A stretch of DNA of 64,000 bases, from contig NZ_CP031320.1 in NCBI RefSeq assembly GCF_003355155.1, forward strand, positions 7,146,570 to 7,210,569. The letters are read 5' to 3'. Source of the DNA: Streptomyces armeniacus (GTDB lineage: Bacteria; Actinomycetota; Actinomycetes; Streptomycetales; Streptomycetaceae). The notes beneath the pieces are model-generated. The model was not told the origin of the DNA. It worked only from the letters and a program-made list of their open reading frames with translations, and searched no databases. Shown here one piece after another: positions 1-64,000 of the stretch; within the stretch, counting starts at the first letter, position 1; each line of letters starts with the position of its first letter. The position numbers were made by a program, and so were the translations under genes.

Positions 1-16
1 AAAAAACACAAGTAGA

Positions 17-250
17 CTACAGAATGTGCTCCGGAGCGGTCACCCACACGCCCAGCCCGCTCACGACGATGATCGTCAGCGCCACCTCCAGGACCCGGCC
101 GCTGCCGCGCAGCGCCGCCATGAAGCCCAGCACCAGCATCGGCAGCGTGTTCGCCATCAGCTGGTCGACCCCGCAGTGCATGAACGACGCCGGGATCACG
201 TCCAGCAGCTCGTCGGCTCCCCCTTCCTCTATCCCGCAGGTTTCCAGCCC
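17..250 (-). CDS. Rhomboid family intramembrane protease, fragment cut at the contig edge
   Basis: Read on the minus strand, about 65 residues carry the rhomboid pattern: a short stretch ending in IPASFMHCG, then VDQLMANTLPMLVLGF (the second His/Asn region of the family) and two hydrophobic helices ending at GVWVTAP. The next family block, with the GxSG catalytic serine, is absent because the frame stops about 20 bases from the window edge. Towards the N-terminus similarity fades at about position 250, where a run of 12 C appears at 268-279. The first 22 bases are AT-rich, unlike everything around them, so the gene is probably intact in the organism and broken only here. Family call is moderate; activity cannot be judged without the Ser. 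Confidence 0.55.
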   Translation of the reverse strand, partial: GLETCGIEEGGADELLDVIPASFMHCGVDQLMANTLPMLVLGFMAALRGSGRVLEVALTIIVVSGLGVWVTAPEHIL

Positions 251-553
251 GTCCCCCGTGGCCTCGTCCCCCCCCCCCCGCCCCACCCGCCCCCCGCCCC
301 GACATACGCACCGCCCCACGCAACGACCCACGCAACGCCCCACGCCCCGAACGGTGATGTCCGACGTCCGCCCCACCCCGCACACCGTCCGCATACCGCC
401 CGCACGCGGCCGCCCGTCCGCCGGATCTGTCACAGCAGTTCCCAGCGGGGCGTCTGATGGCTACGGTCCATGCACCGCGTTCGCAACCCGGACACGGAAC
501 CCCCCACGTCGAACAGCTCTGTTCCTGCCGTACATCCCGGAAGGACCCTGACT
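251..553. other. C-rich intergenic stretch upstream of the aminopeptidase gene
   Basis: No credible gene. Positions 268-330 are almost pure C on the plus strand, including a run of 12 C, with repeats of the type ACGCAACGMCCCACGC at about 310-345. The strand-biased homopolymer resembles the poly-G stretch near 16.9 kb and may be low-quality assembly. The purine-rich GGAAGGA at 539-545 is the ribosome binding site of the next gene. Confidence 0.5.
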
Positions 554-2107
554 GTGCACGTACCGCTCCGTAAGAGACACAGAACCGTCGCGGTGTTCGC
601 CGCCGCGGCGCTTGCCACCCCGCTGCTCCTCGCAGCGTCCGCCGCACCCGCCGCGGCGGAGCACGACCCGGCGAAGAAGGGCCGGAAACTCGCTCGCGAA
701 CTGGTCCAACGGACCAGCGCCAAGGGCGCGATGAAGCACATGCGCGCCTTCCAGGCCATCGCCGACCGCAGCGACGACAACCGCGCCGCCGGCTCACGGG
801 GGCACGAACGGTCCGCCAAGTACGCGGGTTCGCTGCTGAAGAAGGCGGGCTACGAGGTCACGTACGAGAAGTTCGAGTTCACGTACGTGGAGACGCTCGC
901 CGAGAAGCTCACGGTGCTCACGCCCGGCCAACGCGACGTGCCCATCCACCTCATGACGTACACCGCGAGCACCCCCGAGGGCGGCACCGAGGCCGCCGTC
1001 GCGCCCGTACCGGCGGACGGCAGCAGCGGCTGCGAGGCCGCGGACTTCGCGGACGGCGCGTACGAGGGGAAGATCGCGCTCATCCAGCGCGGCGCCTGCG
1101 ACTTCGCCACCAAGCAGGCCAACGCCGCGGACGCCGGCGCGGTCGGCGCCGTCATCTACAACAACACCGACGGCGAACTCAACGGCACTCTCGGCGCCCC
1201 CGACGCCGGCCGCATCCCCACCGGCGGCATCACCAAGGCCGACGGCGAGGCGCTCGCCGCCGAGGCCGCGGAGGGCGAGGTGACCGTCAACCTCGAGATC
1301 CGCGAGTTCCACGAGCAGCGCACCACCCCGAACGTCATCGCCGAGACCCGCGGCGGCGACGACGACAACGTCGTGATGCTCGGCGCCCACCTCGACTCCG
1401 TCGCGGGCGGCCCCGGCATCAACGACAACGCCTCCGGCTCGGCCGGAATCCTGGAGGCCGCCCTCCAGTTGGCCAAGGCCGACCGGCGCGGCAAGCACGA
1501 GAACAAGGTGCGCTTCGCGCTCTGGACGGCGGAGGAACTGGGCCTGATCGGCTCCGAGCACTACGTCGCCGGGCTGTCCGAGGACGAGCGCGACGACATC
1601 GCCCTCTACCTCAACTTCGACATGATCGCCTCGCCCAACCACGGGCTGTTCGTGTACGACGGCGACGACTCCGACGGCGTCGGCGCGGGCCCCGGGCCGG
1701 AGGGCTCGGCGCAGATCGAGCGCTCCATCAACGAGTTCATGCGGTCGCAGGGCAACGAGCCGCGCGGCACCGACTTCTCCGGGCGCTCCGACTACGGGCC
1801 GTTCATCGAGGTCGGCATCCCGTCGGGCGGCACGTTCACCGGCGCGGAGGGCATCAAGTCCGAGGAGGAGCAGGCGCTCTGGGGCGGCGAGGCGGGCGTC
1901 GCGTACGACAAGTGCTACCACATGGCGTGCGACGACCTGCGCAACCTCAGCATGCCGGCGTTCGACGCCAACGTGGACGTCATCGCGAACGCGGTCGGCA
2001 ACTACGCCTGGGACACCGGCAGTCTCGAGCAGCAGGCGCCGTACCGCGCCACCGACCGGACCGCGGGCAGCAGCGGCGGACTGCACACGCACAACGCCAC
2101 CAAGTAA
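554..2107 (+). CDS. Secreted M28 family zinc aminopeptidase with PA domain
   Basis: A 517-residue exported metallo-aminopeptidase related to the Streptomyces griseus aminopeptidase. The GTG at 554 follows GGAAGGA with good spacing; an upstream in-frame ATG at 470 lacks a site. Residues 1-35 are a signal peptide (basic start, AAALATPLLLAASAAPAAA). A PA insert spans about 145-250. The M28 core shows all five metal ligands and the base: H279 in AHLDS, D291 in NDNASG, the E327-E328 pair in AEELG, D356 in NFDMI and H456 in CYHMACDD. It should cleave N-terminal residues from extracellular peptides using two zinc ions. It is monocistronic, with no operon partner. Confidence 0.93.
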   Translation: MHVPLRKRHRTVAVFAAAALATPLLLAASAAPAAAEHDPAKKGRKLARELVQRTSAKGAMKHMRAFQAIADRSDDNRAAGSRGHERSAKYAGSLLKKAGYEVTYEKFEFTYVETLAEKLTVLTPGQRDVPIHLMTYTASTPEGGTEAAVAPVPADGSSGCEAADFADGAYEGKIALIQRGACDFATKQANAADAGAVGAVIYNNTDGELNGTLGAPDAGRIPTGGITKADGEALAAEAAEGEVTVNLEIREFHEQRTTPNVIAETRGGDDDNVVMLGAHLDSVAGGPGINDNASGSAGILEAALQLAKADRRGKHENKVRFALWTAEELGLIGSEHYVAGLSEDERDDIALYLNFDMIASPNHGLFVYDGDDSDGVGAGPGPEGSAQIERSINEFMRSQGNEPRGTDFSGRSDYGPFIEVGIPSGGTFTGAEGIKSEEEQALWGGEAGVAYDKCYHMACDDLRNLSMPAFDANVDVIANAVGNYAWDTGSLEQQAPYRATDRTAGSSGGLHTHNATK

Positions 2108-2583
2108 GCACGAGACACGGACACACGGAGACACGGACACACGGAGACACGGGTTCAGGGGCGGGTGGCGGTCTCCGCCGCCCGCCCGACCCGCGTCAGC
2201 AGCCCGCGCGTACGGACGTGCGCGCGGGCTCCCGTACGGCCGGGGGCTCCCGTACGGGCGCGGGCTCCGGCCCCGTGCGCTCCCTGGGCGGCGGCCCGCC
2301 GTACGGACCGGGCGCGCGCCGTCCGCGTCGACACCGCGTACTCGCGCCGCCCCGCGAGGTGCTCCACCGGCTCGCCGCCCGCGAGGCCCCCCGCCATGGG
2401 GCCCCGCGCCACGCGCGGCCCGTACGCGCCCGGCGCGCCGCGCCGCCACTCTTTCGGGTCGGGCCCGCGGCGCCCTCCGCCGCCCCGGCGTGTCCCGCGT
2501 CCCCGGGCCTCCGGGCCGTATGTCGGCAGAGTGCTCTCGCAGCATGGCTGCGCCTGGCACCGCTCGCCCGGTAGGCTTTCCGT
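2108..2583. other. Intergenic region with short tandem repeats
   Basis: No gene is supported; open frames here are GC-driven. Positions 2110-2152 hold tandem copies of an ACACGGAGACACGG-like unit directly after the aminopeptidase stop. Positions 2205-2420 are dense in CCCGTACGG-type words. No tRNA and no clear terminator with a T-tract. Confidence 0.5.
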
Positions 2584-2880
2584 GTGATCTTCAAGCGAAT
2601 CGGAAACGGGCGGCCGTACCCCGACCACGGCCGGGAAAGCACCCGCCAGTGGGCGGATGTTGCCCCACGCCCGGTGCGTCTTGACCAGCTCGTCACCACC
2701 AAGGGGCAGCTCGACCTGGAGACCCTCCTCGCCGAGGACTCCACGTTCTACGGCGACCTGTTCGCCCATGTCGTGAAGTGGCAGGGCGACCTCTATCTGG
2801 AGGACGGGCTGCACCGGGCCGTACGCGCCGCGCTCCAGCAGCGGCAGGTGCTGCACGCACGTGTGCTCGAAATGGGATAA
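2584..2880 (+). CDS. Conserved actinobacterial small protein, VapB-like antitoxin family
   Basis: A 98-residue protein starting from GTG (VIFKRIGNGRPYPDHG). Close relatives occur in most Streptomyces next to the LytR_C gene; from memory they are often labelled VapB-type antitoxins. No VapC-like PIN nuclease lies beside it, so a toxin-antitoxin role is unproven. The C-terminal half is likely helical (DLYLEDGLHRAVRAALQQRQ). The next gene starts 71 bp downstream and may be co-transcribed. The N-terminal boundary is the first conserved codon; no strong ribosome binding site is visible. Confidence 0.75.
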   Translation: MIFKRIGNGRPYPDHGRESTRQWADVAPRPVRLDQLVTTKGQLDLETLLAEDSTFYGDLFAHVVKWQGDLYLEDGLHRAVRAALQQRQVLHARVLEMG

Positions 2881-2951
2881 ACGGCTGAACGCAGCGGCTC
2901 GCCATTGATCATCTGGTAGGCATCGTCCCGCCCGCGGATTACCCTGCGCAC

Positions 2952-3644
2952 ATGAGCATGCTCACTCCCCCCGGCATGGGCGGTCAGTACCGCATCAAGG
3001 GTGACCGCTATCCGCGCATGCGCCGCCCCCGCAACCGCCGCAGAATCGTTCTCGCCACGGTGTCCGCGGCAGCCGCCACGGGCCTGGTCGGCTGGGGGAC
3101 GCTGCAGCTCATCGACGTCTTCTCGGGCGGCGGCGGCAGCTCCGCCGAGGCCGCCGGCAAGCACGGCGAAGACGGCAAGGAGTGCGTCGCGCAGGACCGG
3201 AAACCGGACGACGGTTCCGCGTCCGGGAAGACCGGCGGGAAGCCGGCCGGCGGCAAGTCCGGCGCGGACGTGCCGAAGCCCGGCACGATCAAGGTGAACG
3301 TCCTGAACGCCACGCCCCGCAGCGGCCTCGCCGCCGACACCGCCGATGAGCTGAAGAAGCGCGGCTTCAAGGTCGGCGAGGTCACCAACGCGCCGAAGTC
3401 CCTCGACAAGAAGGTCAAGGGCACCGGCCTGCTGATGGGCGCGACCGGCGCCGACACGGCCGCCCGGTTCAAGGTGCTCGGCAGCCACCTGGCCGGCGCG
3501 GACACCCGTTACGACAACCGCAAGGGCGCGGACGTCGATCTGGTGATCGGCAACGAGTTCAAGAAGCTCACCGCGGAGAAGGACGCGGCGCGCGCGATGG
3601 CAGCGCTGGCCGATCCCAAGCCGTCCACGTCCCCGTCCTGCTGA
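2952..3644 (+). CDS. LytR C-terminal domain (LytR_C) membrane-anchored protein
   Basis: A 230-residue protein. Residues 1-35 are basic and cytoplasmic (RMRRPRNRRR); a single membrane segment follows at about 35-55 (IVLATVSAAAATGLVGWGTL). A Gly/Lys-rich spacer leads to a LytR_C domain at about 110-200, recognisable by IKVNVLNATPRSGLAADTADELKKRGFKV and the later VDLVIG. The catalytic LCP domain is absent, so it probably binds cell-wall glycopolymer or assists LCP enzymes outside the membrane. Adjacent to the VapB-like gene, as in other Streptomyces. Confidence 0.88.
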   Translation: MSMLTPPGMGGQYRIKGDRYPRMRRPRNRRRIVLATVSAAAATGLVGWGTLQLIDVFSGGGGSSAEAAGKHGEDGKECVAQDRKPDDGSASGKTGGKPAGGKSGADVPKPGTIKVNVLNATPRSGLAADTADELKKRGFKVGEVTNAPKSLDKKVKGTGLLMGATGADTAARFKVLGSHLAGADTRYDNRKGADVDLVIGNEFKKLTAEKDAARAMAALADPKPSTSPSC

Positions 3645-3793
3645 AGGGCGCCGCTCGCAGAACGTCGCCGACCCGCTGAGCGTGCCCGTCCCGCTGAACG
3701 GCGGACCCGCCGCGGCCGTACGAACTCTGCCGCGGCCGTACGGATCCCGCCGCGACCGGTACGTACGGACCCCGCCGCCCGTACGGGACCGCC

Positions 3794-4429
3794 CTAACCG
3801 GCCGTCCCGTACATCCGGTCCCCGGCGTCGCCCAGCCCCGGAACGATGAACCCGGCCTCGTTCAGCCGCTCGTCGACCGCGGCCGTCACCACCGTGACCG
3901 GCGTGCCCGACAGCTCGCGTTCCATCAGGCCGACCCCTTCCGGCGCGGCCAGCAGGCAGATCGCCGTCACGTCGTCGGCGCCGCGCGAGATCAGCTCGTT
4001 GATGGCCGCGACCAGCGTGCCGCCCGTCGCGAGCATGGGGTCCAGCACGTACACCTGGCGTCCGGAGAGGTCGCCCGGAATGCGCGTCGCGTACGTCGAC
4101 GGCTGCAGCGTGTCCTCGTCGCGGATCATGCCGAGGAAGCCGACCTCCGCCGTCGGCAGCAGCCGCGTCATGCCCTCCAGCATGCCGAGCCCCGCCCGCA
4201 GGATCGGCACCACCAGCGGCCGCGGATGCGTCAGCCGTACACCGGTTGTCGCCGTCACCGGGGTGGTGATGTCCACCGGCTCGGTACGCACGTCGCGGGT
4301 GGCCTCGTACGCGAGCAGGGTCACCAACTCGTCGGCGAGGCGCCGGAATGTCGGCGAGTCGGTGCGCTCGTCGCGCAGGGTGCTCAGCTTGTGCGCCACC
4401 AGCGGGTGGTCGGCAACGTGGATGCGCAT
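3794..4429 (-). CDS. upp: Uracil phosphoribosyltransferase
   Basis: A 211-residue protein of the usual length for UPRTase. It converts uracil and PRPP to UMP in pyrimidine salvage. Visible motifs are [13 protein letters not shown], the PRPP loop [16 protein letters not shown] and the uracil-binding [17 protein letters not shown] near the C-terminus. The start ATG gives the standard [20 protein letters not shown]; longer versions would only add antisense-like sequence. Transcribed alone, convergent with the LytR_C gene and divergent from the small basic gene at 4524. Confidence 0.97.
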
Positions 4430-4523
4430 GCCCACGACATTAACGGAGATACAGCGGGTGCCACCGCTGGCGTACGACCGCCGCCTGGGGGGAAAGTAGG
4501 CATGTACGCCCGGAGGTGTGCAA

Positions 4524-4724
4524 ATGCCCGAACCCAGGAGAGCTTCCGCAGGACGAGCGTCCGGGGGCCGCCGCGCCGTCGTCGACGCGGACCGGCTGCG
4601 CCGCCGGGCGCGGTTCCTGCGGGAGCTCAACGACGCCAAGGAACTGCGCGAACGTGTGCAGCCGCGCCGCGCCCGAGCGGCACGTATGCGGCAGCACATG
4701 CGAATGCGGACGTTTCGCTGGTGA
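4524..4724 (+). CDS. Small very basic conserved protein ending in RMRTFRW
   Basis: A 66-residue Arg-rich protein with the middle section [20 protein letters not shown] predicted helical and a C-terminal RMRTFRW that I recognise from similar Streptomyces small proteins. The ATG at 4524 has GGAGG at 4512-4516 with 7-nt spacing, better than the in-frame GTG at 4518. Lies between upp and the tadA operon. Function unknown; charge suggests nucleic-acid or ribosome contact, which is inference only. Confidence 0.65.
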
Positions 4725-4878
4725 TGCGGGTGAGCGGGGGGCGGACTTCTGCCAAACACCTGCCCGACGCACACTCGAAGACCCTTCGCGAAGCCTCCGT
4801 TTCTGCCACGATTCGATTAGGGCGGGGGCACGGTCCTCGCCGACACTCGGACACACGGAAACCAGTGGGAGAGTCACG

Positions 4879-5421
4879 GTGTATTTCGCCGCACTGCTCG
4901 CTCGCACCGAAGACGGGTGGGAAGCGAGTGACACGGAGCTCGATGATGTGGAGACCCTCGCCGACCTCGCCGACCTGGCCCGGGAAGCCGCGTCCGACGA
5001 CGAGACGGTGCTGGTCTGCATCGAGCAGGACGGCACTTGGTTCGGCGTCGTACGCGTCGACGGAGAAGACGACCCGCGCGTCTTCGTCTCCGACGCGGCC
5101 GCCGCCATGCGGAGCTCGTACGGCGAGATCCTGCTCTCCGACGATCTGCTCGGACGCGAGCCGGAGGACCCGGCCGTGCTCGAACAGCTCGTCGACCTCG
5201 ACGGCACGGAGGACGGGGAGCCGGCGGACGGCGACGGTGCCGCGGCCGACCCCGACGCCGCACCGGGCGACACGGTGCCGCCCGGGCCGATCGGGGACGC
5301 GGACCTGCTGACGGATCTCGGCATGGAGGAGAAGACCGTCCTCACCCTCACCGCCGAAGACGCTCTGGGCTCCATCGCCGACGCACTGGGCTGCACGGAC
5401 GTGCTGGAGGCGGTCCGGTAG
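4879..5421 (+). CDS. tRNA adenosine deaminase-associated protein
   Basis: A 180-residue acidic protein of the family regularly found upstream of tadA in actinobacteria. The start GTG (VYFAALLARTEDGWEASD) lies 6 nt after GGGAGAG. The first 120 residues are conserved (ETVLVCIEQDGTWFGVVRVD, VFVSDAAAA); a variable Asp/Gly/Pro linker follows, then a conserved end (LTLTAEDALGSIADALGCTDVLEAV). No catalytic motif is seen. The 180-bp gap to tadA suggests a shared transcript; a partner or regulatory role for TadA is inferred from context. Confidence 0.87.
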   Translation: MYFAALLARTEDGWEASDTELDDVETLADLADLAREAASDDETVLVCIEQDGTWFGVVRVDGEDDPRVFVSDAAAAMRSSYGEILLSDDLLGREPEDPAVLEQLVDLDGTEDGEPADGDGAAADPDAAPGDTVPPGPIGDADLLTDLGMEEKTVLTLTAEDALGSIADALGCTDVLEAVR

Positions 5422-5600
5422 CGAGATCGTCCGCCAGTGGACGATCCGCCGGCGGACAGTCTCCGTGAGGCCTGAGCGCCCACTGCCGACCAGACGACCA
5501 GCCGACCGCCGACCAGTCCTCCCGGCCCGCGACACCCGGCGCCCGCCCCCCACCCGGCGCCCGGCACAGCGGAGCCGCGGAACGCCGCGGAGAGCGAGCC

Positions 5601-6158
5601 ATGAGCGAACCGGACCACGACCCCGTACGCGACCCCTGGCGGGCGCCCATGCGGCTGGCACTCGACGAGGCCGTACGGGCGCTCGCGACGGGCGACGTAC
5701 CGGTCGGCGCCGTCGTGCTCGGCCCGGACGGCACCGTGCTCGGCCGCGGCCACAACGAACGCGAGGCCACCGGCGACCCCACCGGCCACGCCGAACTGAT
5801 CGCCCTCCGCGCCGCCGCCCGCTCCCTCGGCGGCTGGCGGCTGCACGGCTGCACCCTGCTGGTGACGCTGGAGCCCTGCACGATGTGCGCGGGCGCAGCC
5901 GTACTCGCCCGGGTCGACCGCGTCGTCTACGGCGCCCAGGACCCGAAGGCGGGCGCCGCCGGCTCCCTCTGGGACGTCGTACGCGACCGCCGCCTCAACC
6001 ACCGCCCGGAGGTCGTCAACGGCGTCCTCGCCGCGGAGTGCGGCCGCCTCCTCACGGACTTCTTCCGCGGCCCGGACCCGGCGGCCCCCGGGACCACCCC
6101 GGACTCCTCCGCCGCCACCCCGGATACCGATTTCGAAGCACGGCCACCGGTGGGCTAA
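5601..6158 (+). CDS. tadA: tRNA-specific adenosine deaminase
   Basis: A 185-residue cytidine-deaminase-fold enzyme that converts A34 to inosine in tRNA-Arg(ACG). The zinc site is intact: H63-A-E65 with the proton-shuttling Glu, and P92-C93-T-M-C96. The sequence following the PCxxC motif (AGAAVLARVDRVVYGAQDPKAGA) is typical. The C-terminal 25 residues are a disordered Pro/Thr tail. The ATG at 5601 has a weak GAGAGCGAG site; an internal ATG at 5649 would remove only the non-conserved leader. Immediately followed by a tRNA gene. Confidence 0.96.
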   Translation: MSEPDHDPVRDPWRAPMRLALDEAVRALATGDVPVGAVVLGPDGTVLGRGHNEREATGDPTGHAELIALRAAARSLGGWRLHGCTLLVTLEPCTMCAGAAVLARVDRVVYGAQDPKAGAAGSLWDVVRDRRLNHRPEVVNGVLAAECGRLLTDFFRGPDPAAPGTTPDSSAATPDTDFEARPPVG

Positions 6159-6168
6159 GCTTCCTCTC

Positions 6169-6255
6169 GGTAGCGTGTCCGAGCGGCCGAAGGAGCTCGC
6201 CTCGAAAGCGAGTGAGGGGGCAACTCCTCCGTGGGTTCAAATCCCACCGCTACCG
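6169..6255 (+). tRNA. tRNA-Ser(CGA)
   Basis: Acceptor GGTAGCG pairs with CGCTACC at 6248-6254, with discriminator G at 6255. The anticodon loop CTCGAAA gives CGA. A long variable arm (GTGAGGGGGCAACTCCTC region) marks a class II serine tRNA, and the T arm GGGTTCAAATCCC is canonical. CCA is not encoded. It starts 10 nt after the tadA stop. Confidence 0.97.
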
Positions 6256-6275
6256 CTCTGAGCAGCACAGACGTG

Positions 6276-6301
6276 GGGCCGGACCCGGCAGGGTCCGGCC
6301 C
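6276..6301 (+). terminator. Hairpin terminator after tRNA-Ser
   Basis: A perfect 11-bp inverted repeat, GGGCCGGACCC (6276-6286) and GGGTCCGGCCC (6291-6301), with loop GGCA and a short TT tail. It lies 20 nt after the tRNA and is typical of high-GC actinobacterial terminators with little U-tract. From 6305 to 6646 no other feature is supported apart from GTACGG-type words. Confidence 0.8.
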
Positions 6302-6646
6302 TTCGTCGTGTGCGGCCTGCGGTGCCGTACGGGCCCGTGGCGACGTACGGGCGTGAGGGCCGCCTCGTGGGGCGAACAGGCCGCGCGGGGGTGGGAGTTG
6401 GGGCGCAGGCCGCGCGGGGCCCGCGTGGCCCGTCTGCGGGCCGTATGGGCGGTGCGCCGCGTACGGCGTACGGACCGGGCGCCTCCGGATGTGTCCCGCG
6501 TAGCCGTCCGAGAGGCCAGCCGCAAGCAAAGAGCCCCGGTTTCTGGGGGTTTGATTGCGCCCGCGCTGGTCACGGCACGGAAGGCTCTGGTTAGACTCGC
6601 GCGATCGCACAGGGGACGCGCGGCTGATCGTGGAGGGCAGTTCGAG

Positions 6647-6808
6647 GTGGACATAAAGAAGATCGCGCAGTATGTCATCGTCGTCTTCGTGCTGTACACG
6701 ATCATCACCTCGCCCGCCCGGGCTGCCGATCTCGTCCAGGTCGGCTTCGAGGGGATCTCGGACGCCGCCCAGGGTGTGGGTGACTTCATGACGGAGCTCG
6801 TCAACTGA
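6647..6808 (+). CDS. Small conserved membrane protein upstream of the sigma factors
   Basis: A 53-residue peptide. GTG at 6647 follows GGAGGG (6632-6637). It begins MDIKKIAQYVIVVFVLYTII, one hydrophobic helix, then a polar half (GISDAAQGVGDFMTELVN). Similar small proteins are conserved in Streptomyces next to sigF-like genes as far as I recall. Function unknown. Confidence 0.68.
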   Translation: MDIKKIAQYVIVVFVLYTIITSPARAADLVQVGFEGISDAAQGVGDFMTELVN

Positions 6809-7063
6809 CCGTGCGGTCCGCGCAGGACCTGACGCCCGTACGCGTCAACTGACGGCCGCCACGCCCCCGTAGCCCCCTTGAGTCCAGTGCTCGCGCCGCG
6901 CCGCGCGGCGGTGGGCCCGTACCCGTGTTCGGCGTGCGAGTGGCCCAACTGGCCAGCAACACGGAATAACCGGGTGCTTGCACACTGTGCACATGTCTTG
7001 TGATGCTATGACCGCTTTTGCCGGATGTGTGGACCACGCGGACCGCGAAGGGGTGGTGGCTGA

Positions 7064-7882
7064 GTGGACGGGTCCCCGACCCCGCCCCGCGCTTCGCCCG
7101 GGGGTGCTCCCCGGAGCCGGAGCGCCGCGGCACGGGCCCTGACCCAGGTGCTCTTCGAGCAGCTGGCGGGCCTGGAGGCCGGTACGCCCGAGCACACCAA
7201 GGTGCGCGAGGCGCTCGTCGAGGTGAACCTCCCGCTGGTGCGCTACGTCGCGGCGCGCTTCCGCAGCCGCAACGAGCCGATGGAGGACGTGGTCCAGGTC
7301 GGCACCATCGGCCTGATCAACGCGATCGACCGGTTCGACGCCGAACGCGGCGTGCAGTTCCCCACGTTCGCCATGCCCACCATCATCGGGGAGATCCGCC
7401 GGTACTTCCGCGACAATGTGCGCACCGTGCACGTACCGCGGCGGCTGCACGAGATGTGGGTGCAGGTCAGCGGGGCCACCGAGGACCTGACCGTGCTGCA
7501 CGGGCGGTCCCCGACGACGGCCGAGATCGCAGAACGGCTGAATCTCGCCGAGGAGGATGTGCTGGCCTGCATCGAGGCGGGGCGCTCGTACCGCGCCACC
7601 TCGCTCGAGGCCGCGCAGGAGCGCGAGGACGGGCCGCCCGGACTGCTCGACCGGCTCGGCTACGAGGACCCGGAGCTGGACGGCGTGGAGCACCGCGACC
7701 TCGTCCGTCACCTGCTGGTCCAGCTGCCCGAGCGCGAGCAGCGCATCCTGCTCCTGCGCTACTACCGGAACCTGACGCAGTCCCAGATCAGCGTGGAACT
7801 GGGTGTCTCGCAGATGCACGTGTCCCGGCTGCTGTCGCGCAGTTTCGCGCGGCTGAGGGCAGCAAATCGGATCGACGCGTAA
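7064..7882 (+). CDS. sigF: SigB/SigF/SigG-type RNA polymerase sigma factor (first of tandem pair)
   Basis: A 272-residue alternative sigma factor. Region 2 starts near residue 55 ([19 protein letters not shown], then [19 protein letters not shown]), followed by the region 2.4-3.0 [22 protein letters not shown], region 3 PRRLHEM, and region 4 [22 protein letters not shown] with the helix-turn-helix [14 protein letters not shown]. The family directs sporulation and stress promoters in Streptomyces. Naming as sigF rests on tandem order and remembered synteny; subgroup is not proven. The start GTG is the earliest sensible codon. No anti-sigma factor gene is adjacent. Confidence 0.87.
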
Positions 7883-7987
7883 CCGGTTCGAGTGAGCCGG
7901 TTCCGGCCCCCGGTGCCCTGATCACCAAAGTTTTGTCGACTTGGCGCTACGTCGCGTTGCTGACTTGTGACATTCTGCGAGAGCTGC

Positions 7988-8013
7988 GTTTGCCGTGGCG
8001 GCGCTTCCGGTAT
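7988..8013 (+). promoter_or_regulatory. Candidate SigB-type promoter upstream of the second sigma gene
   Basis: GTTT at 7988-7991 and CGGTAT at 8008-8013, 16 nt apart, fit the SigB-family consensus GTTT-N14-16-GGGTAT/C reported for Streptomyces. It lies 67 nt before the ATG at 8080. If real, the second sigma gene could be self-regulated or driven by a related factor. Confidence 0.4.
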
Positions 8014-8079
8014 TCAGGGGGAGGTGCCTCCCTCAACCGAGGGCGCCGCCCGACCCGTCCGCGACCTCTAGGGGGTGGC

Positions 8080-8973
8080 ATGTCCGTAGAACTGGGCAGC
8101 TCGAAGGTGCTCTCCGAGAACACGACCGCCGACGCGCCCCGCGTCGTTCCCGAAGACTCCGAGGACTTCGCGGTTCCCGAGCCTCAGCCGGCCCCGGTGG
8201 CCGGTGCCGCGATCGACACCCGCACCCTCTCCCGCTCCCTGTTCCTGCGGCTGGCCGTCCTGGACGTGGACAGCCCGGAGCGTACGTACGTCCGCGACAC
8301 CCTGATCGAGCTCAACCTCCCGCTCGTGCGGTACGCCGCGGCGCGCTTCCGCAGCCGGAACGAGCCCATGGAGGACATCGTCCAGGTCGGAACGATCGGC
8401 CTGATCAAGGCGATTGACCGGTTCGACTGCGAACGGGGCGTGGAGTTCCCGACGTTCGCGATGCCGACCGTCGTCGGCGAGATCAAGCGCTTCTTCCGGG
8501 ACACGTCCTGGTCGGTGCGCGTGCCGCGGCGGCTGCAGGAGCTGCGTCTCGCCCTCACCAAGGCGAGTGACGACCTCTCGCAGACGCTCGACCGGTCCCC
8601 GACCGTGCCCGAACTCGCCGCCTGCCTCGGGGTGTCCGAGGAGGACGTGGTGGACGGCCTGGCGGTGGGGAACGCGTACACCGCCTCCTCGCTGGACTCC
8701 CCCTCGATCGAGGAGGACGGCGGCGAGGGCTCCCTGGCGGACCGGCTCGGCTACGAGGACACCGCGCTGGAGGGCGTGGAGTACCGCGAGTCGCTGAAGC
8801 CGCTGCTGGCCAAACTGCCCCCGCGGGAGCGGCAGATCATCATGCTCCGCTTCTTCGCCAACATGACGCAGTCGCAGATCGGTGAGGAGGTCGGCATCTC
8901 GCAGATGCATGTCTCGCGGCTGCTGACCCGCACGCTGGCGCAGCTGCGGGAAGGGCTGATCGCGGAGAGCTGA
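8080..8973 (+). CDS. sigN: SigB/SigF/SigG-type RNA polymerase sigma factor (second of tandem pair)
   Basis: A 297-residue paralogue of the preceding factor, about 60 percent similar by eye through regions 2-4. It opens [19 protein letters not shown], with GGGGGTGG just upstream of the ATG. Region 2 carries [19 protein letters not shown] and region 4 [40 protein letters not shown]. The N-terminal 60 residues are specific to this copy. A 197-bp gap with its own promoter candidate suggests separate control. The sigN name is tentative, based on position beside the sigF-like gene. Confidence 0.87.
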
Positions 8974-9273
8974 GGACGTGCGCCGTACGGGATGGCGTAC
9001 GGGGTGCCGGCGGCGACCGGCATCGCGTGCGGGGACGGCATCCCGTACGGACTGGGGAGCGCCTACGGGTGCGGCCACCGGAGCGCGAACGCGTACGCGT
9101 ATGGGTGCTGGAGCACGTACGCGTACGGGTGCTGGAGCGCGTACGGGCGCGAGATCGGGCGCGAGAGCGCGTACGGACAGCGACGCGAGAGCGCGTACGG
9201 GCGCCCCGCGTGGAGGGCCCCTCGGAGGGCCGGGAAGTGTTCCGGCTCAGGCGAGTGAGCGGCGGCTCAGGGC
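8974..9273. repeat. GTACG-dense intergenic repeat tract
   Basis: Between the second sigma gene and the convergent small membrane protein, units of GAGCGCGTACGG and GTGCTGGAGCNCGTACG recur between about 8985 and 9210, giving roughly ten GTACG words in 230 bp. Open frames across it are repetitive and not protein-like. No terminator with a clear stem was found. Confidence 0.55.
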
Positions 9274-9483
9274 TCAGCCCAGGGCGAGCCAGGCGACCGC
9301 GGCGACGACCGCGACCACGGCGATGACGCCGACGATGAGACCGATGCGCGGCCCGGACGAGCCCTGGACCGCGGCCGGGCGCTGCGGCCCGCCCTCGTCG
9401 ACGAACGCGCGGAACATCTGGGTGCTGCCCGCGGGGTCCTGGCTGCCGTCGGGGTTCTGCGGTGCGTGCGGGTTGTGAGCCAT
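9274..9483 (-). CDS. Small single-pass membrane protein, conserved hypothetical
   Basis: A 69-residue protein beginning MAHNPHAPQNPDGSQDPAG, with a polar Pro/Gln-rich cytoplasmic part and one C-terminal helix (IGLIVGVIAVVAVVAAVAWLAL). The type is common in Streptomyces and its role is unknown. It is divergent from the MarR gene; the 190-bp gap between them holds the inverted repeats listed next. Confidence 0.72.
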   Translation of the reverse strand: MAHNPHAPQNPDGSQDPAGSTQMFRAFVDEGGPQRPAAVQGSSGPRIGLIVGVIAVVAVVAAVAWLALG

Positions 9484-9613
9484 AGGGCAGGACACTAGCG
9501 AACCCGGCAGGCGCCTGACAGTCCGGCCCGGAACGCGGTGGCACTTGACTCCGGCTTGGTGCGGAGCACGCGGAGTCTTTGTTGAATGTTTGCCTCGGAT
9601 GCCCGGATTGAAC

Positions 9614-9656
9614 TTGCCTGTAGCAACCAATCGAGCCTAAGGTTGCCTTAAGCAAC
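9614..9656 (+). promoter_or_regulatory. Paired inverted repeats, candidate MarR operator
   Basis: TTGC-CTGTA-GCAA at 9614-9626 and GTTGC-CTTAA-GCAAC at 9642-9656 share the arm GTTGC/GCAAC, with centres 29 nt apart. They sit 21-63 nt upstream of the MarR start, as expected for an autoregulated MarR-exporter operon. The match between arms is directly visible; the binding protein is inferred. Confidence 0.6.
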
Positions 9657-9676
9657 GAAAACCTGGAGGGTCGTCC

Positions 9677-10141
9677 GTGACTGCAGGCCGCGCCGAGTTC
9701 AGAGAGCTCGCCCGGCAGCTCCGGTCCGTGAACGCCGTCAACCGCGAACTCGCCCGGCACCTGCCGTCCGACTGCCCGCCGGCGTCGGCCGGACTGCTGT
9801 CGCTGCTCCGCAGGCACGGCGAGATCCGGATGAGCGAGCTCACCGAGCTGCTCGGCATCGACATGTCGGTCACCAGCCGCCACGTCGCGCACGCGACCGA
9901 ACGGGGCTGGATCGAACGCCACCCCGACCCGCACGACGGCCGGTCGCGGCTGCTGCGGCTCACCGAGAGCGGCGACCGCCAGCTCGACGACCTCTCCGAA
10001 CGGGCCACGGACACGCTCGCGCACCGTCTGTACGACTGGCCGGACGACGACATCGCGGCACTGAACGCGCTGCTGGACCGGTTGCGTACGAGCTTCTGCC
10101 CCGCACAGATACCCACCGCACGAGACTCGAGCAAGAAGTAA
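9677..10141 (+). CDS. MarR family transcriptional regulator
   Basis: A 154-residue winged-helix regulator. The helix-turn-helix is ELTELLGIDMSVTSRHVAHATERGWIER (about residues 55-82) and the wing HPDPHDGRSRLLRLTESG follows. The first and last helices form the dimer interface. It probably represses itself and the downstream exporter until a toxic ligand binds. The exporter starts 8 nt after its stop, with AAGGAAG overlapping the stop codon. Confidence 0.93.
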   Translation: MTAGRAEFRELARQLRSVNAVNRELARHLPSDCPPASAGLLSLLRRHGEIRMSELTELLGIDMSVTSRHVAHATERGWIERHPDPHDGRSRLLRLTESGDRQLDDLSERATDTLAHRLYDWPDDDIAALNALLDRLRTSFCPAQIPTARDSSKK

Positions 10142-10148
10142 GGAAGCA

Positions 10149-12857
10149 ATGGCCACCCCCACACCCACCGGTGTGCACGAAGCCGGAACCGAGACCGGGC
10201 CCGCGTCCGCAGCCGCGGCCGGGGCCGGCGCCGCGGCCCACGCGGGACCGGCGGCCCAGCCGGGCGCCGACGCGATCGGCGCCGGCGGCGGCGCGGGCAC
10301 CGGGCACGGCGGCAAGCACGCGGCGCACGCCGCCTCCGGCCACGGCGCGCCCATGACGCACCGGCAGATCATGGAGGCGCTGTCCGGGCTGCTGCTCGGA
10401 ATGTTCGTGGCGATCCTGTCGTCCACGATCGTCTCCACCGCGCTGCCGGAGATCATCTCGGATCTGCACGGCAGCCAGAGCTCGTACACCTGGGTGGTCA
10501 CCGCCACCCTGCTCACGATGACCGCATCCACTCCGCTGTGGGGCAAGCTCGCGGACCTGACCAGCAAGAAGATGCTGGTTCAACTGTCCCTGGTGATCTT
10601 CGTGCTCGCGTCGGCGGGGGCCGGGCTGGCGCAGAACACCTCGACGCTGATCACCTTCCGCGCCGTGCAGGGCATAGGCATGGGCGGTCTCACCGCCCTG
10701 GCCCAGATCATCATGGCCGCGATGATCTCCCCGCGGCAGCGCGGGCGTTACAGCGGATACCTCGGCGCCACCTTCGCCGTCGCCACCGTGGGCGGCCCGC
10801 TGCTCGGCGGGGTGATCACGGACACCGAGTGGCTCGGCTGGCGCTGGTGCTTCTACGTGGGCGTGCCGTTCGCCGTCATCGCGCTGACGGTGCTGCAGAA
10901 GACGCTGCACCTGCCGGTCGTGAAGCGGCAGGGCGTGAAGATCGACTGGCTCGGCGCGTTCGTCTTCGCGGCTGCGGTCTCGACGCTGCTGATCTGGGTG
11001 ACGCTGGCCGGGGACAACTACGCCTGGCTGTCGTGGCAGACGTACGCGATGGTCGGCGGCGCGCTCGTACTGGGGCTGCTGTTCGTCTTCATCGAGACGA
11101 AGGCCAAGGAGCCGATCGTCCCGTTGCGACTCTTCCGGAACAGGACGATCTCGCTCGCGTCGCTTGCCTCGCTCTTCGTGGGCGTGGCGATGTTCGGGGC
11201 GACCGTCTTCCTCAGCCAGTACTTCCAGCTGGCGCGCGGCAAGTCGCCGACGATGTCCGGGCTGATGACGATTCCGATGATCGCGGGACTGTTCGTGTCC
11301 TCGACCGTCTCGGGCCAGATCATCACCCGGACGGGACGCTGGAAGGTCTGGCTGACCACGGGCGGCCTGCTGGTCACCGCCGGCATGGGCCTGCTGGGCA
11401 CCATGCGGTACGACACCCCGTACTGGCACGTGGCCTGCTTCATGGCCCTGCTCGGCCTCGGCATCGGCATGATGATGCAGAACCTCGTGCTCTGCACGCA
11501 GAACCAGGTCGACCCCTCCGACCTCGGCTCGGCCAGCTCCGTGGTCACCTTCTTCCGTTCGCTGGGCGGCGCCGTCGGCGTCTCCGCGCTGGGCGCCGTG
11601 CTGGCGCAGCGCATCACGGACTACGTGAAGGAGGGCTTCACCGACCTCGGCATCGCGCCCAGCGGCGGCGCCGCCGCGGGCGGCGGCAGCAGCATCCCCG
11701 ACCTCAGCACGCTGGACGCACCGGTGCGCAAGGTGGTCGAGAGCGCATACGGGCACGGCATCGGGGACATCTACCTCTACGCGGCGCCGATCGCGTTCGT
11801 GGCGCTGCTGATGGTGCTGTTGATCAAGGAGGTCCCGCTGCAGACCAAGTCGGCCATGGAGCAGGGCGTTCCGGACCCGGAGGGCGGCATGGACGGGGGC
11901 ACGGACCGGCACGTGGACCGGCACGTGGAGGGACGTACGGGCGGAGCCGCGGACGCGGACCTCCGTACGGACGAGGGCCTCCGTACGGACGCGGGCCTCC
12001 GTACGGACGCGGACCTCCGTACGGACGAGGGCACCGCACCTGCCCCGGCCCCCGCGCCCGTACCCGCACCCGCACCCGCACCCGCACCCGCGCCCATCGG
12101 CGTACGCGGCACCGTACGGGACGCCTCCGGCGCCCCTCTCGTACGCGCCACCGTGACGCTGATCTCCCTCAGCGGCCGCCAGTTGGCCCGTTCCGTGGCG
12201 CACGGTGACGGCTCGTACTCCCTGGACGTTCCCGCCGTCGGCTCGTACGTGCTGATCGCCGCCGCCGACGGGCACCAGCCGCAGGCCACGACCGTGCTCG
12301 TGGGCGAGGGCTGGCTGGAGAACGACGTGCTGCTCGCCGGTACGAGCGGCCTCACCGGTGTCGTACGGAGTGCCGCCGACGGAAGTCCCGTCCCGGACGC
12401 GATGGTCGTCGTCACCGATGTGCGCGGCGAGGTGCTCGCCACCGGAAAGACCGCCGGGCAGGGCGACTTCGCCTTCCGCGAGCTGGTCACGGGCGCCTAT
12501 ACCGTCGCCGTGAACGCGGCCGGCTACCGCCCCGCCGCACAGCCCGTCGAGGTCGGCGGCCAGGGCGTCACGCGGCTCGAGGTCGTGTTGCGGCCCGGTG
12601 CCCGCGTACGCGGGACCGTACGCGCCGGTGCCGACCGCCGCCCGCTCCAGGACGCGCGGGTCACGCTGGTCGACGCCACCGGGAACGTGGTGACCAGCTC
12701 CACCACCGACGAGGACGGCCACTACGCCTTCACCGACCTGGACGCCGGCGACTACACCGTCATCGCGAGCGGTTACCCGCCCGTGGCTACCGCCCTGACG
12801 GTGGACGGGCACGGCGTGGACGACCACGACGTCGAGCTGGGCCACCCGGAGGCGTAA
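10149..12857 (+). CDS. DHA2-family MFS exporter with three C-terminal carboxypeptidase-regulatory-like domains
   Basis: A 902-residue protein. After a 65-residue Ala/Gly-rich leader, residues 70-570 form a drug:H+ antiporter (DHA2, EmrB/QacA type), with AILSSTIVSTALPEI in TM1, WGKLADLTSKK in loop 2-3 and the motif C-like GGPLLGGVITD. A repetitive linker (about 585-650; RTDEGLRTDAGLRTDADLRT and a Pro-Ala run) leads to three beta-sandwich units at about 655-730, 735-810 and 815-900, each opening VRGTVR or LTGVVR and ending in a PAVGSYVL/DLDAGDYTVIA-type strand. Fourteen helices would leave both termini in the cytosol. In an operon with marR; substrate unknown. Confidence 0.9.
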   Translation: MATPTPTGVHEAGTETGPASAAAAGAGAAAHAGPAAQPGADAIGAGGGAGTGHGGKHAAHAASGHGAPMTHRQIMEALSGLLLGMFVAILSSTIVSTALPEIISDLHGSQSSYTWVVTATLLTMTASTPLWGKLADLTSKKMLVQLSLVIFVLASAGAGLAQNTSTLITFRAVQGIGMGGLTALAQIIMAAMISPRQRGRYSGYLGATFAVATVGGPLLGGVITDTEWLGWRWCFYVGVPFAVIALTVLQKTLHLPVVKRQGVKIDWLGAFVFAAAVSTLLIWVTLAGDNYAWLSWQTYAMVGGALVLGLLFVFIETKAKEPIVPLRLFRNRTISLASLASLFVGVAMFGATVFLSQYFQLARGKSPTMSGLMTIPMIAGLFVSSTVSGQIITRTGRWKVWLTTGGLLVTAGMGLLGTMRYDTPYWHVACFMALLGLGIGMMMQNLVLCTQNQVDPSDLGSASSVVTFFRSLGGAVGVSALGAVLAQRITDYVKEGFTDLGIAPSGGAAAGGGSSIPDLSTLDAPVRKVVESAYGHGIGDIYLYAAPIAFVALLMVLLIKEVPLQTKSAMEQGVPDPEGGMDGGTDRHVDRHVEGRTGGAADADLRTDEGLRTDAGLRTDADLRTDEGTAPAPAPAPVPAPAPAPAPAPIGVRGTVRDASGAPLVRATVTLISLSGRQLARSVAHGDGSYSLDVPAVGSYVLIAAADGHQPQATTVLVGEGWLENDVLLAGTSGLTGVVRSAADGSPVPDAMVVVTDVRGEVLATGKTAGQGDFAFRELVTGAYTVAVNAAGYRPAAQPVEVGGQGVTRLEVVLRPGARVRGTVRAGADRRPLQDARVTLVDATGNVVTSSTTDEDGHYAFTDLDAGDYTVIASGYPPVATALTVDGHGVDDHDVELGHPEA

Positions 12858-12883
12858 CCTCCGCACGCGCCCCGCCCTGGTAC

Positions 12884-12907
12884 GGCCCCCGCGCCCGGGC
12901 GGGGGCC
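12884..12907 (+). terminator. Hairpin after the MFS gene
   Basis: GGCCCCCGC (12884-12892) and GCGGGGGCC (12899-12907) form a 9-bp stem with loop GCCCGG, 27 nt after the exporter stop. There is no T-tract. It may attenuate rather than stop transcription into the YceI gene. Confidence 0.6.
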
Positions 12908-13024
12908 GTGCGCCCCACCGCGACCTGCGCGGACCTCGCCGTACGTCCGCGGCCGCACCCGCCCCGTACACAGCCGTGGCGGCCTGAAAAACTTGTGCGG
13001 CACCGGACGGAAGAAGGAGAGCTG

Positions 13025-13873
13025 ATGTCAGGCGTACGCGCGCACATCCGGACCCGTGACGGCTGGCCGCTCCAGCACGCGGTGCTCACCGTGACCGACA
13101 CCGCCGGCGCACAGGTGCTGCGGGCGGAGGCGGACGACGACGGCACCGTACGGGGCACGGAGGCGCTTCCGCCGGGGTCGTACACCGTCCTGGTCACCGC
13201 CGTCGGCTACGCGCCCGCCGCCTCCACCGCGCTCGTCCCCCGTTCCGGCCGCGCCGACCTCGGCACCCTCGTGCTGGAGCGGCAGGGCGGTACGGAACTG
13301 CCGCCGCCCGGACCCTGGACCATCGACCCGGCGCACTCACGCGTCGCGGCGACCGCGCAACACCTCGGGATCTCCAGCGTGCACGGCCGGTTCACGGAGC
13401 TGAGCGGCCGTATCGAGGTGGCCGAGGTGCCGGAGAAGTCCGGTGTCGAGGCCGTGATAAACGCCGCCAGCATCGACACGGGCAGCGAGATGCGGGACCG
13501 GCACATCCGCTCGGCGGACTTCCTGAACGTGGCCGAGCACCCGGAGATCACCTACCGCGCCGACGGCGTCGAGGCCGCCGGTCCGTCCCGCTGGACGGTG
13601 CACGGGCAGCTGTCGATGCACGGCGTCGTACGGGATGTGGACCTCGACCTGACCTGCCTCGGCACGGGGCCGGACCCGTGGGGCGGGCTGCGTACGGCGT
13701 TCCGGGCGACGGCCGAACTGCGCCGCCACGACTTCTCGATGAACTACAACCAGGTCGTCGCCGCAGGCATCGCCGCCATCGGCACCACCCTCAAGGTGGA
13801 GCTGGACATCCAGGCCGTACAGGGCGAGTCGCTGCCCGAGGAGGACGGGACACCGGTTCCGCCGCAGACGTAG
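13025..13873 (+). CDS. YceI family lipocalin-like protein with N-terminal carboxypeptidase-regulatory-like domain
   Basis: A 282-residue protein. AAGGAGAG precedes the ATG. Residues 1-85 (VRAHIRTRDGWPLQHAVLTVTDTAG to LPPGSYTVLVTAVGYAP) are the same beta-sandwich fold as in the preceding exporter. Residues 100-265 are YceI: WTIDPAHSRVAATAQHLGISSVHGRF, IRSADFLNVAEHPEITY, LSMHGVVRDVDLDL, FSMNYNQVV. YceI proteins bind long isoprenoids or amphiphiles. No signal peptide is present, so this one is probably cytoplasmic. Sharing the fused domain with the transporter suggests a functional link in lipid or drug handling (inference). Confidence 0.88.
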   Translation: MSGVRAHIRTRDGWPLQHAVLTVTDTAGAQVLRAEADDDGTVRGTEALPPGSYTVLVTAVGYAPAASTALVPRSGRADLGTLVLERQGGTELPPPGPWTIDPAHSRVAATAQHLGISSVHGRFTELSGRIEVAEVPEKSGVEAVINAASIDTGSEMRDRHIRSADFLNVAEHPEITYRADGVEAAGPSRWTVHGQLSMHGVVRDVDLDLTCLGTGPDPWGGLRTAFRATAELRRHDFSMNYNQVVAAGIAAIGTTLKVELDIQAVQGESLPEEDGTPVPPQT

Positions 13874-14132
13874 CGCGTCCGCGTGCCCGCGTGCCCGCGT
13901 GCCCCCGAGGTCGGCGGAGCCGGGCTGGTGTGCCGCTACAGCCTGACTCCAGGTCCGCTCACGATCGGCAACAGGCCGGGCCGACAGGCTTCTTGTTGTC
14001 GGCAGGAGCCGGCACCGACCGGCGACCGTGAACCGGGGGAGAGCCCACTGCCGCGGTCGCAGCCACGAGGGGGGCACAGGCGCAGTGAACGTACGTCGTA
14101 TGCGCATGCGCGGCACCCCGGGAAGGGGAACG

Positions 14133-14576
14133 ATGTTCTCGACACGCAAGCGCAGAATTCAGGCGACCGTTGCCGCAGTCGGCATCACCGGTGGCCTCAC
14201 CTTCGGCGGGGTCGCCACGGCCACCGCCACGGACACCACGGCCGCCGCGGGGGAGCGGACGTCGGCGGCGTGTGTGTGGGACGCGAGGAAGCCGGTGGCG
14301 TACAAGACGAAGAAGGGCAACGGCAAGATCAAGGCAAAGCTGTACGTCAAGGGCTGCGGCAAGAACCGCCCTTGGTTCGGGCAGCTGCAATCGCAGCGCG
14401 GACCTCTGTGGATCTGGAGGGGGGAACCGGAAGAGTGGAATGGAAACGAGGACCATTGGGCCAGGTTCGACTGCGCGGACGGTGAGACCTACAACTACCG
14501 CGCCATCATGAGGGACGCAGACAGCGGTCACGAGGACATCAGCCCTGTCGCGAGGCTCACTTGCCCCGGCGGCTGA
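14133..14576 (+). CDS. Small secreted protein with four cysteines, unknown function
   Basis: A 147-residue protein with a GGAAGGGG site before the ATG at 14133. Residues 1-35 form a signal peptide (TRKRRIQATVAAVGITGG, then Ala-rich). The mature part is basic then acidic, with four Cys (ACVWDARKP, VKGCGKN, FDCADG, LTCPG), enough for two disulfides, and aromatic patches (GPLWIWRGEPEEW). Extracellular. Possibly an inhibitor or binding protein, but I recognise no family. An upstream ATG adds only a basic leader. The gap 13874-14132 holds GCGTGCCC repeats at 13880-13903 and nothing else. Confidence 0.72.
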   Translation: MFSTRKRRIQATVAAVGITGGLTFGGVATATATDTTAAAGERTSAACVWDARKPVAYKTKKGNGKIKAKLYVKGCGKNRPWFGQLQSQRGPLWIWRGEPEEWNGNEDHWARFDCADGETYNYRAIMRDADSGHEDISPVARLTCPGG

Positions 14577-14681
14577 CGCCGTAACCCCGTCCGTCCGCGT
14601 CGTCCGCTGAGCGTAGCGGGCGACCGCGGAGGGGGACCGCAGACGGCCCCGCCGTGGCCACTCCGGCCGCGGCGCGGGCCG

Positions 14682-17109
<2,428 letters not shown>

Positions 17110-18396
17110 ACCTCCGCCGCGCAGCAGCCTCATCGTCCGGTAGAGGATGACGCCCCGCAGCAGGCCGCCGACTGGGGAGCGTCCGTGACCGACCCGGGTG
17201 GAGCTCAGGATCCAGAACGGGATCCTGACCAGGATGTACATGAGCGCCAGCGCCAGGATGAGGTTCACCAGTCCGTCGGAACTCGTCGCGAACCAGGAGG
17301 TGTTGTCCGGGTCGAGCAGGACCCGGACGCCGACGACCAGCGCCAGGGACTGGCCGATCTGAATGGCGAGCACGCCGCCGAAGGTGCGCCACCACCAGCG
17401 GGCGACGCCGTCGGTCTGCGGCAGGGCGTGGCACATCAGGGCAAGGGGTGCCCCGACGATCAGGATGACGGTGAGAGCGACCCGTACGACGTATGTGACC
17501 AGCAAAGCGACGATCGATCCGGCCAGGACGATGCCCAGGATGATCAGGAAGATGCTGCCGCTCTCGTCCAGCGGGTTCAGGATGAAGTCGCGCAGCGCCT
17601 CACCCGCGGTGCCCTCGTCGACGCCGTCGCCCATGACCGCGTGGGAGAGCGCGTTGGCGAGGCTGACCGCCTTCCCTGCCAGGAGCAGGGAGAGAGCGGA
17701 GGCGAGGAAGCCGAGCGGGATGCGGGGGGCGATCTCTTTTACGGAGTGCCGCCGTTGGATGCTCTCGTGGCTCATCAGGACCAGGCCCGCGATCATGATC
17801 AGGATCGAGTAGCTGGCGACGACGATGTGCCAGGAGTTGGTCCACAGCTCGCCGATCCGCGGCAGCTGCTGGGGGGTCGGGGTGGTCAGCAGCGTGTTGC
17901 CCAGCAGATCCAGCAGCGGGTTGAGGGCGGCCATGACGATGCCCTTGAAAAAGGCGGTGATGGCGCCGTTGATGGCGTCCTCGATCCGGCCGGTGACGCC
18001 GCCGCCCCCGTCGTCGAGATGATCTTCCAGCTTGGGCGGGTCCCCGGACGGTGCGGGTGAGGACGGGGCATCGGATTCCGGATTGCAGTCGGAGCCGCTG
18101 CAAGGGGACGGCGTGGGCTCGGGCTGCGTGGGGCTGGGTGCGGGCGCGGTCGGCGCCGGTGGAGCTTCCGGAGGGTCCGGAGCGGGCTCCGCACGGGCGG
18201 AGACCACGCCCGCTGTCAGGACGAGCACCACCACGGCGCACAGCACCCAGCCCAGCCGGTGCCAACGCACAGGTCGCCGGTGTGCCGGCCCGCGCGGTGG
18301 AGCGGAGGACGGTCGGTGCCGGGGGCGGGCCCCGGCCCGGCTGGAGGCGTCCGGGCCGGGGCGGTCACAGGAGGGCAAGCGCGGGGCGGGTGCCAT
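17110..18396 (-). CDS. TrbL/VirB6-like conjugative channel membrane protein, 3' end unresolved
   Basis: The first 425 residues are reliable. A signal or anchor helix (LGWVLCAVVVLVLTAGVVSA) precedes a Pro-rich periplasmic stretch with a Cys pair, then DRIEDAINGAITAFFKGI-like amphipathic sequence and about six transmembrane helices (IVVASYSILIMIAGLVLM, IPLGFLASALSLLLAG, IFLIILGIVLAGSIVALLV, VALTVILIVGAPLALMCHAL, IQIGQSLALVVGVRVLL, LVNLILALALMYILVRIPF). This pattern, with the conserved DGVARWWWRTFGGVL, matches the TrbL-like subunit of actinobacterial type IV secretion loci. The frame then enters the G-rich junction at about 17.1 kb, so the real stop is unknown. Starts inside the pilin stop (TGATG overlap). 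Confidence 0.78.
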
Positions 18397-18827
18397 CAGT
18401 TGGCCCCCACGATGCCCTTGAGGATCCCCACCACCAGCGGGGCGAGCGCGGCCAGCCCGTAGCCGAACCCGGCCGAACGGAACGCGGTCTTGGCCTTCTC
18501 GACCTCACCGGGGTCGCCCGCGGCCAGGAGGTAGCGCACGCCGCCGACGGTCAGCATCACCGTCGCCAGCCCCGCCAGGATCCCCATGATCCACTTGCGG
18601 ATGTTGTTCAGGACCGTGTCGACGTCCTTGGCCAACGCCAGCACCTGCCCCGGGTCCGCGTGCGCCGCCGGCGCGACCAGCACCGGTACCAGCACAGCCA
18701 CGGTCACCAGGAACAGGCACCGGCCCGGCCAGCGGCGGCATCGCCGTACGGCCGGAGGCCAGTGCCCGCTCGTCGTAGTGCTGTGCTTCGAGCGGCAGAC
18801 GCCGGGAAGGGGTGGGGTCAGGCGCAT
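18396..18827 (-). CDS. VirB2/TrbC-like conjugative pilin
   Basis: A 143-residue protein. The ATG at 18827 has GGAGGT at good spacing; the longer frame to 18881 is not needed. A basic leader with a helix (CLFLVTVAVLVPVLVAPAAHA) gives a signal peptide. Mature helices are WIMGILAGLATVMLTVGGVRYLL and GYGLAALAPLVVGILKGIVG, separated by the loop AAGDPGEVEKAKTAFRSA, which is the family pattern. It would form the mating pilus or channel. It overlaps the upstream gene by 10 bp and the TrbL-like gene by 1 bp of shared stop/start, so the three are coupled. Confidence 0.82.
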   Translation of the reverse strand: MRLTPPLPGVCRSKHSTTTSGHWPPAVRRCRRWPGRCLFLVTVAVLVPVLVAPAAHADPGQVLALAKDVDTVLNNIRKWIMGILAGLATVMLTVGGVRYLLAAGDPGEVEKAKTAFRSAGFGYGLAALAPLVVGILKGIVGAN

Positions 18828-19804
18828 CGGGGCACCTCCGAAGACGACGGGTCCAGTGCGGGCGGTGGAGACCCCCCGCACCTCAAAAGGCCGGATTTCG
18901 AGCCCGTTTTGGACACGCGGACCGAAGGTTTTTCCGCCGTGTCTCCCCGACCGCCCCCGCCCACGGCGGTGACTGAGCGTGAAGGGGCTGGAGTCTGAGG
19001 GCTGGCGTCGGGTGAGGAGTTGACGGTCACGCTGTAGGCGACCGGGTCGCCGGGGTCGGTGTCACGGACCCGCTCACGCACGAAGTCGATCAGTCGGTGC
19101 TCGGCCCGCTTGCGGGCCTTGTAGGCGGCCTCGGCCGACATCTGGTGCGCGGCGGCCCAGTCGGCGAGGGAGTCCTCGTCCAGACGAGTCGACCCGATCA
19201 GGTCGGCCTCGGTCCGGGTCAGGACCCCCAGACGGACCGCGCGGGCCAGGACGAGGTCGGGGTGACCCCACGGCGGTTTCGGCGGGGTGGAGCGGAAGCT
19301 GTCGGGAGCGATCGGGGGTGGGGCGTCCAGTGCCTCGGCCAGCGCCGCGCCCCCGGACCGGTAGGCCGCCCACCGCAGCCGAACCAGCACCCGCGGGCGC
19401 CGCAGATCGATGTCGGCCAGCGCCGTGAGGAAGCCGGAGAGCACCTCGGCATGCGCATCGAAGGCGTCGCCGGGATACCGGGCGGCCAGGCGACGGGCGA
19501 TGCCGGCCAGGGCGGGCAGCGCCATCCCGGTGCACGCCAGCGTCCACGTGGCGCCCTCAGTCCGCGAGCGCTGCACCAGGTGGGCCCAGACCGCGTCACG
19601 CGTATGACGCGGGAAGCGGCGCCGCAGCATCCGGTCCCGCAACTCATCCAGCGGCACTGGGCGGTTGGGTAGCCCGGAGAAAGCCCGGCCATCAACGGAC
19701 AACGGCTCCGGGCCGGTCACCAGATAGGTGAAGCACTGCCGGGCGGTATCCAACGGCAACAACACTCGGCTGCCGGGGTAACTGGCGTGGTCGCGGCCAG
19801 ACAT
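18818..19804 (-). CDS. ICE protein with sigma-70-like/helix-turn-helix layout, unknown function
   Basis: A 328-residue protein. AAGGAG-N4 precedes the ATG (MSGRDHASYPGSRVLLPLDT). The middle resembles sigma region 2 (VLSGFLTALADIDLRRPRVLVRLRWAAYRSG), and 215-270 resembles region 4 (DLVLARAVRLGVLTRTEADLIGSTRLDEDSLADWAAAHQMSAEAAYKARKRAEHRLIDFV), a helix-turn-helix with the second helix SAEAAYKARKRAE. Such proteins are common beside Streptomyces conjugation genes and usually called hypothetical. The last 50 residues run through the repeated 43-nt element and are probably not conserved. Possible transcription factor for the transfer operon (inference). Confidence 0.72.
   Translation of the reverse strand: MSGRDHASYPGSRVLLPLDTARQCFTYLVTGPEPLSVDGRAFSGLPNRPVPLDELRDRMLRRRFPRHTRDAVWAHLVQRSRTEGATWTLACTGMALPALAGIARRLAARYPGDAFDAHAEVLSGFLTALADIDLRRPRVLVRLRWAAYRSGGAALAEALDAPPPIAPDSFRSTPPKPPWGHPDLVLARAVRLGVLTRTEADLIGSTRLDEDSLADWAAAHQMSAEAAYKARKRAEHRLIDFVRERVRDTDPGDPVAYSVTVNSSPDASPQTPAPSRSVTAVGGGGRGDTAEKPSVRVSKTGSKSGLLRCGGSPPPALDPSSSEVPRCA
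18881..18923 (-). promoter_or_regulatory. Structured 43-nt element, copy upstream of the pilin
   Basis: On the minus strand this element matches the copy at 20317-20359 in 35 of 43 positions without gaps. It ends 53 nt before the pilin ATG. The conserved core CGTGTCCAAAACGG is followed by a hairpin, CTCGAAA/TTTTGAG with loop TCCGGCC. Most differences from the other copy fall in the stem, yet pairing is kept. Could be an RNA leader, operator or transfer site; see findings. Confidence 0.65.
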
Positions 19805-20391
19805 GGTGACTCCTTCACTCGGTGAGGAAAAGCGGAGCCTCAAGGAAGGCAGGCCACCGACAAGAAACCGCCAAGAAATCAACAAGGTGAACTTCTTGGC
19901 GTGCCGCGGCAGTTACTAAGGAACGCTTAAATCCGCATTGTTGCCGCGGGTGTGGCGGCCCTGGGACGCGGAGCACACACGGCCACCAGGCAGGTGCCTT
20001 AATTGCTTCTGACCTGCGTCTTTAGGGGTGCTGTAGGCAGTTCTTAAGCGGGCTGTAGGCGATCCTTAGCAGTCCGCTGACAGCGGCACGGTCACACGGG
20101 GAACGTATCGGCCGCACATGCACACCGGGAGAGAAGAAAAGGCATCAAGGAATTCTCGGAGTACACCGCTGCGAGGGCACACGGAAAGCAACCGTCGTGG
20201 ACAGATCCGGAAGGTGTGAGGTGTTCCCGCCGGGGCTTCCGGAAGGTCTGCCGATGTGAAGCCCCAGCTCAGTTCCCCTCGACGCCGCGCCCGCAGCAGT
20301 GCCGGGAAGAAGTCGGGGTCGGCGTGTCCAAAACGGCCCCAGAATCCGGTCTTTTCTGGTGTCCGGGCACCACGGCACCAGAGAGGTTCAC
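19805..20391. other. Divergent ICE control region with direct repeats
   Basis: This 587-bp gap separates the minus-strand transfer genes from the plus-strand methyltransferase operon and is the most AT-rich stretch of the element. Repeats GCTGTAGGCAGTTCTTAAGC (20030-20049) and GCTGTAGGCGATCCTTAGC (20052-20070) are 22 nt apart, about two helical turns; CTTAA/TTAAG words also occur at 19925-19930, 19998-20003 and 20043-20047. These look like iterons or regulator sites. Nothing protein-coding is convincing. Confidence 0.6.
20317..20359 (+). promoter_or_regulatory. Structured 43-nt element, copy upstream of the methyltransferase operon
   Basis: Same element as at 18881-18923. Here the hairpin is CCAGAA/TTCTGG with loop TCCGGTCTT, preceded by CGTGTCCAAAACGG. 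It ends 32 nt before the ATG at 20392. Orientation relative to the downstream gene is the same in both copies. Confidence 0.65.
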
Positions 20392-21327
20392 ATGATCCAC
20401 AAACCGGCGGACAGCGCAGGCGGCACACCACAGTTCCCGGGCCCGCCCGATACCGGAGGCAGTACCAGCGGCGCGCGGAACACCAACACCGCGTGCGGGC
20501 GCCGCGGCTCGGTGTGGCCCGCCGCGCCGGAAGCAGACCACCCGGAGGCGGAGACGCTTCCCGGATGGCTGCTGGGCGCCATCGTCAAAATCGTCGCCCT
20601 CTACACGCAGCCAGGGCAGCGGGTCCTGCTGCTCGCCCCGCCCCACGGGGGCGCGAGGGGCACCACCGAGCGGGAGTTCGCCTCCTGCTGCGCCGAGTCG
20701 GGGTCTGGTCTGCTGACCGGACTGACCGAGGCGGCGCAGTCGGCCGCCAGCCTTGGCCGCACCCTCCATGTGCGGGCCGCCCACCCCGCCGGAGCAACAC
20801 TCGGCGCCGGGACCGACGTACCGAAGGGGCCGCAGTCCGTCCCCCGACTCGCACCGACCCCGGCCTACCCGACACCGACTCCCACCGACCCGCCACACCC
20901 GACCGGGCCGACGGGCGCCGCCGGACCGGGTCCGGACCGGTTCGACGCAGTGATCACCTTCGTCTCCCCGCGCGCCACCGACTGGGTGGCCACCACTGCA
21001 TGGAGCGCCCTGCTGTCCCCGTCCGGAACCCTCTCCTTCATCACACACAGTGACCGAGAGCAGGGGCGGCTGATCGACCCCAGCGGCGTCCTGACCGACA
21101 CCGCCCACCGTGCGGGGCTCAGCGTCCTGGATCGCGTGGTCCTCCTGGAGGTCCCCATCCGCCGCAGCGCCCTGGCCACTTCGGATCTTCCGGCGGCGGC
21201 AGGTTCGCCGCCCGCGCAGGCGGATACCGCTGGGCCGCCCCACACCCGCATTCACCACGACCTGCTGCTGTTCACCCGCAGCACGCGCGAGGCCACCGTC
21301 ACCACGCCCGAGGAGGAAGGCCGTTGA
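20392..21327 (+). CDS. Degenerate SAM-methyltransferase-like protein, first gene of ICE methyltransferase operon
   Basis: A 311-residue protein with ATG after GAGAGGTT. The block LPGWLLGAIVKIVALYTQPGQRVLLLAPPHGG aligns with the motif X and motif I part of the next gene (AIAAHAITAYTRPGHRVLDPACGAG), but the SAM-binding DPACGAG has become LAPPHGG. Near residue 185-225, FDAVITFVSPRATDW and SALLSPSGTLSFITH correspond to strands 4-5 with no catalytic (D/N/S)PP(Y/F/W). It therefore looks like a methyltransferase fold without catalysis. Residues 140-185 are a Pro/Thr linker. Its stop overlaps the next TTG start. Role unknown: accessory subunit or regulator are options. Confidence 0.7.
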   Translation: MIHKPADSAGGTPQFPGPPDTGGSTSGARNTNTACGRRGSVWPAAPEADHPEAETLPGWLLGAIVKIVALYTQPGQRVLLLAPPHGGARGTTEREFASCCAESGSGLLTGLTEAAQSAASLGRTLHVRAAHPAGATLGAGTDVPKGPQSVPRLAPTPAYPTPTPTDPPHPTGPTGAAGPGPDRFDAVITFVSPRATDWVATTAWSALLSPSGTLSFITHSDREQGRLIDPSGVLTDTAHRAGLSVLDRVVLLEVPIRRSALATSDLPAAAGSPPAQADTAGPPHTRIHHDLLLFTRSTREATVTTPEEEGR

Positions 21328-22208
21328 CGTCCCGACACCCGTCCCCGCCGGTCTCGGTCTGGGTCACCGGACAACACGAGGGCCGCACCCAGCTCGCCCA
21401 GGGCCCCTACGTCGCGGAGACCGTACGCGATGGCGCACGGATTCCACCGGCCATCGCCGCCCACGCCATCACCGCATACACCCGCCCCGGCCACAGGGTG
21501 CTCGATCCCGCGTGCGGGGCTGGCACCGTCCTGGTCGAAGCCCTGCGGGCGGGGCGCGACGCCATCGGCCTCACCCGGCACCGGTGGTGGCCCATCGCCC
21601 GCGCCAACGTCACCGCCGCCAAACGCCACGACGCCGCACCGGACGGCATGGTCCTCGACACCCCGACCGACGCCGCCGTAGGGCAACTCACCGGCTACCT
21701 CGGCCACATCGACCTGATCCTCACCACCTGGCCCCGCCCCCATCCGTACGCCGCCGCCCAAGATCGCGCCGAGGCGCGCGCCCCGCGCGCGGCCACCGAA
21801 CCTCTGCGTGCCCTGCTGGACCCCTACCGGGAGCTGCTGCGCCCCGGCGGTCACGTCGTTCTCGTCGTTCCGCGTCGTAGCCGGGGACGGCTGCTCGCTC
21901 CGCCGGGAGACCTCGCGGCCAGCGGGCGCGCAGCCGGCCTGGTACCGGTGGAGCGGTGCGTCGCTCTGACCGCGGAACTGCGCGGCTCCCGGCTGGTGGT
22001 GCGCTCCTCGCTGGCCCAGCGCCGCGCCGCCGCACGCCACGAGCGCGCCACGAGGCAGCCGGTCATGCTCCCCGCGCACCACGAAGTACTCGTCTTCCAG
22101 GCCCCGCCACCAGCTGCCGTAGCAGCGGCCGTGCGCCGCCCGGCCACCGGCGCCAGCCTGTCCGATCACCGTGCCCGCGCTGAGCTCCTCAGCGGGAGGG
22201 CAGCATGA
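21324..22208 (+). CDS. DNA methyltransferase-like protein with altered motif IV
   Basis: A 294-residue protein. It starts from TTG inside the previous stop (TTGA). Motif I is intact (GHRVLDPACGAGTVLVEAL, about residues 56-74) with the follow-on GRDAIGLTRHRWWPIARANV. Motif IV should read as in SPPY or NPPY but is LILTTWPRPHPY, so the catalytic loop is changed. The later LRPGGHVVLVVPRRSRGRLL is the usual beta-6/7 pair. It probably binds SAM; DNA methylation is doubtful. Fold type differs from the two downstream enzymes. Overlaps the next gene by 4 bp (ATGA). Confidence 0.75.
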   Translation: MTSRHPSPPVSVWVTGQHEGRTQLAQGPYVAETVRDGARIPPAIAAHAITAYTRPGHRVLDPACGAGTVLVEALRAGRDAIGLTRHRWWPIARANVTAAKRHDAAPDGMVLDTPTDAAVGQLTGYLGHIDLILTTWPRPHPYAAAQDRAEARAPRAATEPLRALLDPYRELLRPGGHVVLVVPRRSRGRLLAPPGDLAASGRAAGLVPVERCVALTAELRGSRLVVRSSLAQRRAAARHERATRQPVMLPAHHEVLVFQAPPPAAVAAAVRRPATGASLSDHRARAELLSGRAA

Positions 22209-23464
22209 GGCGCCGTCCGTACTCCGCCCACCCCGGCGTCACCCTCTACACCGGCGACGCGATCGAGATGCTGCGCGAACTCCCCGAGAACGGCGCCGAT
22301 TGCGTGGTCACCTCGCCCCCGTACTGGGGCCTGCGCGACTACGGCACCGGCACCTGGACCGGCGGCGACTCCGCCTGCGCCCACTCCACCGGACGCGGCA
22401 CCAACACCACGCAGACCAAGCACCCCAACGCCCCCTATCCGGCCTCGGCCGCGCACCGCGGCGACCATCCCCGCACCTGCCTGCGCTGCGGCGCGGTCCG
22501 CGAAGACCGGCAATACGGCCTGGAGCCAACACCGGAGGAGTACATCGACAGGCTGCGGCAGGTGTTCGCCGAACTGCGCCGCGTACTGAGCGCCACCGGC
22601 ACGGTGTGGCTCAACCTCGGCGACTCCTACAGCGCCACACCACCCGGCCGCACCGAGAACCCGATGGGCAAGAGCACCCTGAACAGCCCGATGGACGGCG
22701 GGCTGCTGCGCGAGTCCGTCCGCAGCGCCGGGGTCGACCGCACCCGCACGCTTCCCCGGAAGAACCTCCTGGGCATGCCCTGGAGAACGGTGTTCGCCCT
22801 GCAGGCGGACGGCTGGATCCTGCGCAACGCCATCGTCTGGCACAAGCCCAACGCCATGCCCGAATCTGTCCAGGACCGGCTCTCCAACCGGTACGAGATG
22901 CTGTTTCTGCTGGTGCAGCAGCAGCGCTACTACTTCGACCTGGACGCCATCCGTGAACCCCTGGCCCGCCCGGAAGCCCTGACCGAGGGCATGGTGATCG
23001 GCGGGGCGAACAAAGGCCGCCACGGAGGTATCGACGCCACCTCCCGCCGCCGGGGCAACAGCCGCTACGGCCAAGGCAAGTACACCGACACCGACACCGC
23101 CGCCTTCCCCGCACGCCCGCCCGGAGCCGCCATGCGACCCACCGGACGGCAGCACAACAGCGCCCACCCGCGCGGCAAGAACCCCGGCGACGTCTGGTCG
23201 ATCGCCACCCGGCCGCTGCGGGCCGCGCACTTCGCCGCCTTCCCCCTCGACCTGCCACTGCGCTGCATCGCCGCCGGATGCCCACCGGCCGGCACCGTCC
23301 TGGACCCCTTCAGCGGCGCAGCCACCACCGGCCTTGCCGCACAGCAACTGGAGCGGCCCTACCTCGGCATCGACGTGAACCCCGCCTTCCACGACATCGC
23401 CCTGGACCGCCTCGGACTCCCACAACCCGACACCCCCGACTCCCCGCACCGGCAGGCGGCATGA
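22205..23464 (+). CDS. Beta-class DNA methyltransferase with zinc-finger insert (copy 1)
   Basis: A 419-residue enzyme. Motif IV comes first (CVVTSPPYWGLRDYGTG, about 38-54); target recognition follows, and motif I is at the C-terminus (GTVLDPFSGAATTGLAAQQ), the beta-class order. The SPPY form is typical of N4-cytosine enzymes, though N6-adenine is possible. Just after motif IV lies an insert with C-x-H and C-x2-C (SACAHS, TCLRCGAVR), a probable zinc finger also seen in phage-encoded methylases. Conserved blocks KNLLGMPWRTVFALQ, GWILRNAIVWHKPN and NPGDVWSI are shared with the next gene. No restriction endonuclease is nearby, so it is an orphan enzyme. Confidence 0.9.
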   Translation: MRRRPYSAHPGVTLYTGDAIEMLRELPENGADCVVTSPPYWGLRDYGTGTWTGGDSACAHSTGRGTNTTQTKHPNAPYPASAAHRGDHPRTCLRCGAVREDRQYGLEPTPEEYIDRLRQVFAELRRVLSATGTVWLNLGDSYSATPPGRTENPMGKSTLNSPMDGGLLRESVRSAGVDRTRTLPRKNLLGMPWRTVFALQADGWILRNAIVWHKPNAMPESVQDRLSNRYEMLFLLVQQQRYYFDLDAIREPLARPEALTEGMVIGGANKGRHGGIDATSRRRGNSRYGQGKYTDTDTAAFPARPPGAAMRPTGRQHNSAHPRGKNPGDVWSIATRPLRAAHFAAFPLDLPLRCIAAGCPPAGTVLDPFSGAATTGLAAQQLERPYLGIDVNPAFHDIALDRLGLPQPDTPDSPHRQAA

Positions 23465-24603
23465 ACACCCGACAACCCTCCCCGAAAGGACGCGACCTCG
23501 GCACGGCACACCGCGGCGCGGCACCTCCCGCGGCTCACCCGTGCGACGGTGTCACGCTGTTGACCGGCGACGCCGTCGAAATCCTCGCGACCCTGCCGAC
23601 CGCCTCGGCGGACTGCGTCGTCACCTCCCCGCCCTACTGGCGGCTGCGGGACTACGACACCGGCACCTGGAGCGGCGGCGGCAACCCGCACTGCCCGCAT
23701 CCCGCAACCGAAGACGAGCCCCCGGACAGGGTGAACACCACCCAGCAGTGCTCGCGTTGCGGCGCACGGTGGACCGATCGCCAGTACGGCCAGGAACCTT
23801 CTCCCGACGCCTACGTCGACCACCTGCGGCAGGTGTTCGCCGAACTCGCGCGCGTGCTGACCGATACTGGCACTGCGTGGCTCAACCTGGGCGACAGCTA
23901 CGCCGCCAACAGCGACGGCTACCACTGCACACGCCCCGGCCAATATCGCCAGCCCCGCTTCCGGCCCGCCTCCGGCCTGCCGCACAAGAATCTCCTCGGC
24001 ATGCCCTGGAGAACGGTCTTCGCCATGCAGAACGACGGCTGGATCCTGCGCAACGCCATCATCTGGCACAAGCCCAACGCCGCACCCTTCCCCACCACCG
24101 ACCGGCTCACGTGCCGCTACGAACTGCTGTTTCTCCTGGTGAAACAGCCCCACTACTACTTCAACCTCGACCCGATCCGGCAGCCCTACACCGGTGACCG
24201 CTCTCTGGCCCGCCGTGCGCACCGTTCCGGCAACAAACTGAACACCGCCCGCGGCACCTGGCCCCAGCCCTGTGACACCGCCCGCGGCGCGACGCCCCGC
24301 GGGCGCAACCCCGGAGACCTCTGGAGCATCCCGGTCACCCCCCAGCGCCGAGCTCCGCACCCCGCCGCCTTCCCTCTCGACCTGCCGCTGCGCTGCATCG
24401 CCGCCGGGTGCCCACCGGCCGGTACCGTTCTGGACCCCTTCAGCGGCACCGGCACCACCGCCCTGGCCGCCCGCCAACTCGGCCGCACCTACATCGGAAT
24501 CGACCTCAACCTCACCTACCAGCACCTCGCCGATCAGCAGTTGGCACGCCAACGCCGAGTGAAAGCCGACGAGGACAGCAGCCTGAGGCAGGAGGGGATA
24601 TGA
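23461..24603 (+). CDS. Beta-class DNA methyltransferase with zinc-finger insert (copy 2)
   Basis: A 380-residue paralogue of the previous gene starting in its stop codon (ATGA). Motif IV CVVTSPPYWRLRDYDTG, insert CPH plus CSRCGARW, blocks KNLLGMPWRTVFAMQ and GWILRNAIIWHKPN, and motif I GTVLDPFSGTGTTALAARQ are all intact. The target-recognition section between about 240 and 310 is shorter and differs from copy 1, so the two probably modify different sequences. The nucleotide stretch encoding LDLPLRCIAAGCPPAGTVLD is nearly identical in both, pointing to tandem duplication or gene conversion. Confidence 0.9.
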   Translation: MNTRQPSPKGRDLGTAHRGAAPPAAHPCDGVTLLTGDAVEILATLPTASADCVVTSPPYWRLRDYDTGTWSGGGNPHCPHPATEDEPPDRVNTTQQCSRCGARWTDRQYGQEPSPDAYVDHLRQVFAELARVLTDTGTAWLNLGDSYAANSDGYHCTRPGQYRQPRFRPASGLPHKNLLGMPWRTVFAMQNDGWILRNAIIWHKPNAAPFPTTDRLTCRYELLFLLVKQPHYYFNLDPIRQPYTGDRSLARRAHRSGNKLNTARGTWPQPCDTARGATPRGRNPGDLWSIPVTPQRRAPHPAAFPLDLPLRCIAAGCPPAGTVLDPFSGTGTTALAARQLGRTYIGIDLNLTYQHLADQQLARQRRVKADEDSSLRQEGI

Positions 24604-25178
24604 ACAACAAGAGTTCCTCGCTCACCCGGCCGAAAGAGCCGACACCACCACGCCGCCCTCGTCAGAACGCCACGGCAGTCCCGCAGGGCTTGATGGTGGT
24701 GCCGGTCACCTTCCGGCTGGCATGCGCGATCATCGCCGAGCATCACCGGCACCACCAGCCACCGCAGGGAATGAAGTTCGCTCTCGGCGTGGCCGCACAC
24801 CAGGCCCTCGTCGGGGTCGCCGTGGTCGGACGACCCGTCGCACGGCATCTCGATGACGGCCGCACCGCGGAGGTGTCCCGCACCTGCACCGATGGGACGC
24901 TCAACGCAAACTCCACCCTGTACGCAGCCGCTTGGCGAACAGCCCGCGCCATGGGATACCACCGGCTGCTCACCTACACCGAGCACGGCGAACACGGCGC
25001 CAGCCTGCGCGCCGCAGGCTGGCGCCCCATCACCACGAGTGCGGCACACCACGGGTGGGACCGGCCCAGCCGCCGCAGACCATCACAGGCCCGCCCCGTT
25101 CGCCGCACCCGGTGGGAGATCGCTCGCACCCCAGGCGGCGCGCACCCTCTGCCGCGCGCCTGCGACCACCGAGCCTGA
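24600..25178 (+). CDS. XF1762-like protein (GNAT-like), last gene of the methyltransferase operon
   Basis: A 192-residue protein with GGAGGGG before an ATG that overlaps the previous stop. The section VVPVTFRLACAIIAEHHRHHQPPQGMKFALGVA to VVGRPVARHLDDGRTAEVSRTCTDGTLNANSTLYAAAWRTARAMGYHRLLTYT is characteristic of the XF1762 group seen in phages and mobile elements, and the end LLTYTEHGEHGASLRAAGWRP has the strand-helix of an acetyltransferase fold. It may add or remove an acyl group on a base or protein, but substrate is unknown. Found repeatedly next to DNA methylases on mobile elements (from memory). Confidence 0.75.
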   Translation: MNNKSSSLTRPKEPTPPRRPRQNATAVPQGLMVVPVTFRLACAIIAEHHRHHQPPQGMKFALGVAAHQALVGVAVVGRPVARHLDDGRTAEVSRTCTDGTLNANSTLYAAAWRTARAMGYHRLLTYTEHGEHGASLRAAGWRPITTSAAHHGWDRPSRRRPSQARPVRRTRWEIARTPGGAHPLPRACDHRA

Positions 25179-25507
25179 TGTGCCGACCACGGGCACGCAC
25201 CAGGGCCTTCGCCCGAGCCGTCCAGCCCGACTTGGGGGCCTCCATTCCCGCCCGGCCGGCGTTACACTCGCAGGCCCGCGACGGGGCCTGACCAGCTGTT
25301 TCACTCCCTGGCCCTGTCCAGGTCGGCTCTCGCGTCCCTCGCCACACCTGATGACGGCAGCGGTGTCCGGCACCGTGACGAGGAACGAGGCCCAGGCCCA
25401 CCCACCTATGGCGACGCCAGCGGCAACACGTTCAGGCCGATGAGCGTACGGCCGTCGCACCTGGTGATGAAGCACAGCGAATCGAGAAGGACGAGAAGAA
25501 GGAGTAG
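25179..25507. other. Gap between the methyltransferase operon and the integration module
   Basis: No supported gene. The end (25441-25500) could encode a 22-residue peptide, but it looks like a purine-rich leader: GAGAAGGACGAGAAGAAGGAGTAG, supplying the excisionase ribosome site. No perfect repeat matching the tRNA was found here. Confidence 0.45.
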
Positions 25508-25813
25508 ATGATGGGGAACGACACCCCCAACCGCTCGCTCTCATCTGTATCGTCGGCGTCTTCGGCGGTGCGGAGCATGACGGTCCAGGAACTGCTCGAG
25601 CTGCCCGTGAGCTTCCCGCTCGACACAGCGAATAGGGCGCTCGCGCTCCGCCGTTCCACCGGATACGCCCTCGCCCGGCGCGGTGAGTATCCAGTACGGG
25701 TGCTACGCGTCGGCAGCACGTACCGGGTGAGCCGCAGCGAACTCCTGAGCTACCTCGGCATCGACCCCGGAACACAGTCTTCGTCCCCCGGGCCCGCCAC
25801 TCGCGCCGCCTGA
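25508..25813 (+). CDS. xis: Excisionase-type helix-turn-helix protein
   Basis: A 101-residue protein with tandem ATG codons at 25508 and 25511; AAGGAG at 25499-25504 favours the second. The core is a MerR/excisionase winged helix: LLELPVSFPLDTANRALALRRSTGYALARRGEYPVRVLRVGSTYRVSRSELLSYLGI, in which the first helices select DNA and GSTYRVSRSEL is the wing. It should bend att DNA and direct the integrase to excision. The integrase follows 70 bp downstream in the same direction, the standard ICE arrangement. Confidence 0.85.
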   Translation: MMGNDTPNRSLSSVSSASSAVRSMTVQELLELPVSFPLDTANRALALRRSTGYALARRGEYPVRVLRVGSTYRVSRSELLSYLGIDPGTQSSSPGPATRAA

Positions 25814-25883
25814 TCCACACATCGAGAGCGCGCACCTCTGCGCGCCTTCCCCGCCCTCGACAGGGCAGTGAGGAGGAAGATCC

Positions 25884-27587
25884 ATGAAGGGCTCGACCTA
25901 CCGGCGGTGCCACTGCCGGGACCCGGAAACGGGAAAGCCCTGGGGAGCCAGGTGCCCGAAGCGGCGGCAACGCAAGCACGGCACGTACTCGATACGCCAG
26001 GAACTCCCTGCTCGCGAGGACGGCACCCGCCGCTCCTTCACGCGTGGCGGATACGACACCGCGACCAAGGCTCAGGCCGATCTGGACCACGTGCGCAGTC
26101 TGCTCGCGCTCCCGGAGGAGGATGGCGGCGAAGGACTCTGCAAGATCGGGGATCTGCTGGAGAAGACCGCAGAAGAGAAGGCGCCCCTCCCCGACATCGA
26201 CGTGACGCGCCGTCGACTCATCGCGGGCCAGTCCTTCACGTCCCGGGTGACCGTGGGCGAGTGGCTGGATACCTGGCTCGCATCGAAGAAGAAGATCCGC
26301 AGGACGACGCGGAACGGCTACGCGTCGCATATCCGCGTCCACCTCAAACCGAACCTGGGTACCATCCGGCTGGACCGGCTCAGCCTTCGCCAGCTGATCC
26401 AGATGTTCGACGCCATCGCGGACGAGAACGAGGTGATCGCGGCAGAGAATCAAGCACGCCGGGAACAGACCGCACGCGCCACCTGGGGAAAACGAAGCAG
26501 GCCACCGGAGGAGGAGCGGGCGCGGCTGGACAAGGAGCGCGCCGAGCTCGCCGAGATGAAGCCGTTCCGGAAGCCCACCGGCCCGGCCACCTGTCACGGA
26601 ATCCGGCGCACGCTGCGGGCCGCGCTGAACGCGGCTATCACCCAGCAGCTGATCACCTTCAACCCGGCCGCACACGTCGAGCTGGCTTCCGGGCAGCGGC
26701 CCAAGCCGGTGCTGTGGACCGATGCGCGGGTGAAGCGGTGGCGCGAGACCGGGGAGATCCCCTCGGGGGTGATGGTGTGGACCCCGCAGCAGTTCGGTAC
26801 CTTCCTCGACGAGGCCGAAGGCGACCGCCTGTACTCGCTGTTCCACCTGATCGGTTTCCGGGGCCTGCGGCGCGGCGAGGCGGTCGGGCAGGAGTGGACC
26901 GACCTCGACCTCGATGCCGCTCTACTCACCCCGGCGAAGACGATCGTGGTCGACCAGTGGGAACCGTACGAGTCGGAGCCGAAGACGGACGGCAGCGCGG
27001 CTACCATCGGGCTCGACAGCCTCACCGTCGCCGTGCTGCGCGCACACCGCGAGCGGCAGAACCAGGAGCGGCTGCAGTGGGGAGACGCGTGGCAGGACAC
27101 CGGGAAGGTGTTCACCCGGGAGGACGGGAGCTGGCTGCACCCGGAGATAGTTTCCGACGCTTTCCGCCGCATCCTCGCCCGCACCGACCTTCCACCGATC
27201 AGCCTGCGGGACCTGCGGCACGTCTCCGCGACTCTCCAGCACGCCGGAGGAGGCGATCTGCACACGATCAAGGAGGTGCTGCGGCACTCCACGATCACGC
27301 TGACCTCTGACACCTACACCAGTCTGCTGCCCGAGGTCGACCACGAGGTCGCCGAGAAGGCCGCCCGCCTCGTGCCCCGGGCACGGCGCGCAGCAGCCGA
27401 TCGCACATCCGCTCCCGCCTCGCTCCCGCCAGCAGCTGACAAGGCGCGGGCAACGGCTCCGCCACGGGCGATGAAGCCAGGACACAAGGCCGAAAATACA
27501 GGTCAGAGCGCTTCCTCGGCGGAGGCTCAGGGTGGGGCGGGTGGGACTCGAACCCACGGCCGACGGATTATGAGTCCGCTGCTCTAA
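25884..27587 (+). CDS. int: Tyrosine recombinase (ICE integrase), 3' end inside a tRNA gene
   Basis: A 567-residue integrase with GAGGAGGAAG before the ATG. A Cys-rich N-terminus (YRRCHCRDPETGKPWGARCPKR) binds arm sites; core-binding SAM-like domain at about 130-260 (VTVGEWLDTWLASKKKIRRTT) contains an extra charged insert (EENQARREQTARATWGKR region). The catalytic domain holds the first Arg in FRGLRRGEAVG, then SLRDLRHVSATL and LRHSTITLTSDTYTSLL with the Tyr nucleophile. The first His of the HxxR box is Arg, a known variant. The last 17 residues (GTRTHGRRIMSPLL) are translated tRNA sequence, so attachment occurs at the tRNA 3' part. Confidence 0.93.
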   Translation: MKGSTYRRCHCRDPETGKPWGARCPKRRQRKHGTYSIRQELPAREDGTRRSFTRGGYDTATKAQADLDHVRSLLALPEEDGGEGLCKIGDLLEKTAEEKAPLPDIDVTRRRLIAGQSFTSRVTVGEWLDTWLASKKKIRRTTRNGYASHIRVHLKPNLGTIRLDRLSLRQLIQMFDAIADENEVIAAENQARREQTARATWGKRSRPPEEERARLDKERAELAEMKPFRKPTGPATCHGIRRTLRAALNAAITQQLITFNPAAHVELASGQRPKPVLWTDARVKRWRETGEIPSGVMVWTPQQFGTFLDEAEGDRLYSLFHLIGFRGLRRGEAVGQEWTDLDLDAALLTPAKTIVVDQWEPYESEPKTDGSAATIGLDSLTVAVLRAHRERQNQERLQWGDAWQDTGKVFTREDGSWLHPEIVSDAFRRILARTDLPPISLRDLRHVSATLQHAGGGDLHTIKEVLRHSTITLTSDTYTSLLPEVDHEVAEKAARLVPRARRAAADRTSAPASLPPAADKARATAPPRAMKPGHKAENTGQSASSAEAQGGAGGTRTHGRRIMSPLL

Positions 27588-27606
27588 CCGGCTGAGCTAC
27601 CGCCCC
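27533..27606 (-). tRNA. tRNA with CAT anticodon (elongator Met or Ile2), ICE attachment site
   Basis: Acceptor GGGGCGG (27606-27600) pairs with CCGCCCC (27540-27534), with discriminator A. The anticodon loop CTCATAA gives CAT. A paired G1-C72 end excludes initiator tRNA; elongator Met and lysidine-modified Ile2 cannot be told apart by eye. The integrase stop lies 55 nt inside the gene from its 3' side, so the att core is within the 3' half. The matching second att copy is not found in this window. Confidence 0.93.
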
Positions 27607-27845
27607 GTAACGGCGCGCCGCGCACAGGTGTGCGCGCCGTCTGCCGCAGCATAGCTGCTCATACGATCTCCCGCCCGTGCCGGGGGGACACCGCCACCGG
27701 CGTTGACGTCCGTGGTGGGCGGAACGGTGGCCACCTGGGCGTTTCGTTCCCCGTGCGGCCGGGGCGCGGTGCCGGTGCCGGGCCCCCGGTGCCGACCCGT
27801 GGGGCGGGCAGGGGCGGGTGGCCCGGATGGGGCGGCGGCAAGAGA

Positions 27846-27867
27846 AAAGGGCCCCTTGGGGCCCTTT
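27846..27867. terminator. Palindromic hairpin downstream of tRNA-Asn
   Basis: AAAGGGCCCC (27846-27855), TT, GGGGCCCTTT (27858-27867): a perfect 10-bp stem with A and T flanks that can act in both directions. It lies 9 nt after the 3' end of the minus-strand tRNA-Asn. Confidence 0.75.
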
Positions 27868-27875
27868 GCGTGGTG

Positions 27876-27948
27876 CTCCCCCGACTGGATTCGAACCAGT
27901 AACCTGCCGGTTAACAGCCGGCTGCTCTGCCGATTGAGCTACAGGGGA
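27876..27948 (-). tRNA. tRNA-Asn(GTT)
   Basis: Acceptor TCCCCTG pairs with CGGGGGA (one G-T), discriminator G. The anticodon loop CTGTTAA gives GTT. The T arm ACTGGTTCGAATCCAGT is canonical. CCA is not encoded. Confidence 0.96.
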
Positions 27949-28114
27949 CCGCTTGGACTCGCCGGTCCCGGACTCCGGGGGGCGTTCCCTCGCTGCGGGC
28001 AATACATTAGCGCATGCCAGGGGGTGCGCCGAAATCGGTATCCGTGCCCGCCCCCGTGATCAGGCCGCGGGCAACCGGGGGCCAGGGAACCATCAGCAAG
28101 AGAAAGGGTGTGCC

Positions 28115-28411
28115 ATGCATCGCCTCACGTTCATCGCCGGGCTGGCCATCGGGTACGTGCTCGGCACGCGCTCCGGCAGGGAGCGCTATGAGCAGATGCG
28201 GGAGAGCGCACAGCAGTTCGCGCAGAACCCCGCTGTCCGCAACGCCGCCGAGTCCGCCGCGCACAACGGCCGCGACATGGCCACGAAGGCGTTCGACTCC
28301 GTCAACGAGAAGGTCGGGCACCGGCTGCCCGACTCCGTGACGGAGAAGGTGCAGGCGCTCCGCGACCGCCGTACGCCCGTGGACGACGATTGGGGTACGA
28401 GCGCGACGTAA
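28115..28411 (+). CDS. YtxH-like small protein
   Basis: A 98-residue protein starting MHRLTFIAGLAIGYVLGTRSGRERYEQMRESAQQF. A short N-terminal membrane helix with the GYVLGTRSGRERYEQ signature is followed by an amphipathic helical part (NAAESAAHNGRDMATKAFDSVNEKVG). Members are membrane-associated, with a general-stress link in Bacillus; the role here is unknown. AGAAAGGGTG precedes the ATG. Convergent with ligD. Confidence 0.83.
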   Translation: MHRLTFIAGLAIGYVLGTRSGRERYEQMRESAQQFAQNPAVRNAAESAAHNGRDMATKAFDSVNEKVGHRLPDSVTEKVQALRDRRTPVDDDWGTSAT

Positions 28412-28463
28412 CGCGACGTAAGAGGCGGGGAGCCGCCGGCGGTACCGAGGGGACGGGGGAGGT

Positions 28464-29351
28464 TCAGGGAAGGGGTGGCTGTGCCCGCGGCGGGTCGAAC
28501 AGGGGGGCCAGGAGATCGCCGTGCCGGCGCAGCCGCTCCGGCATGTCGCCCGCGAGGAACACCAGGTCGTCGGCGGTTTCCGCGGCCTCCAGCTCGCCCC
28601 ACGTGACGGGCGCGGAGACGGTCGGCGCGGACCTCGCGCGCAGGGTGTACGGGGTGGCCGTGGTCTTGGCCCACGAGTTCTGCGAGTGGTCGACGAACAC
28701 CTTCCCGGCCCGCAGTGACCTGGTCATGCGGTGCAGCGCGAGGTCGGGCAGCGCGGCCTCCGCCTCGCGTGCGAGCTGCTTCGCGTACGCGGACACCTCG
28801 GAGGAGTCCGCGGGCCGCAGCCCGGCGAGCAGGTGCAGTCCCTTGGCGCCGGAGGTCTTGGGCAGGGCGGTCAGCCCGTCCGCGGCGAGCCGATCGCGGA
28901 GCCAGACGGCGACCTCGCGGCACTCGAGGATGCCGGTGCCCTCGCCCGGGTCGAGGTCGAAGACGATACGGTCCGCCTGCCGCTCGGCCTCGGCACGCCA
29001 CTGCGGGGTGTGCAGCTCCAGGGCGGCGAGGTTGGCCGCCCACACCAGCGAGGCCAGGTCCTGGAGCAGGATCTGCTCGCCGGTACGGTCGCCGCTGCGG
29101 GTGACCTCGCAGCGGGTCACCCAGTCGGGGGTGCCCGGCGGCACGTGCTTCGCGAAGAACTTCTCCGCGTCCACGCCGTCCGGGCAGCGCAGGAACGAGA
29201 CGGGGCGGCCGTGCAGGTGGGGGAGGACGGCGTCGGCGACGGACGCGTAGTAGTGGACGCACTCGCCCTTGGTGAAGCCGCTGGCCGGATAGAGCACCTT
29301 GTCGAGGTTGCTGAGCGCCACTCGGTGGCCTTCGATGTCCGCTATGGGCAT
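28464..29351 (-). CDS. ligD: LigD primase-polymerase domain protein (NHEJ)
   Basis: A 295-residue stand-alone polymerase domain of the LigD type. It fills gaps at double-strand ends and prefers ribonucleotides. Seen: HYYASVADAVLPHLHGRPVSFLRCPDGV at the N-terminus, metal-binding Asp pair in DRIVFDLDPGEG, the PKTSGAKGLHLL block and DHSQNSWAKTTATPYTLRARS. No ligase or nuclease domain is attached, so the ATP ligase must be elsewhere. The ATG is chosen by the usual MPIADIEGHRVALSNLDKVLYP. Only 30 bp separate it from divergent ku. Confidence 0.93.
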   Translation of the reverse strand: MPIADIEGHRVALSNLDKVLYPASGFTKGECVHYYASVADAVLPHLHGRPVSFLRCPDGVDAEKFFAKHVPPGTPDWVTRCEVTRSGDRTGEQILLQDLASLVWAANLAALELHTPQWRAEAERQADRIVFDLDPGEGTGILECREVAVWLRDRLAADGLTALPKTSGAKGLHLLAGLRPADSSEVSAYAKQLAREAEAALPDLALHRMTRSLRAGKVFVDHSQNSWAKTTATPYTLRARSAPTVSAPVTWGELEAAETADDLVFLAGDMPERLRRHGDLLAPLFDPPRAQPPLP

Positions 29352-29381
29352 ATTCTGAGAGTCCCATAGAAGGGGCAGAAG

Positions 29382-30458
29382 ATGCGTTCCATCTGGAAAG
29401 GGTCCATATCGTTCGGGCTGGTCTCCATCCCGATCAAGGTGATTTCGGCCACTGAGAGTCACAGTGTGTCGTTCCGGCAGGTGCACACCGCCGACGGCGG
29501 GCGGATCCGGTACCGCAAGGTGTGCGAGCTCGACGGGCAGGAAGTGTCCAACGAGGAGATCGGCAAGGCGTACGAGACCGCCGACGGTACGAACGTCCAG
29601 CTCACGGACGACGAGCTGGCCTCGCTGCCGCTGCCGACGGCGAAGACCGTGGAGATCCTGGCGTTCGTGCCGGCCGAGGAGATCGACCCCATCCAGCTGG
29701 ACCGTTCGTACTACCTGGCGGGGGACGGCAAGAGCGCGAGCAAGCCGTACGTGCTGCTCAGGGACGCGCTGAGCCGGTCGGGCAAGGTCGCGATCGCCAA
29801 GCTCGCGCTGCGCGGCCGGGAGAGCCTGGCGATGCTCCGGGTCTACGAGGACACGCTGACGCTGCACATGATGCTGTGGCCGGACGAGATCCGGCCCGCG
29901 GAGGGGATGGCGCCGACGGAGAGCGTCGCCGTACGGGACGCGGAACTGGATCTGGCGGACACCCTCATGGAGACGCTGGGTGAGCTGGACATGGCGGACC
30001 TGCACGACGAGTACCGCGAGGCGGTCGAGGAGCTGGTCGCGGCGAAGGAGGAGGGCGTCGTTCCGGCGGAGGGCGAGCGGGCTCCGGCCAGGCCGGCGGG
30101 CACGGTCGTGGACCTGATGGCGGTGCTGGAGAACTCCGTGCAGGCGGCGCGGGAGTCGCGCGGCGAGGACGCCGGCGCCACGGTGCACGAGCTGCGGCAG
30201 CAGGGCGGGGCGGGCGGCGCGAAGAAGACCGCCGCGAAGAAGAAGGCGGCGTCCGGCGGCGCGCGGAAGGCGTCCGAGTCCGCGAGCCGGTCGAAGAAGA
30301 CGGCCGCGGCGAAGAAGTCCACCGCGGGGAAGAAGACCGCCGCCAAGAAGACGACAGCGGCCAAGAAGACCGCGTCGGCCAAGTCGGCGTCGAAGACGGC
30401 CGGTTCGAAGACCGCGAAGAAGACCGCCGCCAAACGGACGCCCCGCAAGTCCGCCTGA
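29382..30458 (+). CDS. ku: Ku protein with long Lys/Ala-rich tail (NHEJ)
   Basis: A 358-residue DNA-end binding protein that forms a homodimer ring and recruits LigD. The Ku core spans residues 1-255 (MRSIWKGSISFGLVSIPIKV, RYRKVCELDGQEVSNEEI, VEILAFVPAEEIDPIQLDRSYYL, ESLAMLRVYEDTLTLHMMLWPDEIR). Residues 270-358 are AKKT/AAKK repeats like a histone H1 tail, giving non-specific DNA threading in related Ku proteins. Ribosome site AGGGGCAGAAG. Divergent from ligD; promoters must overlap coding DNA. Confidence 0.96.
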   Translation: MRSIWKGSISFGLVSIPIKVISATESHSVSFRQVHTADGGRIRYRKVCELDGQEVSNEEIGKAYETADGTNVQLTDDELASLPLPTAKTVEILAFVPAEEIDPIQLDRSYYLAGDGKSASKPYVLLRDALSRSGKVAIAKLALRGRESLAMLRVYEDTLTLHMMLWPDEIRPAEGMAPTESVAVRDAELDLADTLMETLGELDMADLHDEYREAVEELVAAKEEGVVPAEGERAPARPAGTVVDLMAVLENSVQAARESRGEDAGATVHELRQQGGAGGAKKTAAKKKAASGGARKASESASRSKKTAAAKKSTAGKKTAAKKTTAAKKTASAKSASKTAGSKTAKKTAAKRTPRKSA

Positions 30459-30628
30459 CGCGGCCGGCCGCCTCCCGCCGCGGTACGGCCGTACTCCCGC
30501 GGTCGTACCGGCCGCGGCACCCGGCTGACACACGGAGTACGTGCCGGGCCTTCTCCCGAGTGATGCGCGTACGGGCCGTACGGCGGAGCCTGGTGCGAAC
30601 ATCCCCGGCACGTCGAGGAGGGCACGGG

Positions 30629-31024
30629 ATGGACGAGGAACTCAGGGAGTTCGGGCGGCGCTGGGCGGAGGCGGAGCGCCGCGGGGACGCCGCCGCGCTG
30701 GACCGTCTGCTCACCGAGGACTTCCACGGTGTCGGCCCGCGCGGCTTCGTCATCGGCCGGGACGAGTGGCTGGAGCGGTACTCCGACGACTGGCTGATCC
30801 ACGACTCGTTCGACTGGCGGCCGGTGCAGGTGCGCCGGTACGGGGACGCGGCGGTCGCGAACGGGGTGCAGAGCCAGCAGAGCACGTACGACGGCCGCGA
30901 CGTCGACGGGCACTTCCGCGTGACGCAGCTGCTGGTGCACGACGCGTACGGGTGGCGGCTCGCCTGCATCCATCTCAGTCCGATCGCGGAGCCGCCGCGC
31001 GTGGATCAGCCGGAGCACGCCTGA
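30629..31024 (+). CDS. NTF2-like/SnoaL-like domain protein
   Basis: A 131-residue protein with GAGGAGGG before the ATG. The fold pattern is helix-rich then beta cone: MDEELREFGRRWAEAERRGDAAALDRLLTEDFHGVGPRGFVIGRDEWLERY, then RVTQLLVHDAYGWRLACIHLSP. This matches DUF4440/SnoaL-type small enzymes or binding proteins. Substrate unknown. Alone between ku and the chitinase. Confidence 0.83.
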   Translation: MDEELREFGRRWAEAERRGDAAALDRLLTEDFHGVGPRGFVIGRDEWLERYSDDWLIHDSFDWRPVQVRRYGDAAVANGVQSQQSTYDGRDVDGHFRVTQLLVHDAYGWRLACIHLSPIAEPPRVDQPEHA

Positions 31025-31409
31025 GAGGGCGCGCACGTCCGCTGCGGGGCAACGGGCGGGCGGTGGCGGGGACTTGCCGCGTACTTCGGGTCAAGAAAGC
31101 GTAAATTTCCGGGAATTGGTCCAGTCCTTTAACGGGTGCGGAACCAGGAGCGGCGGTCCCGTACGCGTGTATTGGTACGGTCCAAGTCCCCGGTGCGTGC
31201 GTTGACACGTGCGCGAACTGCGGTTGCCTTGGAGGTCCATACCGCTGCGCAGCGCGTCCGGCGCCCCGAGCGACAGGACACGTTCACGCCACCGCCGGCC
31301 TCCCACGCGGGCACGGCGGTCACGCGGACGCGGACCGGCCGAGGGGCTACCCGATGACGGTCACCCCGGCACGGGCGGACGGCCCTCACCTCTACCCCCA
31401 AGGAGAGCC
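31025..31409 (+). promoter_or_regulatory. Chitinase upstream region with candidate chitinase-repeat/DasR-like site
   Basis: This 385-bp gap has no gene. TGGTCCAGTCCT at 31117-31128 differs by one base from the 12-bp direct repeat TGGTCCAGACCT described for Streptomyces chitinase promoters, which also overlaps DasR-type sites. A weaker related word CGGTCCAAGTCC lies at 31178-31189. Chitin-dependent control of the next gene is plausible. AAGGAGAG at 31400-31407 is its ribosome site. Confidence 0.45.
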
Positions 31410-33398
31410 GTGTCCATACGCAGATCCCGCAGAGCCGCAGTCAGACCCGGGCGCAGACCCGCGTCCACACCCGCGTCCGCACCCCGGCCGCGTTCCCGCC
31501 GCAGGCTGGTCGCCGTGGTCGGCGTCCTCGTACTGGCGCTGGCCGGTCTCACCGGACTGGCCGCCCCCGCGCCCGCCGCCCCCGCCCCAGCGGCCCCCGC
31601 GCAGGCAGCGGGCCCGCTCACCGCCGAGTTCAGCAGCTCCGGCAGCGGCTCGTCCTGGACGGGCAAGTTCGTGGTCCGGAACAACTCCGCTGCCGCGGTG
31701 GACGGCTGGTCGCTGGAGTTCGACCTGCCCGACGGCGTGACCGTCAGCGGCCACACCCACGGCACCGCGACCGTCAGCGGTTCGCATGTCACCGTGGCGC
31801 CCGCGCACTACAACTCGCGCGTGCCCGCGAACGGTTCCACCGAGCCGTACAGCTACACCTTCCAGGCGTCCGGCCCGCTCGCCGAACCGTCGGGCTGCCT
31901 CGTCAACGGCGACAAGTGCGACGGCACCCCCGCCGTACCGCCCGAGGCGCCCACGGGAGTCGCCGTCGCCGACACCACGGCGCGCACCGTCAGCCTGAAG
32001 TGGACGGCGGCCGCCAAGGGCGACTTCCCGGTGGCGTCGTACGAGGTGCTGCGCGGCGACACGGTGGTGGCCGCGAGCGCGACCACCGAGGCGACCGTAC
32101 GGGAGCTGGAGCCGGCGACGCGCTACGAGTTCGCCGTACGCGCCAAGGACACCCGCGGCAACACCGGCGAACCAAGCGCCCCCGTCGCCGCCACCACCGT
32201 CGACCCGGCCACCGACCCTGAACCGCCGACGGCACCGCGCAACCTGCGGGCAGGCGACGTCACCTCCAGCACCGTCGAGCTCAGCTGGGACGCGGCCACC
32301 GACAACCAGCGCGTCGCCGCGTACGACGTGTACCGCGGCCAGACGCTGGCCGACACCGTGCCCGCCGACGCCCGTACGAGCACGCTGACGGGGCTGTCGC
32401 CCGCGACCGAGTACCGGTTCACCGTCAAGGCGCGGGACGCCGCCGACAACGCCTCTCCGGCGAGCGACACGCTCACGGTCACCACAGACGAGGCCGTCGG
32501 CGACGGCGGCCACGCCGAGGTCGGCTACTTCGTGCAGTGGGGCATCTACGGCCGCCAGTACTTCGTCAGGAACCTCGACACCTCCGGCGCCGCGGCGAAG
32601 CTCGACGTGATCAACTACGCGTTCGGCAACATCCATCCCACGGACCTCACCTGCCTCAACGGCGTCACCAAGGGCACCTCGCCCGACCCCCAGGACCCCA
32701 ACCAGGGCGATGGCGCGGGCGACGCCGAGGCGGACTACGGGCGCGCCTTCTCCGCCGCCCAGTCCGTCGACGGCGTGGCCGACGACGGCTGGGGCAAGCT
32801 CCGCGGCAACTTCAACCAGCTGAAGAAGCTCAAGGCCAAGCACCCGCATCTGAAGATCGTCATCTCGCCGGGCGGTTGGACGTACTCCAAGTACTTCTCG
32901 GACGCCGCCAAGACGGACGCCTCGCGGAAGAAGTTCGTGAAGTCCTGCATCGACATGTACCTCAAGGGCGACCTGCCCGAGTACAACGGCGCGGGCGGCA
33001 AGGGCGTGGCCGCCGGGATCTTCGACGGCATCGACCTCGACTGGGAGTGGCCCGGCTCGCCCGACGGCCACCCCGGCAACCACTGGAGCCCGGAGGACAA
33101 GGCGAACAACACCGCATTGATCGCCGAGTTCCGCGAGCAGCTCGACGCGCTCGGCGGCGACCACAAGCTGCTGACCGCGTTCACCCCGGCCGACCCGAAG
33201 AAGGTCGAGGCGGGCTGGGACCTGCCCGAGATCGCCAAGGACATGGACATCTTCAACGTCCAGGGCTACGACTTCCACGGCGCCGGCAGCGACAACTCCT
33301 GGGAGCCGGACCGCACCGGCCACCAGGGCAATCTCTACGTCGACGAACAGACGCCGTACGAGAACGACTTCAGCGTCGACGGCGCCGTACAGCACTAG
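31410..33398 (+). CDS. GH18 chitinase with carbohydrate-binding and two FnIII domains, truncated at the 3' end
   Basis: A 662-residue secreted enzyme starting from GTG. Signal peptide to about residue 70 (RRRLVAVVGVLVLALAGLTG then Ala-Pro). CBM2-type module about 70-175 (SWTGKFVVRNNSAAAVDGWSLEF). FnIII domains about 178-265 and 272-362. GH18 from about 370: VGYFVQWGIYGRQYFV, LKIVISPGGWTYSKYF, catalytic DGIDLDWEWPG and VQGYDFHG. The domain then ends at FSVDGAVQH followed by TAG, about 80-100 residues early; the last strands and the substrate Trp are missing. The stop codon belongs to an abutting IS630-type remnant. Probably inactive or impaired. Confidence 0.88.
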   Translation: MSIRRSRRAAVRPGRRPASTPASAPRPRSRRRLVAVVGVLVLALAGLTGLAAPAPAAPAPAAPAQAAGPLTAEFSSSGSGSSWTGKFVVRNNSAAAVDGWSLEFDLPDGVTVSGHTHGTATVSGSHVTVAPAHYNSRVPANGSTEPYSYTFQASGPLAEPSGCLVNGDKCDGTPAVPPEAPTGVAVADTTARTVSLKWTAAAKGDFPVASYEVLRGDTVVAASATTEATVRELEPATRYEFAVRAKDTRGNTGEPSAPVAATTVDPATDPEPPTAPRNLRAGDVTSSTVELSWDAATDNQRVAAYDVYRGQTLADTVPADARTSTLTGLSPATEYRFTVKARDAADNASPASDTLTVTTDEAVGDGGHAEVGYFVQWGIYGRQYFVRNLDTSGAAAKLDVINYAFGNIHPTDLTCLNGVTKGTSPDPQDPNQGDGAGDAEADYGRAFSAAQSVDGVADDGWGKLRGNFNQLKKLKAKHPHLKIVISPGGWTYSKYFSDAAKTDASRKKFVKSCIDMYLKGDLPEYNGAGGKGVAAGIFDGIDLDWEWPGSPDGHPGNHWSPEDKANNTALIAEFREQLDALGGDHKLLTAFTPADPKKVEAGWDLPEIAKDMDIFNVQGYDFHGAGSDNSWEPDRTGHQGNLYVDEQTPYENDFSVDGAVQH

Positions 33399-33534
33399 TC
33401 TTCTGAGTCGGGAATTCTGTTCAGATAGCTGGCGAGGCGTTCGAGGATCTCGTCTGCGGTCTTGGTCCACACGTAGGGCTTGGGGTCGGTGTTCCATGCG
33501 GTGATCCAGGCACGGATGTCTTGGTCCGCAGCAC
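33395..33534 (-). mobile_element. IS630-type transposase C-terminal remnant
   Basis: On the minus strand about 45 codons read DQDIRAWITAWNTDPKPYVW then TKTADEILERLASYL and a final DSED stop, the typical C-terminus of IS630-family transposases (PYVWTKTADEIL). The stop TAG (33397-33395) overlaps the chitinase stop. The N-terminal 300 residues with the DDE triad are gone and no full inverted repeat is visible, so it is a dead fragment. Upstream homology stops at about 33534. Confidence 0.8.
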
Positions 33535-33548
33535 ACCCACGTCCCGAA

Positions 33549-33586
33549 GATGGGTTTAAGGGAGAGCGGCAGATGGGTTTAAGGGA
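33549..33586 (+). repeat. Direct repeat GATGGGTTTAAGGGA, two copies
   Basis: GATGGGTTTAAGGGA at 33549-33563 and 33572-33586, period 23 nt, sits just beyond the IS remnant and before a GTACGG-dense stretch (33600-33720). It may be a scar of the deletion that removed the rest of the insertion sequence. No gene here. Confidence 0.5.
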
Positions 33587-33745
33587 CAGCTACGGGGGCG
33601 CGGGGGCGGCGTGCGGCGGCACCGTACGGGAGCGGGCGCGCGCACCGTACGGACGCGGGCGCGCGCACCGTACGGGAGCGGATTTCGGAGGGACGCGTAC
33701 GGCGGCGCCGTACGGAAGTGCCGGGCGGAACCGCCGGATGGTGAG

Positions 33746-33817
33746 CTCCCCTGCCAGGACTCGAACCTGGAACGGACGGACCAAAACCGTCAGTGTTGCC
33801 GATTACACCACAGGGGA
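33746..33817 (-). tRNA. tRNA-Gln(TTG)
   Basis: Acceptor TCCCCTG pairs with CAGGGGA; discriminator G. The loop TTTTGGT gives anticodon TTG. The GTGGTGTAATCGGCAAC D arm and CCAGGTTCGAGTCCTGG T arm are standard for Gln. CCA is not encoded. Confidence 0.96.
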
Positions 33818-34019
33818 TCGTCAATCGCCCGAGGCAGACGCACGTTCGGCCTGCTCGGGCGACGCCTCTACTATGCCGCACCGCCGACCCTCGGTGCGAC
33901 GATATACGTGAGTGAGGTGCGAGAGCACTTCACGGCCGTGCCGCGGGCTTCGGCCAGCCGACTGTCCGTTATGCGCCTCGGCCGGAAAACCGGTCGCGAC
34001 CGGTCGTAGGCTGGGCGGT

Positions 34020-35507
34020 ATGACCGAGACGGGGGAAGTCGTTCGAGCGCGGGACGAGGGCGGCGGCGCGCGGGCGCCGGACGGCGGCGGCCCCTGGTGG
34101 TGGGAGCGCCGCCGGAGTTTCGTGTTCGATCTGGTCCTCGCCGTGCTCTCCGTCGCCGAGTGCGCGTTCGAGGGCGTGAAGTTCGGCAACGAGACCGGGG
34201 TGCCGGTGGCGCTCGGCGTCGTGATGGGCGTCTTCGTCGGCGCCGTCGTGCTGCTGCGGCGCCGCTACCCGATCGTCGCGGTGCTGGTGACCGTCGCGGT
34301 CACGCCCGCGCAGATGGGCCTCCTGCTCAGTGTCGTCGCGTTCTACACGCTGGCCGCGTCCGACGTACCGCGCCGGATCATCGGGCTGCTGGCCGGGATG
34401 CAGGTGGTCGGCGGCTTCGTGATCGCCTTCATCCGGATGCACCGGAGCATCGGCCAGGCACCGGACTTCGACCCGCCGATGTGGTTCATCCCGCTGATCT
34501 CGATGCTGATGTCCGTCGCGTTCACGGCGCCGCCCGTGCTGCTCGGCCTCTACGTCGGCGCGCGGCGCCGGCTGGTGGAGAGCCTGCGGGAGCGCGCGGA
34601 CGGCCTGGAGCGGGAGCTGTCGCTGCTCGCGGACCGGGCGGAGGAGCGCGCCGAGTGGGCGCGCAACGAGGAACGCACGCGCATCGCGCGGGAGATGCAC
34701 GACGTGGTCGCGCACCGGGTGAGCCTGATGGTCGTGCACGCGGCGGCGCTGCAGGCGGTGGCGCTGAAGGACCCGGAGAAGGCGTCGAAGAACGCGGCGC
34801 TGGTGGGCGACATGGGCCGCCGCGCCCTCACCGAACTCCGCACGATGCTGGGCGTGCTGCGCGCCGGCGACTCGGCGAACGAGCCTGCTTCCGCTTCCGC
34901 CTCCGCCTCCGCCTCCGCTTCCGCCTCCGCTTCGGCCGAGGCTTCCGCTTCGGCCCCGGCCCCGCTGGCCCGGTTCGCGGCGGCCGCCTCGGGCGCGGCG
35001 GACGCGGACGCGGACCGGGCGGGCGGCGCCGGAACGCCGTCCGGTGGCGGCAGCGCGGACGGCGACGGACAGCAGGGCCGTACGGGCGGCGGTACGGGCA
35101 GCGGGCCGACGCTCGGCGAACTGGACGCGCTCGTAGGGCAGTCGCGGGAAGCGGGCATGGCCGTCGAGCTGACCGTCGAGGGCACCCGCACCGGATACGC
35201 GGCCCGGGTCGAGCAGACCGCGTTCCGCGTCGTGCAGGAGGCGCTCACGAACGTGCACAAGCACGCGGCCGGCGCCCGTACCCGCGTGCGGCTGGCGCAC
35301 CGCGAGGACGAGGTCGCGCTCCAGGTCGAGAACGAGCCGCCGGCGGAGGGCGTGGCCGACGCGGGCCTGCCCAGCGGCGGCAACGGGCTGGTGGGCATGC
35401 GCGAGCGGGTCACGACGCTGGGCGGCGTCTTCGTGTCGGGGCCGACGGACTCGGGCGGTTTCCGGGTGTCCGCCGTGATCCCCAAGGAGGGCGGCGGCCC
35501 GGCCTGA
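34020..35507 (+). CDS. Orphan HisKA_3 sensor histidine kinase with Ala-Ser repeat linker
   Basis: A 495-residue membrane kinase of the NarL-partner type. Residues 1-35 are polar; about five membrane helices occupy 38-185 (FVFDLVLAVLSVAECAFEG, ALGVVMGVFVGAVVLL, AVLVTVAVTPAQMGLLLSVVAFY). A coiled segment precedes HisKA_3 with the phospho-His near 227 in AREMHDVVAHRVSLMVVHAAALQ. A low-complexity insert (Ala-Ser repeats at about 282-320 and a Gly-rich part to 370) splits it from the ATPase domain (VVQEALTNVHKHAAGARTRV, GGNGLVGMRERVTTLGG). No response regulator gene adjoins it: a tRNA lies before and a convergent coiled-coil gene after. Confidence 0.9.
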   Translation: MTETGEVVRARDEGGGARAPDGGGPWWWERRRSFVFDLVLAVLSVAECAFEGVKFGNETGVPVALGVVMGVFVGAVVLLRRRYPIVAVLVTVAVTPAQMGLLLSVVAFYTLAASDVPRRIIGLLAGMQVVGGFVIAFIRMHRSIGQAPDFDPPMWFIPLISMLMSVAFTAPPVLLGLYVGARRRLVESLRERADGLERELSLLADRAEERAEWARNEERTRIAREMHDVVAHRVSLMVVHAAALQAVALKDPEKASKNAALVGDMGRRALTELRTMLGVLRAGDSANEPASASASASASASASASAEASASAPAPLARFAAAASGAADADADRAGGAGTPSGGGSADGDGQQGRTGGGTGSGPTLGELDALVGQSREAGMAVELTVEGTRTGYAARVEQTAFRVVQEALTNVHKHAAGARTRVRLAHREDEVALQVENEPPAEGVADAGLPSGGNGLVGMRERVTTLGGVFVSGPTDSGGFRVSAVIPKEGGGPA

Positions 35508-35576
35508 GCCCGCCCGTACGGTGCGTCCGCGCCGGGACGCGCACAGGGGCGCACACGCACCCGTACGGTGCCGCCG

Positions 35577-36527
35577 TCAGCGTTCGGTGGCCTTCGCCTG
35601 CGCCGGCACGGCCGGCACCGGCTCCTGCTCCTCTTCCTGCTCGTCCTCGTCCTCCCCGAGGCCCTTCCCGGTGAGCGTCGCGAGGCTGTTGCGGATGTGC
35701 GTCATCCGCGCGCGGAGCTCCTCGGCCCGTTCCGCATGCTCCCGCTGCACCCGTTCCGTCTCGCGCTCGGTGCGCTCCTCGCGGGCACGGGCCTTCGCGA
35801 GGATCGACGCGCTCTGCGTCTCCGCGTCCTCCTGCTGCCGCCGGGCCGCCTCCTCCGCCTCCGCCTGCGTGCGCTGCGCGTCCACGAGCACGCGGCGGGC
35901 GTGCTCGTCGATCTCGGCGACGCGGGCCTCGGCGGCGCTCGCCCGGTCGGCCAGCTCCTGGTCCAGCGCCTCGGACCGGCTCGCGTGGTCCCGCTGCTGG
36001 TCGGCGAGGAGCGCGGCGCACCTGCGGTCCATCTCGTCCAGCGCCTCCGCGGCGGCCGTCCGGAGCGCCTCCGCCTCGGACCGGGCCGCCTCCCGCAGCT
36101 CGTCGGCCTCCGCCCGCCGCGTGGACAGCTCGAGGGCGGCGGCGTCCTCCGCGGCCGCCCGTACGTCCTCCGCCGCGGTCTGCGCCGCCTGCCGCGCCGC
36201 GTCCGCGTCCGCCTCGGCCTCCTCGGTGCCGCGCCGCGCGTCGTCCTGGGCGGCGGCGCGCACGCCGTCCGCCTCCTCCTCGACGGTGGCCAGCAGCAAC
36301 TGCGCGCGCGTGCCCAGCGACTCGTACGTCTGCTCGGGCAGCGTGGCGACGAGGCCGCGCAGCCGCTCCGCCTCGTCGGACAGCTCCTGCATCAGCACGG
36401 TCAGCTCGTCGGTCCGCGTCTGCGCGGCGTCCCGCTCCTCGTACAGGTCGGAGACGCGGCCGTCGACCTGTGCGGGACGGTAGCCACGGCGTACGACGAC
36501 GAAACCGTGCGGCGACGACGTACTCAT
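35577..36527 (-). CDS. Long coiled-coil protein, DivIVA/Scy-FilP-like
   Basis: A 316-residue Glu/Ala/Arg-rich protein. Residues 1-25 (SPHGFVVVRRGYRPAQVDGRVSDLYEERD) look like a DivIVA-type start (GYRPAQVD); nearly everything from 25 to 290 is heptad-like coiled coil with many AEA/RAE units. In Streptomyces such proteins are often called cellulose-binding proteins and belong with Scy, FilP and DivIVA, which organise tip growth. A cytoskeletal or scaffold role is inferred. An acidic end (EDEDEQEEEQEP) follows the coil. Confidence 0.8.
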   Translation of the reverse strand: MSTSSPHGFVVVRRGYRPAQVDGRVSDLYEERDAAQTRTDELTVLMQELSDEAERLRGLVATLPEQTYESLGTRAQLLLATVEEEADGVRAAAQDDARRGTEEAEADADAARQAAQTAAEDVRAAAEDAAALELSTRRAEADELREAARSEAEALRTAAAEALDEMDRRCAALLADQQRDHASRSEALDQELADRASAAEARVAEIDEHARRVLVDAQRTQAEAEEAARRQQEDAETQSASILAKARAREERTERETERVQREHAERAEELRARMTHIRNSLATLTGKGLGEDEDEQEEEQEPVPAVPAQAKATER

Positions 36528-36880
36528 GAGAGCCCCTTCACTCAGCTTCGTTCAGCGACACGACAGGTGGCACTTCATCCTTGGCAGCGGGGGTGCGGTC
36601 AAAACGCGGCAGTCCGCCCGGTCCCGCGTTCCAGGATGCGTCATGTGTGCCGCGCGGCCGTAATCGCCACATCCCCTCGCAACTGATCAAAAACCCCGCG
36701 CGCGACCCGCCCGCGAGCGCGCCGTCGCGGCCCCGACCCTACCGCTCTGACCTGGTGTTCAGCACGCCGGGGCGGGGGCGTGCGGGGCGCGCGCACGCGT
36801 CAGTACACCGGTGCCAGAGGCCACCCGTGTGGGTGAATCCCGGGCCCCGGAATGACCCGTTCCGCAAGCTTTCCGTACGG
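36528..36880. other. Gap upstream of the coiled-coil gene
   Basis: No gene is supported in these 353 bases. The part next to 36527 should hold the coiled-coil promoter. GATCAAAAACCCCGCGCGCG near 36685 is a local AT-rich spot, and the sequence before 36881 is the untranslated tail of the minus-strand deaminase operon. No clear terminator stem was found. Confidence 0.4.
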
Positions 36881-39547
36881 CTAGAACAACCCGTCCCACA
36901 TCTGCTCGAGCAGCACCGACCACCAGTTCTCCGGCGAGGACAGCGCGGCGCCGTCCAGCATCGCCAGCTGCGTCTGGAAGTCGACGGTCCAGCGCCCCGC
37001 CTGATCGGGCGTCAGCCCGAACCGCAGCCGCCACATCCGGCCGAGCAGCGCGAGGCACCGTACGAACTCCGGCAGCCCGGTGTTGACGAACTGCGGCGCC
37101 GCCGGCTGCCCGCCCGGGCCCGCCTCCAGCGGTACGGCGACGATGTGCGCCGTGCCGTACTGCACGCAGATCTGCCGCCCGAAGTCGTTCCCCATCACCA
37201 GATACGAGCCGGCGTCCGAGGCGGGCTGGACGCCGCGCTCCTGGGCGAGTTCGGCCATGGTGGGCACCGGGCGGCCGTGCTGCGCCTGGCCCCAGAAGAA
37301 CGGTCCGAAGTCGACCGGGACGCCCGCCCAGACCAGTACCTGCCCGACGATGTCCGGCACGCCCTGCCGGGACACGGCGCGCTGGTCGAAGCGGAAGACG
37401 CCCTGCGGCCCGAACGACTGCAGCAGCTCCTGCCCGATCGCGTCCGGCGGGATCGGCGGCGCGGGCTGGAGCTGGTGCGGCGGCGGCAGCGGCACCCGGT
37501 TCGGGGCGTGCCGCGGCGGCGCGTCGGCCACCTGGTGCAACTCGCCCTGGTGCTCGACGAGATGCCGCATGCCCTGCTGCCGGGACGCGTGGTCGCGGCC
37601 GTACGCGGCGGTGTGGCTCACCCGTACCTGCGGCCACGTCTCGCGGATCATGCGCGCGCAGTAACCGCCCGGCAGATCGCAGGACTCCAGCTCGGTGTGG
37701 AGCTCGAGCACCTGCTGCGGCGGGATGTTCATGCCGCGCAGCTCGTGCAGGATCTGCCACTCCGGGTGCGGGGTGCCGGGCGCCGAACGGCGGATGAGCT
37801 GCTGCTCCGAGCCGTCGGGGGCGCGGTAGCGGAGGACCGCCATGTAGCCCGGGCCGACGGCCGGCTGGCCGCCGGGGGGCGGATAGCCGTACGAGGGGGG
37901 CGGGCCGCCGGGCGCTCCGGGCGCCGGCGCTCCGGGCGGGGGCGCTCCGGGTGCGCCTGGCGCGGCGCCCGGGGGCATGCCGGGTGCGCCGGGCGGCGGC
38001 GCGGGCGGAGGCGGTGCGCTGCCGGGGCCGCCCTGCGAGGGGCCGGCGAGCATCGTCGCGGCGTGGTGGACGCCGCCGCCGTCCGAGCCACCGGGTGTGC
38101 CGGGGGCGCCCGGTGCGGCCGGGGCGCCGGGTGCCGAGGGCGGCGGCGGGGTGCTGCCGGGTGTGCCGGGGCCGCCCTGTGAGGGGCCGGCGAGCATCGT
38201 CGCGGCGTGGTGCACGCCGCCGCCGTCCGAACCGCCGCTTCCGCTGCCGCCGCCCGAGTCGCCGCCGGAACCGCCCTGTGAGGCCAGTTCGTCGGCCGGG
38301 ACCATCTGCGTCGGCACGTACCCGCCGGCGGGCGTGCCCGGGGCGCCCGGGCCCTGGCCCGTACCGGGGCGTGCGCCCGGCGTGCCGGGGGCGCCCGGAG
38401 GCGGGGGCACGGTCGGGCCGCTGCCGCGGGACGGCCGGGACGGGCGCTGGGGCATGGAACCGCGCTGGGCGCGGCTGGTGTCGGCGTCGGCGATGTCATT
38501 GGCGCCGGGTGTGCCGGGGGCGCCCGGTGCGGCCGGGGCGCCGGGTGCCGAGGGCGGCGGCGGAGTGCTGCCGGGTGTGCCGGGGCCGCCCTGCGAGGGG
38601 TCGGCAAGCATGGTCGCGGCGTGGTGGACGCCGCCTCCGCCGGAGCCGCCCGGCGGCTGCGCGGGCGGCTGGCCCGGGGGCTGCCCCGGTGCCTGCGGTG
38701 CCTGCGGTGCCTGCGGTGCCTGCGGCGCCTGGGGCGCCTGGGGCGCCTGGGGTGCCTGCGGCTGTACGCCCGGCGGCGGTGTCTGCGGCTGGCCCGGCGC
38801 GGCCGGCGCCCCCGGCGCCTGGGGCTGCGCGGCCGGTGCCGCGGGCTGTCCGGCGGCCGGCTCGTTTATCGCCGGGGACACGGCCGTCTTCGGCAGCGCG
38901 CTGCCCTCCGGCAGCAGCGCGGTCTTCGCCTCCGAACTCGGCGGCGGAGGCGTGTCGTCGTCATCACTGCCGCTTATCGGCGGCGCGAACACGGTGACGG
39001 GCGGCTGCTGCGCCGCCCCCGCGTCCGTACTGCTCGTGTCGGTCGCGTCCCACGGGTTCGCGCCCGGTGCCGCGGCGGCGGGCGCCGGTGCGGGCGAAGG
39101 GGAGGAGGAAGGCGGCGAGGGAGCGGAGGGCGAGGACGACGGTGCCGCGTGCCGGCCCGGCCTGTTGTCCGGTACGCCCATCTGGTCCGCCGCCTGCTGC
39201 AGCCACTCCGGCGGCGTCAGCAGGAACGAGGTCGCCTCCAGGTCCAGCCGCTGCTGCGGCGCCGCGGGGCGCGGCTGCTCGCCGGCGTCGGCGCCGTACT
39301 CCTGCTCGTAGCGCCGGATCACCTCGTCCACCGGCAGGCCCGGCCACAGCGTCGTGTCGCCGCTGTCGCGGGCGATGACCAGCCGGCTGCGGGCGCCGTC
39401 CGACACCGGGCCGTTGTCGCGGTCCTCGGACCAGGCGACGTAGCCCAGCCCGAACTCCTGCACGCGCACTTCGCGTTGCTGGTACACGGGGACGTCCGCG
39501 TTGATCCAGCGCTCCGCGCGCTCCTGTGCCTGTGCGAAGGTCACCAT
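36881..39547 (-). CDS. YrhB - nucleic-acid deaminase - SUKH-4 fusion protein
   Basis: An 888-residue protein. Residues 1-75 match the YrhB immunity-type domain (FAQAQERAERWINADVP, EVRVQEFGLGYVAWSED). A long Pro/Gly/Ala linker (about 130-560) contains QAP repeats and three copies of HHAATMLA(G/D)PSQGGPG. Residues 565-690 look like an XOO_2897/YwqJ-class deaminase: HPEWQILHELRG supplies His and Glu, and ELHTELESCDLPGGYCARMI the Cys pair, though C-x6-C replaces PCxxC. Residues 700-888 are SUKH-4-like (GQELLQSFGPQGVFRFDQRAV to WWSVLLEQMWDGLF). No secretion signal. Follows the SMI1 gene by 7 bp. Toxin plus built-in immunity, or a sensor, are the options. Confidence 0.78.
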   Translation of the reverse strand: MVTFAQAQERAERWINADVPVYQQREVRVQEFGLGYVAWSEDRDNGPVSDGARSRLVIARDSGDTTLWPGLPVDEVIRRYEQEYGADAGEQPRPAAPQQRLDLEATSFLLTPPEWLQQAADQMGVPDNRPGRHAAPSSSPSAPSPPSSSPSPAPAPAAAAPGANPWDATDTSSTDAGAAQQPPVTVFAPPISGSDDDDTPPPPSSEAKTALLPEGSALPKTAVSPAINEPAAGQPAAPAAQPQAPGAPAAPGQPQTPPPGVQPQAPQAPQAPQAPQAPQAPQAPQAPGQPPGQPPAQPPGGSGGGGVHHAATMLADPSQGGPGTPGSTPPPPSAPGAPAAPGAPGTPGANDIADADTSRAQRGSMPQRPSRPSRGSGPTVPPPPGAPGTPGARPGTGQGPGAPGTPAGGYVPTQMVPADELASQGGSGGDSGGGSGSGGSDGGGVHHAATMLAGPSQGGPGTPGSTPPPPSAPGAPAAPGAPGTPGGSDGGGVHHAATMLAGPSQGGPGSAPPPPAPPPGAPGMPPGAAPGAPGAPPPGAPAPGAPGGPPPSYGYPPPGGQPAVGPGYMAVLRYRAPDGSEQQLIRRSAPGTPHPEWQILHELRGMNIPPQQVLELHTELESCDLPGGYCARMIRETWPQVRVSHTAAYGRDHASRQQGMRHLVEHQGELHQVADAPPRHAPNRVPLPPPHQLQPAPPIPPDAIGQELLQSFGPQGVFRFDQRAVSRQGVPDIVGQVLVWAGVPVDFGPFFWGQAQHGRPVPTMAELAQERGVQPASDAGSYLVMGNDFGRQICVQYGTAHIVAVPLEAGPGGQPAAPQFVNTGLPEFVRCLALLGRMWRLRFGLTPDQAGRWTVDFQTQLAMLDGAALSSPENWWSVLLEQMWDGLF

Positions 39548-39554
39548 CGCGCCC

Positions 39555-40529
39555 TCACCCCTCCACCGGGACGGCGCGTGCGAAGCCGCCGTCCACCATC
39601 AGGTTCGCCACGGTCTCGAGCTCGGGGGGATTGCCCGCGAGCCGCAGCAGGAAGTCGTCGAAGTCGGCGCCGCAGGGCAGCAGCAGGGCGTCCAGCCGTT
39701 CCTGTACGGGCATGCCGTCCCGGTCGCGCGCGTCGTCGTACGCGCAGAACCAGACCGTGCCGATCCGGTCGCCCCGCACCTTTACGGCGATGATCCCGCC
39801 CTGGACGAACGCGACGCTCAGATAGTCCTTGGACAGATGATCCCGGAGGCACTTGTTGATGTAGACGAGGTCGTCCACCGCCGGCTCGCCGCGGACCGTG
39901 AAGAACGGCTGGTCCACCAGCAGCCCCAGCTCGGCGTCGAGCGCGACGCCGCGCGGCGCGCTGCCGCCCGCCGCCTTCAGGAACGAGCGGTACGCCGCCG
40001 GCAGCCGGTACCCCAGCTTCTCCTCGATCTCGACCACCTGCGCCTCGCTGACCGCCACCTCCCGGGGCAGGGTGAAATGCGCCGGTCTGGTCTCCTGCAG
40101 CGGCCGGGTGCCGCGCTTGCCGTGGTCCACCGAGGCCGTCGCCAGCCCGCCGTGGTGCCGCAGCAGCGCCTTGATCTCGACGGGGACCAGCTCCATCCGC
40201 CGCGAGTGCGCGACGTGGTGCCAGGTCCAGCCGTGCGGCGTGGCCACGGACGGCAGTCCGGACCACAACTCATGGCCAGAGGCGTGCAGCGCGGCGTTCG
40301 CGGACACAAAGTCCGTAAGCCGCAGCTCGTCGACGCCGAAGCCCTCGGGGGGCTCCGCGATCTCGGCGGCAGCACACGCGTACGGCGAGAACACCGGGAA
40401 ACCGTGTTCGTCCACCCGCACCCCTCGGGGGTGCCGAGCGGCCCGGACCGGGTCCGGGAAGTTCACGGCCTGCCCGGCGTAGGCCGTGTTCGGTGGCGCG
40501 GCGTGCTGCCCGAGCCGACCTGTCGTCAT
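39555..40529 (-). CDS. SMI1/KNR4 (SUKH-1) family protein
   Basis: A 324-residue protein. The start ATG (TTGRLGQHAAPPNTAYAGQ) is 8 nt after a G-rich site; another ATG lies 21 nt upstream. The N-terminal half ends with HGWTWHHVAHSRRMELVPVEIKALLRHHGG, a block often seen before SUKH domains in Streptomyces. SUKH-1 spans about 165-310: VVEIEEKLGYRLPAAYRSFLKAAGG, LLVDQPFFTVRGE, YLSVAFVQGG and VWFCAYDDARDRDG. SUKH proteins are immunity partners of polymorphic toxins or structural adaptors. First gene of an operon with the deaminase fusion. Confidence 0.87.
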   Translation of the reverse strand: MTTGRLGQHAAPPNTAYAGQAVNFPDPVRAARHPRGVRVDEHGFPVFSPYACAAAEIAEPPEGFGVDELRLTDFVSANAALHASGHELWSGLPSVATPHGWTWHHVAHSRRMELVPVEIKALLRHHGGLATASVDHGKRGTRPLQETRPAHFTLPREVAVSEAQVVEIEEKLGYRLPAAYRSFLKAAGGSAPRGVALDAELGLLVDQPFFTVRGEPAVDDLVYINKCLRDHLSKDYLSVAFVQGGIIAVKVRGDRIGTVWFCAYDDARDRDGMPVQERLDALLLPCGADFDDFLLRLAGNPPELETVANLMVDGGFARAVPVEG

Positions 40530-40653
40530 GGCGTTAGCCCCCTGCTGCATCTGGCTGTCACGGACAGACTATGCGCTAGGGCAACGGGCAGTCATCGCCG
40601 CAGGTGATCACCGGCGCGGGCCGCGCCACCGTACGGATCCGGGTCGCGAGCCG

Positions 40654-41499
40654 TTACGAGCCGCCCGCCGCCGTCAGCTTCTCGTGCTGCTTGACGACGA
40701 CGGGCTTGCCTATCGGCACCGGGTCGCCGGAGACGCCGATCGACATGAACGTGGCGGTGTTGTTCCCCGCCCGCACGATCGTGAAGACCGTCGGGGAGTC
40801 CTTCCCTTTCGCATCCTTCATCGTGAACTGCACCGAGTCGTCACCGACCCCGATCTGCTTCCCCGGCTCGATCTCCAGCTGGGCCTCCTCGCCCGTGCCC
40901 GCCTTCCCCTGGAACTGGCGGCAGCCGTCGAGTGCTCGCTCCAGCTCGCCGAGCCACTTGGCGGCGTCGCCCTTCTCGTACGCGGCGAGCAGCACCTGCT
41001 GGATCACGCTGCCGGTGTTGAAGTCGCCCTTCATCAGGACTCCGGCGGTGTACGCGGTACGGGCGTACTTCGGCTTCGAGTCGACGGCGTCGGTGATCGC
41101 CTCGCACTCCGATTTGTCCGACTCCATGGTGTTCTGTGCCGGTAGGGCGTCCTTGGTGTTCCGCTGCGCCTTGTAGCCCTTGACGTCGCCGGTCTTGAGG
41201 AGGGCCTTCTCCAGCTGCGCCTTGGTCAGCGGCGGGGTGCCCGCGCCGCCGTTCCCGCCGCCGTCCGTGCCGCCCGTACTGCCCGAGCCGCCGTTGTCGT
41301 CCCCGCCGCCGCTGCCACCGTCCTCCTTGCCGCCGCTTTCTACGCCGTCGGAGCCGCCGGAGCCGCCGGAGGACTTGCCCTTGCCGCCGCCGCTGCCGCC
41401 GTCGTCGCCACCGCCGTCACTGCACGCGGCGGATGTGAGGGCCAGAGCGGTGACGGCCGCCGCGGCCGTCACCGCACGGCGCAAGGTCGTGCTGTGCAT
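40654..41499 (-). CDS. Lipoprotein with Gly/Ser-rich spacer, unknown function
   Basis: A 281-residue exported lipoprotein. Signal MHSTTLRRAVTAAAAVTALALTSAAC has a lipobox ending in Cys26. A Gly/Ser/Asp repeat spacer (about 27-95) would reach into the wall. The soluble domain (LTKAQLEKALLKTGDVKGYKAQ, ECEAITDAVDSK, WLGELERALDGCRQFQGK, ATFMSIGVSGDPVPIGKPVVVKQHEKL) resembles PknH-sensor-like or LppX-type domains common in Streptomyces lipoproteins; this is loose. It is divergent from the YwqJ deaminase operon and 124 bp downstream of the SMI1 start region. Confidence 0.82.
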   Translation of the reverse strand: MHSTTLRRAVTAAAAVTALALTSAACSDGGGDDGGSGGGKGKSSGGSGGSDGVESGGKEDGGSGGGDDNGGSGSTGGTDGGGNGGAGTPPLTKAQLEKALLKTGDVKGYKAQRNTKDALPAQNTMESDKSECEAITDAVDSKPKYARTAYTAGVLMKGDFNTGSVIQQVLLAAYEKGDAAKWLGELERALDGCRQFQGKAGTGEEAQLEIEPGKQIGVGDDSVQFTMKDAKGKDSPTVFTIVRAGNNTATFMSIGVSGDPVPIGKPVVVKQHEKLTAAGGS

Positions 41500-41599
41500 C
41501 TCGGAACTCCTGCCATGAGGGTTGGTCGTACCGCTGATGCTGGTGGGGCGGAACGGAACCCGCCAGCCCCTTGACGCGTCCCCCTGCATACTTGGCTCG

Positions 41600-41619
41600 G
41601 ATCTCCACACATGGAGATC
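41600..41619 (+). promoter_or_regulatory. Perfect inverted repeat upstream of the deaminase-SUKH operon
   Basis: GATCTCCA-CACA-TGGAGATC, 8-bp arms with a 4-nt gap, ends just before the ribosome site GGGGAGGAA (41622-41630) of the deaminase gene. It could be an operator in the 139-bp divergent region or a leader hairpin limiting translation. Confidence 0.55.
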
Positions 41620-41638
41620 TCGGGGAGGAAGCACGACC

Positions 41639-42421
41639 ATGCACATCGCACAACACCGTTCGACCGGGATGAACGGCCAGGCCGGAGCGGGAGATCCGCG
41701 GCTCGGCCTGCTGTGGTTCCCGGCGGAGCACCCCGTGGCGGAACGGTCCGCAGCGGATCGTCCCGTTGCGGACCATCCGGCCACGGAACGTCCGGCCGCG
41801 GGCCGTCCGGCGGGACGGGCCGAGCCGGGCGTTCCCGTACTGAACGTTCCCGTGCCGGATCGTCCGGTGGCGGACGTTTCCGCGGCGGACGGTCTCGTAC
41901 CGAACGTTCCCGCCGGGGCCGTTCCCCCGCCGGACGCTCCCGCATCCGCCGCCGGCGGTGTCCCCGGCGGCGCCCCCGCCGCGCCCGTCCTGCGGCACCG
42001 CCGCGACGGTATCCTCCCCGCGGTGGCCGCCGTCCTCTCCGTACGCGGCGCCAAGCTCACCTGCACCGGCAGCAAGGGCGACCAGCCGGCCGAACTCCAC
42101 CCGCTCGTACGGGACTTCCTGGACACCCTCGGCACCGGCCTGCGCGAGCGCCACGACGGCCGCTGCCCCGAAGCCGTCCTCCTCTCCCGATTCCTCACCT
42201 CCACCGAGGAGTCGCGCAAAAGCCGGCGCGCCGCGCGCAAGCCCCTGAGCCACAGCGAGGCGAAGCGCGCGCTCAAGCACGCCAAGCTGACCGCCCGCCG
42301 TATCCGCGAGGACGGCGACCCGCTGCACGGCAGTTACGCGCCGCCCTGCCGCTCCTGCGCGACCCTGCTCGACCACTTCGGCGTACGAGCCGTCGCCCCG
42401 GGCCCGGAGGAGGTCCGTTGA
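41639..42421 (+). CDS. YwqJ-related putative deaminase
   Basis: A 260-residue protein. Residues 10-115 are low complexity, with many PVAERSAADRP-like repeats encoded by GCGGAACG/GCGGATCG units. The deaminase domain is at about 130-255: AVAAVLSVRGAKLTCTGSKGD, ELHPLVRDFLDTL, then the zinc and proton-shuttle site HDGRCPEAVLLSRFL and the Cys pair in YAPPCRSCATLLDHFG. Both halves of the active site are intact. YwqJ-type deaminases are toxin tips in polymorphic systems and nucleotide-acting enzymes in others. Its TGA overlaps the TTG start of a SUKH-3 gene, strong evidence for a functional pair. Confidence 0.85.
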   Translation: MHIAQHRSTGMNGQAGAGDPRLGLLWFPAEHPVAERSAADRPVADHPATERPAAGRPAGRAEPGVPVLNVPVPDRPVADVSAADGLVPNVPAGAVPPPDAPASAAGGVPGGAPAAPVLRHRRDGILPAVAAVLSVRGAKLTCTGSKGDQPAELHPLVRDFLDTLGTGLRERHDGRCPEAVLLSRFLTSTEESRKSRRAARKPLSHSEAKRALKHAKLTARRIREDGDPLHGSYAPPCRSCATLLDHFGVRAVAPGPEEVR

Positions 42422-42918
42422 CCCTCCCGTACGAGCGCGCGTCCGCCACCCGCTTCCCAGTCTCCGTGGACGCCGCGCTGCGCACCGCGGGCTGGTGGCC
42501 CGGCCGTTGGGACATGCGGCAGGCGGAGGAGTGGGCGGACGCCCTGCGCGCGTACGCCTCGCCCGGCGGCCACGTGCACGCCGTCTTCCCCGCCGCCGTC
42601 GAGGTCTGGGCGGAGTTCGGCGGCCTGGACATCGCACCCGCCGGCCCAGGCCAGGAGCTGGCGCCGACGGCGCTGCGCGTCGATCCGCTGCGGGGCCTGC
42701 ACGCCGCCCGCACCCTGTCCGACCTCGGCCGCGCCCTGGACACGGAGATCGCCCCGCTGGGCGCGGAGGCCGACGACACGGCGCTGCTCGCCATCGACAC
42801 GGAGGGCCGGGTCTACGGCCTCGACCACACCGGCGACTGGTACCTCGGCCCCGGCATCGACGCCGCCCTCGGCACCCTGGTGGGCGGCCTGCGCCCGGCC
42901 CGGCTCACGGTCCCGTAG
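42418..42918 (+). CDS. SUKH-3 family immunity protein
   Basis: A 166-residue protein starting from TTG within the previous stop codon (TTGA). The typical SUKH-3 signature VDAALRTAGWWPGRWDMRQAEEWADALRAY is followed by VWAEFGGLDIAPAGPGQELAPTALRVDPL and DTALLAIDTEGRVYGLDHTGDWYLG. SUKH-3 proteins neutralise partner nucleases or deaminases in contact-dependent toxin loci. The 4-bp overlap with the YwqJ deaminase indicates tight stoichiometry. Confidence 0.87.
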   Translation: MTLPYERASATRFPVSVDAALRTAGWWPGRWDMRQAEEWADALRAYASPGGHVHAVFPAAVEVWAEFGGLDIAPAGPGQELAPTALRVDPLRGLHAARTLSDLGRALDTEIAPLGAEADDTALLAIDTEGRVYGLDHTGDWYLGPGIDAALGTLVGGLRPARLTVP

Positions 42919-43301
42919 CGCCGCAACTCCCGTACGCCGCCCCGCCCGTACGCGGCCGCCCCCTACGACGGGCGCGGCCTGCCCACGTACCGAGTCCGCA
43001 CCCGTACGAGCCCGGGCCCCGCACCCGTACGCACGCGTAACCCCGACGCGCCCCCTCGCGGGGTCCTCCGCCCCCTAAGGGTCGTCACCCAGGTTTCCCA
43101 GGCGCCGGTTCGTCCGCGCGCACGACGAGCGGGCCGTCCCCGGCTCCATAGCCTCGGCGTATACGGATCACCGGACGCTGGAGGTGGGGTAAACCCCCGC
43201 TCCGATACGGCGATGAGCCCCATCGCGGTCAGCTTTCCCCTCCAGCAAGCTCATTGCATACGGGAGACGCCTCTCGTGGACATCTGTGAGGAGTAAGGAC
43301 T
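42919..43301. other. Gap upstream of the ABC transporter operon
   Basis: A 383-bp region without a gene. It is rich in CCGTACG words up to 43035. CCCCTCGCGGGG at 43051-43062 is a small hairpin that could end transcription from the SUKH-3 gene. The ABC promoter is probably in 43200-43300, an AT-richer stretch, but no consensus is clear. Confidence 0.4.
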
Positions 43302-44090
43302 GTGACAACGGCTGTAGCGCATCCCAGGACCGGGGGCAGTGGAGGTCGTACGGCCGTGGCCGCCGCGGGGCGGCAGGTCGTGAAGGCGTACGGCTCGGGG
43401 GAGACCCGCGTCGTCGCGCTCGACCGGGTGGACGTCGACATCGCCGCCGGCGCCTTCACCGCGATCATGGGGCCGTCCGGTTCCGGCAAGTCGACGCTGA
43501 TGCACTGCCTGGCGGGGCTCGACTCGGTGTCCAGCGGGCAGATCTGGGTCGGCGACCAGGAGATCACCTCGCTCAAGGACAAGAAGCTGACCCGGCTGCG
43601 AAGAGACCGGATCGGCTTCATCTTCCAGGCGTTCAACCTGCTGCCCACGCTCAACGCCGTCGAGAACATCACGCTGCCGATGGACATCGCCGGCCGCAAG
43701 GTCGACCGGGAGTGGCTGGGCCGGGTCGTCGAGACCGTCGGGCTCGGGGAGCGGCTCAAGCACCGCCCGACCGAGCTGTCCGGCGGCCAGCAGCAGCGGG
43801 TCGCCGTCGCCCGTGCCCTCGCCGCACGGCCGGAGATCATCTTCGGTGACGAGCCGACCGGGAACCTGGACTCGCGGGCCGGCGCCGAGGTGCTGAGCTT
43901 CCTGCGCCGCTCGGTCGACGAGCTGGGCCAGACAATGGTGATGGTGACGCACGACCCGGTGGCCGCCTCGTACGCGGACCGGGTGCTGTATCTGGCGGAC
44001 GGCCGGATCGTGGACGAGATGTTCCGCCCGTCGGCCGAGGCCGTGCTGGACCGGATGAAGCACTTCGACACCTTCGGGAGGGTGTCGTGA
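43302..44090 (+). CDS. MacB/LolD-type ABC transporter ATP-binding protein
   Basis: A 262-residue ATPase starting from GTG. Walker A AIMGPSGSGKSTLMHCLAGLD, Q-loop FIFQAFNLLPTLNAVENITLPM, signature ELSGGQQQRVAVARALAARP, Walker B EIIFGDEPTGNLDS and the switch His in MVTHDP are all intact. It pairs with the FtsX-like permease that starts in its stop codon (GTGA). This class drives mechanotransmission or lipid/peptide release rather than classical uptake. The first 25 residues are a variable leader. Confidence 0.95.
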   Translation: MTTAVAHPRTGGSGGRTAVAAAGRQVVKAYGSGETRVVALDRVDVDIAAGAFTAIMGPSGSGKSTLMHCLAGLDSVSSGQIWVGDQEITSLKDKKLTRLRRDRIGFIFQAFNLLPTLNAVENITLPMDIAGRKVDREWLGRVVETVGLGERLKHRPTELSGGQQQRVAVARALAARPEIIFGDEPTGNLDSRAGAEVLSFLRRSVDELGQTMVMVTHDPVAASYADRVLYLADGRIVDEMFRPSAEAVLDRMKHFDTFGRVS

Positions 44091-46666
44091 CCGTCCTCAA
44101 GACCTCCCTGCGCAACTTCGCGGCGCACAAGGGCCGCATGGTCCTCAGCGCTATAGCCGTGCTGCTGTCGGTGGCGTTCGTCTGCGGCACGCTGGTGTTC
44201 ACGGACACCATGAACTCGACGTTCGACAAGCTGTTCTCGGCGACCTCCGCGGATGTCACGGTGTCCCCGAAGGGCGCGAAGGACGAGCAGGAGCAGCCGA
44301 AGAGCGGCAAGCCCGCCTCGCTGCCCGCCGGCACGCTCGACAAGGTGAAGCAGGCGGAGGGCGTGAAGGCCGCCGAGGGCGTCGTGTCCAGCATGAGCGT
44401 GACCGTCGTCGACAAGGACGACAAGAACATGGGCTCCTCGACGGGCGCCCCGACCATAGCCGGCAACTGGACCAGCAACGACCGCCGGTCCATGCAGATC
44501 ACCTCCGGGCACGCGCCGCGCGGGCCGACCGAGATCATGGTCGACGCCGACACCGCCGACAAGCACGGCCTGAAGCTGGGCGACGAGCTGCGCACCATAG
44601 CGGCGACCGGCGACCGTACGGCGAAGATCTCCGGGATAGCCACGTTCGAGGTCACCAACCCCGGTGCCGCGATCGTGTACTTCGACACCGGCACCGCCCA
44701 GAAGTTCCTGCTGGGCGACTCCGGGAAGTTCACGAACGTCGCCGTGACCGCCGAAGGCGGCGTGCCGGACAAGGAGTTGAAGCGGAACGTCTCGGGCGCG
44801 CTCGGCGCCGGCAACTTCACGTACGAGACGCAGCAGGAGGCGGCCGACGCGAACCAGCAGGAGGTCGGCTCGTTCCTGGACGTCATGAAGTACGCCATGC
44901 TCGGCTTCGCCGGGATCGCGTTCCTCGTCGGCATCTTCCTGATCGTGAACACCTTCTCGATGCTGGTCGCGCAGCGCACCCGGGAGATCGGCCTGATGCG
45001 GGCGCTGGGGTCCAGCCGCAAGCAGGTGAACCGCTCGGTGCTGTTCGAGGCGCTGCTGCTCGGCGTCCTCGGCTCGGTGCTGGGAGTCGGCGCGGGCGTC
45101 GGGCTCGCCGTCGGGCTGATGGAGCTGATGGGCTCCATGGGGATGAACCTGAGCACGTCCGAGCTGACGGTGAAGCCCTTCACGCCCGTACTCGGTCTGG
45201 TGCTCGGCATCGTCGTCACCGTCCTCGCCGCGTACCTGCCGGCACGCCGCGCCGGCAAGGTGTCGCCGATGGCGGCGCTGCGGGACGCGGGCACGCCGGC
45301 CGACGGCCGCGCGGGCGCCGTACGGGCCGTGCTGGGCCTGCTGCTCACCGGCGGCGGGCTGGCGGCGCTGTACGCGGCGTCGCAGGCCGACAAGGCGGCG
45401 TCCGGTTCGATGATGCTGGGCCTGGGCGTGCTGCTCAGCCTGCTCGGGTTCGTCGTGATCGGCCCGCTGCTGGCGGGCGTCGTGGTGCGGGTGCTGAGCG
45501 TGGTCGTGCTGAGGATGTTCGGCTCCGTGGGCCGCCTCGCCGAGCGCAACGCGCTGCGGAACCCGCGCCGTACGGGCGCCACGGGCGCGGCGCTGATGAT
45601 CGGGCTGGCGCTGGTGGCCTGCCTGTCGGTGGTCGGCTCCTCGATGGTCGCCTCGGCCACGGAGGAGCTCGACAAGTCGGTCGGCGCGGACTACATCATC
45701 CAGTCCGACACCGGCCAGCCGATCACCCCGGCCGCCGCGGAGAAGATGCGCAAGACGCCGAGTCTGGAGCACGTCAGCGACTACAAGCTGGTCGACGCCG
45801 AACTGCGCACCGCCGACGGCCGGAAGACCGACGCGAAGGACGTCACGGCGGCCTCTCCCACGTACGCCGAGGACCTGCGGGTGGAGACCGTGGCCGGCAC
45901 GCTCTCCGACGCGTACGGCGCGAACGCCATGTCCGTCAACGAGGACTTCGCCAAGAAGTACAAGCTCGGGCTCGGCGACAAGCTGACCGTCGACTTCAAG
46001 GACGGCCGCACGGGGCAGATAGCGGTCCGCGCCATCACCACGAGCGACACGTCCCTGGAGAGCGGCGCGCTCTTCATGAGCCTGGCCACGGCGGAGCGCT
46101 ACGTGCCGAAGGACAGGATGCCGCTGAACCAGATGATGTTCGGCAAGGCGAAGGAGGGCCAGGAGGAGGCGGCGTACGCGGCGCTGAAGGCCGAGCTGAA
46201 GCCGTACCCGCAGTACAAGGTGCGGGACCAGGCGGACTTCAAGCAGAACCTCCAGGACCAGGTCGGGCAGATGCTCAACATGGTCTACGGACTGCTGGCC
46301 CTCGCGATCATCGTGGCCATCCTCGGCGTCGTGAACACGCTGGCCCTGTCCGTTGTCGAACGCACCCGGGAGATAGGTCTCATGCGGGCGATCGGCCTGT
46401 CGCGGCGGCAGCTGCGCCGGATGATCCGGCTGGAGTCGGTGGTCATCGCGCTGTTCGGCGCGCTCCTCGGCCTCGGCCTGGGCATGGGCTGGGGCGCCAC
46501 GGCGCAGAAGCTGCTGGCGCTGGAGGGCCTGAAGGTGCTGGAGATCCCGTGGCCGACGATCATCATGGTGTTCTTCGGCTCCGCGGTCGTCGGCCTGGTG
46601 GCGGCGCTGGTCCCGGCGTTCCGAGCGGGCCGGATGAACGTCCTGAACGCCATCGCCACGGAGTGA
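44087..46666 (+). CDS. FtsX/MacB-like ABC permease
   Basis: An 859-residue permease with two FtsX modules. One helix at about 20-40 (MVLSAIAVLLSVAFVCGTLVF) is followed by a periplasmic domain to about 265, then three helices (MLGFAGIAFLVGIFLIVNTFSMLVAQRTREIGLMRALGSS and following). A second set begins near 410; a second MacB-like external domain spans about 535-715 and final helices end with LVPAFRAGRMNVLNAIATE. Both REIGLMRA(L/I)G coupling motifs, which contact the ATPase, are present. Typical of Streptomyces antibiotic-peptide or cell-wall stress transporters. No adjacent two-component system; substrate unknown. Confidence 0.94.
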   Translation: MTVLKTSLRNFAAHKGRMVLSAIAVLLSVAFVCGTLVFTDTMNSTFDKLFSATSADVTVSPKGAKDEQEQPKSGKPASLPAGTLDKVKQAEGVKAAEGVVSSMSVTVVDKDDKNMGSSTGAPTIAGNWTSNDRRSMQITSGHAPRGPTEIMVDADTADKHGLKLGDELRTIAATGDRTAKISGIATFEVTNPGAAIVYFDTGTAQKFLLGDSGKFTNVAVTAEGGVPDKELKRNVSGALGAGNFTYETQQEAADANQQEVGSFLDVMKYAMLGFAGIAFLVGIFLIVNTFSMLVAQRTREIGLMRALGSSRKQVNRSVLFEALLLGVLGSVLGVGAGVGLAVGLMELMGSMGMNLSTSELTVKPFTPVLGLVLGIVVTVLAAYLPARRAGKVSPMAALRDAGTPADGRAGAVRAVLGLLLTGGGLAALYAASQADKAASGSMMLGLGVLLSLLGFVVIGPLLAGVVVRVLSVVVLRMFGSVGRLAERNALRNPRRTGATGAALMIGLALVACLSVVGSSMVASATEELDKSVGADYIIQSDTGQPITPAAAEKMRKTPSLEHVSDYKLVDAELRTADGRKTDAKDVTAASPTYAEDLRVETVAGTLSDAYGANAMSVNEDFAKKYKLGLGDKLTVDFKDGRTGQIAVRAITTSDTSLESGALFMSLATAERYVPKDRMPLNQMMFGKAKEGQEEAAYAALKAELKPYPQYKVRDQADFKQNLQDQVGQMLNMVYGLLALAIIVAILGVVNTLALSVVERTREIGLMRAIGLSRRQLRRMIRLESVVIALFGALLGLGLGMGWGATAQKLLALEGLKVLEIPWPTIIMVFFGSAVVGLVAALVPAFRAGRMNVLNAIATE

Positions 46667-46744
46667 CCGGGCGGTGTGAGAGACGCGATCGCCACGTGTG
46701 ACAGAGGGGAACGTGGCGGTTGGCGGCCGGGTGACCGGCAGTCC

Positions 46745-46783
46745 CTACGACCCCGGTGCGCTGGCGGCGCGCCGGGGTCGTAG
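46745..46783. terminator. Perfect hairpin between convergent genes, overlapping the LysR 3' end
   Basis: CTACGACCCCGG (46745-46756) and CCGGGGTCGTAG (46772-46783) form a 12-bp perfect stem with a 15-nt loop, 78 nt after the permease stop. The CTA on the left arm is the reverse complement of the LysR stop codon, so the hairpin encodes the last residues of LysR. It could terminate both genes. Confidence 0.7.
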
Positions 46784-47947
46784 CTCGCGTTCGGCGTCAT
46801 CGGCGTCATCGGCGTCATCGGCGTCATGCGCGTCAGCGGCGTCATCGGCGTGCTGCCGGTCCTGCGGGTGCCGTGCATCCGCCGTCGGCTGTTCCACCCC
46901 GCAGCGGGGCGGCGGGCTCGGCTCGCCCATCTCCGCGCGCCAGCTGGAGTCCACCCGGGCCAGCGCGTCCCACAGCTGCGACAGCGGATGGTCCGGCCCG
47001 TGCCGCACCCGTTCGCCGCGCCGGGCGAAGACGCCGACCAGTACGCGGGAGCGCCGCGCGCTGTCGTCGACCAGCTCCGCCGTACGCAGCCCCGATGCCT
47101 CCGGCAGCCAGCCCTCCGCGACGGCCTCGCCGATGCCCTCGGTGACCAGCATGCAGCCGCGTACGGCGCCCGAGCGCAGCAGGTCGAAGCCGTAGTGCAC
47201 GGCGTCTATCTCGGCGGCGACGTTGAGCGTGCGGCGGTACTCGTCGCCGAACCACCCCTTCAGAAAGCCGGAGATGAGCCCGCGCGACGACACCACCAGC
47301 GGCACCTTGGGGAGTTCGGTGACCCCGAGGCGGCTGCCGGGCAGCTGCGGCCCGTCCAGATTGGTCACCAGGGACAGCCCGCTGCGCCGCCACTCCAGCA
47401 CCTCGAAGTCGGCGAGCCGGTCGTCCTCGTCGTCCTCCGTGGTGAGCACGCTGCCGCAGGCCAGGTCGAGTTCGCCGGAGCGCAGCCGGTCCAGCAGGTC
47501 GCCGGTGCGCACGTGGGACATCTTCAGCTCGACACCGTCCTGTTCGAAACCGTCGTTGACCAGCTCGACGGCGTTCAGCAGGTAGCCGAGGGTGTAGCGG
47601 GTGGAGCCGATGGACAGGGTGCGGGCCAGCCGGTGGTGGTTGGCGTGCATGCCGTCCAGCCAGTCGTTGAGTGTGCTGCGGGCCAGCTCGACGAGCGCCT
47701 CGCCGGTGCCGGTGAAGCGTACGTTCCGGCCGCGGCCGCGCTTGAGGACGAGCGGCTCGCCGTAGAGGGATCCGAGGTTGCGGTTGAGGGTGTCCAACTG
47801 CTTCTGGACGCTGGACTGTTCGCGTCCGAGCAGGCGCGCGGCGCTGAGCGCGGTGCCCGTGTCGTACACGGCCAGCAGGGTGCGCAGCTGGTCCATGGTG
47901 GTGTCCAGCAGGGCGGTGGGGTACGCCACCGGGTCTGGTGCCGACAT
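46745..47947 (-). CDS. LysR family transcriptional regulator with repetitive C-terminal tail
   Basis: A 400-residue regulator beginning MSAPDPVAYPTALLDTTMDQLRTLLAVYDTGTALSAARLLGREQSSVQKQLDTLNR, where ALSAARLLGREQSSVQKQLDTL is the DNA-binding helix-turn-helix. The effector domain (about 115-320) has TLSIGSTRYTLGYLL and the usual two-lobed pattern (LSLVTNLDG, PLVVSSRGLISGFL). The end, from about 360, is unusual: an Asp/Ala tail encoded by tandem GGCGTCATC units at 46792-46855. The proposed start avoids a longer hydrophilic extension. Target genes unknown; convergent with the ABC operon. Confidence 0.87.
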   Translation of the reverse strand: MSAPDPVAYPTALLDTTMDQLRTLLAVYDTGTALSAARLLGREQSSVQKQLDTLNRNLGSLYGEPLVLKRGRGRNVRFTGTGEALVELARSTLNDWLDGMHANHHRLARTLSIGSTRYTLGYLLNAVELVNDGFEQDGVELKMSHVRTGDLLDRLRSGELDLACGSVLTTEDDEDDRLADFEVLEWRRSGLSLVTNLDGPQLPGSRLGVTELPKVPLVVSSRGLISGFLKGWFGDEYRRTLNVAAEIDAVHYGFDLLRSGAVRGCMLVTEGIGEAVAEGWLPEASGLRTAELVDDSARRSRVLVGVFARRGERVRHGPDHPLSQLWDALARVDSSWRAEMGEPSPPPRCGVEQPTADARHPQDRQHADDAADAHDADDADDADDAERELRPRRAASAPGS

Positions 47948-48225
47948 TCCGAATCTGTTTGCTCTCCGCTTGACAGGTTTCCGTGGGCATTCCCCGGACA
48001 TCATTATGAAATCTCGGCCTCGCAGCATAGCGCCGCGGAAACTGTCCTTCCGGACAGCCGAAATTATCTAGGGGTTTCTTCCGGAAAAGACTGGATGCCC
48101 GGAAGACGCGCATGGAATGGTCGAACGCATTCGCCGGTTCGCCGCGCAGGCCCGTACGGGTCGGCCGCTCCGGCATGTCCGGGCGCCGCGCGCCCCGGCA
48201 CATTCCATCCGCGAGGAGAACGTAC

Positions 48226-48813
48226 GTGACCTACCCGCAGGCTGCCCCCGGGCAGTACGGCAGCCCTTACCCGCTCACCCCGGACCAGCCCGTGGTCACG
48301 CCCCGACGCCCCGGCGCGCTCACCGTGTTGCTGCTGACCGGCGCGCTCTCGGCACTGGCCGGACTGATCGGCGCGGTGATCGTCCTCGTCGGCGGCAAGA
48401 GCCTCGCCGAGACTAACGTGGAGGACGTCATCAACGAGCACCCCGACGTCCTCGGACTCCCCGCCGGAATGAACGCGGGGAATATCGAAGGCGGTGGGGG
48501 CATGTTCTGGGACGAGCTGGTCAGTGACCGCGCGGACACCCTTGCGGCACGCGCGATGATCGTCGTCTTCTTCGCCGTACTGCTGCTGGTATTCACGCTG
48601 CTGGCGCGCAAGGGCGCCGTCTGGGCGCGCGTACTGATCACGCTGACCAGTCTCGTCGCGCTGTTTCCGCATGTGCTGATCGTCGGCGACTACGAGCCGG
48701 CGTCGGTCACGGCCCTCAGCTACGTGGCGCTCCTCTGCGGCCTGGCCGCCCTGGTGTGCTGCTGGCTCCCCGGCACCCACCGGTACGGGCGGGCGCTCAA
48801 GAACGCGCGCTGA
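48226..48813 (+). CDS. Four-helix membrane protein, unknown
   Basis: A 195-residue protein starting from GTG after GAGGAGAA. A Pro-rich start (YPQAAPGQYGSPYPLTP) leads to helix 1 (VLLLTGALSALAGLIGAVIVLVGG), an extracellular loop (about 60-105), then helices MIVVFFAVLLLVFTLLA, VWARVLITLTSLVALFPHVLI and LSYVALLCGLAALVCCWL. This layout is common among Streptomyces membrane proteins without assigned function. It is divergent from the LysR gene, across a 278-bp gap. Confidence 0.8.
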   Translation: MTYPQAAPGQYGSPYPLTPDQPVVTPRRPGALTVLLLTGALSALAGLIGAVIVLVGGKSLAETNVEDVINEHPDVLGLPAGMNAGNIEGGGGMFWDELVSDRADTLAARAMIVVFFAVLLLVFTLLARKGAVWARVLITLTSLVALFPHVLIVGDYEPASVTALSYVALLCGLAALVCCWLPGTHRYGRALKNAR

Positions 48814-49159
48814 CCCGGCGCGTACGGGGGAGCACGGGGGGCACGGGGGGCAGGGCCGGGACGGGAGGCGGCGGGTCCTGGGCGGAACCGGCGGGGGGGG
48901 CGGGGGGGCCGGCGGTGAGCGGGAACTGGGCGGGCCCGCCGCCCGTCAGAGGAGCGCGTCGGGCCGGGCACGGCCCGATTCGGCCACGATGGCGTCGGTG
49001 GTCTGCGGGTCGCGTACGGGGAGGAACCGCACCGCGGCCGCCGCCGCACCGCCGTCCTGCCCGTTCGCGCTCTCCCTCTCCGGGTCGGGGAATAGGGGAG
49101 CGGTGCGCGTCGTTCGGGCGGGTAGTTGAAGCATCAACAACTTGGAGCAGGTGAGCACA
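48814..49159. other. Gap with G-rich tract before the LLM oxidoreductase
   Basis: Positions 48830-48915 are very G-rich (runs of 6-8 G), and 48920-49080 show no credible gene. The AT-richer part at 49100-49145 should contain the promoter of the oxidoreductase operon (GTAGTTGAAGCATCAACAAC, an imperfect GTTGA/TCAAC inverted repeat). A GGAG/AGGTGAG site leads into the gene. Confidence 0.5.
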
Positions 49160-50242
49160 GTGCAGTTCGGGATCTTCACCGTCGGCGACGTCACCACCGA
49201 CCCCACCACCGGCCGCGCGCCGTCGGAGCACGAGCGGATCAAGGCGATGGTGGCGATCGCGCTGAAGGCCGAGGAGGTCGGCCTCGACGTGTTCGCGACC
49301 GGTGAGCACCACAACCCGCCCTTCGTGCCGTCCTCGCCGACGACCATGCTCGGCCACATCGCCGCGCGCACCGAGCGGCTGCTGCTGTCCACCTCCACGA
49401 CGCTGATCACGACCAACGACCCGGTCAAGATCGCCGAGGACTTCGCGATGCTCCAGCACCTGGCCGACGGCCGGGCCGACCTGATGATGGGCCGCGGCAA
49501 CACCGGCCCCGTCTACCCCTGGTTCGGCCAGGACATCCGCCAGGGCATCCCGCTGGCCATAGAGAACTACGCGCTGCTGCACCGGCTGTGGCGCGAGGAG
49601 TCGGTGGACTGGGAGGGCCGCTTCCGTACGCCGCTGCAAGGGTTCACGTCCACGCCGCGGCCGCTGGACGGCGTGCCGCCGTTCGTCTGGCACGGCTCGA
49701 TCCGCAGCCCGGAGATCGCCGAGCAGGCCGCGTACTACGGCGACGGCTTCTTCGCGAACAACATCTTCTGGCCGCGCGACCACTTCATCCGGCTCATCCG
49801 GCTCTACCGCGACCGGTACGCGCACTACGGCCACGGCGACCCGGAGCAGGCCGTCGTCGGGCTCGGCGGGCAGGTGTTCATGCGGCGCAACTCGCAGGAC
49901 GCCGTACGGGAGTTCCGCCCGTACTTCGACAATGCGCCCGTGTACGGGCACGGGCCGTCGCTGGAGGAGTTCACCGAGCAGACGCCCCTCACCGTCGGCA
50001 GCCCGCAGGAGGTCATCGACAAGACCCTGACCTTCCGCGAGTCCTTCGGCGACTACCAGCGGCAGCTGTTCCTCATGGACCACGCCGGACTGCCGCTGAA
50101 GACCGTGCTCGAGCAGCTCGACATGCTCGGCGAGGAGGTCGTGCCGGTGCTGCGCCGCGAGTTCGCCGCCGGCCGCCCCGCGAACGTGCCCGACGGCCCC
50201 GTGCACGCCGCGGCCGCGGGCGGAACGGCGGCCGCCGCATGA
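49160..50242 (+). CDS. LLM-class flavin-dependent oxidoreductase (CE1758-type)
   Basis: A 360-residue luciferase-like monooxygenase. The start GTG gives the usual MQFGIFTVGDVTTDPTTGR; the in-frame GTG and TTG just upstream lack proper spacing. Motifs: VFATGEHHNPPF, LLLSTSTTLITTNDPVKIAEDFAMLQHLADGRADLMMGRGNTGPVYPWFG. It uses reduced FMN, probably supplied by the FMN reductase encoded next. Substrate unknown. The two genes form a conserved pair in actinobacteria. Confidence 0.92.
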   Translation: MQFGIFTVGDVTTDPTTGRAPSEHERIKAMVAIALKAEEVGLDVFATGEHHNPPFVPSSPTTMLGHIAARTERLLLSTSTTLITTNDPVKIAEDFAMLQHLADGRADLMMGRGNTGPVYPWFGQDIRQGIPLAIENYALLHRLWREESVDWEGRFRTPLQGFTSTPRPLDGVPPFVWHGSIRSPEIAEQAAYYGDGFFANNIFWPRDHFIRLIRLYRDRYAHYGHGDPEQAVVGLGGQVFMRRNSQDAVREFRPYFDNAPVYGHGPSLEEFTEQTPLTVGSPQEVIDKTLTFRESFGDYQRQLFLMDHAGLPLKTVLEQLDMLGEEVVPVLRREFAAGRPANVPDGPVHAAAAGGTAAAA

Positions 50243-50295
50243 GCGCCGTACCCGCCCCGGCACCCGCCCCCGACGCAGGACTTGGAGAAACCGCC

Positions 50296-50961
50296 ATGCA
50301 ACAGCCGCTGAAGATCGTCGTGGTGACGGCCGGACTCAGCGAGCCGTCGTCCACGCGCCTGCTCGCCGACCGGCTCGCGGAGGCGACCGCCCGGCACGTG
50401 GCCACCGAGGTGCGGACCGTCGAACTCCGCGGCCTGGCCACGGCCATCGCGCACAACTTGGTCACCGGGTTCCCCGGCGCGGAGCTGCGCGAGGCACTGG
50501 ACGCCGTGGCGGAGGCGGACGCCCTCATCGCGGTGACGCCCGTGTTCACCGGGTCCTACAGCGGGCTGTTCAAGTCGTTCTTCGACGTCCTCGACAACAC
50601 GGCGCTCATCGGCAAGCCCGTGCTCATCGGGGCGACGGGCGGCACCGCGCGCCACTCGCTGGTCCTGGACCACGCCCTGCGCCCGCTGTTCGCGTACCTG
50701 CGCGCGCTGACCGTGCCGACGGCCGTGTACGCGGCCTCCGAGGACTGGGGCTCCGGCGGCGACGCCCGTACGGGCGGGCTCGCCGAGCGCATCGAGCGCG
50801 CGGGCGAGGAGCTGGCCGGGCTGGTGCGGCGTACGGGGACGGCGGAACGTACGGAGGCGGCGGGCCGTACGGCGGGCCCGGGCCGTACGGACGCCGAGGT
50901 GCCCGGGCTGGAGGACGAGCTCGTGCCGTTCGAGGAGCAGCTGGCCGCGCTGCGGGTGTGA
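50296..50961 (+). CDS. NAD(P)H-dependent FMN reductase (CE1759-type)
   Basis: A 221-residue flavodoxin-fold reductase. ATG at 50296 follows GGAG and gives MQQPLKIVVVTAGLSEPSSTRLLADRLAEA; an earlier ATG at 50239 overlaps the upstream stop (ATGA) but has no ribosome site. The flavin-binding parts VVTAGLSEPSSTRLLAD, AVTPVFTGSYSGLFKSFFDVLD and LIGATGGTARHS are clear. The C-terminal 50 residues carry Arg-Thr-rich repeats from GTACGG words. Works with the LLM enzyme. Confidence 0.9.
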   Translation: MQQPLKIVVVTAGLSEPSSTRLLADRLAEATARHVATEVRTVELRGLATAIAHNLVTGFPGAELREALDAVAEADALIAVTPVFTGSYSGLFKSFFDVLDNTALIGKPVLIGATGGTARHSLVLDHALRPLFAYLRALTVPTAVYAASEDWGSGGDARTGGLAERIERAGEELAGLVRRTGTAERTEAAGRTAGPGRTDAEVPGLEDELVPFEEQLAALRV

Positions 50962-51138
50962 GCCCCGCACGCACGGGCTCCGCGCACCCGCCGCGGAGCC
51001 CGTGATTCCGGGGGTGGGGGACGGGCCGGTCACCCGAACGGATGGCCCAGGGCGAGGTGTGGCGTTCGGGGGAACATGCTGGACGCAGCAACCGCCTACC
51101 TGCAGCCGGGAACCGTTACCAGAGCCAGAGGTGACACG

Positions 51139-51729
51139 ATGCCGAGGTTTTCCATGGCTCAGACTCTGTCGACCGCAGTCCCGCAGGTGTTCGAGTACCT
51201 CGCCGATCCGCGCAACATGCCCGAGTGGAACTCGGGCGTGGCCGAGGTGGAGGACCGCCGGGTCCCCGCGCGGCTCGGCGCGCGCTACCGCTACCGCTTC
51301 CCCGGCCGGCACCGCTTCCACCATCTGGAGTGCTGCGCGTACCGCTCGCCGTCGCTGCTCGCGTTCCGCGGCGAACGGATGTGGACACCGCTGGGCACGC
51401 AGACCGTCGCGTACACCTTCCGGGTACGGGCGGCGGCGCGCGGCAGCACGGTCGAGGCGACGGTCGACGTACGGGTGCAGGGCGGCATGCTCCTGCTCCT
51501 CCCCGTCATCACGCTCGGCTGGCGCCGCGACCTCCCCGTCGACCTGAAGCGGCTCCGGGACACGCTGGACCCGGCCGCGGCGGACCAGCCCGCGGCGGCG
51601 TGGCGCGGCTACGTCGAACCGGGCACGCCGCGGCCGCTCCGCGCCGAGCAGCCTGCCGCCCGCACCGAGGTGCACCGCGTGCCCGCACGGCTGGAGCCGG
51701 GGGGCCGCGTCGGGCCGGAGGCGGCCTGA
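51139..51729 (+). CDS. SRPBCC family protein (polyketide cyclase/START-like)
   Basis: A 196-residue protein. The ATG (MPRFSMAQTLSTAVPQVFEYLADPRNMPEWNSGV) follows AGAGGTGA. The beta-grip START fold shows YLADPRNMPEWNSGVAEVE, then TFRVRAAARGSTVEATVDVRVQGGMLLLLPVI, and the C-terminal helix DLKRLRDTLD. Ligand unknown, likely hydrophobic. The last 60 residues are Pro/Arg rich and disordered. Alone between the FMN reductase and alkB. Confidence 0.86.
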   Translation: MPRFSMAQTLSTAVPQVFEYLADPRNMPEWNSGVAEVEDRRVPARLGARYRYRFPGRHRFHHLECCAYRSPSLLAFRGERMWTPLGTQTVAYTFRVRAAARGSTVEATVDVRVQGGMLLLLPVITLGWRRDLPVDLKRLRDTLDPAAADQPAAAWRGYVEPGTPRPLRAEQPAARTEVHRVPARLEPGGRVGPEAA

Positions 51730-51914
51730 GCGGCTGACGGGTTGACGGGCTGACCGGCTCCGCGCCGGGCTGAGGCGGCTCCGCGCCGGGTTTGTCCGGC
51801 CCCCGGGCCCGCGTCCGTATCCCGCCGGAGCGCCGTGCCGCCCGCCCGCACAATGGTGAGCGGAGGGTGTGCCGCGATGCGCGCGGCGCACGTACGACGC
51901 CGGAGGGCCGTCCG

Positions 51915-52571
51915 ATGAACGCGCTGATCCCGCGCCCGCGCACGCGGCCCGCGCCGGGTGCCGTGCACGTGCCGGGCTGGCTGTCCGCCGAGGAGCAGCG
52001 GCACCTGGTCCGCGCGTGCCGCGAGTGGGCGGGCGGGCCGGTGCCCATCCGGCACACGCGGCTGCCGCGCGGCGGCGTCATGTCCGTACGGACGGTGTGC
52101 CTGGGCTGGCACTGGCAGCCGTACCGCTATACGCGCACCGCCGACGACGTGAACGGCGGCCGCGTCGCGGAGTTCCCCGGCTGGCTGGGTGACCTGGGGC
52201 GGCGGGCGCTCGCCGACGAGTACGAGGACCCGCGGGCGGGCGAGACGTACGCGCCGGACACCGCGTTGGTCAACTTCTACGACGGCCAGGCCCGTATGGG
52301 CATGCACCAGGACAAGGACGAGCGGACCGGCGACCCGGTGGTGTCGCTGAGCATCGGCGACACCTGCGTCTTCCGCTTCGGCAACACCGAGACCCGCGGC
52401 AGGCCGTACACGGACGTCGAGCTGGCCTCCGGCGACCTCTTCGTCTTCGGCGGCCCGTCCCGCTTCGCCTACCACGGGGTGCCGAAGGTGCTGCCCGGCA
52501 CCGGAGACCCGGCGACGGGGCTGGCGAGCGGGCGGCTGAACATCACGCTCCGCGTCACCGGCCTGACCTGA
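51915..52571 (+). CDS. alkB: AlkB-like alpha-ketoglutarate dioxygenase (DNA repair)
   Basis: A 218-residue Fe(II)/2-oxoglutarate enzyme that removes alkyl groups from 1-meA and 3-meC. Iron ligands H131-x-D133 (MHQDKDE) and H187 (AYHGVPK) are present, as are R207 and R213 in RLNITLR for 2-oxoglutarate and catalysis. ALVNFYDGQARMGMHQDKDE is characteristic. The ATG is preceded by CGGAGGG. No ada gene or other SOS gene is adjacent. Confidence 0.94.
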   Translation: MNALIPRPRTRPAPGAVHVPGWLSAEEQRHLVRACREWAGGPVPIRHTRLPRGGVMSVRTVCLGWHWQPYRYTRTADDVNGGRVAEFPGWLGDLGRRALADEYEDPRAGETYAPDTALVNFYDGQARMGMHQDKDERTGDPVVSLSIGDTCVFRFGNTETRGRPYTDVELASGDLFVFGGPSRFAYHGVPKVLPGTGDPATGLASGRLNITLRVTGLT

Positions 52572-52693
52572 CGCGGTCGCGCCGCCGACCGAGGCATATC
52601 GCGCCGCCGCCGGGTGTTCACCGAATACGACCGGACATCACCCCGCCGGCCACGAGCCGGCGGCACAACACCAAAGGGAGAGGGATACCAGCC

Positions 52694-53092
52694 ATGCAGT
52701 GGAACGACCTTGTGCAGCAGGTCCGCACGCTGGGGCAGTACACCACCGACGCCGAGGCGGAGCGCGTCCTGCGCACCGTCCTCTCACTCTTCGGCGGCCA
52801 CGTCACCGGTGACGAGCGCAGCGAGCTGGCGCGGCGGCTTCCGCACGAGGCCGCCGCCCTGCTGACCGCGCAGGTCCCCGCCACCCGGCCGCTGACGGCG
52901 CGCGCGTTCGTCGACGTCACCGCGGAACGCCTCGAAGGCGCCACCCCGGCGACCGCGCGCTGGGACGTCAGCACCGTCCTCTCCACCGTCGCCGTCCTTG
53001 CGGGCGACGAGCTCGCCGACCGTGTCCTTGCCGCCCTCCCGCGCGGCTACGCGCTCCTCTTCGGCCGCGCCGAACTCGCCCCCGCCGCCTGA
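52694..53092 (+). CDS. DUF2267 family protein
   Basis: A 132-residue all-helical protein with AAAGGGAGAGGG before the ATG. MQWNDLVQQVRTLGQYTTDAEAERVLRTVLSLFGGHVTGDERSELARRLPHEAAALL is the DUF2267 repeat; a second copy begins at about residue 68 (LTARAFVDVTAERLEG and LSTVAVLAGDELADRVLAALPRGYALLF). Often linked to cell-envelope or stress genes; function unknown. Confidence 0.88.
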   Translation: MQWNDLVQQVRTLGQYTTDAEAERVLRTVLSLFGGHVTGDERSELARRLPHEAAALLTAQVPATRPLTARAFVDVTAERLEGATPATARWDVSTVLSTVAVLAGDELADRVLAALPRGYALLFGRAELAPAA

Positions 53093-53177
53093 CGGCGCCA
53101 CCCGTACGCATCTGCCCGTACGCGCCCCGCGCCGCCGCGTCGCAGCGTCGGCCGGGGCGCGTACGGCGGGCGGGCCG

Positions 53178-54362
53178 TCAGACCGGGCGGTCGTACCGCA
53201 GGCGTTCGAACAGGCGGCGTGACTTCTCCTCGTCCCAGCGCACCGCGCTGCCCTTCGGGGTGGGGATGCCGACCCCCGACACCGGCACGTTGATGCGCTT
53301 GCCCTTGCCGCCGCTGACGTCCTGGACCGCGCGGACCATGGAGACGAGGTCGCGCAGGCCCATGCCGCGGTCGACGACGAGGGTGTCGAGGCCCGCGCTC
53401 AGCGCGGGGTAGAGCGTCGCCGGGTTGAGCACGGTGTCCGCGGTGGCGGCCTGGTGGGCCAGGGCCGACAGGAACTTCTGCTGGTTGAGGGTCCGCCCGA
53501 GGTCGCCGTCGGCCTCCTGGTGGCGCTGGCGTACGAAGGCGAGGGACTGGGTGCCGTCGAGCGTCTGGCAGCCCTTCTTCAGGTCGGCGCCCGACTTCTC
53601 GTCCCGGATGTCCCGGTCCAGGCACATCCGTACGCCGCCGATGGAGTCGACGATGTTCACGAACCCGGCGAAGCCGATCTCCGCGTAGTGGTCGAGGCGC
53701 AGGCCGGTGTTGTACTCGACGGTGCGGGCGAGGAGTTCGGGCCCGCCGTCCGCGAAGGCCGCGTTCAGCTTGTTCTTCGCGGGGCCCCAGCGCTTGCCGG
53801 TGGACGGGCGCACGTACGAGGGGATCGTCACCCAGGAGTCGCGGGGCAGGCTGACCATCGTGGTCCCGGAGGCACCCGTGTGCAGCAGGATCATCGAGTC
53901 CGTACGGCGCCCGGACGCGCCGCCGGTGTGCAGGTCCTTCTGCTGGCCCGGGGTCAGCCCCTCGCGGCTGTCGGAGCCCACGATCAGATAGTTCGTGCCC
54001 TCGCCGGGCGGCGGGCGGTGGCCGTACGCGCCCAGGTCGACGTCGCGGTTCAGCCGCGTCTCGGCCCACGCGTACGTGCTGAGCGGCGTCGCGAGCAGCA
54101 CGGCGAGCAGGACGAGCAGCAGCCGGCGCACGGGCCGGCGGCGTTTGCGCCGGCGCGAGCGGGGGCGTCTGGGCGGTGGCCGCAGCGGCGTGGAGCGCTC
54201 CTCCGCGCCGCGCCACGGCGGCCCGTACGGGTCCGGCCGTCCGCCCGCTCCCGGCACGGACCGCACGGGACCCGCGCGCTCCGCGCCGTGGGTACGCAGG
54301 TGTTCCCCCTGCCCGGTGGGCGGGGTGCCGTCGACGACCCACTGGTCAGACGGGTCCTTCAC
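53178..54362 (-). CDS. LytR-CpsA-Psr (LCP) family glycopolymer transferase
   Basis: A 394-residue membrane protein starting from GTG. Residues 1-80 are cytoplasmic and Arg-rich (PPRRPRSRRRKRRRPVRR); a helix at about 80-100 (LLLVLLAVLLATPLSTYAWA) anchors it. The LCP domain follows: NYLIVGSDSREGL, GRRTDSMILLH, MVSLPRDSWVTIPSY, KLNAAFADGGPEL and RQRHQEADGDLGRTLNQQKFL, with the conserved Arg and Asp residues that bind the polyprenyl pyrophosphate. It transfers glycopolymers from lipid carriers to peptidoglycan. It lies 24 bp after the glycosyltransferase gene in the same operon. Confidence 0.92.
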   Translation of the reverse strand: MKDPSDQWVVDGTPPTGQGEHLRTHGAERAGPVRSVPGAGGRPDPYGPPWRGAEERSTPLRPPPRRPRSRRRKRRRPVRRLLLVLLAVLLATPLSTYAWAETRLNRDVDLGAYGHRPPPGEGTNYLIVGSDSREGLTPGQQKDLHTGGASGRRTDSMILLHTGASGTTMVSLPRDSWVTIPSYVRPSTGKRWGPAKNKLNAAFADGGPELLARTVEYNTGLRLDHYAEIGFAGFVNIVDSIGGVRMCLDRDIRDEKSGADLKKGCQTLDGTQSLAFVRQRHQEADGDLGRTLNQQKFLSALAHQAATADTVLNPATLYPALSAGLDTLVVDRGMGLRDLVSMVRAVQDVSGGKGKRINVPVSGVGIPTPKGSAVRWDEEKSRRLFERLRYDRPV

Positions 54363-54386
54363 GGTCGACTCCCCTCTTGCGTCCGG

Positions 54387-56477
54387 TCACTTGGACAGCG
54401 CCCCCGCCGTCCGTCTGGTCTGGTCCCCCCCGTTGAGGTGCTGGTCGCTGGTGCCGGCACGGAGCATGCGGTGCCACTTCAGCCGGGTGCCGAGCAGGGC
54501 GGTGATCACGGACTGGATGACCACCAGGTAGAGCAGCTGCCGGTAGACGAACAGCTGGAGCGGCAGCGTCCACAGCTCCCGCAGCCGCTCCCCGTCGAGG
54601 CGCAGCGCGTACCCGGCGGTGATCAGCTGCACGGCGAGGAAGCCCAGCCACACGAGCAGCGCCTGGGTGGGGTCGCGGAAGAACACGCCGTACAGCGCGA
54701 AGACGTCCACGACCGGCGCGATCAGCGGCAACAGGATCTGGAACAGCGCCAGATACGTCAGCCCGCGCCGCCCGAAGCGGCCCGCCGGGCCCATCTCCGC
54801 CACGGCCCTGCGGTGCTTCCACATCGACTGCAGGGTGCCGTAGCACCAGCGGTAGCGCTGGCGCCACAACTGGCGGAGGGTGCTGGGCACTTCGGTCCAG
54901 GCGACGGCCGACTCCTCGTAGACGACCCGCCAGCCGGCCCGCCACAGCGCCATCGTGAGGTCGGTGTCCTCCGCGAGGGTGTCCTCGCTGACGCCGCCGA
55001 TGCCCATGAGGGCGTCGCGCCGGAACGCCCCGATGGCGCCGGGCACCGTCGGCATGCACTCCAGGACCTCGAACATGCGCCGGTCCAGGTTGAAGCCGAT
55101 CACGTACTCGAGGTGCTGCCAGCGCCCCAGCAGATGGCGCCGGTTGCCGACCTTGGTGTTGCCGCTGACCGCGCCGACGGCGGGGTGGGCGAGCGGCTGC
55201 ACCAGGCGGTAGAGGGCGTCGGGCTCGAAGACGGTGTCTGCGTCGACCATCACCACGATGCTGTGCCGGGCGTGCGCGAGGCCGGTGTTGAGCGCCCTGG
55301 GCTTGCCGCCGTTGGGCTGCCGTACGAGCGTCACGCGGCGATCGCCGAGCTCCTCGACGAGTTCGGCCGTACGGTCCGTGGAGCCGTCGTCGACCACGAC
55401 GATCTGGAGCCGTGGGTACCGGGAGGCGAGCAGGGAGCGCACGGTGGCGACGATGCCCGCCTCCTCGTTGTGTGCGGGCACGAGCACCGTCACCGGCTCC
55501 ATGACCTCACGCAGCCGCGGCGTGCCCGCACGGTGGCGGTCGACGCGGCGCACGTGCGCGCGGGCGTACAGGGCCAGCAGCACCAGACGCAGCACACCGA
55601 GCGCGCCGGCGATCCCGAGCACCCAGGCCATCGCGCGGGTGAAGGCGTGCCCGAGCGTCTGCGCCCACAGCAGGCCCTCGCCCTTGAGCCGTTCGGCCAG
55701 CGGCGCCGACGTGGCGAGCGTCGGCCGGCCGAGCCCCGCGGTGACGGTCGTGAACTTGTCGACGCGGGGGTTGTTCAGCAGCGCCCGCGCCTCCCGGTAG
55801 CCGAGGTCGGTGTGGCTGTACTGCCGTATCACTCCCTCCGACGGTCTTCGGGACTTGTGGTCGGAGGCCACCAGCAGATAGCCCTGCGCGGCCGCGCGCT
55901 TGGCGGCCCGCCACTCGGCGCCGCACAGCGTGTCGGCCGTGGTGGTGTGCGGCAGCCGCAGCAGGCGGGTGTTGACGCCCGCGGCGCCCGCCAGGGCGGT
56001 CTGCGTGAGCGACAGCTCCAGCCGGGACCGTACGGTGGACGAGGTGCCCAGGTCACCGCCGGTGTAGGTGTACGAGCCGATCTCGTGCCCCTCGGCCCTG
56101 ATCCTGCGGACGATCTCAGGATGGCGCGCGGCCCGCGCCCCGTAGAGCATGAACGTCGCCTGCGCGTCGTGCTCGCGCAGCAGGTCGAGCAGGCGCGGCG
56201 TCCACGTCGGGTCGGGCCCGCCGTTGAACGTGAGCGCGGCCGTACGCGGCGGCATGCCCGCGGTCTCGACGCGGTCGCCGGTGATACGCAGCACCGGCCG
56301 CCCGTCGTCAGCCGCCCGCGGGATGGGCTCGGTGCACGGGCGTTTGGAGCGTGCGGCATCCACCTCGTGGGTGGTCCAGCCCTCGAAGAGCAGCGCCGTC
56401 GTGACGACGGGCAGTACGAGGAACAGCAGGACCCAGTGTCCGCGAGGTGGTGGCCGCAGTGCGTGCCGGGGGCTCAC
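54387..56477 (-). CDS. Pseudo-deacetylase (NodB) fused to a processive GT2 glycosyltransferase
   Basis: A 696-residue membrane enzyme. One helix at 14-33, then a NodB fold (about 60-255), then helices near 285-315, a GT2 domain (about 335-560) and at least three further helices. The GT2 part is intact: VTVLVPAHNEEAGI, VVVDDGSTDRTA, MVDADTVFE, LAEDTDLTM and QRYRWCYGT. The NodB part is not: TFDDGP is TFNGGP (N85, G86) and the metal box NHTYTH is SYTYTG (Y136, G140). It therefore probably binds but does not deacetylate a beta-glucosamine-type glycan. Layout matches the MatB-type exopolysaccharide synthases of Streptomyces, as far as I recall. Starts in the stop of the small upstream gene (GTGA). 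Confidence 0.9.
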   Translation of the reverse strand: MSPRHALRPPPRGHWVLLFLVLPVVTTALLFEGWTTHEVDAARSKRPCTEPIPRAADDGRPVLRITGDRVETAGMPPRTAALTFNGGPDPTWTPRLLDLLREHDAQATFMLYGARAARHPEIVRRIRAEGHEIGSYTYTGGDLGTSSTVRSRLELSLTQTALAGAAGVNTRLLRLPHTTTADTLCGAEWRAAKRAAAQGYLLVASDHKSRRPSEGVIRQYSHTDLGYREARALLNNPRVDKFTTVTAGLGRPTLATSAPLAERLKGEGLLWAQTLGHAFTRAMAWVLGIAGALGVLRLVLLALYARAHVRRVDRHRAGTPRLREVMEPVTVLVPAHNEEAGIVATVRSLLASRYPRLQIVVVDDGSTDRTAELVEELGDRRVTLVRQPNGGKPRALNTGLAHARHSIVVMVDADTVFEPDALYRLVQPLAHPAVGAVSGNTKVGNRRHLLGRWQHLEYVIGFNLDRRMFEVLECMPTVPGAIGAFRRDALMGIGGVSEDTLAEDTDLTMALWRAGWRVVYEESAVAWTEVPSTLRQLWRQRYRWCYGTLQSMWKHRRAVAEMGPAGRFGRRGLTYLALFQILLPLIAPVVDVFALYGVFFRDPTQALLVWLGFLAVQLITAGYALRLDGERLRELWTLPLQLFVYRQLLYLVVIQSVITALLGTRLKWHRMLRAGTSDQHLNGGDQTRRTAGALSK

Positions 56478-56878
56478 CGCTCGCCTTGCGGCGGGGCGGT
56501 CCGGTCCGTGGGGCGGTGCTCCGGCGGGCCCGTGGGGGCGTGCCCGCCGTCGGGGGTGTGTGCGCCGTCAGGGTCCTCCGTGCGCTGGGGGCGCTCCGTT
56601 CCGTTGCGGTTGCGTGCGCGGTCCGAGTCGTTGTCGTCGAGCCGGGAGTCGTGGCGTGCGTTGCTGGTCGGCAGCGGTTCGCTGATCTTCGGCGGTGCCT
56701 TGCCCGCGGGCTGCTGCAGTGCATGGAAGACAAGGGTGAGGAAGACCAGATATCCGGCACATGCGCAGCCGAGAACGGCCGCGAAGGACCGGAGGAGCCG
56801 TCGGCGCCGGCCCGAACGCTCGATGAAGACAGGGCGGTTGCGGCGACCGAGCCGCCTGCCCGGGCTCACGCCGCGCAC
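56474..56878 (-). CDS. Small membrane protein, first gene of the glycan operon
   Basis: A 134-residue protein. Several in-frame GTG codons are possible; 56878 is chosen by position before the conserved part (RLGRRNRPVFIERSGRRRRLLRSFAAVLG). One helix (SFAAVLGCACAGYLVFLTLVF) with basic flank is followed by a disordered polar tail rich in Asp, Arg, Pro and Gly. It overlaps the GT2 gene by 4 bp. Possibly an accessory or assembly factor for the polysaccharide synthase; I recognise no family. Confidence 0.6.
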   Translation of the reverse strand: MRGVSPGRRLGRRNRPVFIERSGRRRRLLRSFAAVLGCACAGYLVFLTLVFHALQQPAGKAPPKISEPLPTSNARHDSRLDDNDSDRARNRNGTERPQRTEDPDGAHTPDGGHAPTGPPEHRPTDRTAPPQGER

Positions 56879-57516
56879 GGTGCAGGGGCGGTGTCCCTTC
56901 TGCCGGAGGGGAGACTTCGCGGGCGGGCCCGGCGGGTGGTGCTGTGATCGCGTATGGAGGTGTGGGGGGTGGTCGCGCTGAACACGGGTGCTCCTGTGGG
57001 GGGAGGCTGTGGGGGGTTGTGTCGCTCTGTAGTTCTTGAGTGACGGGAGTACCGCACGGCGACGATACGGCGCAACTGTGACGTCATGTGATCGTTCTTG
57101 GTTCCTTCGCGTTACCTTCGGCTTGAACTCGACCCTCGCCCCTCGACCCGCCGCGTGACGTTGACGCCGGGCGTCTGTCGGGCACGGCGGGGGAGACGCT
57201 GCCCGGACACTGAGGACAGTGCCTGGGAAAGCGTTTTCTCCTGACTCCACGTTCTGTTCCCGTGAGTTGCGCGAAGGAACCGCCGGGACGGGGATCCCGC
57301 GGCGGTCGCGTGCCCGGCTGCAACTGCCCGGCGCGGTCCATGAATTCGCAGGCCAATCGCGTACGCGCGGACGCTGGCCCGGACGTGGGGCGGCCGGAGC
57401 CGGGTCCGTACATCGCGTACGCACCCCTCGACAAGTTCCTTCACCTCCGCGTAGCTTGCGTGGCAAGCGGTTTCTCGCTCGTGCCCGCAGTCGCCCGACC
57501 GGAGGCCAAGGAACTC
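56879..57516. promoter_or_regulatory. Divergent region with candidate LacI-type operators
   Basis: A 638-bp gap between the glycan operon and the Gfo/Idh operon. TGGGAAAGCGTTTTCTCC (57224-57241) contains GAAAGC/GTTTTC, a near-perfect palindrome like LacI/GalR-family operators. A weaker one, GGCAAGCGGTTTCTC, lies at 57462-57476, 41 nt before the Gfo/Idh GTG. Together they suggest sugar-acid-dependent repression. Nothing coding is supported, although long frames cross it. Confidence 0.55.
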
Positions 57517-59010
57517 GTGACCGCGCACAGCCCGATCGACCAGAATCCGACGGCCCCGCTGCCCGCCGCGAGCACCGCCCCCGGCCCCGGCGTCGTGCCC
57601 GAGTTCGCGCCGCCGCCCGCCGGCCGGCCGCGGCGCCGCTACGCGGTCGCCGGCACCGGGCACCGCGCCGGGATGTACGTCGCCGCCGTCACCGGCGAGC
57701 ACGCCGACGTCGCGGAGCTCGTCGCCTGGCTGGACCCCAACCCCGTACGCATCGACCACTACGACGCGCAGGTCGGCCACGCCCTCGGCGCCAACGCCCC
57801 CGCGCGGCTGCCCCGTTACGCCCCTGACAGCCTCGAGCGCATGATCGGCGAGCAGTCCGTCGACACGGTGATCGTCACCAGCGTCGACCGCACCCACGCG
57901 GAGCTCATCGACCGGGCCCTGCGCGCCGGTGCCGACGTCGTCGTGGAGAAGCCCCTCGCCACCGACGCCGCCGGATGCAGGCGCATCACCCGGGCCGTCG
58001 CGGAGACCGGCCGCGATGTCGTCATGACGTTCAACTACCGCTACGCCCCGCGGAATTCGACGCTGCGCCGGGTCATCGCCGACGGCGCCGTCGGCGAGGT
58101 GACGGGCATCCACTTCGAGTGGGTGCTGGACACCCGGCACGGCGCCGACTACTTCCGCCGCTGGCACCGCGAGAAGGCCAACTCCGGCGGCCTCCTCGTG
58201 CACAAGGCCAGCCACCACTTCGACCTCGTCAACTGGTGGCTGAACGACGTCCCCACCCGCGTCTACGCCTCCGGCGGCCTGCGGTTCTACGGTGACGCCA
58301 ACGCCGCCGCCCGCGGCATGGGCCCGCGCCCCGCGCGCGGCACCGGGGCCGGGGCCGGGGGTGATCCGTTCTGCCTCGACCTGCGGGACGACCCGCGGCT
58401 GGACGCGCTCTACCTCCAGGCCGAGCGGCACGACGGATACCGGCGCGACCAGGACCCGTTCGCCCCCGGCATCACCATCGAGGACAACATGTCCGTCCTC
58501 GTCGACTACGCCGGCGGCGCCACCCTCACCTACTCCCTGAACGCCCACAGCCCCTGGGAGGGCTACCAGGTCTCCGTCAACGGCACGCACGGCCGCGCCG
58601 AACTCCTCGTCGTCGAACGCGGGCACCTCGACGACGACGGAGACCCCGGGCTGGACCCCTCCGCCGCCGGAGGCGGCCCCGGCGGCGATCCCGTACGGCC
58701 CGCCGGACACCGCCTCGTCGTGCAGCGGCACTGGCGGCGCGCCGAGGAAGTCGCCGTCCCCGACGGCATCGGCGGCCACGGCGGCGGCGACGCCATCCTG
58801 CTGAAGGACGTGTTCCGCCGCGACCTGCGCGTGGGTACGGATCCACTCGGCCGCGCCGCCGGCTATCTGGACGGCATACGTGCCGTGGCCGTGGGCGCGG
58901 CCGCGAACGAGTCGATGCTGTCCGGGCAGCCGGTCCTCATCGACGACCTGCGGCTCGGTGTGCCGCTCGCGGGCGGCGTACGGCCGGAACCCGGGGACAT
59001 GAAGGGGTGA
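57517..59010 (+). CDS. Gfo/Idh/MocA family oxidoreductase
   Basis: A 497-residue NAD(P)-dependent sugar or inositol dehydrogenase-type enzyme. GTG at 57517 follows AAGGAA. After a Pro-rich leader, the Rossmann start is unusual: RRYAVAGTGHRAGMYVAAV in place of the typical GxGxxG. VDTVIVTSVDRTHAELIDRALRAGADVVVEKPLATD holds the catalytic Lys of the EKP motif. The C-terminal sheet domain includes GLLVHKASHHFDLVNWWL and EDNMSVLVDYAGGATLTYSLNAHSPWEGYQV. Inserts at about 265-310 make it longer than most. Overlaps the next gene by 4 bp. Confidence 0.88.
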   Translation: MTAHSPIDQNPTAPLPAASTAPGPGVVPEFAPPPAGRPRRRYAVAGTGHRAGMYVAAVTGEHADVAELVAWLDPNPVRIDHYDAQVGHALGANAPARLPRYAPDSLERMIGEQSVDTVIVTSVDRTHAELIDRALRAGADVVVEKPLATDAAGCRRITRAVAETGRDVVMTFNYRYAPRNSTLRRVIADGAVGEVTGIHFEWVLDTRHGADYFRRWHREKANSGGLLVHKASHHFDLVNWWLNDVPTRVYASGGLRFYGDANAAARGMGPRPARGTGAGAGGDPFCLDLRDDPRLDALYLQAERHDGYRRDQDPFAPGITIEDNMSVLVDYAGGATLTYSLNAHSPWEGYQVSVNGTHGRAELLVVERGHLDDDGDPGLDPSAAGGGPGGDPVRPAGHRLVVQRHWRRAEEVAVPDGIGGHGGGDAILLKDVFRRDLRVGTDPLGRAAGYLDGIRAVAVGAAANESMLSGQPVLIDDLRLGVPLAGGVRPEPGDMKG

Positions 59011-60245
59011 GCACGACGCACACTGACGGCACGCACACCGACACGGCGGGCACCACGCACACCGGCACGGCGGGCACGGGCGCGGCGGGCACGGGCACCT
59101 CGCACACCGGCGAAGCCACCCTCGACCGCATCGACCGGCTGCGGCTCTCCTCGGTCACGCTGCCGCTGGCCGCGCCGGTCAGCGACGCGAAGGTCCTCAC
59201 CGGCCGGCAGAAACCCATGACCGAAGTGGCCTTCCTCTTCGTGGAGATCGGCACCGAGCAGGGCCTGGAGGGCATCGGCTTCAGCTACTCCAAGCGGGCG
59301 GGCGGCCCCGGCCAGTTCGCGCACGCCCGCGAGATCGCCGACTGCCTGCTGGGCGAGGACCCCAGCGACATCGGCAGGATCTGGACCAAGCTCGTGTGGG
59401 CCGGCGCCTCGGTGGGCCGCAGCGGCCTCGCGACCCAGGCCGTCGCCGCGTACGACATCGCGCTGTGGGATCTGAAGGCCAGGCGGGCCGGGCTGCCGCT
59501 GGCCAAACTCCTGGGCGCGCACCGCGACTCGGTGCGCTGTTACAACACCTCGGGCGGCTTCCTGCACACGCCCACCGAGGAGCTCCTGGAGAACGCCGCC
59601 GCGGCCCTGGCCGGCGGCATCGGCGGCATCAAGATCAAGGTGGGGCATCCGGACGGCCGTCACGACCTCGCGCGGGTCGCCGCCGTACGCGAACACATCG
59701 GCGACGGCGTCCCCCTCATGGTCGACGCCAACCAGCAGTGGGACCGGCCCACCGCCCGGCGGATGGGCCGCGCCCTGGAGCCGTACGGGCTGGTGTGGAT
59801 CGAGGAGCCCCTCGACGCGTACGACGCGCGGGGCCACGCCGCGCTCGCGGCCTCCCTGGACACCCCGGTCGCCACCGGGGAGATGCTGGCGAGCGTCGCG
59901 GAGCACACCGAGCTGATCCGCCACGGCGCCGCCGACGTCATCCAGCCGGACGCGCCGCGGATCGGGGGCATCACGCAGTTCCTCAAGCTGGCCGCGCTCG
60001 CGGAGCACCACCAGCTGGAGCTGGCCCCGCACTTCGCCATGGAGATCCACCTCCATCTCGCCGCGGCCTATCCGCTGGAGCCCTGGGTGGAGCACTTCGA
60101 CTGGCTGGAGCCGCTGTTCAACGAGCGCCTCGAGATCGCGGACGGCCGTATGCGGCTCTCCGCACGGCCCGGGCTCGGCATCACCCTCAGCGATCAGGCC
60201 CGCGCGTGGACGGTCGCCGAACACGAGGCCGGCGTACGGGCCTGA
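59007..60245 (+). CDS. Enolase-superfamily sugar-acid dehydratase (L-talarate/galactarate-type)
   Basis: A 412-residue mandelate-racemase/MLE-like enzyme starting from GTG in the previous stop (GTGA). The first 38 residues are Thr/Gly/His repeats. Capping domain about 45-160, barrel after that. Catalytic bases KIKVG (K-x-K near 212), metal ligands in VDANQQW, WIEEPLD and TGEML, and the barrel His in PHFAMEIHLHLAAA are all seen. The combination fits L-talarate/galactarate dehydratases. With the Gfo/Idh oxidoreductase it forms a sugar-acid catabolic pair. Confidence 0.9.
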   Translation: MSTTHTDGTHTDTAGTTHTGTAGTGAAGTGTSHTGEATLDRIDRLRLSSVTLPLAAPVSDAKVLTGRQKPMTEVAFLFVEIGTEQGLEGIGFSYSKRAGGPGQFAHAREIADCLLGEDPSDIGRIWTKLVWAGASVGRSGLATQAVAAYDIALWDLKARRAGLPLAKLLGAHRDSVRCYNTSGGFLHTPTEELLENAAAALAGGIGGIKIKVGHPDGRHDLARVAAVREHIGDGVPLMVDANQQWDRPTARRMGRALEPYGLVWIEEPLDAYDARGHAALAASLDTPVATGEMLASVAEHTELIRHGAADVIQPDAPRIGGITQFLKLAALAEHHQLELAPHFAMEIHLHLAAAYPLEPWVEHFDWLEPLFNERLEIADGRMRLSARPGLGITLSDQARAWTVAEHEAGVRA

Positions 60246-60381
60246 CCCCTGCCCGGCGCGGGCCGCACCCCCTGCCCGGCGCGGGCGCCGCAGACGACGG
60301 CAGTCGCACCGCCCGCGCCGGTACCACCCCGGCGGCGTCACGCGCCCCGGGCCCTCGTCCGTCGGCACGCGTCGTCGACCG

Positions 60382-61248
60382 TCAGGACGCGTCCTCGTCC
60401 GTCAGGCGGCGCAGCCGTTCGGCGTCGCAGGTGCGGGGGCAGGTGAGGCAGGCGTCGGCGGGCTCGATCGTGTAGTAGAGGCAGCAGCCGGAGCGGGTGC
60501 GGGTCGGGTACGACCGCCCGCCGGCCGCCGCGAGGCGGCGGAAGCCGGCGCCGTCGGGGAACGGCGGGAGGGCGGTGGGCAGCAGCGCCTCCGCCCGCGC
60601 CAGCGCGCGTTCCTCCTCACCGAGGACGCGGCCGAGGTACCAGACGCCGGAGACCAGGTCGTCGCCGATCATGCCCCACAGCGCGCGGGGGCCGCGGCGG
60701 ATGTGCGGGCCGACGGCGGCGAGCAGCGGCCGTACGTGGTCGGCGACCGCGGCCCGCAGCTCCGCGTGGAGCGCCTCCTCGTGCGGGAGCACCCGTACGC
60801 CCGGGAGTTCGCGCGCGGGGTCATCGGGGAGGCAGGCGAACGCGCCGGACACGGTGACCTCCAGCGCCCCGGTCGCCAGGGATACCCGTACGTCCTGCGG
60901 CCGTACGCGCGGCACCCGGTGCTCCCGGTACCAGGCGCCGCTCATCAGCAGGGAGACGTTCCAGGCGTACGCGTGCAGCGCGCGGGACGCGGCGACGTCG
61001 CGGCGCACCGGACGCCCGTGGCGGTGAAGGAGGCGCTCGGCCTCGCCGCCGACGAAGGCGGCCGTCAGGTCCGGGTCGTCCACGAGTTCGGCGGCGGTCA
61101 CCTGGCCCGGCGCCGTCGGCGCGTCCTGCGCCGCGATGCCCACCTGCAGTGACTCGCAGACGGCGGTGAGGCCGCGGTACCCCGCGGCGAGCAGGCTGGG
61201 GGCGTTCGCGGCAGTCGCCACTCCCGGGGGCTGCCGAACCTCGATCAT
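60382..61248 (-). CDS. FhuF-like ferric-siderophore reductase ([2Fe-2S] C-terminus)
   Basis: A 288-residue protein with GAGGAGTG before the ATG. The middle resembles FhuF/IucA-type siderophore-binding proteins (VRRDVAASRALHAYAWNVSLLMSGAWY). The C-terminus carries SGCCLYYTIEPADACLTCP and RTCDAERLRRL: the Cys-Cys-x10-Cys-x2-Cys cluster that binds [2Fe-2S]. It should release iron from the imported siderophore in the cytosol. Divergent from the ATP-grasp/IucA genes across an iron box. Confidence 0.9.
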   Translation of the reverse strand: MIEVRQPPGVATAANAPSLLAAGYRGLTAVCESLQVGIAAQDAPTAPGQVTAAELVDDPDLTAAFVGGEAERLLHRHGRPVRRDVAASRALHAYAWNVSLLMSGAWYREHRVPRVRPQDVRVSLATGALEVTVSGAFACLPDDPARELPGVRVLPHEEALHAELRAAVADHVRPLLAAVGPHIRRGPRALWGMIGDDLVSGVWYLGRVLGEEERALARAEALLPTALPPFPDGAGFRRLAAAGGRSYPTRTRSGCCLYYTIEPADACLTCPRTCDAERLRRLTDEDAS

Positions 61249-61284
61249 CGTCACTCCTCGCTCACCGGCACGTGATCCACATAG

Positions 61285-61303
61285 TAAGGTAAGGCTCACT
61301 TTA
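61285..61303. promoter_or_regulatory. DmdR1/IdeR-type iron box
   Basis: TAAGGTAAGGCTCACTTTA fits the Streptomyces iron-box consensus TTAGGTTAGGCTAACCTAA at most positions. It is centred in the 87-bp gap between the divergent FhuF-like gene (61248) and the ATP-grasp gene (61336), so iron-loaded DmdR1 could repress both directions at once. Confidence 0.82.
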
Positions 61304-61335
61304 GCCACGCCACGGCAGTCACATGCGCCCCGGGA

Positions 61336-62553
61336 GTGTCAGCATCCGTGCGGTTATACCTGCTTGCCCTCAACCCCACCGACTCGGTCACGGAAGGCTT
61401 CCTCCCCGCCGCCCGTGAACTCGGCCTCCGGGTGACCGTCCTCACCGACCGGCCCGAGGCGCACCAGGACGCCGCCGGCCGCCCGGGCGCCGCGGAGTAC
61501 GAGGTCCTCGCCTGCGACGTACGCGACTTCCGCGCCGTCATCAGCCGCATCTCCGCACACCACCGCCCGGACGCCGTCTTCACCAACAGCGACCACCTGC
61601 AGACCCAGGTGGCCCTGGCCGCCGGCTACTTCGGGCTCCCCGCCAAGAGCTGGCAGGCCGCCCTGCGCACCAAGGACAAGGCGGAGATGCGCCGCCGCCT
61701 CGCCGCCTCCGGGCTCGACACGCTGTGGTCCGCCGAACTCCCCGCCGACGGCGGCCCGGCGGAGCTCACCGCGCTCCCGGTGCCGTACCCGTGCGTCGTC
61801 AAGCCGCGCGAAGGCGTCGCCAGCGAGGACGTCTTCCTCGCCACCTCGCCCGCCGAACTGGCCCGCCGCTGCGCGGAGATACGCGCGCGGCGGCCGAGCG
61901 CGGCGCTGGTCGTGGAGGAGTACCTGCCCGGCGAGCTGCACACGCTGGAGACGCTGGGCGACGGACGCGTACGGCACGTCCTGGGCGGCTTCCGCACCGA
62001 GCTGTCCGCACCGCCGTACTTCGTCGAGGAGCGGATGGCGTACGTGCCCGCCCCGCCCGAGCCCGTCGTCGCGCAGGTGCTCGCCCGGCTGGACGCGCTC
62101 GGCGTCGGACTGGGCGCCTGCCACACCGAGTTCACCGTGCACGCGGGGCGGGCCCGGATCGTCGAGGTCAACTACCGCGCCATCGGCGACCAGTGCGACC
62201 TGCTGCTCGCACGGCTCCTCGGCATCCCGCTGTTCGCGCACATCCTCCGCGTGCACCTGGGGGAGCCGCTGCCCGCCGACCTCGGCGCGCGTACGGACCG
62301 CCGGGCCCGGCTCGCGTACCCCTGCGCCGAGCGGGCCGGGACGCTCACCGCCGCCCCCGGCCCTGCCGACCTGAGCGCGGACGGCGTCGAGCTGACGTAC
62401 CGCCCGCTGCGCGAGGTCGGCGAACGGCGCGAACTGCACCGCACCAACCGCGACTTCCTCGGCGTCGCCCGCGCCATCGGCCCGGACCAGGCGAGCGTGG
62501 ACCGGGCCGTGGACGGCTTCCTGGCCGCGCAGCGCTGGGAGATCACCCCGTGA
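61336..62553 (+). CDS. ATP-grasp ligase of the siderophore cluster
   Basis: A 405-residue ligase. GTG at 61336 or 61348 are possible starts (VRLYLLALNPTDSVTEGF). ATP-grasp features: SWQAALRTKDKAEMRRRLAASGL, YPCVVKPREGVASEDVFLA with the nucleotide Lys, ALVVEEYLPGELHTLETL, and the metal-binding end ARIVEVNYRAIGDQCDLLLARLLG. It would activate a carboxylate with ATP and join it to an amine. Overlap (GTGA) with the IucA/IucC gene supports a role in siderophore assembly or substrate preparation. Confidence 0.88.
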   Translation: MSASVRLYLLALNPTDSVTEGFLPAARELGLRVTVLTDRPEAHQDAAGRPGAAEYEVLACDVRDFRAVISRISAHHRPDAVFTNSDHLQTQVALAAGYFGLPAKSWQAALRTKDKAEMRRRLAASGLDTLWSAELPADGGPAELTALPVPYPCVVKPREGVASEDVFLATSPAELARRCAEIRARRPSAALVVEEYLPGELHTLETLGDGRVRHVLGGFRTELSAPPYFVEERMAYVPAPPEPVVAQVLARLDALGVGLGACHTEFTVHAGRARIVEVNYRAIGDQCDLLLARLLGIPLFAHILRVHLGEPLPADLGARTDRRARLAYPCAERAGTLTAAPGPADLSADGVELTYRPLREVGERRELHRTNRDFLGVARAIGPDQASVDRAVDGFLAAQRWEITP

Positions 62554-64000
62554 CCGCGCCGCGCGCCACTCGGGCGGCCGCCACCGAGGCGGCCGACGCC
62601 GACCAGGCCGCGCTGGTGCTGCGCGTGCTCAGCGCGCTGCTGCGCGAGGACGTGGCGGGGCTGCGCACCCGGAGCACACCGGTCGACCGCCCGGACGGCC
62701 GCTGGCTGCGCCTCGCGTACGGGCCCGGCTCCGGGGCCGCCCTGCTGCTGCCGGTCGCCCCGGACGGCTTCCAGTGCGCGTACGCCGCCCGGCTGCCGCT
62801 GCTCGTACGGGAGCCGGACGGCGCCGAACTCACCGCACCCGGCGCTGTCCTGGCCGCGCTGGCGGCGTACGCGGACCCCGCCGACCGGGCGGGCTTCGAC
62901 GCGTTCACCGAAGAGTGCCGGCAGACCCTGGCCACGATGCGGCTGCACACAGCGGCCTGGCCCGAGGTCGCGGACCGGCTCACCGCCCGTTACGGCGACG
63001 ACCCGGCCCGCTGGGCCGGGCTCACCGGCGCCCTGGCGTACGACACGCTCGCCGCCCACCTCGACCACCCCGTCTACCCGGCCGCGCGCGGCCGCCTCGG
63101 GCTCACCCCCGCGCAACTGCGCGCCTGCGCACCCGAGTTCCACCCCCGCTTCGCCCTCCGCTGGCTGGCCCTGCCCCGGAGCGCGCTCACCGTACGGCGC
63201 CTCGCCAACCTGCCGCCAGGCTGGCCCACGCCCGCGCAAGTCGGCCTGCCCGGCGCCGACTCCAGCCACCTCGCCGTCCCCGTCCACCCCCTGACCCCGG
63301 ACGCCCGGCTGCGGGACGCGCTGCGCGCCACCGGACTCGACGCGGGGGTGGCACCGGTCGAGGCCTCGCACCTCACGGTCGTACCGACGCTGTCCATGCG
63401 TACGGTCGCCCTCGCGGCCGACCCCCGCCACCACCTCAAACTGCCGCTGCCCACCGCCACCCTCGGGCTGCGCAACTCCCGCACCGTCAAGCCGGGCACC
63501 CTGGCCGACGGGGCGGCGTGCCAGCGCCTGCTGGAGACCGTCATCCGGCGCGAACCCCGCTTCCGGCACACCGTGCTCCTCGCCGACGAGACCTGCTACG
63601 CGCACGCCGGGCACGAACTCCTCGCCGTCCTCAGCCGCCGCCACCCGGCCGGGCTCGACGGCTCCCCCGTCGTACCGATGGCCGCGCTGCTCAGCCGGGC
63701 GCCCGACGGCCGCCTGCTGCTCGACCACCTCGCCGGCGCCTGCCACGCGGGCGACCCCGTCGCGTTCCTCGACGCCGTCCTCACCCTGCTGTTTGACTGG
63801 CAGACCACGCTGTTCGCGTACGGGATCGCGCTGGAGTCGCACCAGCAGAACATCTCCCTGGTGCTCGATCCGCCCGCGGGACACGCCCCGGCCCGTGTAC
63901 GGCTGCTCCTCAAGGACAACGACGGGCCGCGGATCAACGCCACGCGGCTCCGCCGGGCACTCGGCCCGGACGCGGCGGCGTCCGCCCTCGCCGCGTTCGA
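62550..64000 (+). CDS. IucA/IucC family NIS siderophore synthetase, 3' end beyond the window
   Basis: An open frame of 483 codons from a GTG overlapping the previous TGA; it has no stop before the window ends. Family blocks: YDTLAAHLDHPVYPAARGRLGLTP, FHPRFALRWLALPRS, VPVHPLTPDARLRDAL, LSMRTVALAADPRHHLKLPLPTATLGLRNSRTVKPG and GIALESHQQNISLVLD, then LLLKDNDGPR. These are the ATP- and citrate-binding parts of NRPS-independent siderophore synthetases, which couple citrate or a related acid to amines. About 100 residues are probably missing. Confidence 0.93.
   Translation, partial: MTAPRATRAAATEAADADQAALVLRVLSALLREDVAGLRTRSTPVDRPDGRWLRLAYGPGSGAALLLPVAPDGFQCAYAARLPLLVREPDGAELTAPGAVLAALAAYADPADRAGFDAFTEECRQTLATMRLHTAAWPEVADRLTARYGDDPARWAGLTGALAYDTLAAHLDHPVYPAARGRLGLTPAQLRACAPEFHPRFALRWLALPRSALTVRRLANLPPGWPTPAQVGLPGADSSHLAVPVHPLTPDARLRDALRATGLDAGVAPVEASHLTVVPTLSMRTVALAADPRHHLKLPLPTATLGLRNSRTVKPGTLADGAACQRLLETVIRREPRFRHTVLLADETCYAHAGHELLAVLSRRHPAGLDGSPVVPMAALLSRAPDGRLLLDHLAGACHAGDPVAFLDAVLTLLFDWQTTLFAYGIALESHQQNISLVLDPPAGHAPARVRLLLKDNDGPRINATRLRRALGPDAAASALAAF

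Follow-up and report, generated by a model that had tools for sequence, protein, structure and literature searches.

The overlapping genes G1 to G5 of Streptomyces armeniacus are best read, with a probability of about 0.55, as the cassette by which a T4SS-type ICE modifies DNA in step with its transfer; within the cassette, G1 and G2 would form a non-catalytic binding or regulatory pair. What the sequences show directly are the gene families, the conserved pair and its layout, a graded loss of motifs, purifying selection and the conservation of a box of about 36 bp. The window analyzed was a stretch of 64,000 nucleotides, and its relevant features are collected in Table 1.

Table 1. Features of the element in the window (positions counted from the first nucleotide of the window).
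Feature	Position	Strand	Description
TrbL-like membrane protein	17122..18396	-	no Pfam match of its own; similar to a gene of locus L012
T4SS pilin	18396..18827	-	PF18895; start at ATG 18827
U18	18818..19885	-	conserved, matches no family, transcribed away from G1; true start perhaps closer to 19807
Box copy 1	18882..18917	-	within 3' end of U18 ORF; starts 90 bp upstream of pilin ATG (18827)
Box copy 2	20323..20358	+	starts 69 bp upstream of G1 ATG
G1	20392-21327	+	ORF; resembles a methyltransferase but degenerate, with neither motif I nor motif IV
G2	21324-22208	+	TTG start; methyltransferase fold, motif I present, no SPPY, no motif II acid
G3	22205-23464	+	intact beta-class N4C/N6A DNA methyltransferase, Cys-containing insert
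G4	23461-24603	+	second intact beta-class DNA methyltransferase
G5	24600-25178	+	Mom-family (XF1762) DNA-modification protein
Excisionase-like HTH protein	25508..25813	+	sub-cut-off HTH_17; precedes int in relatives
Tyrosine integrase	25884..27587	+	PF00589 and PF14659; 3' end overlaps tRNA
tRNA (CAT anticodon)	27531..27606	-	probable attachment site

ORF analysis of the window confirmed the overlapping operon proposed in an earlier sequence-only reading, with five ORFs on the + strand and four 4-bp overlaps. As also claimed there, intact and degenerate methyltransferases lie together in an ICE with no detected nuclease: no restriction enzyme was found in the five operon proteins or in 10 flanking window proteins (Pfam for the flanks), and no cognate nuclease of a restriction-modification system was detected in this set. 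G3 and G4 matched PF01555 in Pfam (5.5e-43 and 2.9e-49, respectively) and carried SPPY followed by DPFSG, the arrangement of beta-class N4C/N6A DNA methyltransferases. They were 50% identical and differed in their middle regions, in agreement with their description as intact paralogues with different recognition regions, whereas the zinc finger attributed to them corresponded to a Cys-containing insert, present in both, whose zinc binding is putative. G5, previously called XF1762-like, could be placed more exactly: it scored above the curated cut-offs of PF25680 (29.8 bits; cut-off 27.1) and NF045478 (196.5 bits; cut-off 50), matched phrog_1384 (9e-38) and is, by these profiles, a Mom-family DNA-modification protein of predicted chemistry. 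Mom of phage Mu carries out an adenine hypermodification in DNA. G5 resembles Mom and XF1762 in these profile scores and differs from them in its setting, an ICE operon where it accompanies two methyltransferases and the degenerate G1-G2. The operon thus holds three likely DNA modifiers (G3 to G5), and the five-gene set probably marks the conjugative element's own DNA chemically.

Motifs I and IV were missing from G1, and G2 retained motif I and lacked SPPY, as first noticed; both losses were family-wide, which rules out the sequencing errors that had been considered as their cause. The pattern [SND]PP[YFW] occurred in none of the 119 best-listed of 380 G2 homologues and in one of the 30 G1 homologues found, the motif I pattern likewise in 1/30 of the latter; G2 lacks the [SND]PP[YFW] signature of active amino-methyltransferases, and G1 lacks the combination of motifs I and IV. 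The G1 profile matched the C-terminal half of G2 (hhalign probability 96.6%, E 6e-10). Among 150 degenerate G2 sequences (119 proteins, 30 loci and the window, partly overlapping), the motif I Asp and Gly were kept in all 150, the motif II acid was replaced by Thr in 135 and the second Pro of SPPY by Arg in 143. Motif I precedes motif IV in G1-G2, the reverse of the order in G3-G4, and the pair are therefore not degenerate copies of G3-G4. The paired active/inactive set suggested by the sequence-only reading was not sustained: G1-G2 are a separate methyltransferase lineage, with its own ancestral intact pair, that belongs to the backbone of a T4SS ICE of actinobacteria, and they occupied the same ICE position in 21 of 34 related records that had no G3/G4-like gene within 9 kb (some contigs being short).

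The loss of motifs followed a graded series. In the relative G457 both subunits were intact and divergent from U18-pilin-TrbL; in 17 Streptomyces genomes the second subunit carried SPPY, the first lacking both motifs; in the window neither subunit was intact. In the tree, from which 17 duplicate or fragmentary loci were left out, 39 rows without SPPY lay together to the same side of a 100/100 branch. Derivation of G1 from the upstream gene of the ancestral pair was suggested by position and by a small margin (E 7e-8 vs. 3e-5 for the next candidate). The structural model of G2 (pLDDT 79.7) matched methyltransferases, with PrmA and Trm11 as top Foldseek matches, and on this basis the ancestral pair may have acted on RNA; the G1 model was of low confidence (pLDDT 68.4) and its fold matches gave weak support.

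The upstream box was not part of the first observation. Its two copies form an inverted pair of 45 nt (82%), longer than any other in the element, and the pattern, built from these two sites, matched twice in the organism's own genome against none for the reversed-pattern control. With a matrix threshold of 13, chosen after scores had been seen (best of 40 shuffles of one locus, 8.6), both copies were above threshold in 25/34 records and at least one in 28/34, six being below it; among the 21 records outside matrix training, both copies were found in 12 (three of them near copies of training records) and at least one in 15. SPPY-type ICEs gave 0/6 by matrix, and no convincing equivalent appeared among the inverted repeats of four of their loci. 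Its 13-base core alone, when two mismatches were allowed, had three matches in the window, which is not rarer than chance (at least three in 8/100 shuffles). In locus L016 a third copy lay 67 bp upstream of a 79-codon ORF that shares 4 bp with a Mom-like gene. The idea that the boxes at either side invert the U18 segment was rejected: each of the 30 records with U18 showed it in the same orientation, and the third box, in L016, is not a flank. The common box suggests, from its position and conservation, that expression of the operon and of the DNA-transfer machinery begins together, and its role may be that of an operator and not of a promoter.

The check on gene co-occurrence in other genomes gave a positive outcome for the pair, as G1 adjoined G2 in 32/34 records, and U18 was divergent from G1 in 30/34. 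These counts exclude L077 (contig shared with L003), L031 (SPPY), L034 (no clean call) and L035 and L036 (weak matches outside actinobacteria); L012, L013 and L015 are almost identical to one another and do not count as independent records, and in the genus scan (121/295 genomes matched at E <= 0.001) strong matches alone were counted, short weak ones being excluded. G3/G4-like genes appeared in 13/34 records and Mom in 5/34. Since 18/34 had no G3/G4/G5-like gene within 9 kb, the box and G1-G2 cannot serve modification alone. As to loss of SPPY and gain of G3/G4, the numbers (13/34 vs. 0/6 in SPPY-type ICEs) are too small to claim a link.

The integrase and T4SS genes beside the probable attachment site identify a T4SS-type ICE; its transfer set is incomplete in the window, with VirB4-type and PrgI genes at 6.26-6.27 Mb, outside it. 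Because the element is split in this genome, the VirB4-type genes being 0.9 Mb away, this copy may not be able to transfer by itself. Similarity of the TrbL-like gene to relatives stopped at about 17122, and the similar L012 gene had a sub-cut-off TrbL_4 match; the tRNA has a 46-bp identical copy elsewhere in the genome. U18 is a candidate regulator by position. Two of its relatives (2/4 members) gave ECF-sigma matches; a sigma factor was rejected, as these were sub-threshold and hhalign against the window's one sigma factor was negative. Like the 17 putative T4SS-type ICEs of actinobacteria in PMC3218068, the element has an integrase and a T4SS pilin, to which its relatives add TrbL-like and VirB4-type genes; the accessible part of that paper does not mention the methyltransferase pair or the common box. 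No description of a G1-G2-like pair was found among the papers listed in the literature searches, which is not proof of absence, nor in the available portions of PMC9513070 or PMC5512222; in the literature searched, neither XF1762 by name nor the combination of ICE, type IV secretion, DNA methyltransferase and Amycolatopsis gave a match, and Mom terms were absent from the main text of PMC8670742.

In the cassette that we favor, the box before the pilin gene and before G1 would place transfer machinery and modification genes under one control, so that production of the modifiers would coincide with the element's preparation for movement. G3 and G4, as orphan m4C/m6A methyltransferases, together with the Mom-type G5, would mark the element's DNA, and the marked transferred strand would resist restriction in the recipient; anti-restriction during transfer, already a candidate in the sequence-only reading, gained weight through the Mom-family G5 and the box common to the transfer operon. 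G1-G2 would be what is left of two active methyltransferases, an ancestral tandem in which catalysis was lost stepwise; retained as a unit without catalysis, they would most likely bind DNA or a SAM-like ligand and serve transfer as a regulator or accessory. We infer here the box function, the timing, the chemistry, the anti-restriction effect and the role of G1-G2. According to the sections of the review PMC12707154 available, mobile elements express their orphan modifiers only as they leave the cell, and lysogens keep Mom silent; the operon is alike in bearing mobile-element modifiers with no detected nuclease and in a box that suggests control common with transfer genes, and unlike in having three modifiers plus a conserved non-catalytic pair in a T4SS ICE of actinobacteria. 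More tentatively, the methyltransferase pair may have been converted, by steps that present-day relatives still display, into a non-catalytic regulator of ICE transfer that coordinates the T4SS with swappable modifiers including Mom, in which case G1-G2 would bind the common box or sense SAM, SAH or another ligand via motif I and the new Arg.

An epigenetic switch, in which G3/G4 (in the ancestor G1-G2 too) would turn transfer genes on or off by methylating sites in the divergent U18/G1 control region, with restriction protection secondary, is rather improbable. The pair does sit at that region in intact, half-intact and degenerate forms, and viral orphan methyltransferases may regulate viral cycles (PMC12707154, as far as its text was accessible); however, the nearly ever-present pair is, in this lineage, devoid of catalytic motifs, G3/G4 with their intact motifs are optional and the Mom-family gene would have no obvious role. 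Slightly less probable still is that G1-G2 are allosteric or targeting subunits of the intact methyltransferases, to which the overlapping genes of one operon and the conservation of degenerate proteins would lend themselves. METTL3-METTL14 is an active/inactive methyltransferase heterodimer, similar in pairing relatives of which one or both lack catalytic motifs; in contrast, G1 and G2 are both degenerate, a fully intact pair exists in relatives and a G1-G2 complex is putative. The many records with G1-G2 and no G3/G4-like gene, and the different motif order, argue against such subunits.

That G1-G2 are functionless decaying genes carried along by the ICE is quite unlikely. Stepwise motif loss and a G1 dN/dS of up to 0.69 (range 0.18-0.69 in 15 pairs, G1 evolving faster than G2) would agree with decay, but no internal stops were found in 12 genes tested, G2 dN/dS (0.23-0.38) was below 0.4 in 15/15 pairs, new near-invariant residues had arisen and the adjacent pair was kept in Streptomyces and Pseudonocardiaceae records; these data point to purifying selection on the degenerate pair. 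A defence module with an accessory complex, also proposed earlier, is very improbable, as PADLOC (best 25 matches listed per protein) returned generic methyltransferase models and one weak match of G2 to MADS mad2 (1.7e-10) over 147 residues of one methyltransferase region, no mad gene in the four other window proteins scanned, whereas MADS requires several mad genes together, and no nuclease or other effector was detected in the operon or flanking proteins scanned.

The transfer-coupled cassette gives a concrete setting in which to test a link of modification genes to conjugation via a common DNA element. The relatives provide a natural series at one genomic position, starting with two intact methyltransferases and ending with an inactive yet conserved pair, through which how and why pseudo-methyltransferases persist becomes directly testable in bacteria.

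Five plus-strand ORFs with a 4-bp overlap at each junction bore out the five-gene overlapping operon proposed in the sequence-only reading. PF01555 strongly matched G3 and G4, the intact beta-class DNA methyltransferases, and its match in G2, a degenerate methyltransferase-like gene, was confined to the motif I region; the other degenerate gene, G1, displayed no match in Pfam, NCBIfam, PADLOC or PHROGs (E up to 0.1). The description of G5 as XF1762-like also held (NF045478 XF1762, 196.5 bits, cut-off 50), and this gene scored 29.8 bits against PF25680 Mom, above the cut-off of 27.1, and matched phrog_1384, "Mom-like DNA modification protein". By tblastn, 25 of 50,697 phage records contained a G5-like sequence and none contained a G2-like one.

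Features of the operon and of the element around it
Feature	Position	Strand	Remarks
G1	20392-21327	+	ORF
G2	21324-22208	+	ORF
G3	22205-23464	+	ORF
G4	23461-24603	+	ORF
G5	24600-25178	+	ORF
U18	left of operon	-	without family match
T4SS pilin	left of operon	-	PF18895
TrbL-like gene	left of operon	-	named from L012 counterpart, sub-cut-off TrbL_4 match
excisionase-like gene	right of operon
tyrosine integrase	right of operon		PF00589
tRNA	right of operon

G1 and G2 are a conserved pair in the ICE backbone. Among 34 records with a G2 lacking the catalytic motif IV, SPPY (L003-L030, L032, L033, L073, L075, L076 and the window), G1 lay within 1.2 kb upstream of G2 on the same strand in 32; it was at -4.1 kb in L024 and missing in L032, a fragment with a stop. 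The ORF divergent from G1, U18, was present in 30 of the 34 and absent from L021, L027, L032 and L073, the L021 record starting only ~0.5 kb before G1. Within 9 kb downstream, G3/G4-like genes occurred in 13/34 records, a G5-like gene in 5/34, and one or the other in 16/34. The exact order of the five genes was seen nowhere else; L075 has that order, interrupted by two further genes between G3 and G4. In some Pseudonocardiaceae ICEs another gene follows G2; its L020 copy (10888-11682) carries a Pfam Recombinase domain, and L005 and L025 have genes that resemble it by appearance.

The degeneration of G2 is not random. In 150 degenerate sequences, drawn from partly overlapping sets, the Asp and Gly of motif I were kept in all, the acid position of motif II was Thr in 135 (Glu in 17 of 18 active sequences), and the column of the second Pro of SPPY was Arg in 143; in the window G2 this column is Pro, with Arg one place on. 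Across 15 pairs from six Pseudonocardiaceae loci, dN/dS was 0.23-0.38 for G2 and 0.18-0.69 for G1; a few of the gene starts used were off by some codons. The AlphaFold model of G2 (pLDDT 79.7) matched methyltransferases with a best E of 3.7e-9 and TM of 0.36-0.49 by query length; the model of G1 and its fold matches were weaker.

Strong matches in 295 genomes of the genus were of two kinds, without SPPY in 5 genomes and with SPPY in 17, the genome studied here having both; one further broken fragment was found (G284). The upstream partner in the 17 SPPY genomes carries neither motif. In a scan of 396 genomes of the phylum (E up to 1e-20), five genomes beyond this one matched, all with SPPY. 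Both genes were intact in G457, where they are adjacent and run divergently from genes for U18, the pilin and a TrbL-like protein, and in G335, where they lie on two contigs, the upstream one ~10 kb from U18; the upstream copy was in pieces in G603 and weakly similar in G491, and in G565 the downstream gene alone was seen. Six Streptomyces ICE loci whose second subunit keeps the motif (SPPY-type; the second copy of this genome included) all had a divergent U18, and five of them pilin and TrbL-like genes. The best match of G1 was the intact upstream gene (7e-8; next 3e-5) and that of G2 the intact downstream gene (5e-33), and the profiles of G1 and G2 matched across the C-terminal half (hhalign 96.6%, E 6e-10). 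A 100/100 branch parted 39 rows without SPPY from 17 with SPPY; because the tree was midpoint-rooted, the direction of change is taken from motif logic.

A second T4SS ICE of sister type in this genome (L067, 6.185-6.204 Mb) carries a half-intact methyltransferase pair. In the window, the TrbL-like gene, with no Pfam match of its own, and the pilin gene were the only hits of the T4SS queries used, which also drew no hit from the 20 kb left of the window. About 0.9 Mb away, at 6.26-6.27 Mb, is a related T4SS set that includes a PrgI protein and a VirB4-type protein (P-loop_TraG, AAA_10) 76% identical to its L012 counterpart. The break adjoining the TrbL-like gene, within 14682-18396, falls at ~16758-17117, where this gene passes into a long G/C-rich repeat that also makes up the start of an NB-ARC/TPR gene; it reflects either rearrangement or misassembly. 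The 3' part of the tRNA at the integrase end has a 46-bp identical copy 2 Mb away in opposite orientation (5162629-5162674, minus strand, L112), possibly a displaced attL or scar.

The longest inverted pair in the element (45 nt, 82%) joins 18879-18923 with 20317-20361 and contains a ~36-bp box found before both the pilin gene and G1. Read towards the gene, the pilin-side copy is GTGTCCAAAACGG, 7 bp and ATCCGG; the G1-side copy is the same with small changes, and the box starts 69 bp before the ATG of G1 and 90 bp before that of the pilin gene. Allowing up to 3 mismatches, the two-copy pattern matched only its two source copies in the 8.08-Mb genome, and the reversed-pattern control nowhere in it; the 13-base core alone was not significant in the window. 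With a matrix of 15 sites from 13 records (threshold 13, chosen after scores were seen; 40 shuffles of one 20-kb locus reached at most 8.6), 25 of 34 records had both copies and 28 at least one. Among the 21 records outside the training set, both copies occurred in 12 and at least one in 15; three of the 12 (L013, L015, L022) closely duplicate training records. Scores were below threshold in L011, L024, L027, L030, L032 and L073, and in all six SPPY-type loci. L016 has a third copy 67 bp before a 79-codon ORF (18058-18297) whose stop shares 4 bp with the beginning of a Mom-like gene; the position of this ORF is like that of Com of Mu. The simplest reading of these sequences is that the box is a putative promoter/operator common to the transfer and G1 operons and, in L016, also to the Mom operon. 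By position, U18 is a candidate for the protein that binds it; its sigma-like similarity was sub-threshold, and comparison with a sigma factor by hhalign was negative. The pilin-side copy lies inside a C-terminal tail of U18; U18 proteins of the sister type (L067, L068 and L090) lack this tail.

Known relatives exist for each single component, and the feature noted is real, conserved and of more interest than a methyltransferase cluster. The shared box would couple modification genes to transfer in an ICE; from such coupling we infer that G3, G4 and G5 may mark the DNA of the element for transfer, with G1 and G2 as a putative non-catalytic binding or regulatory pair.
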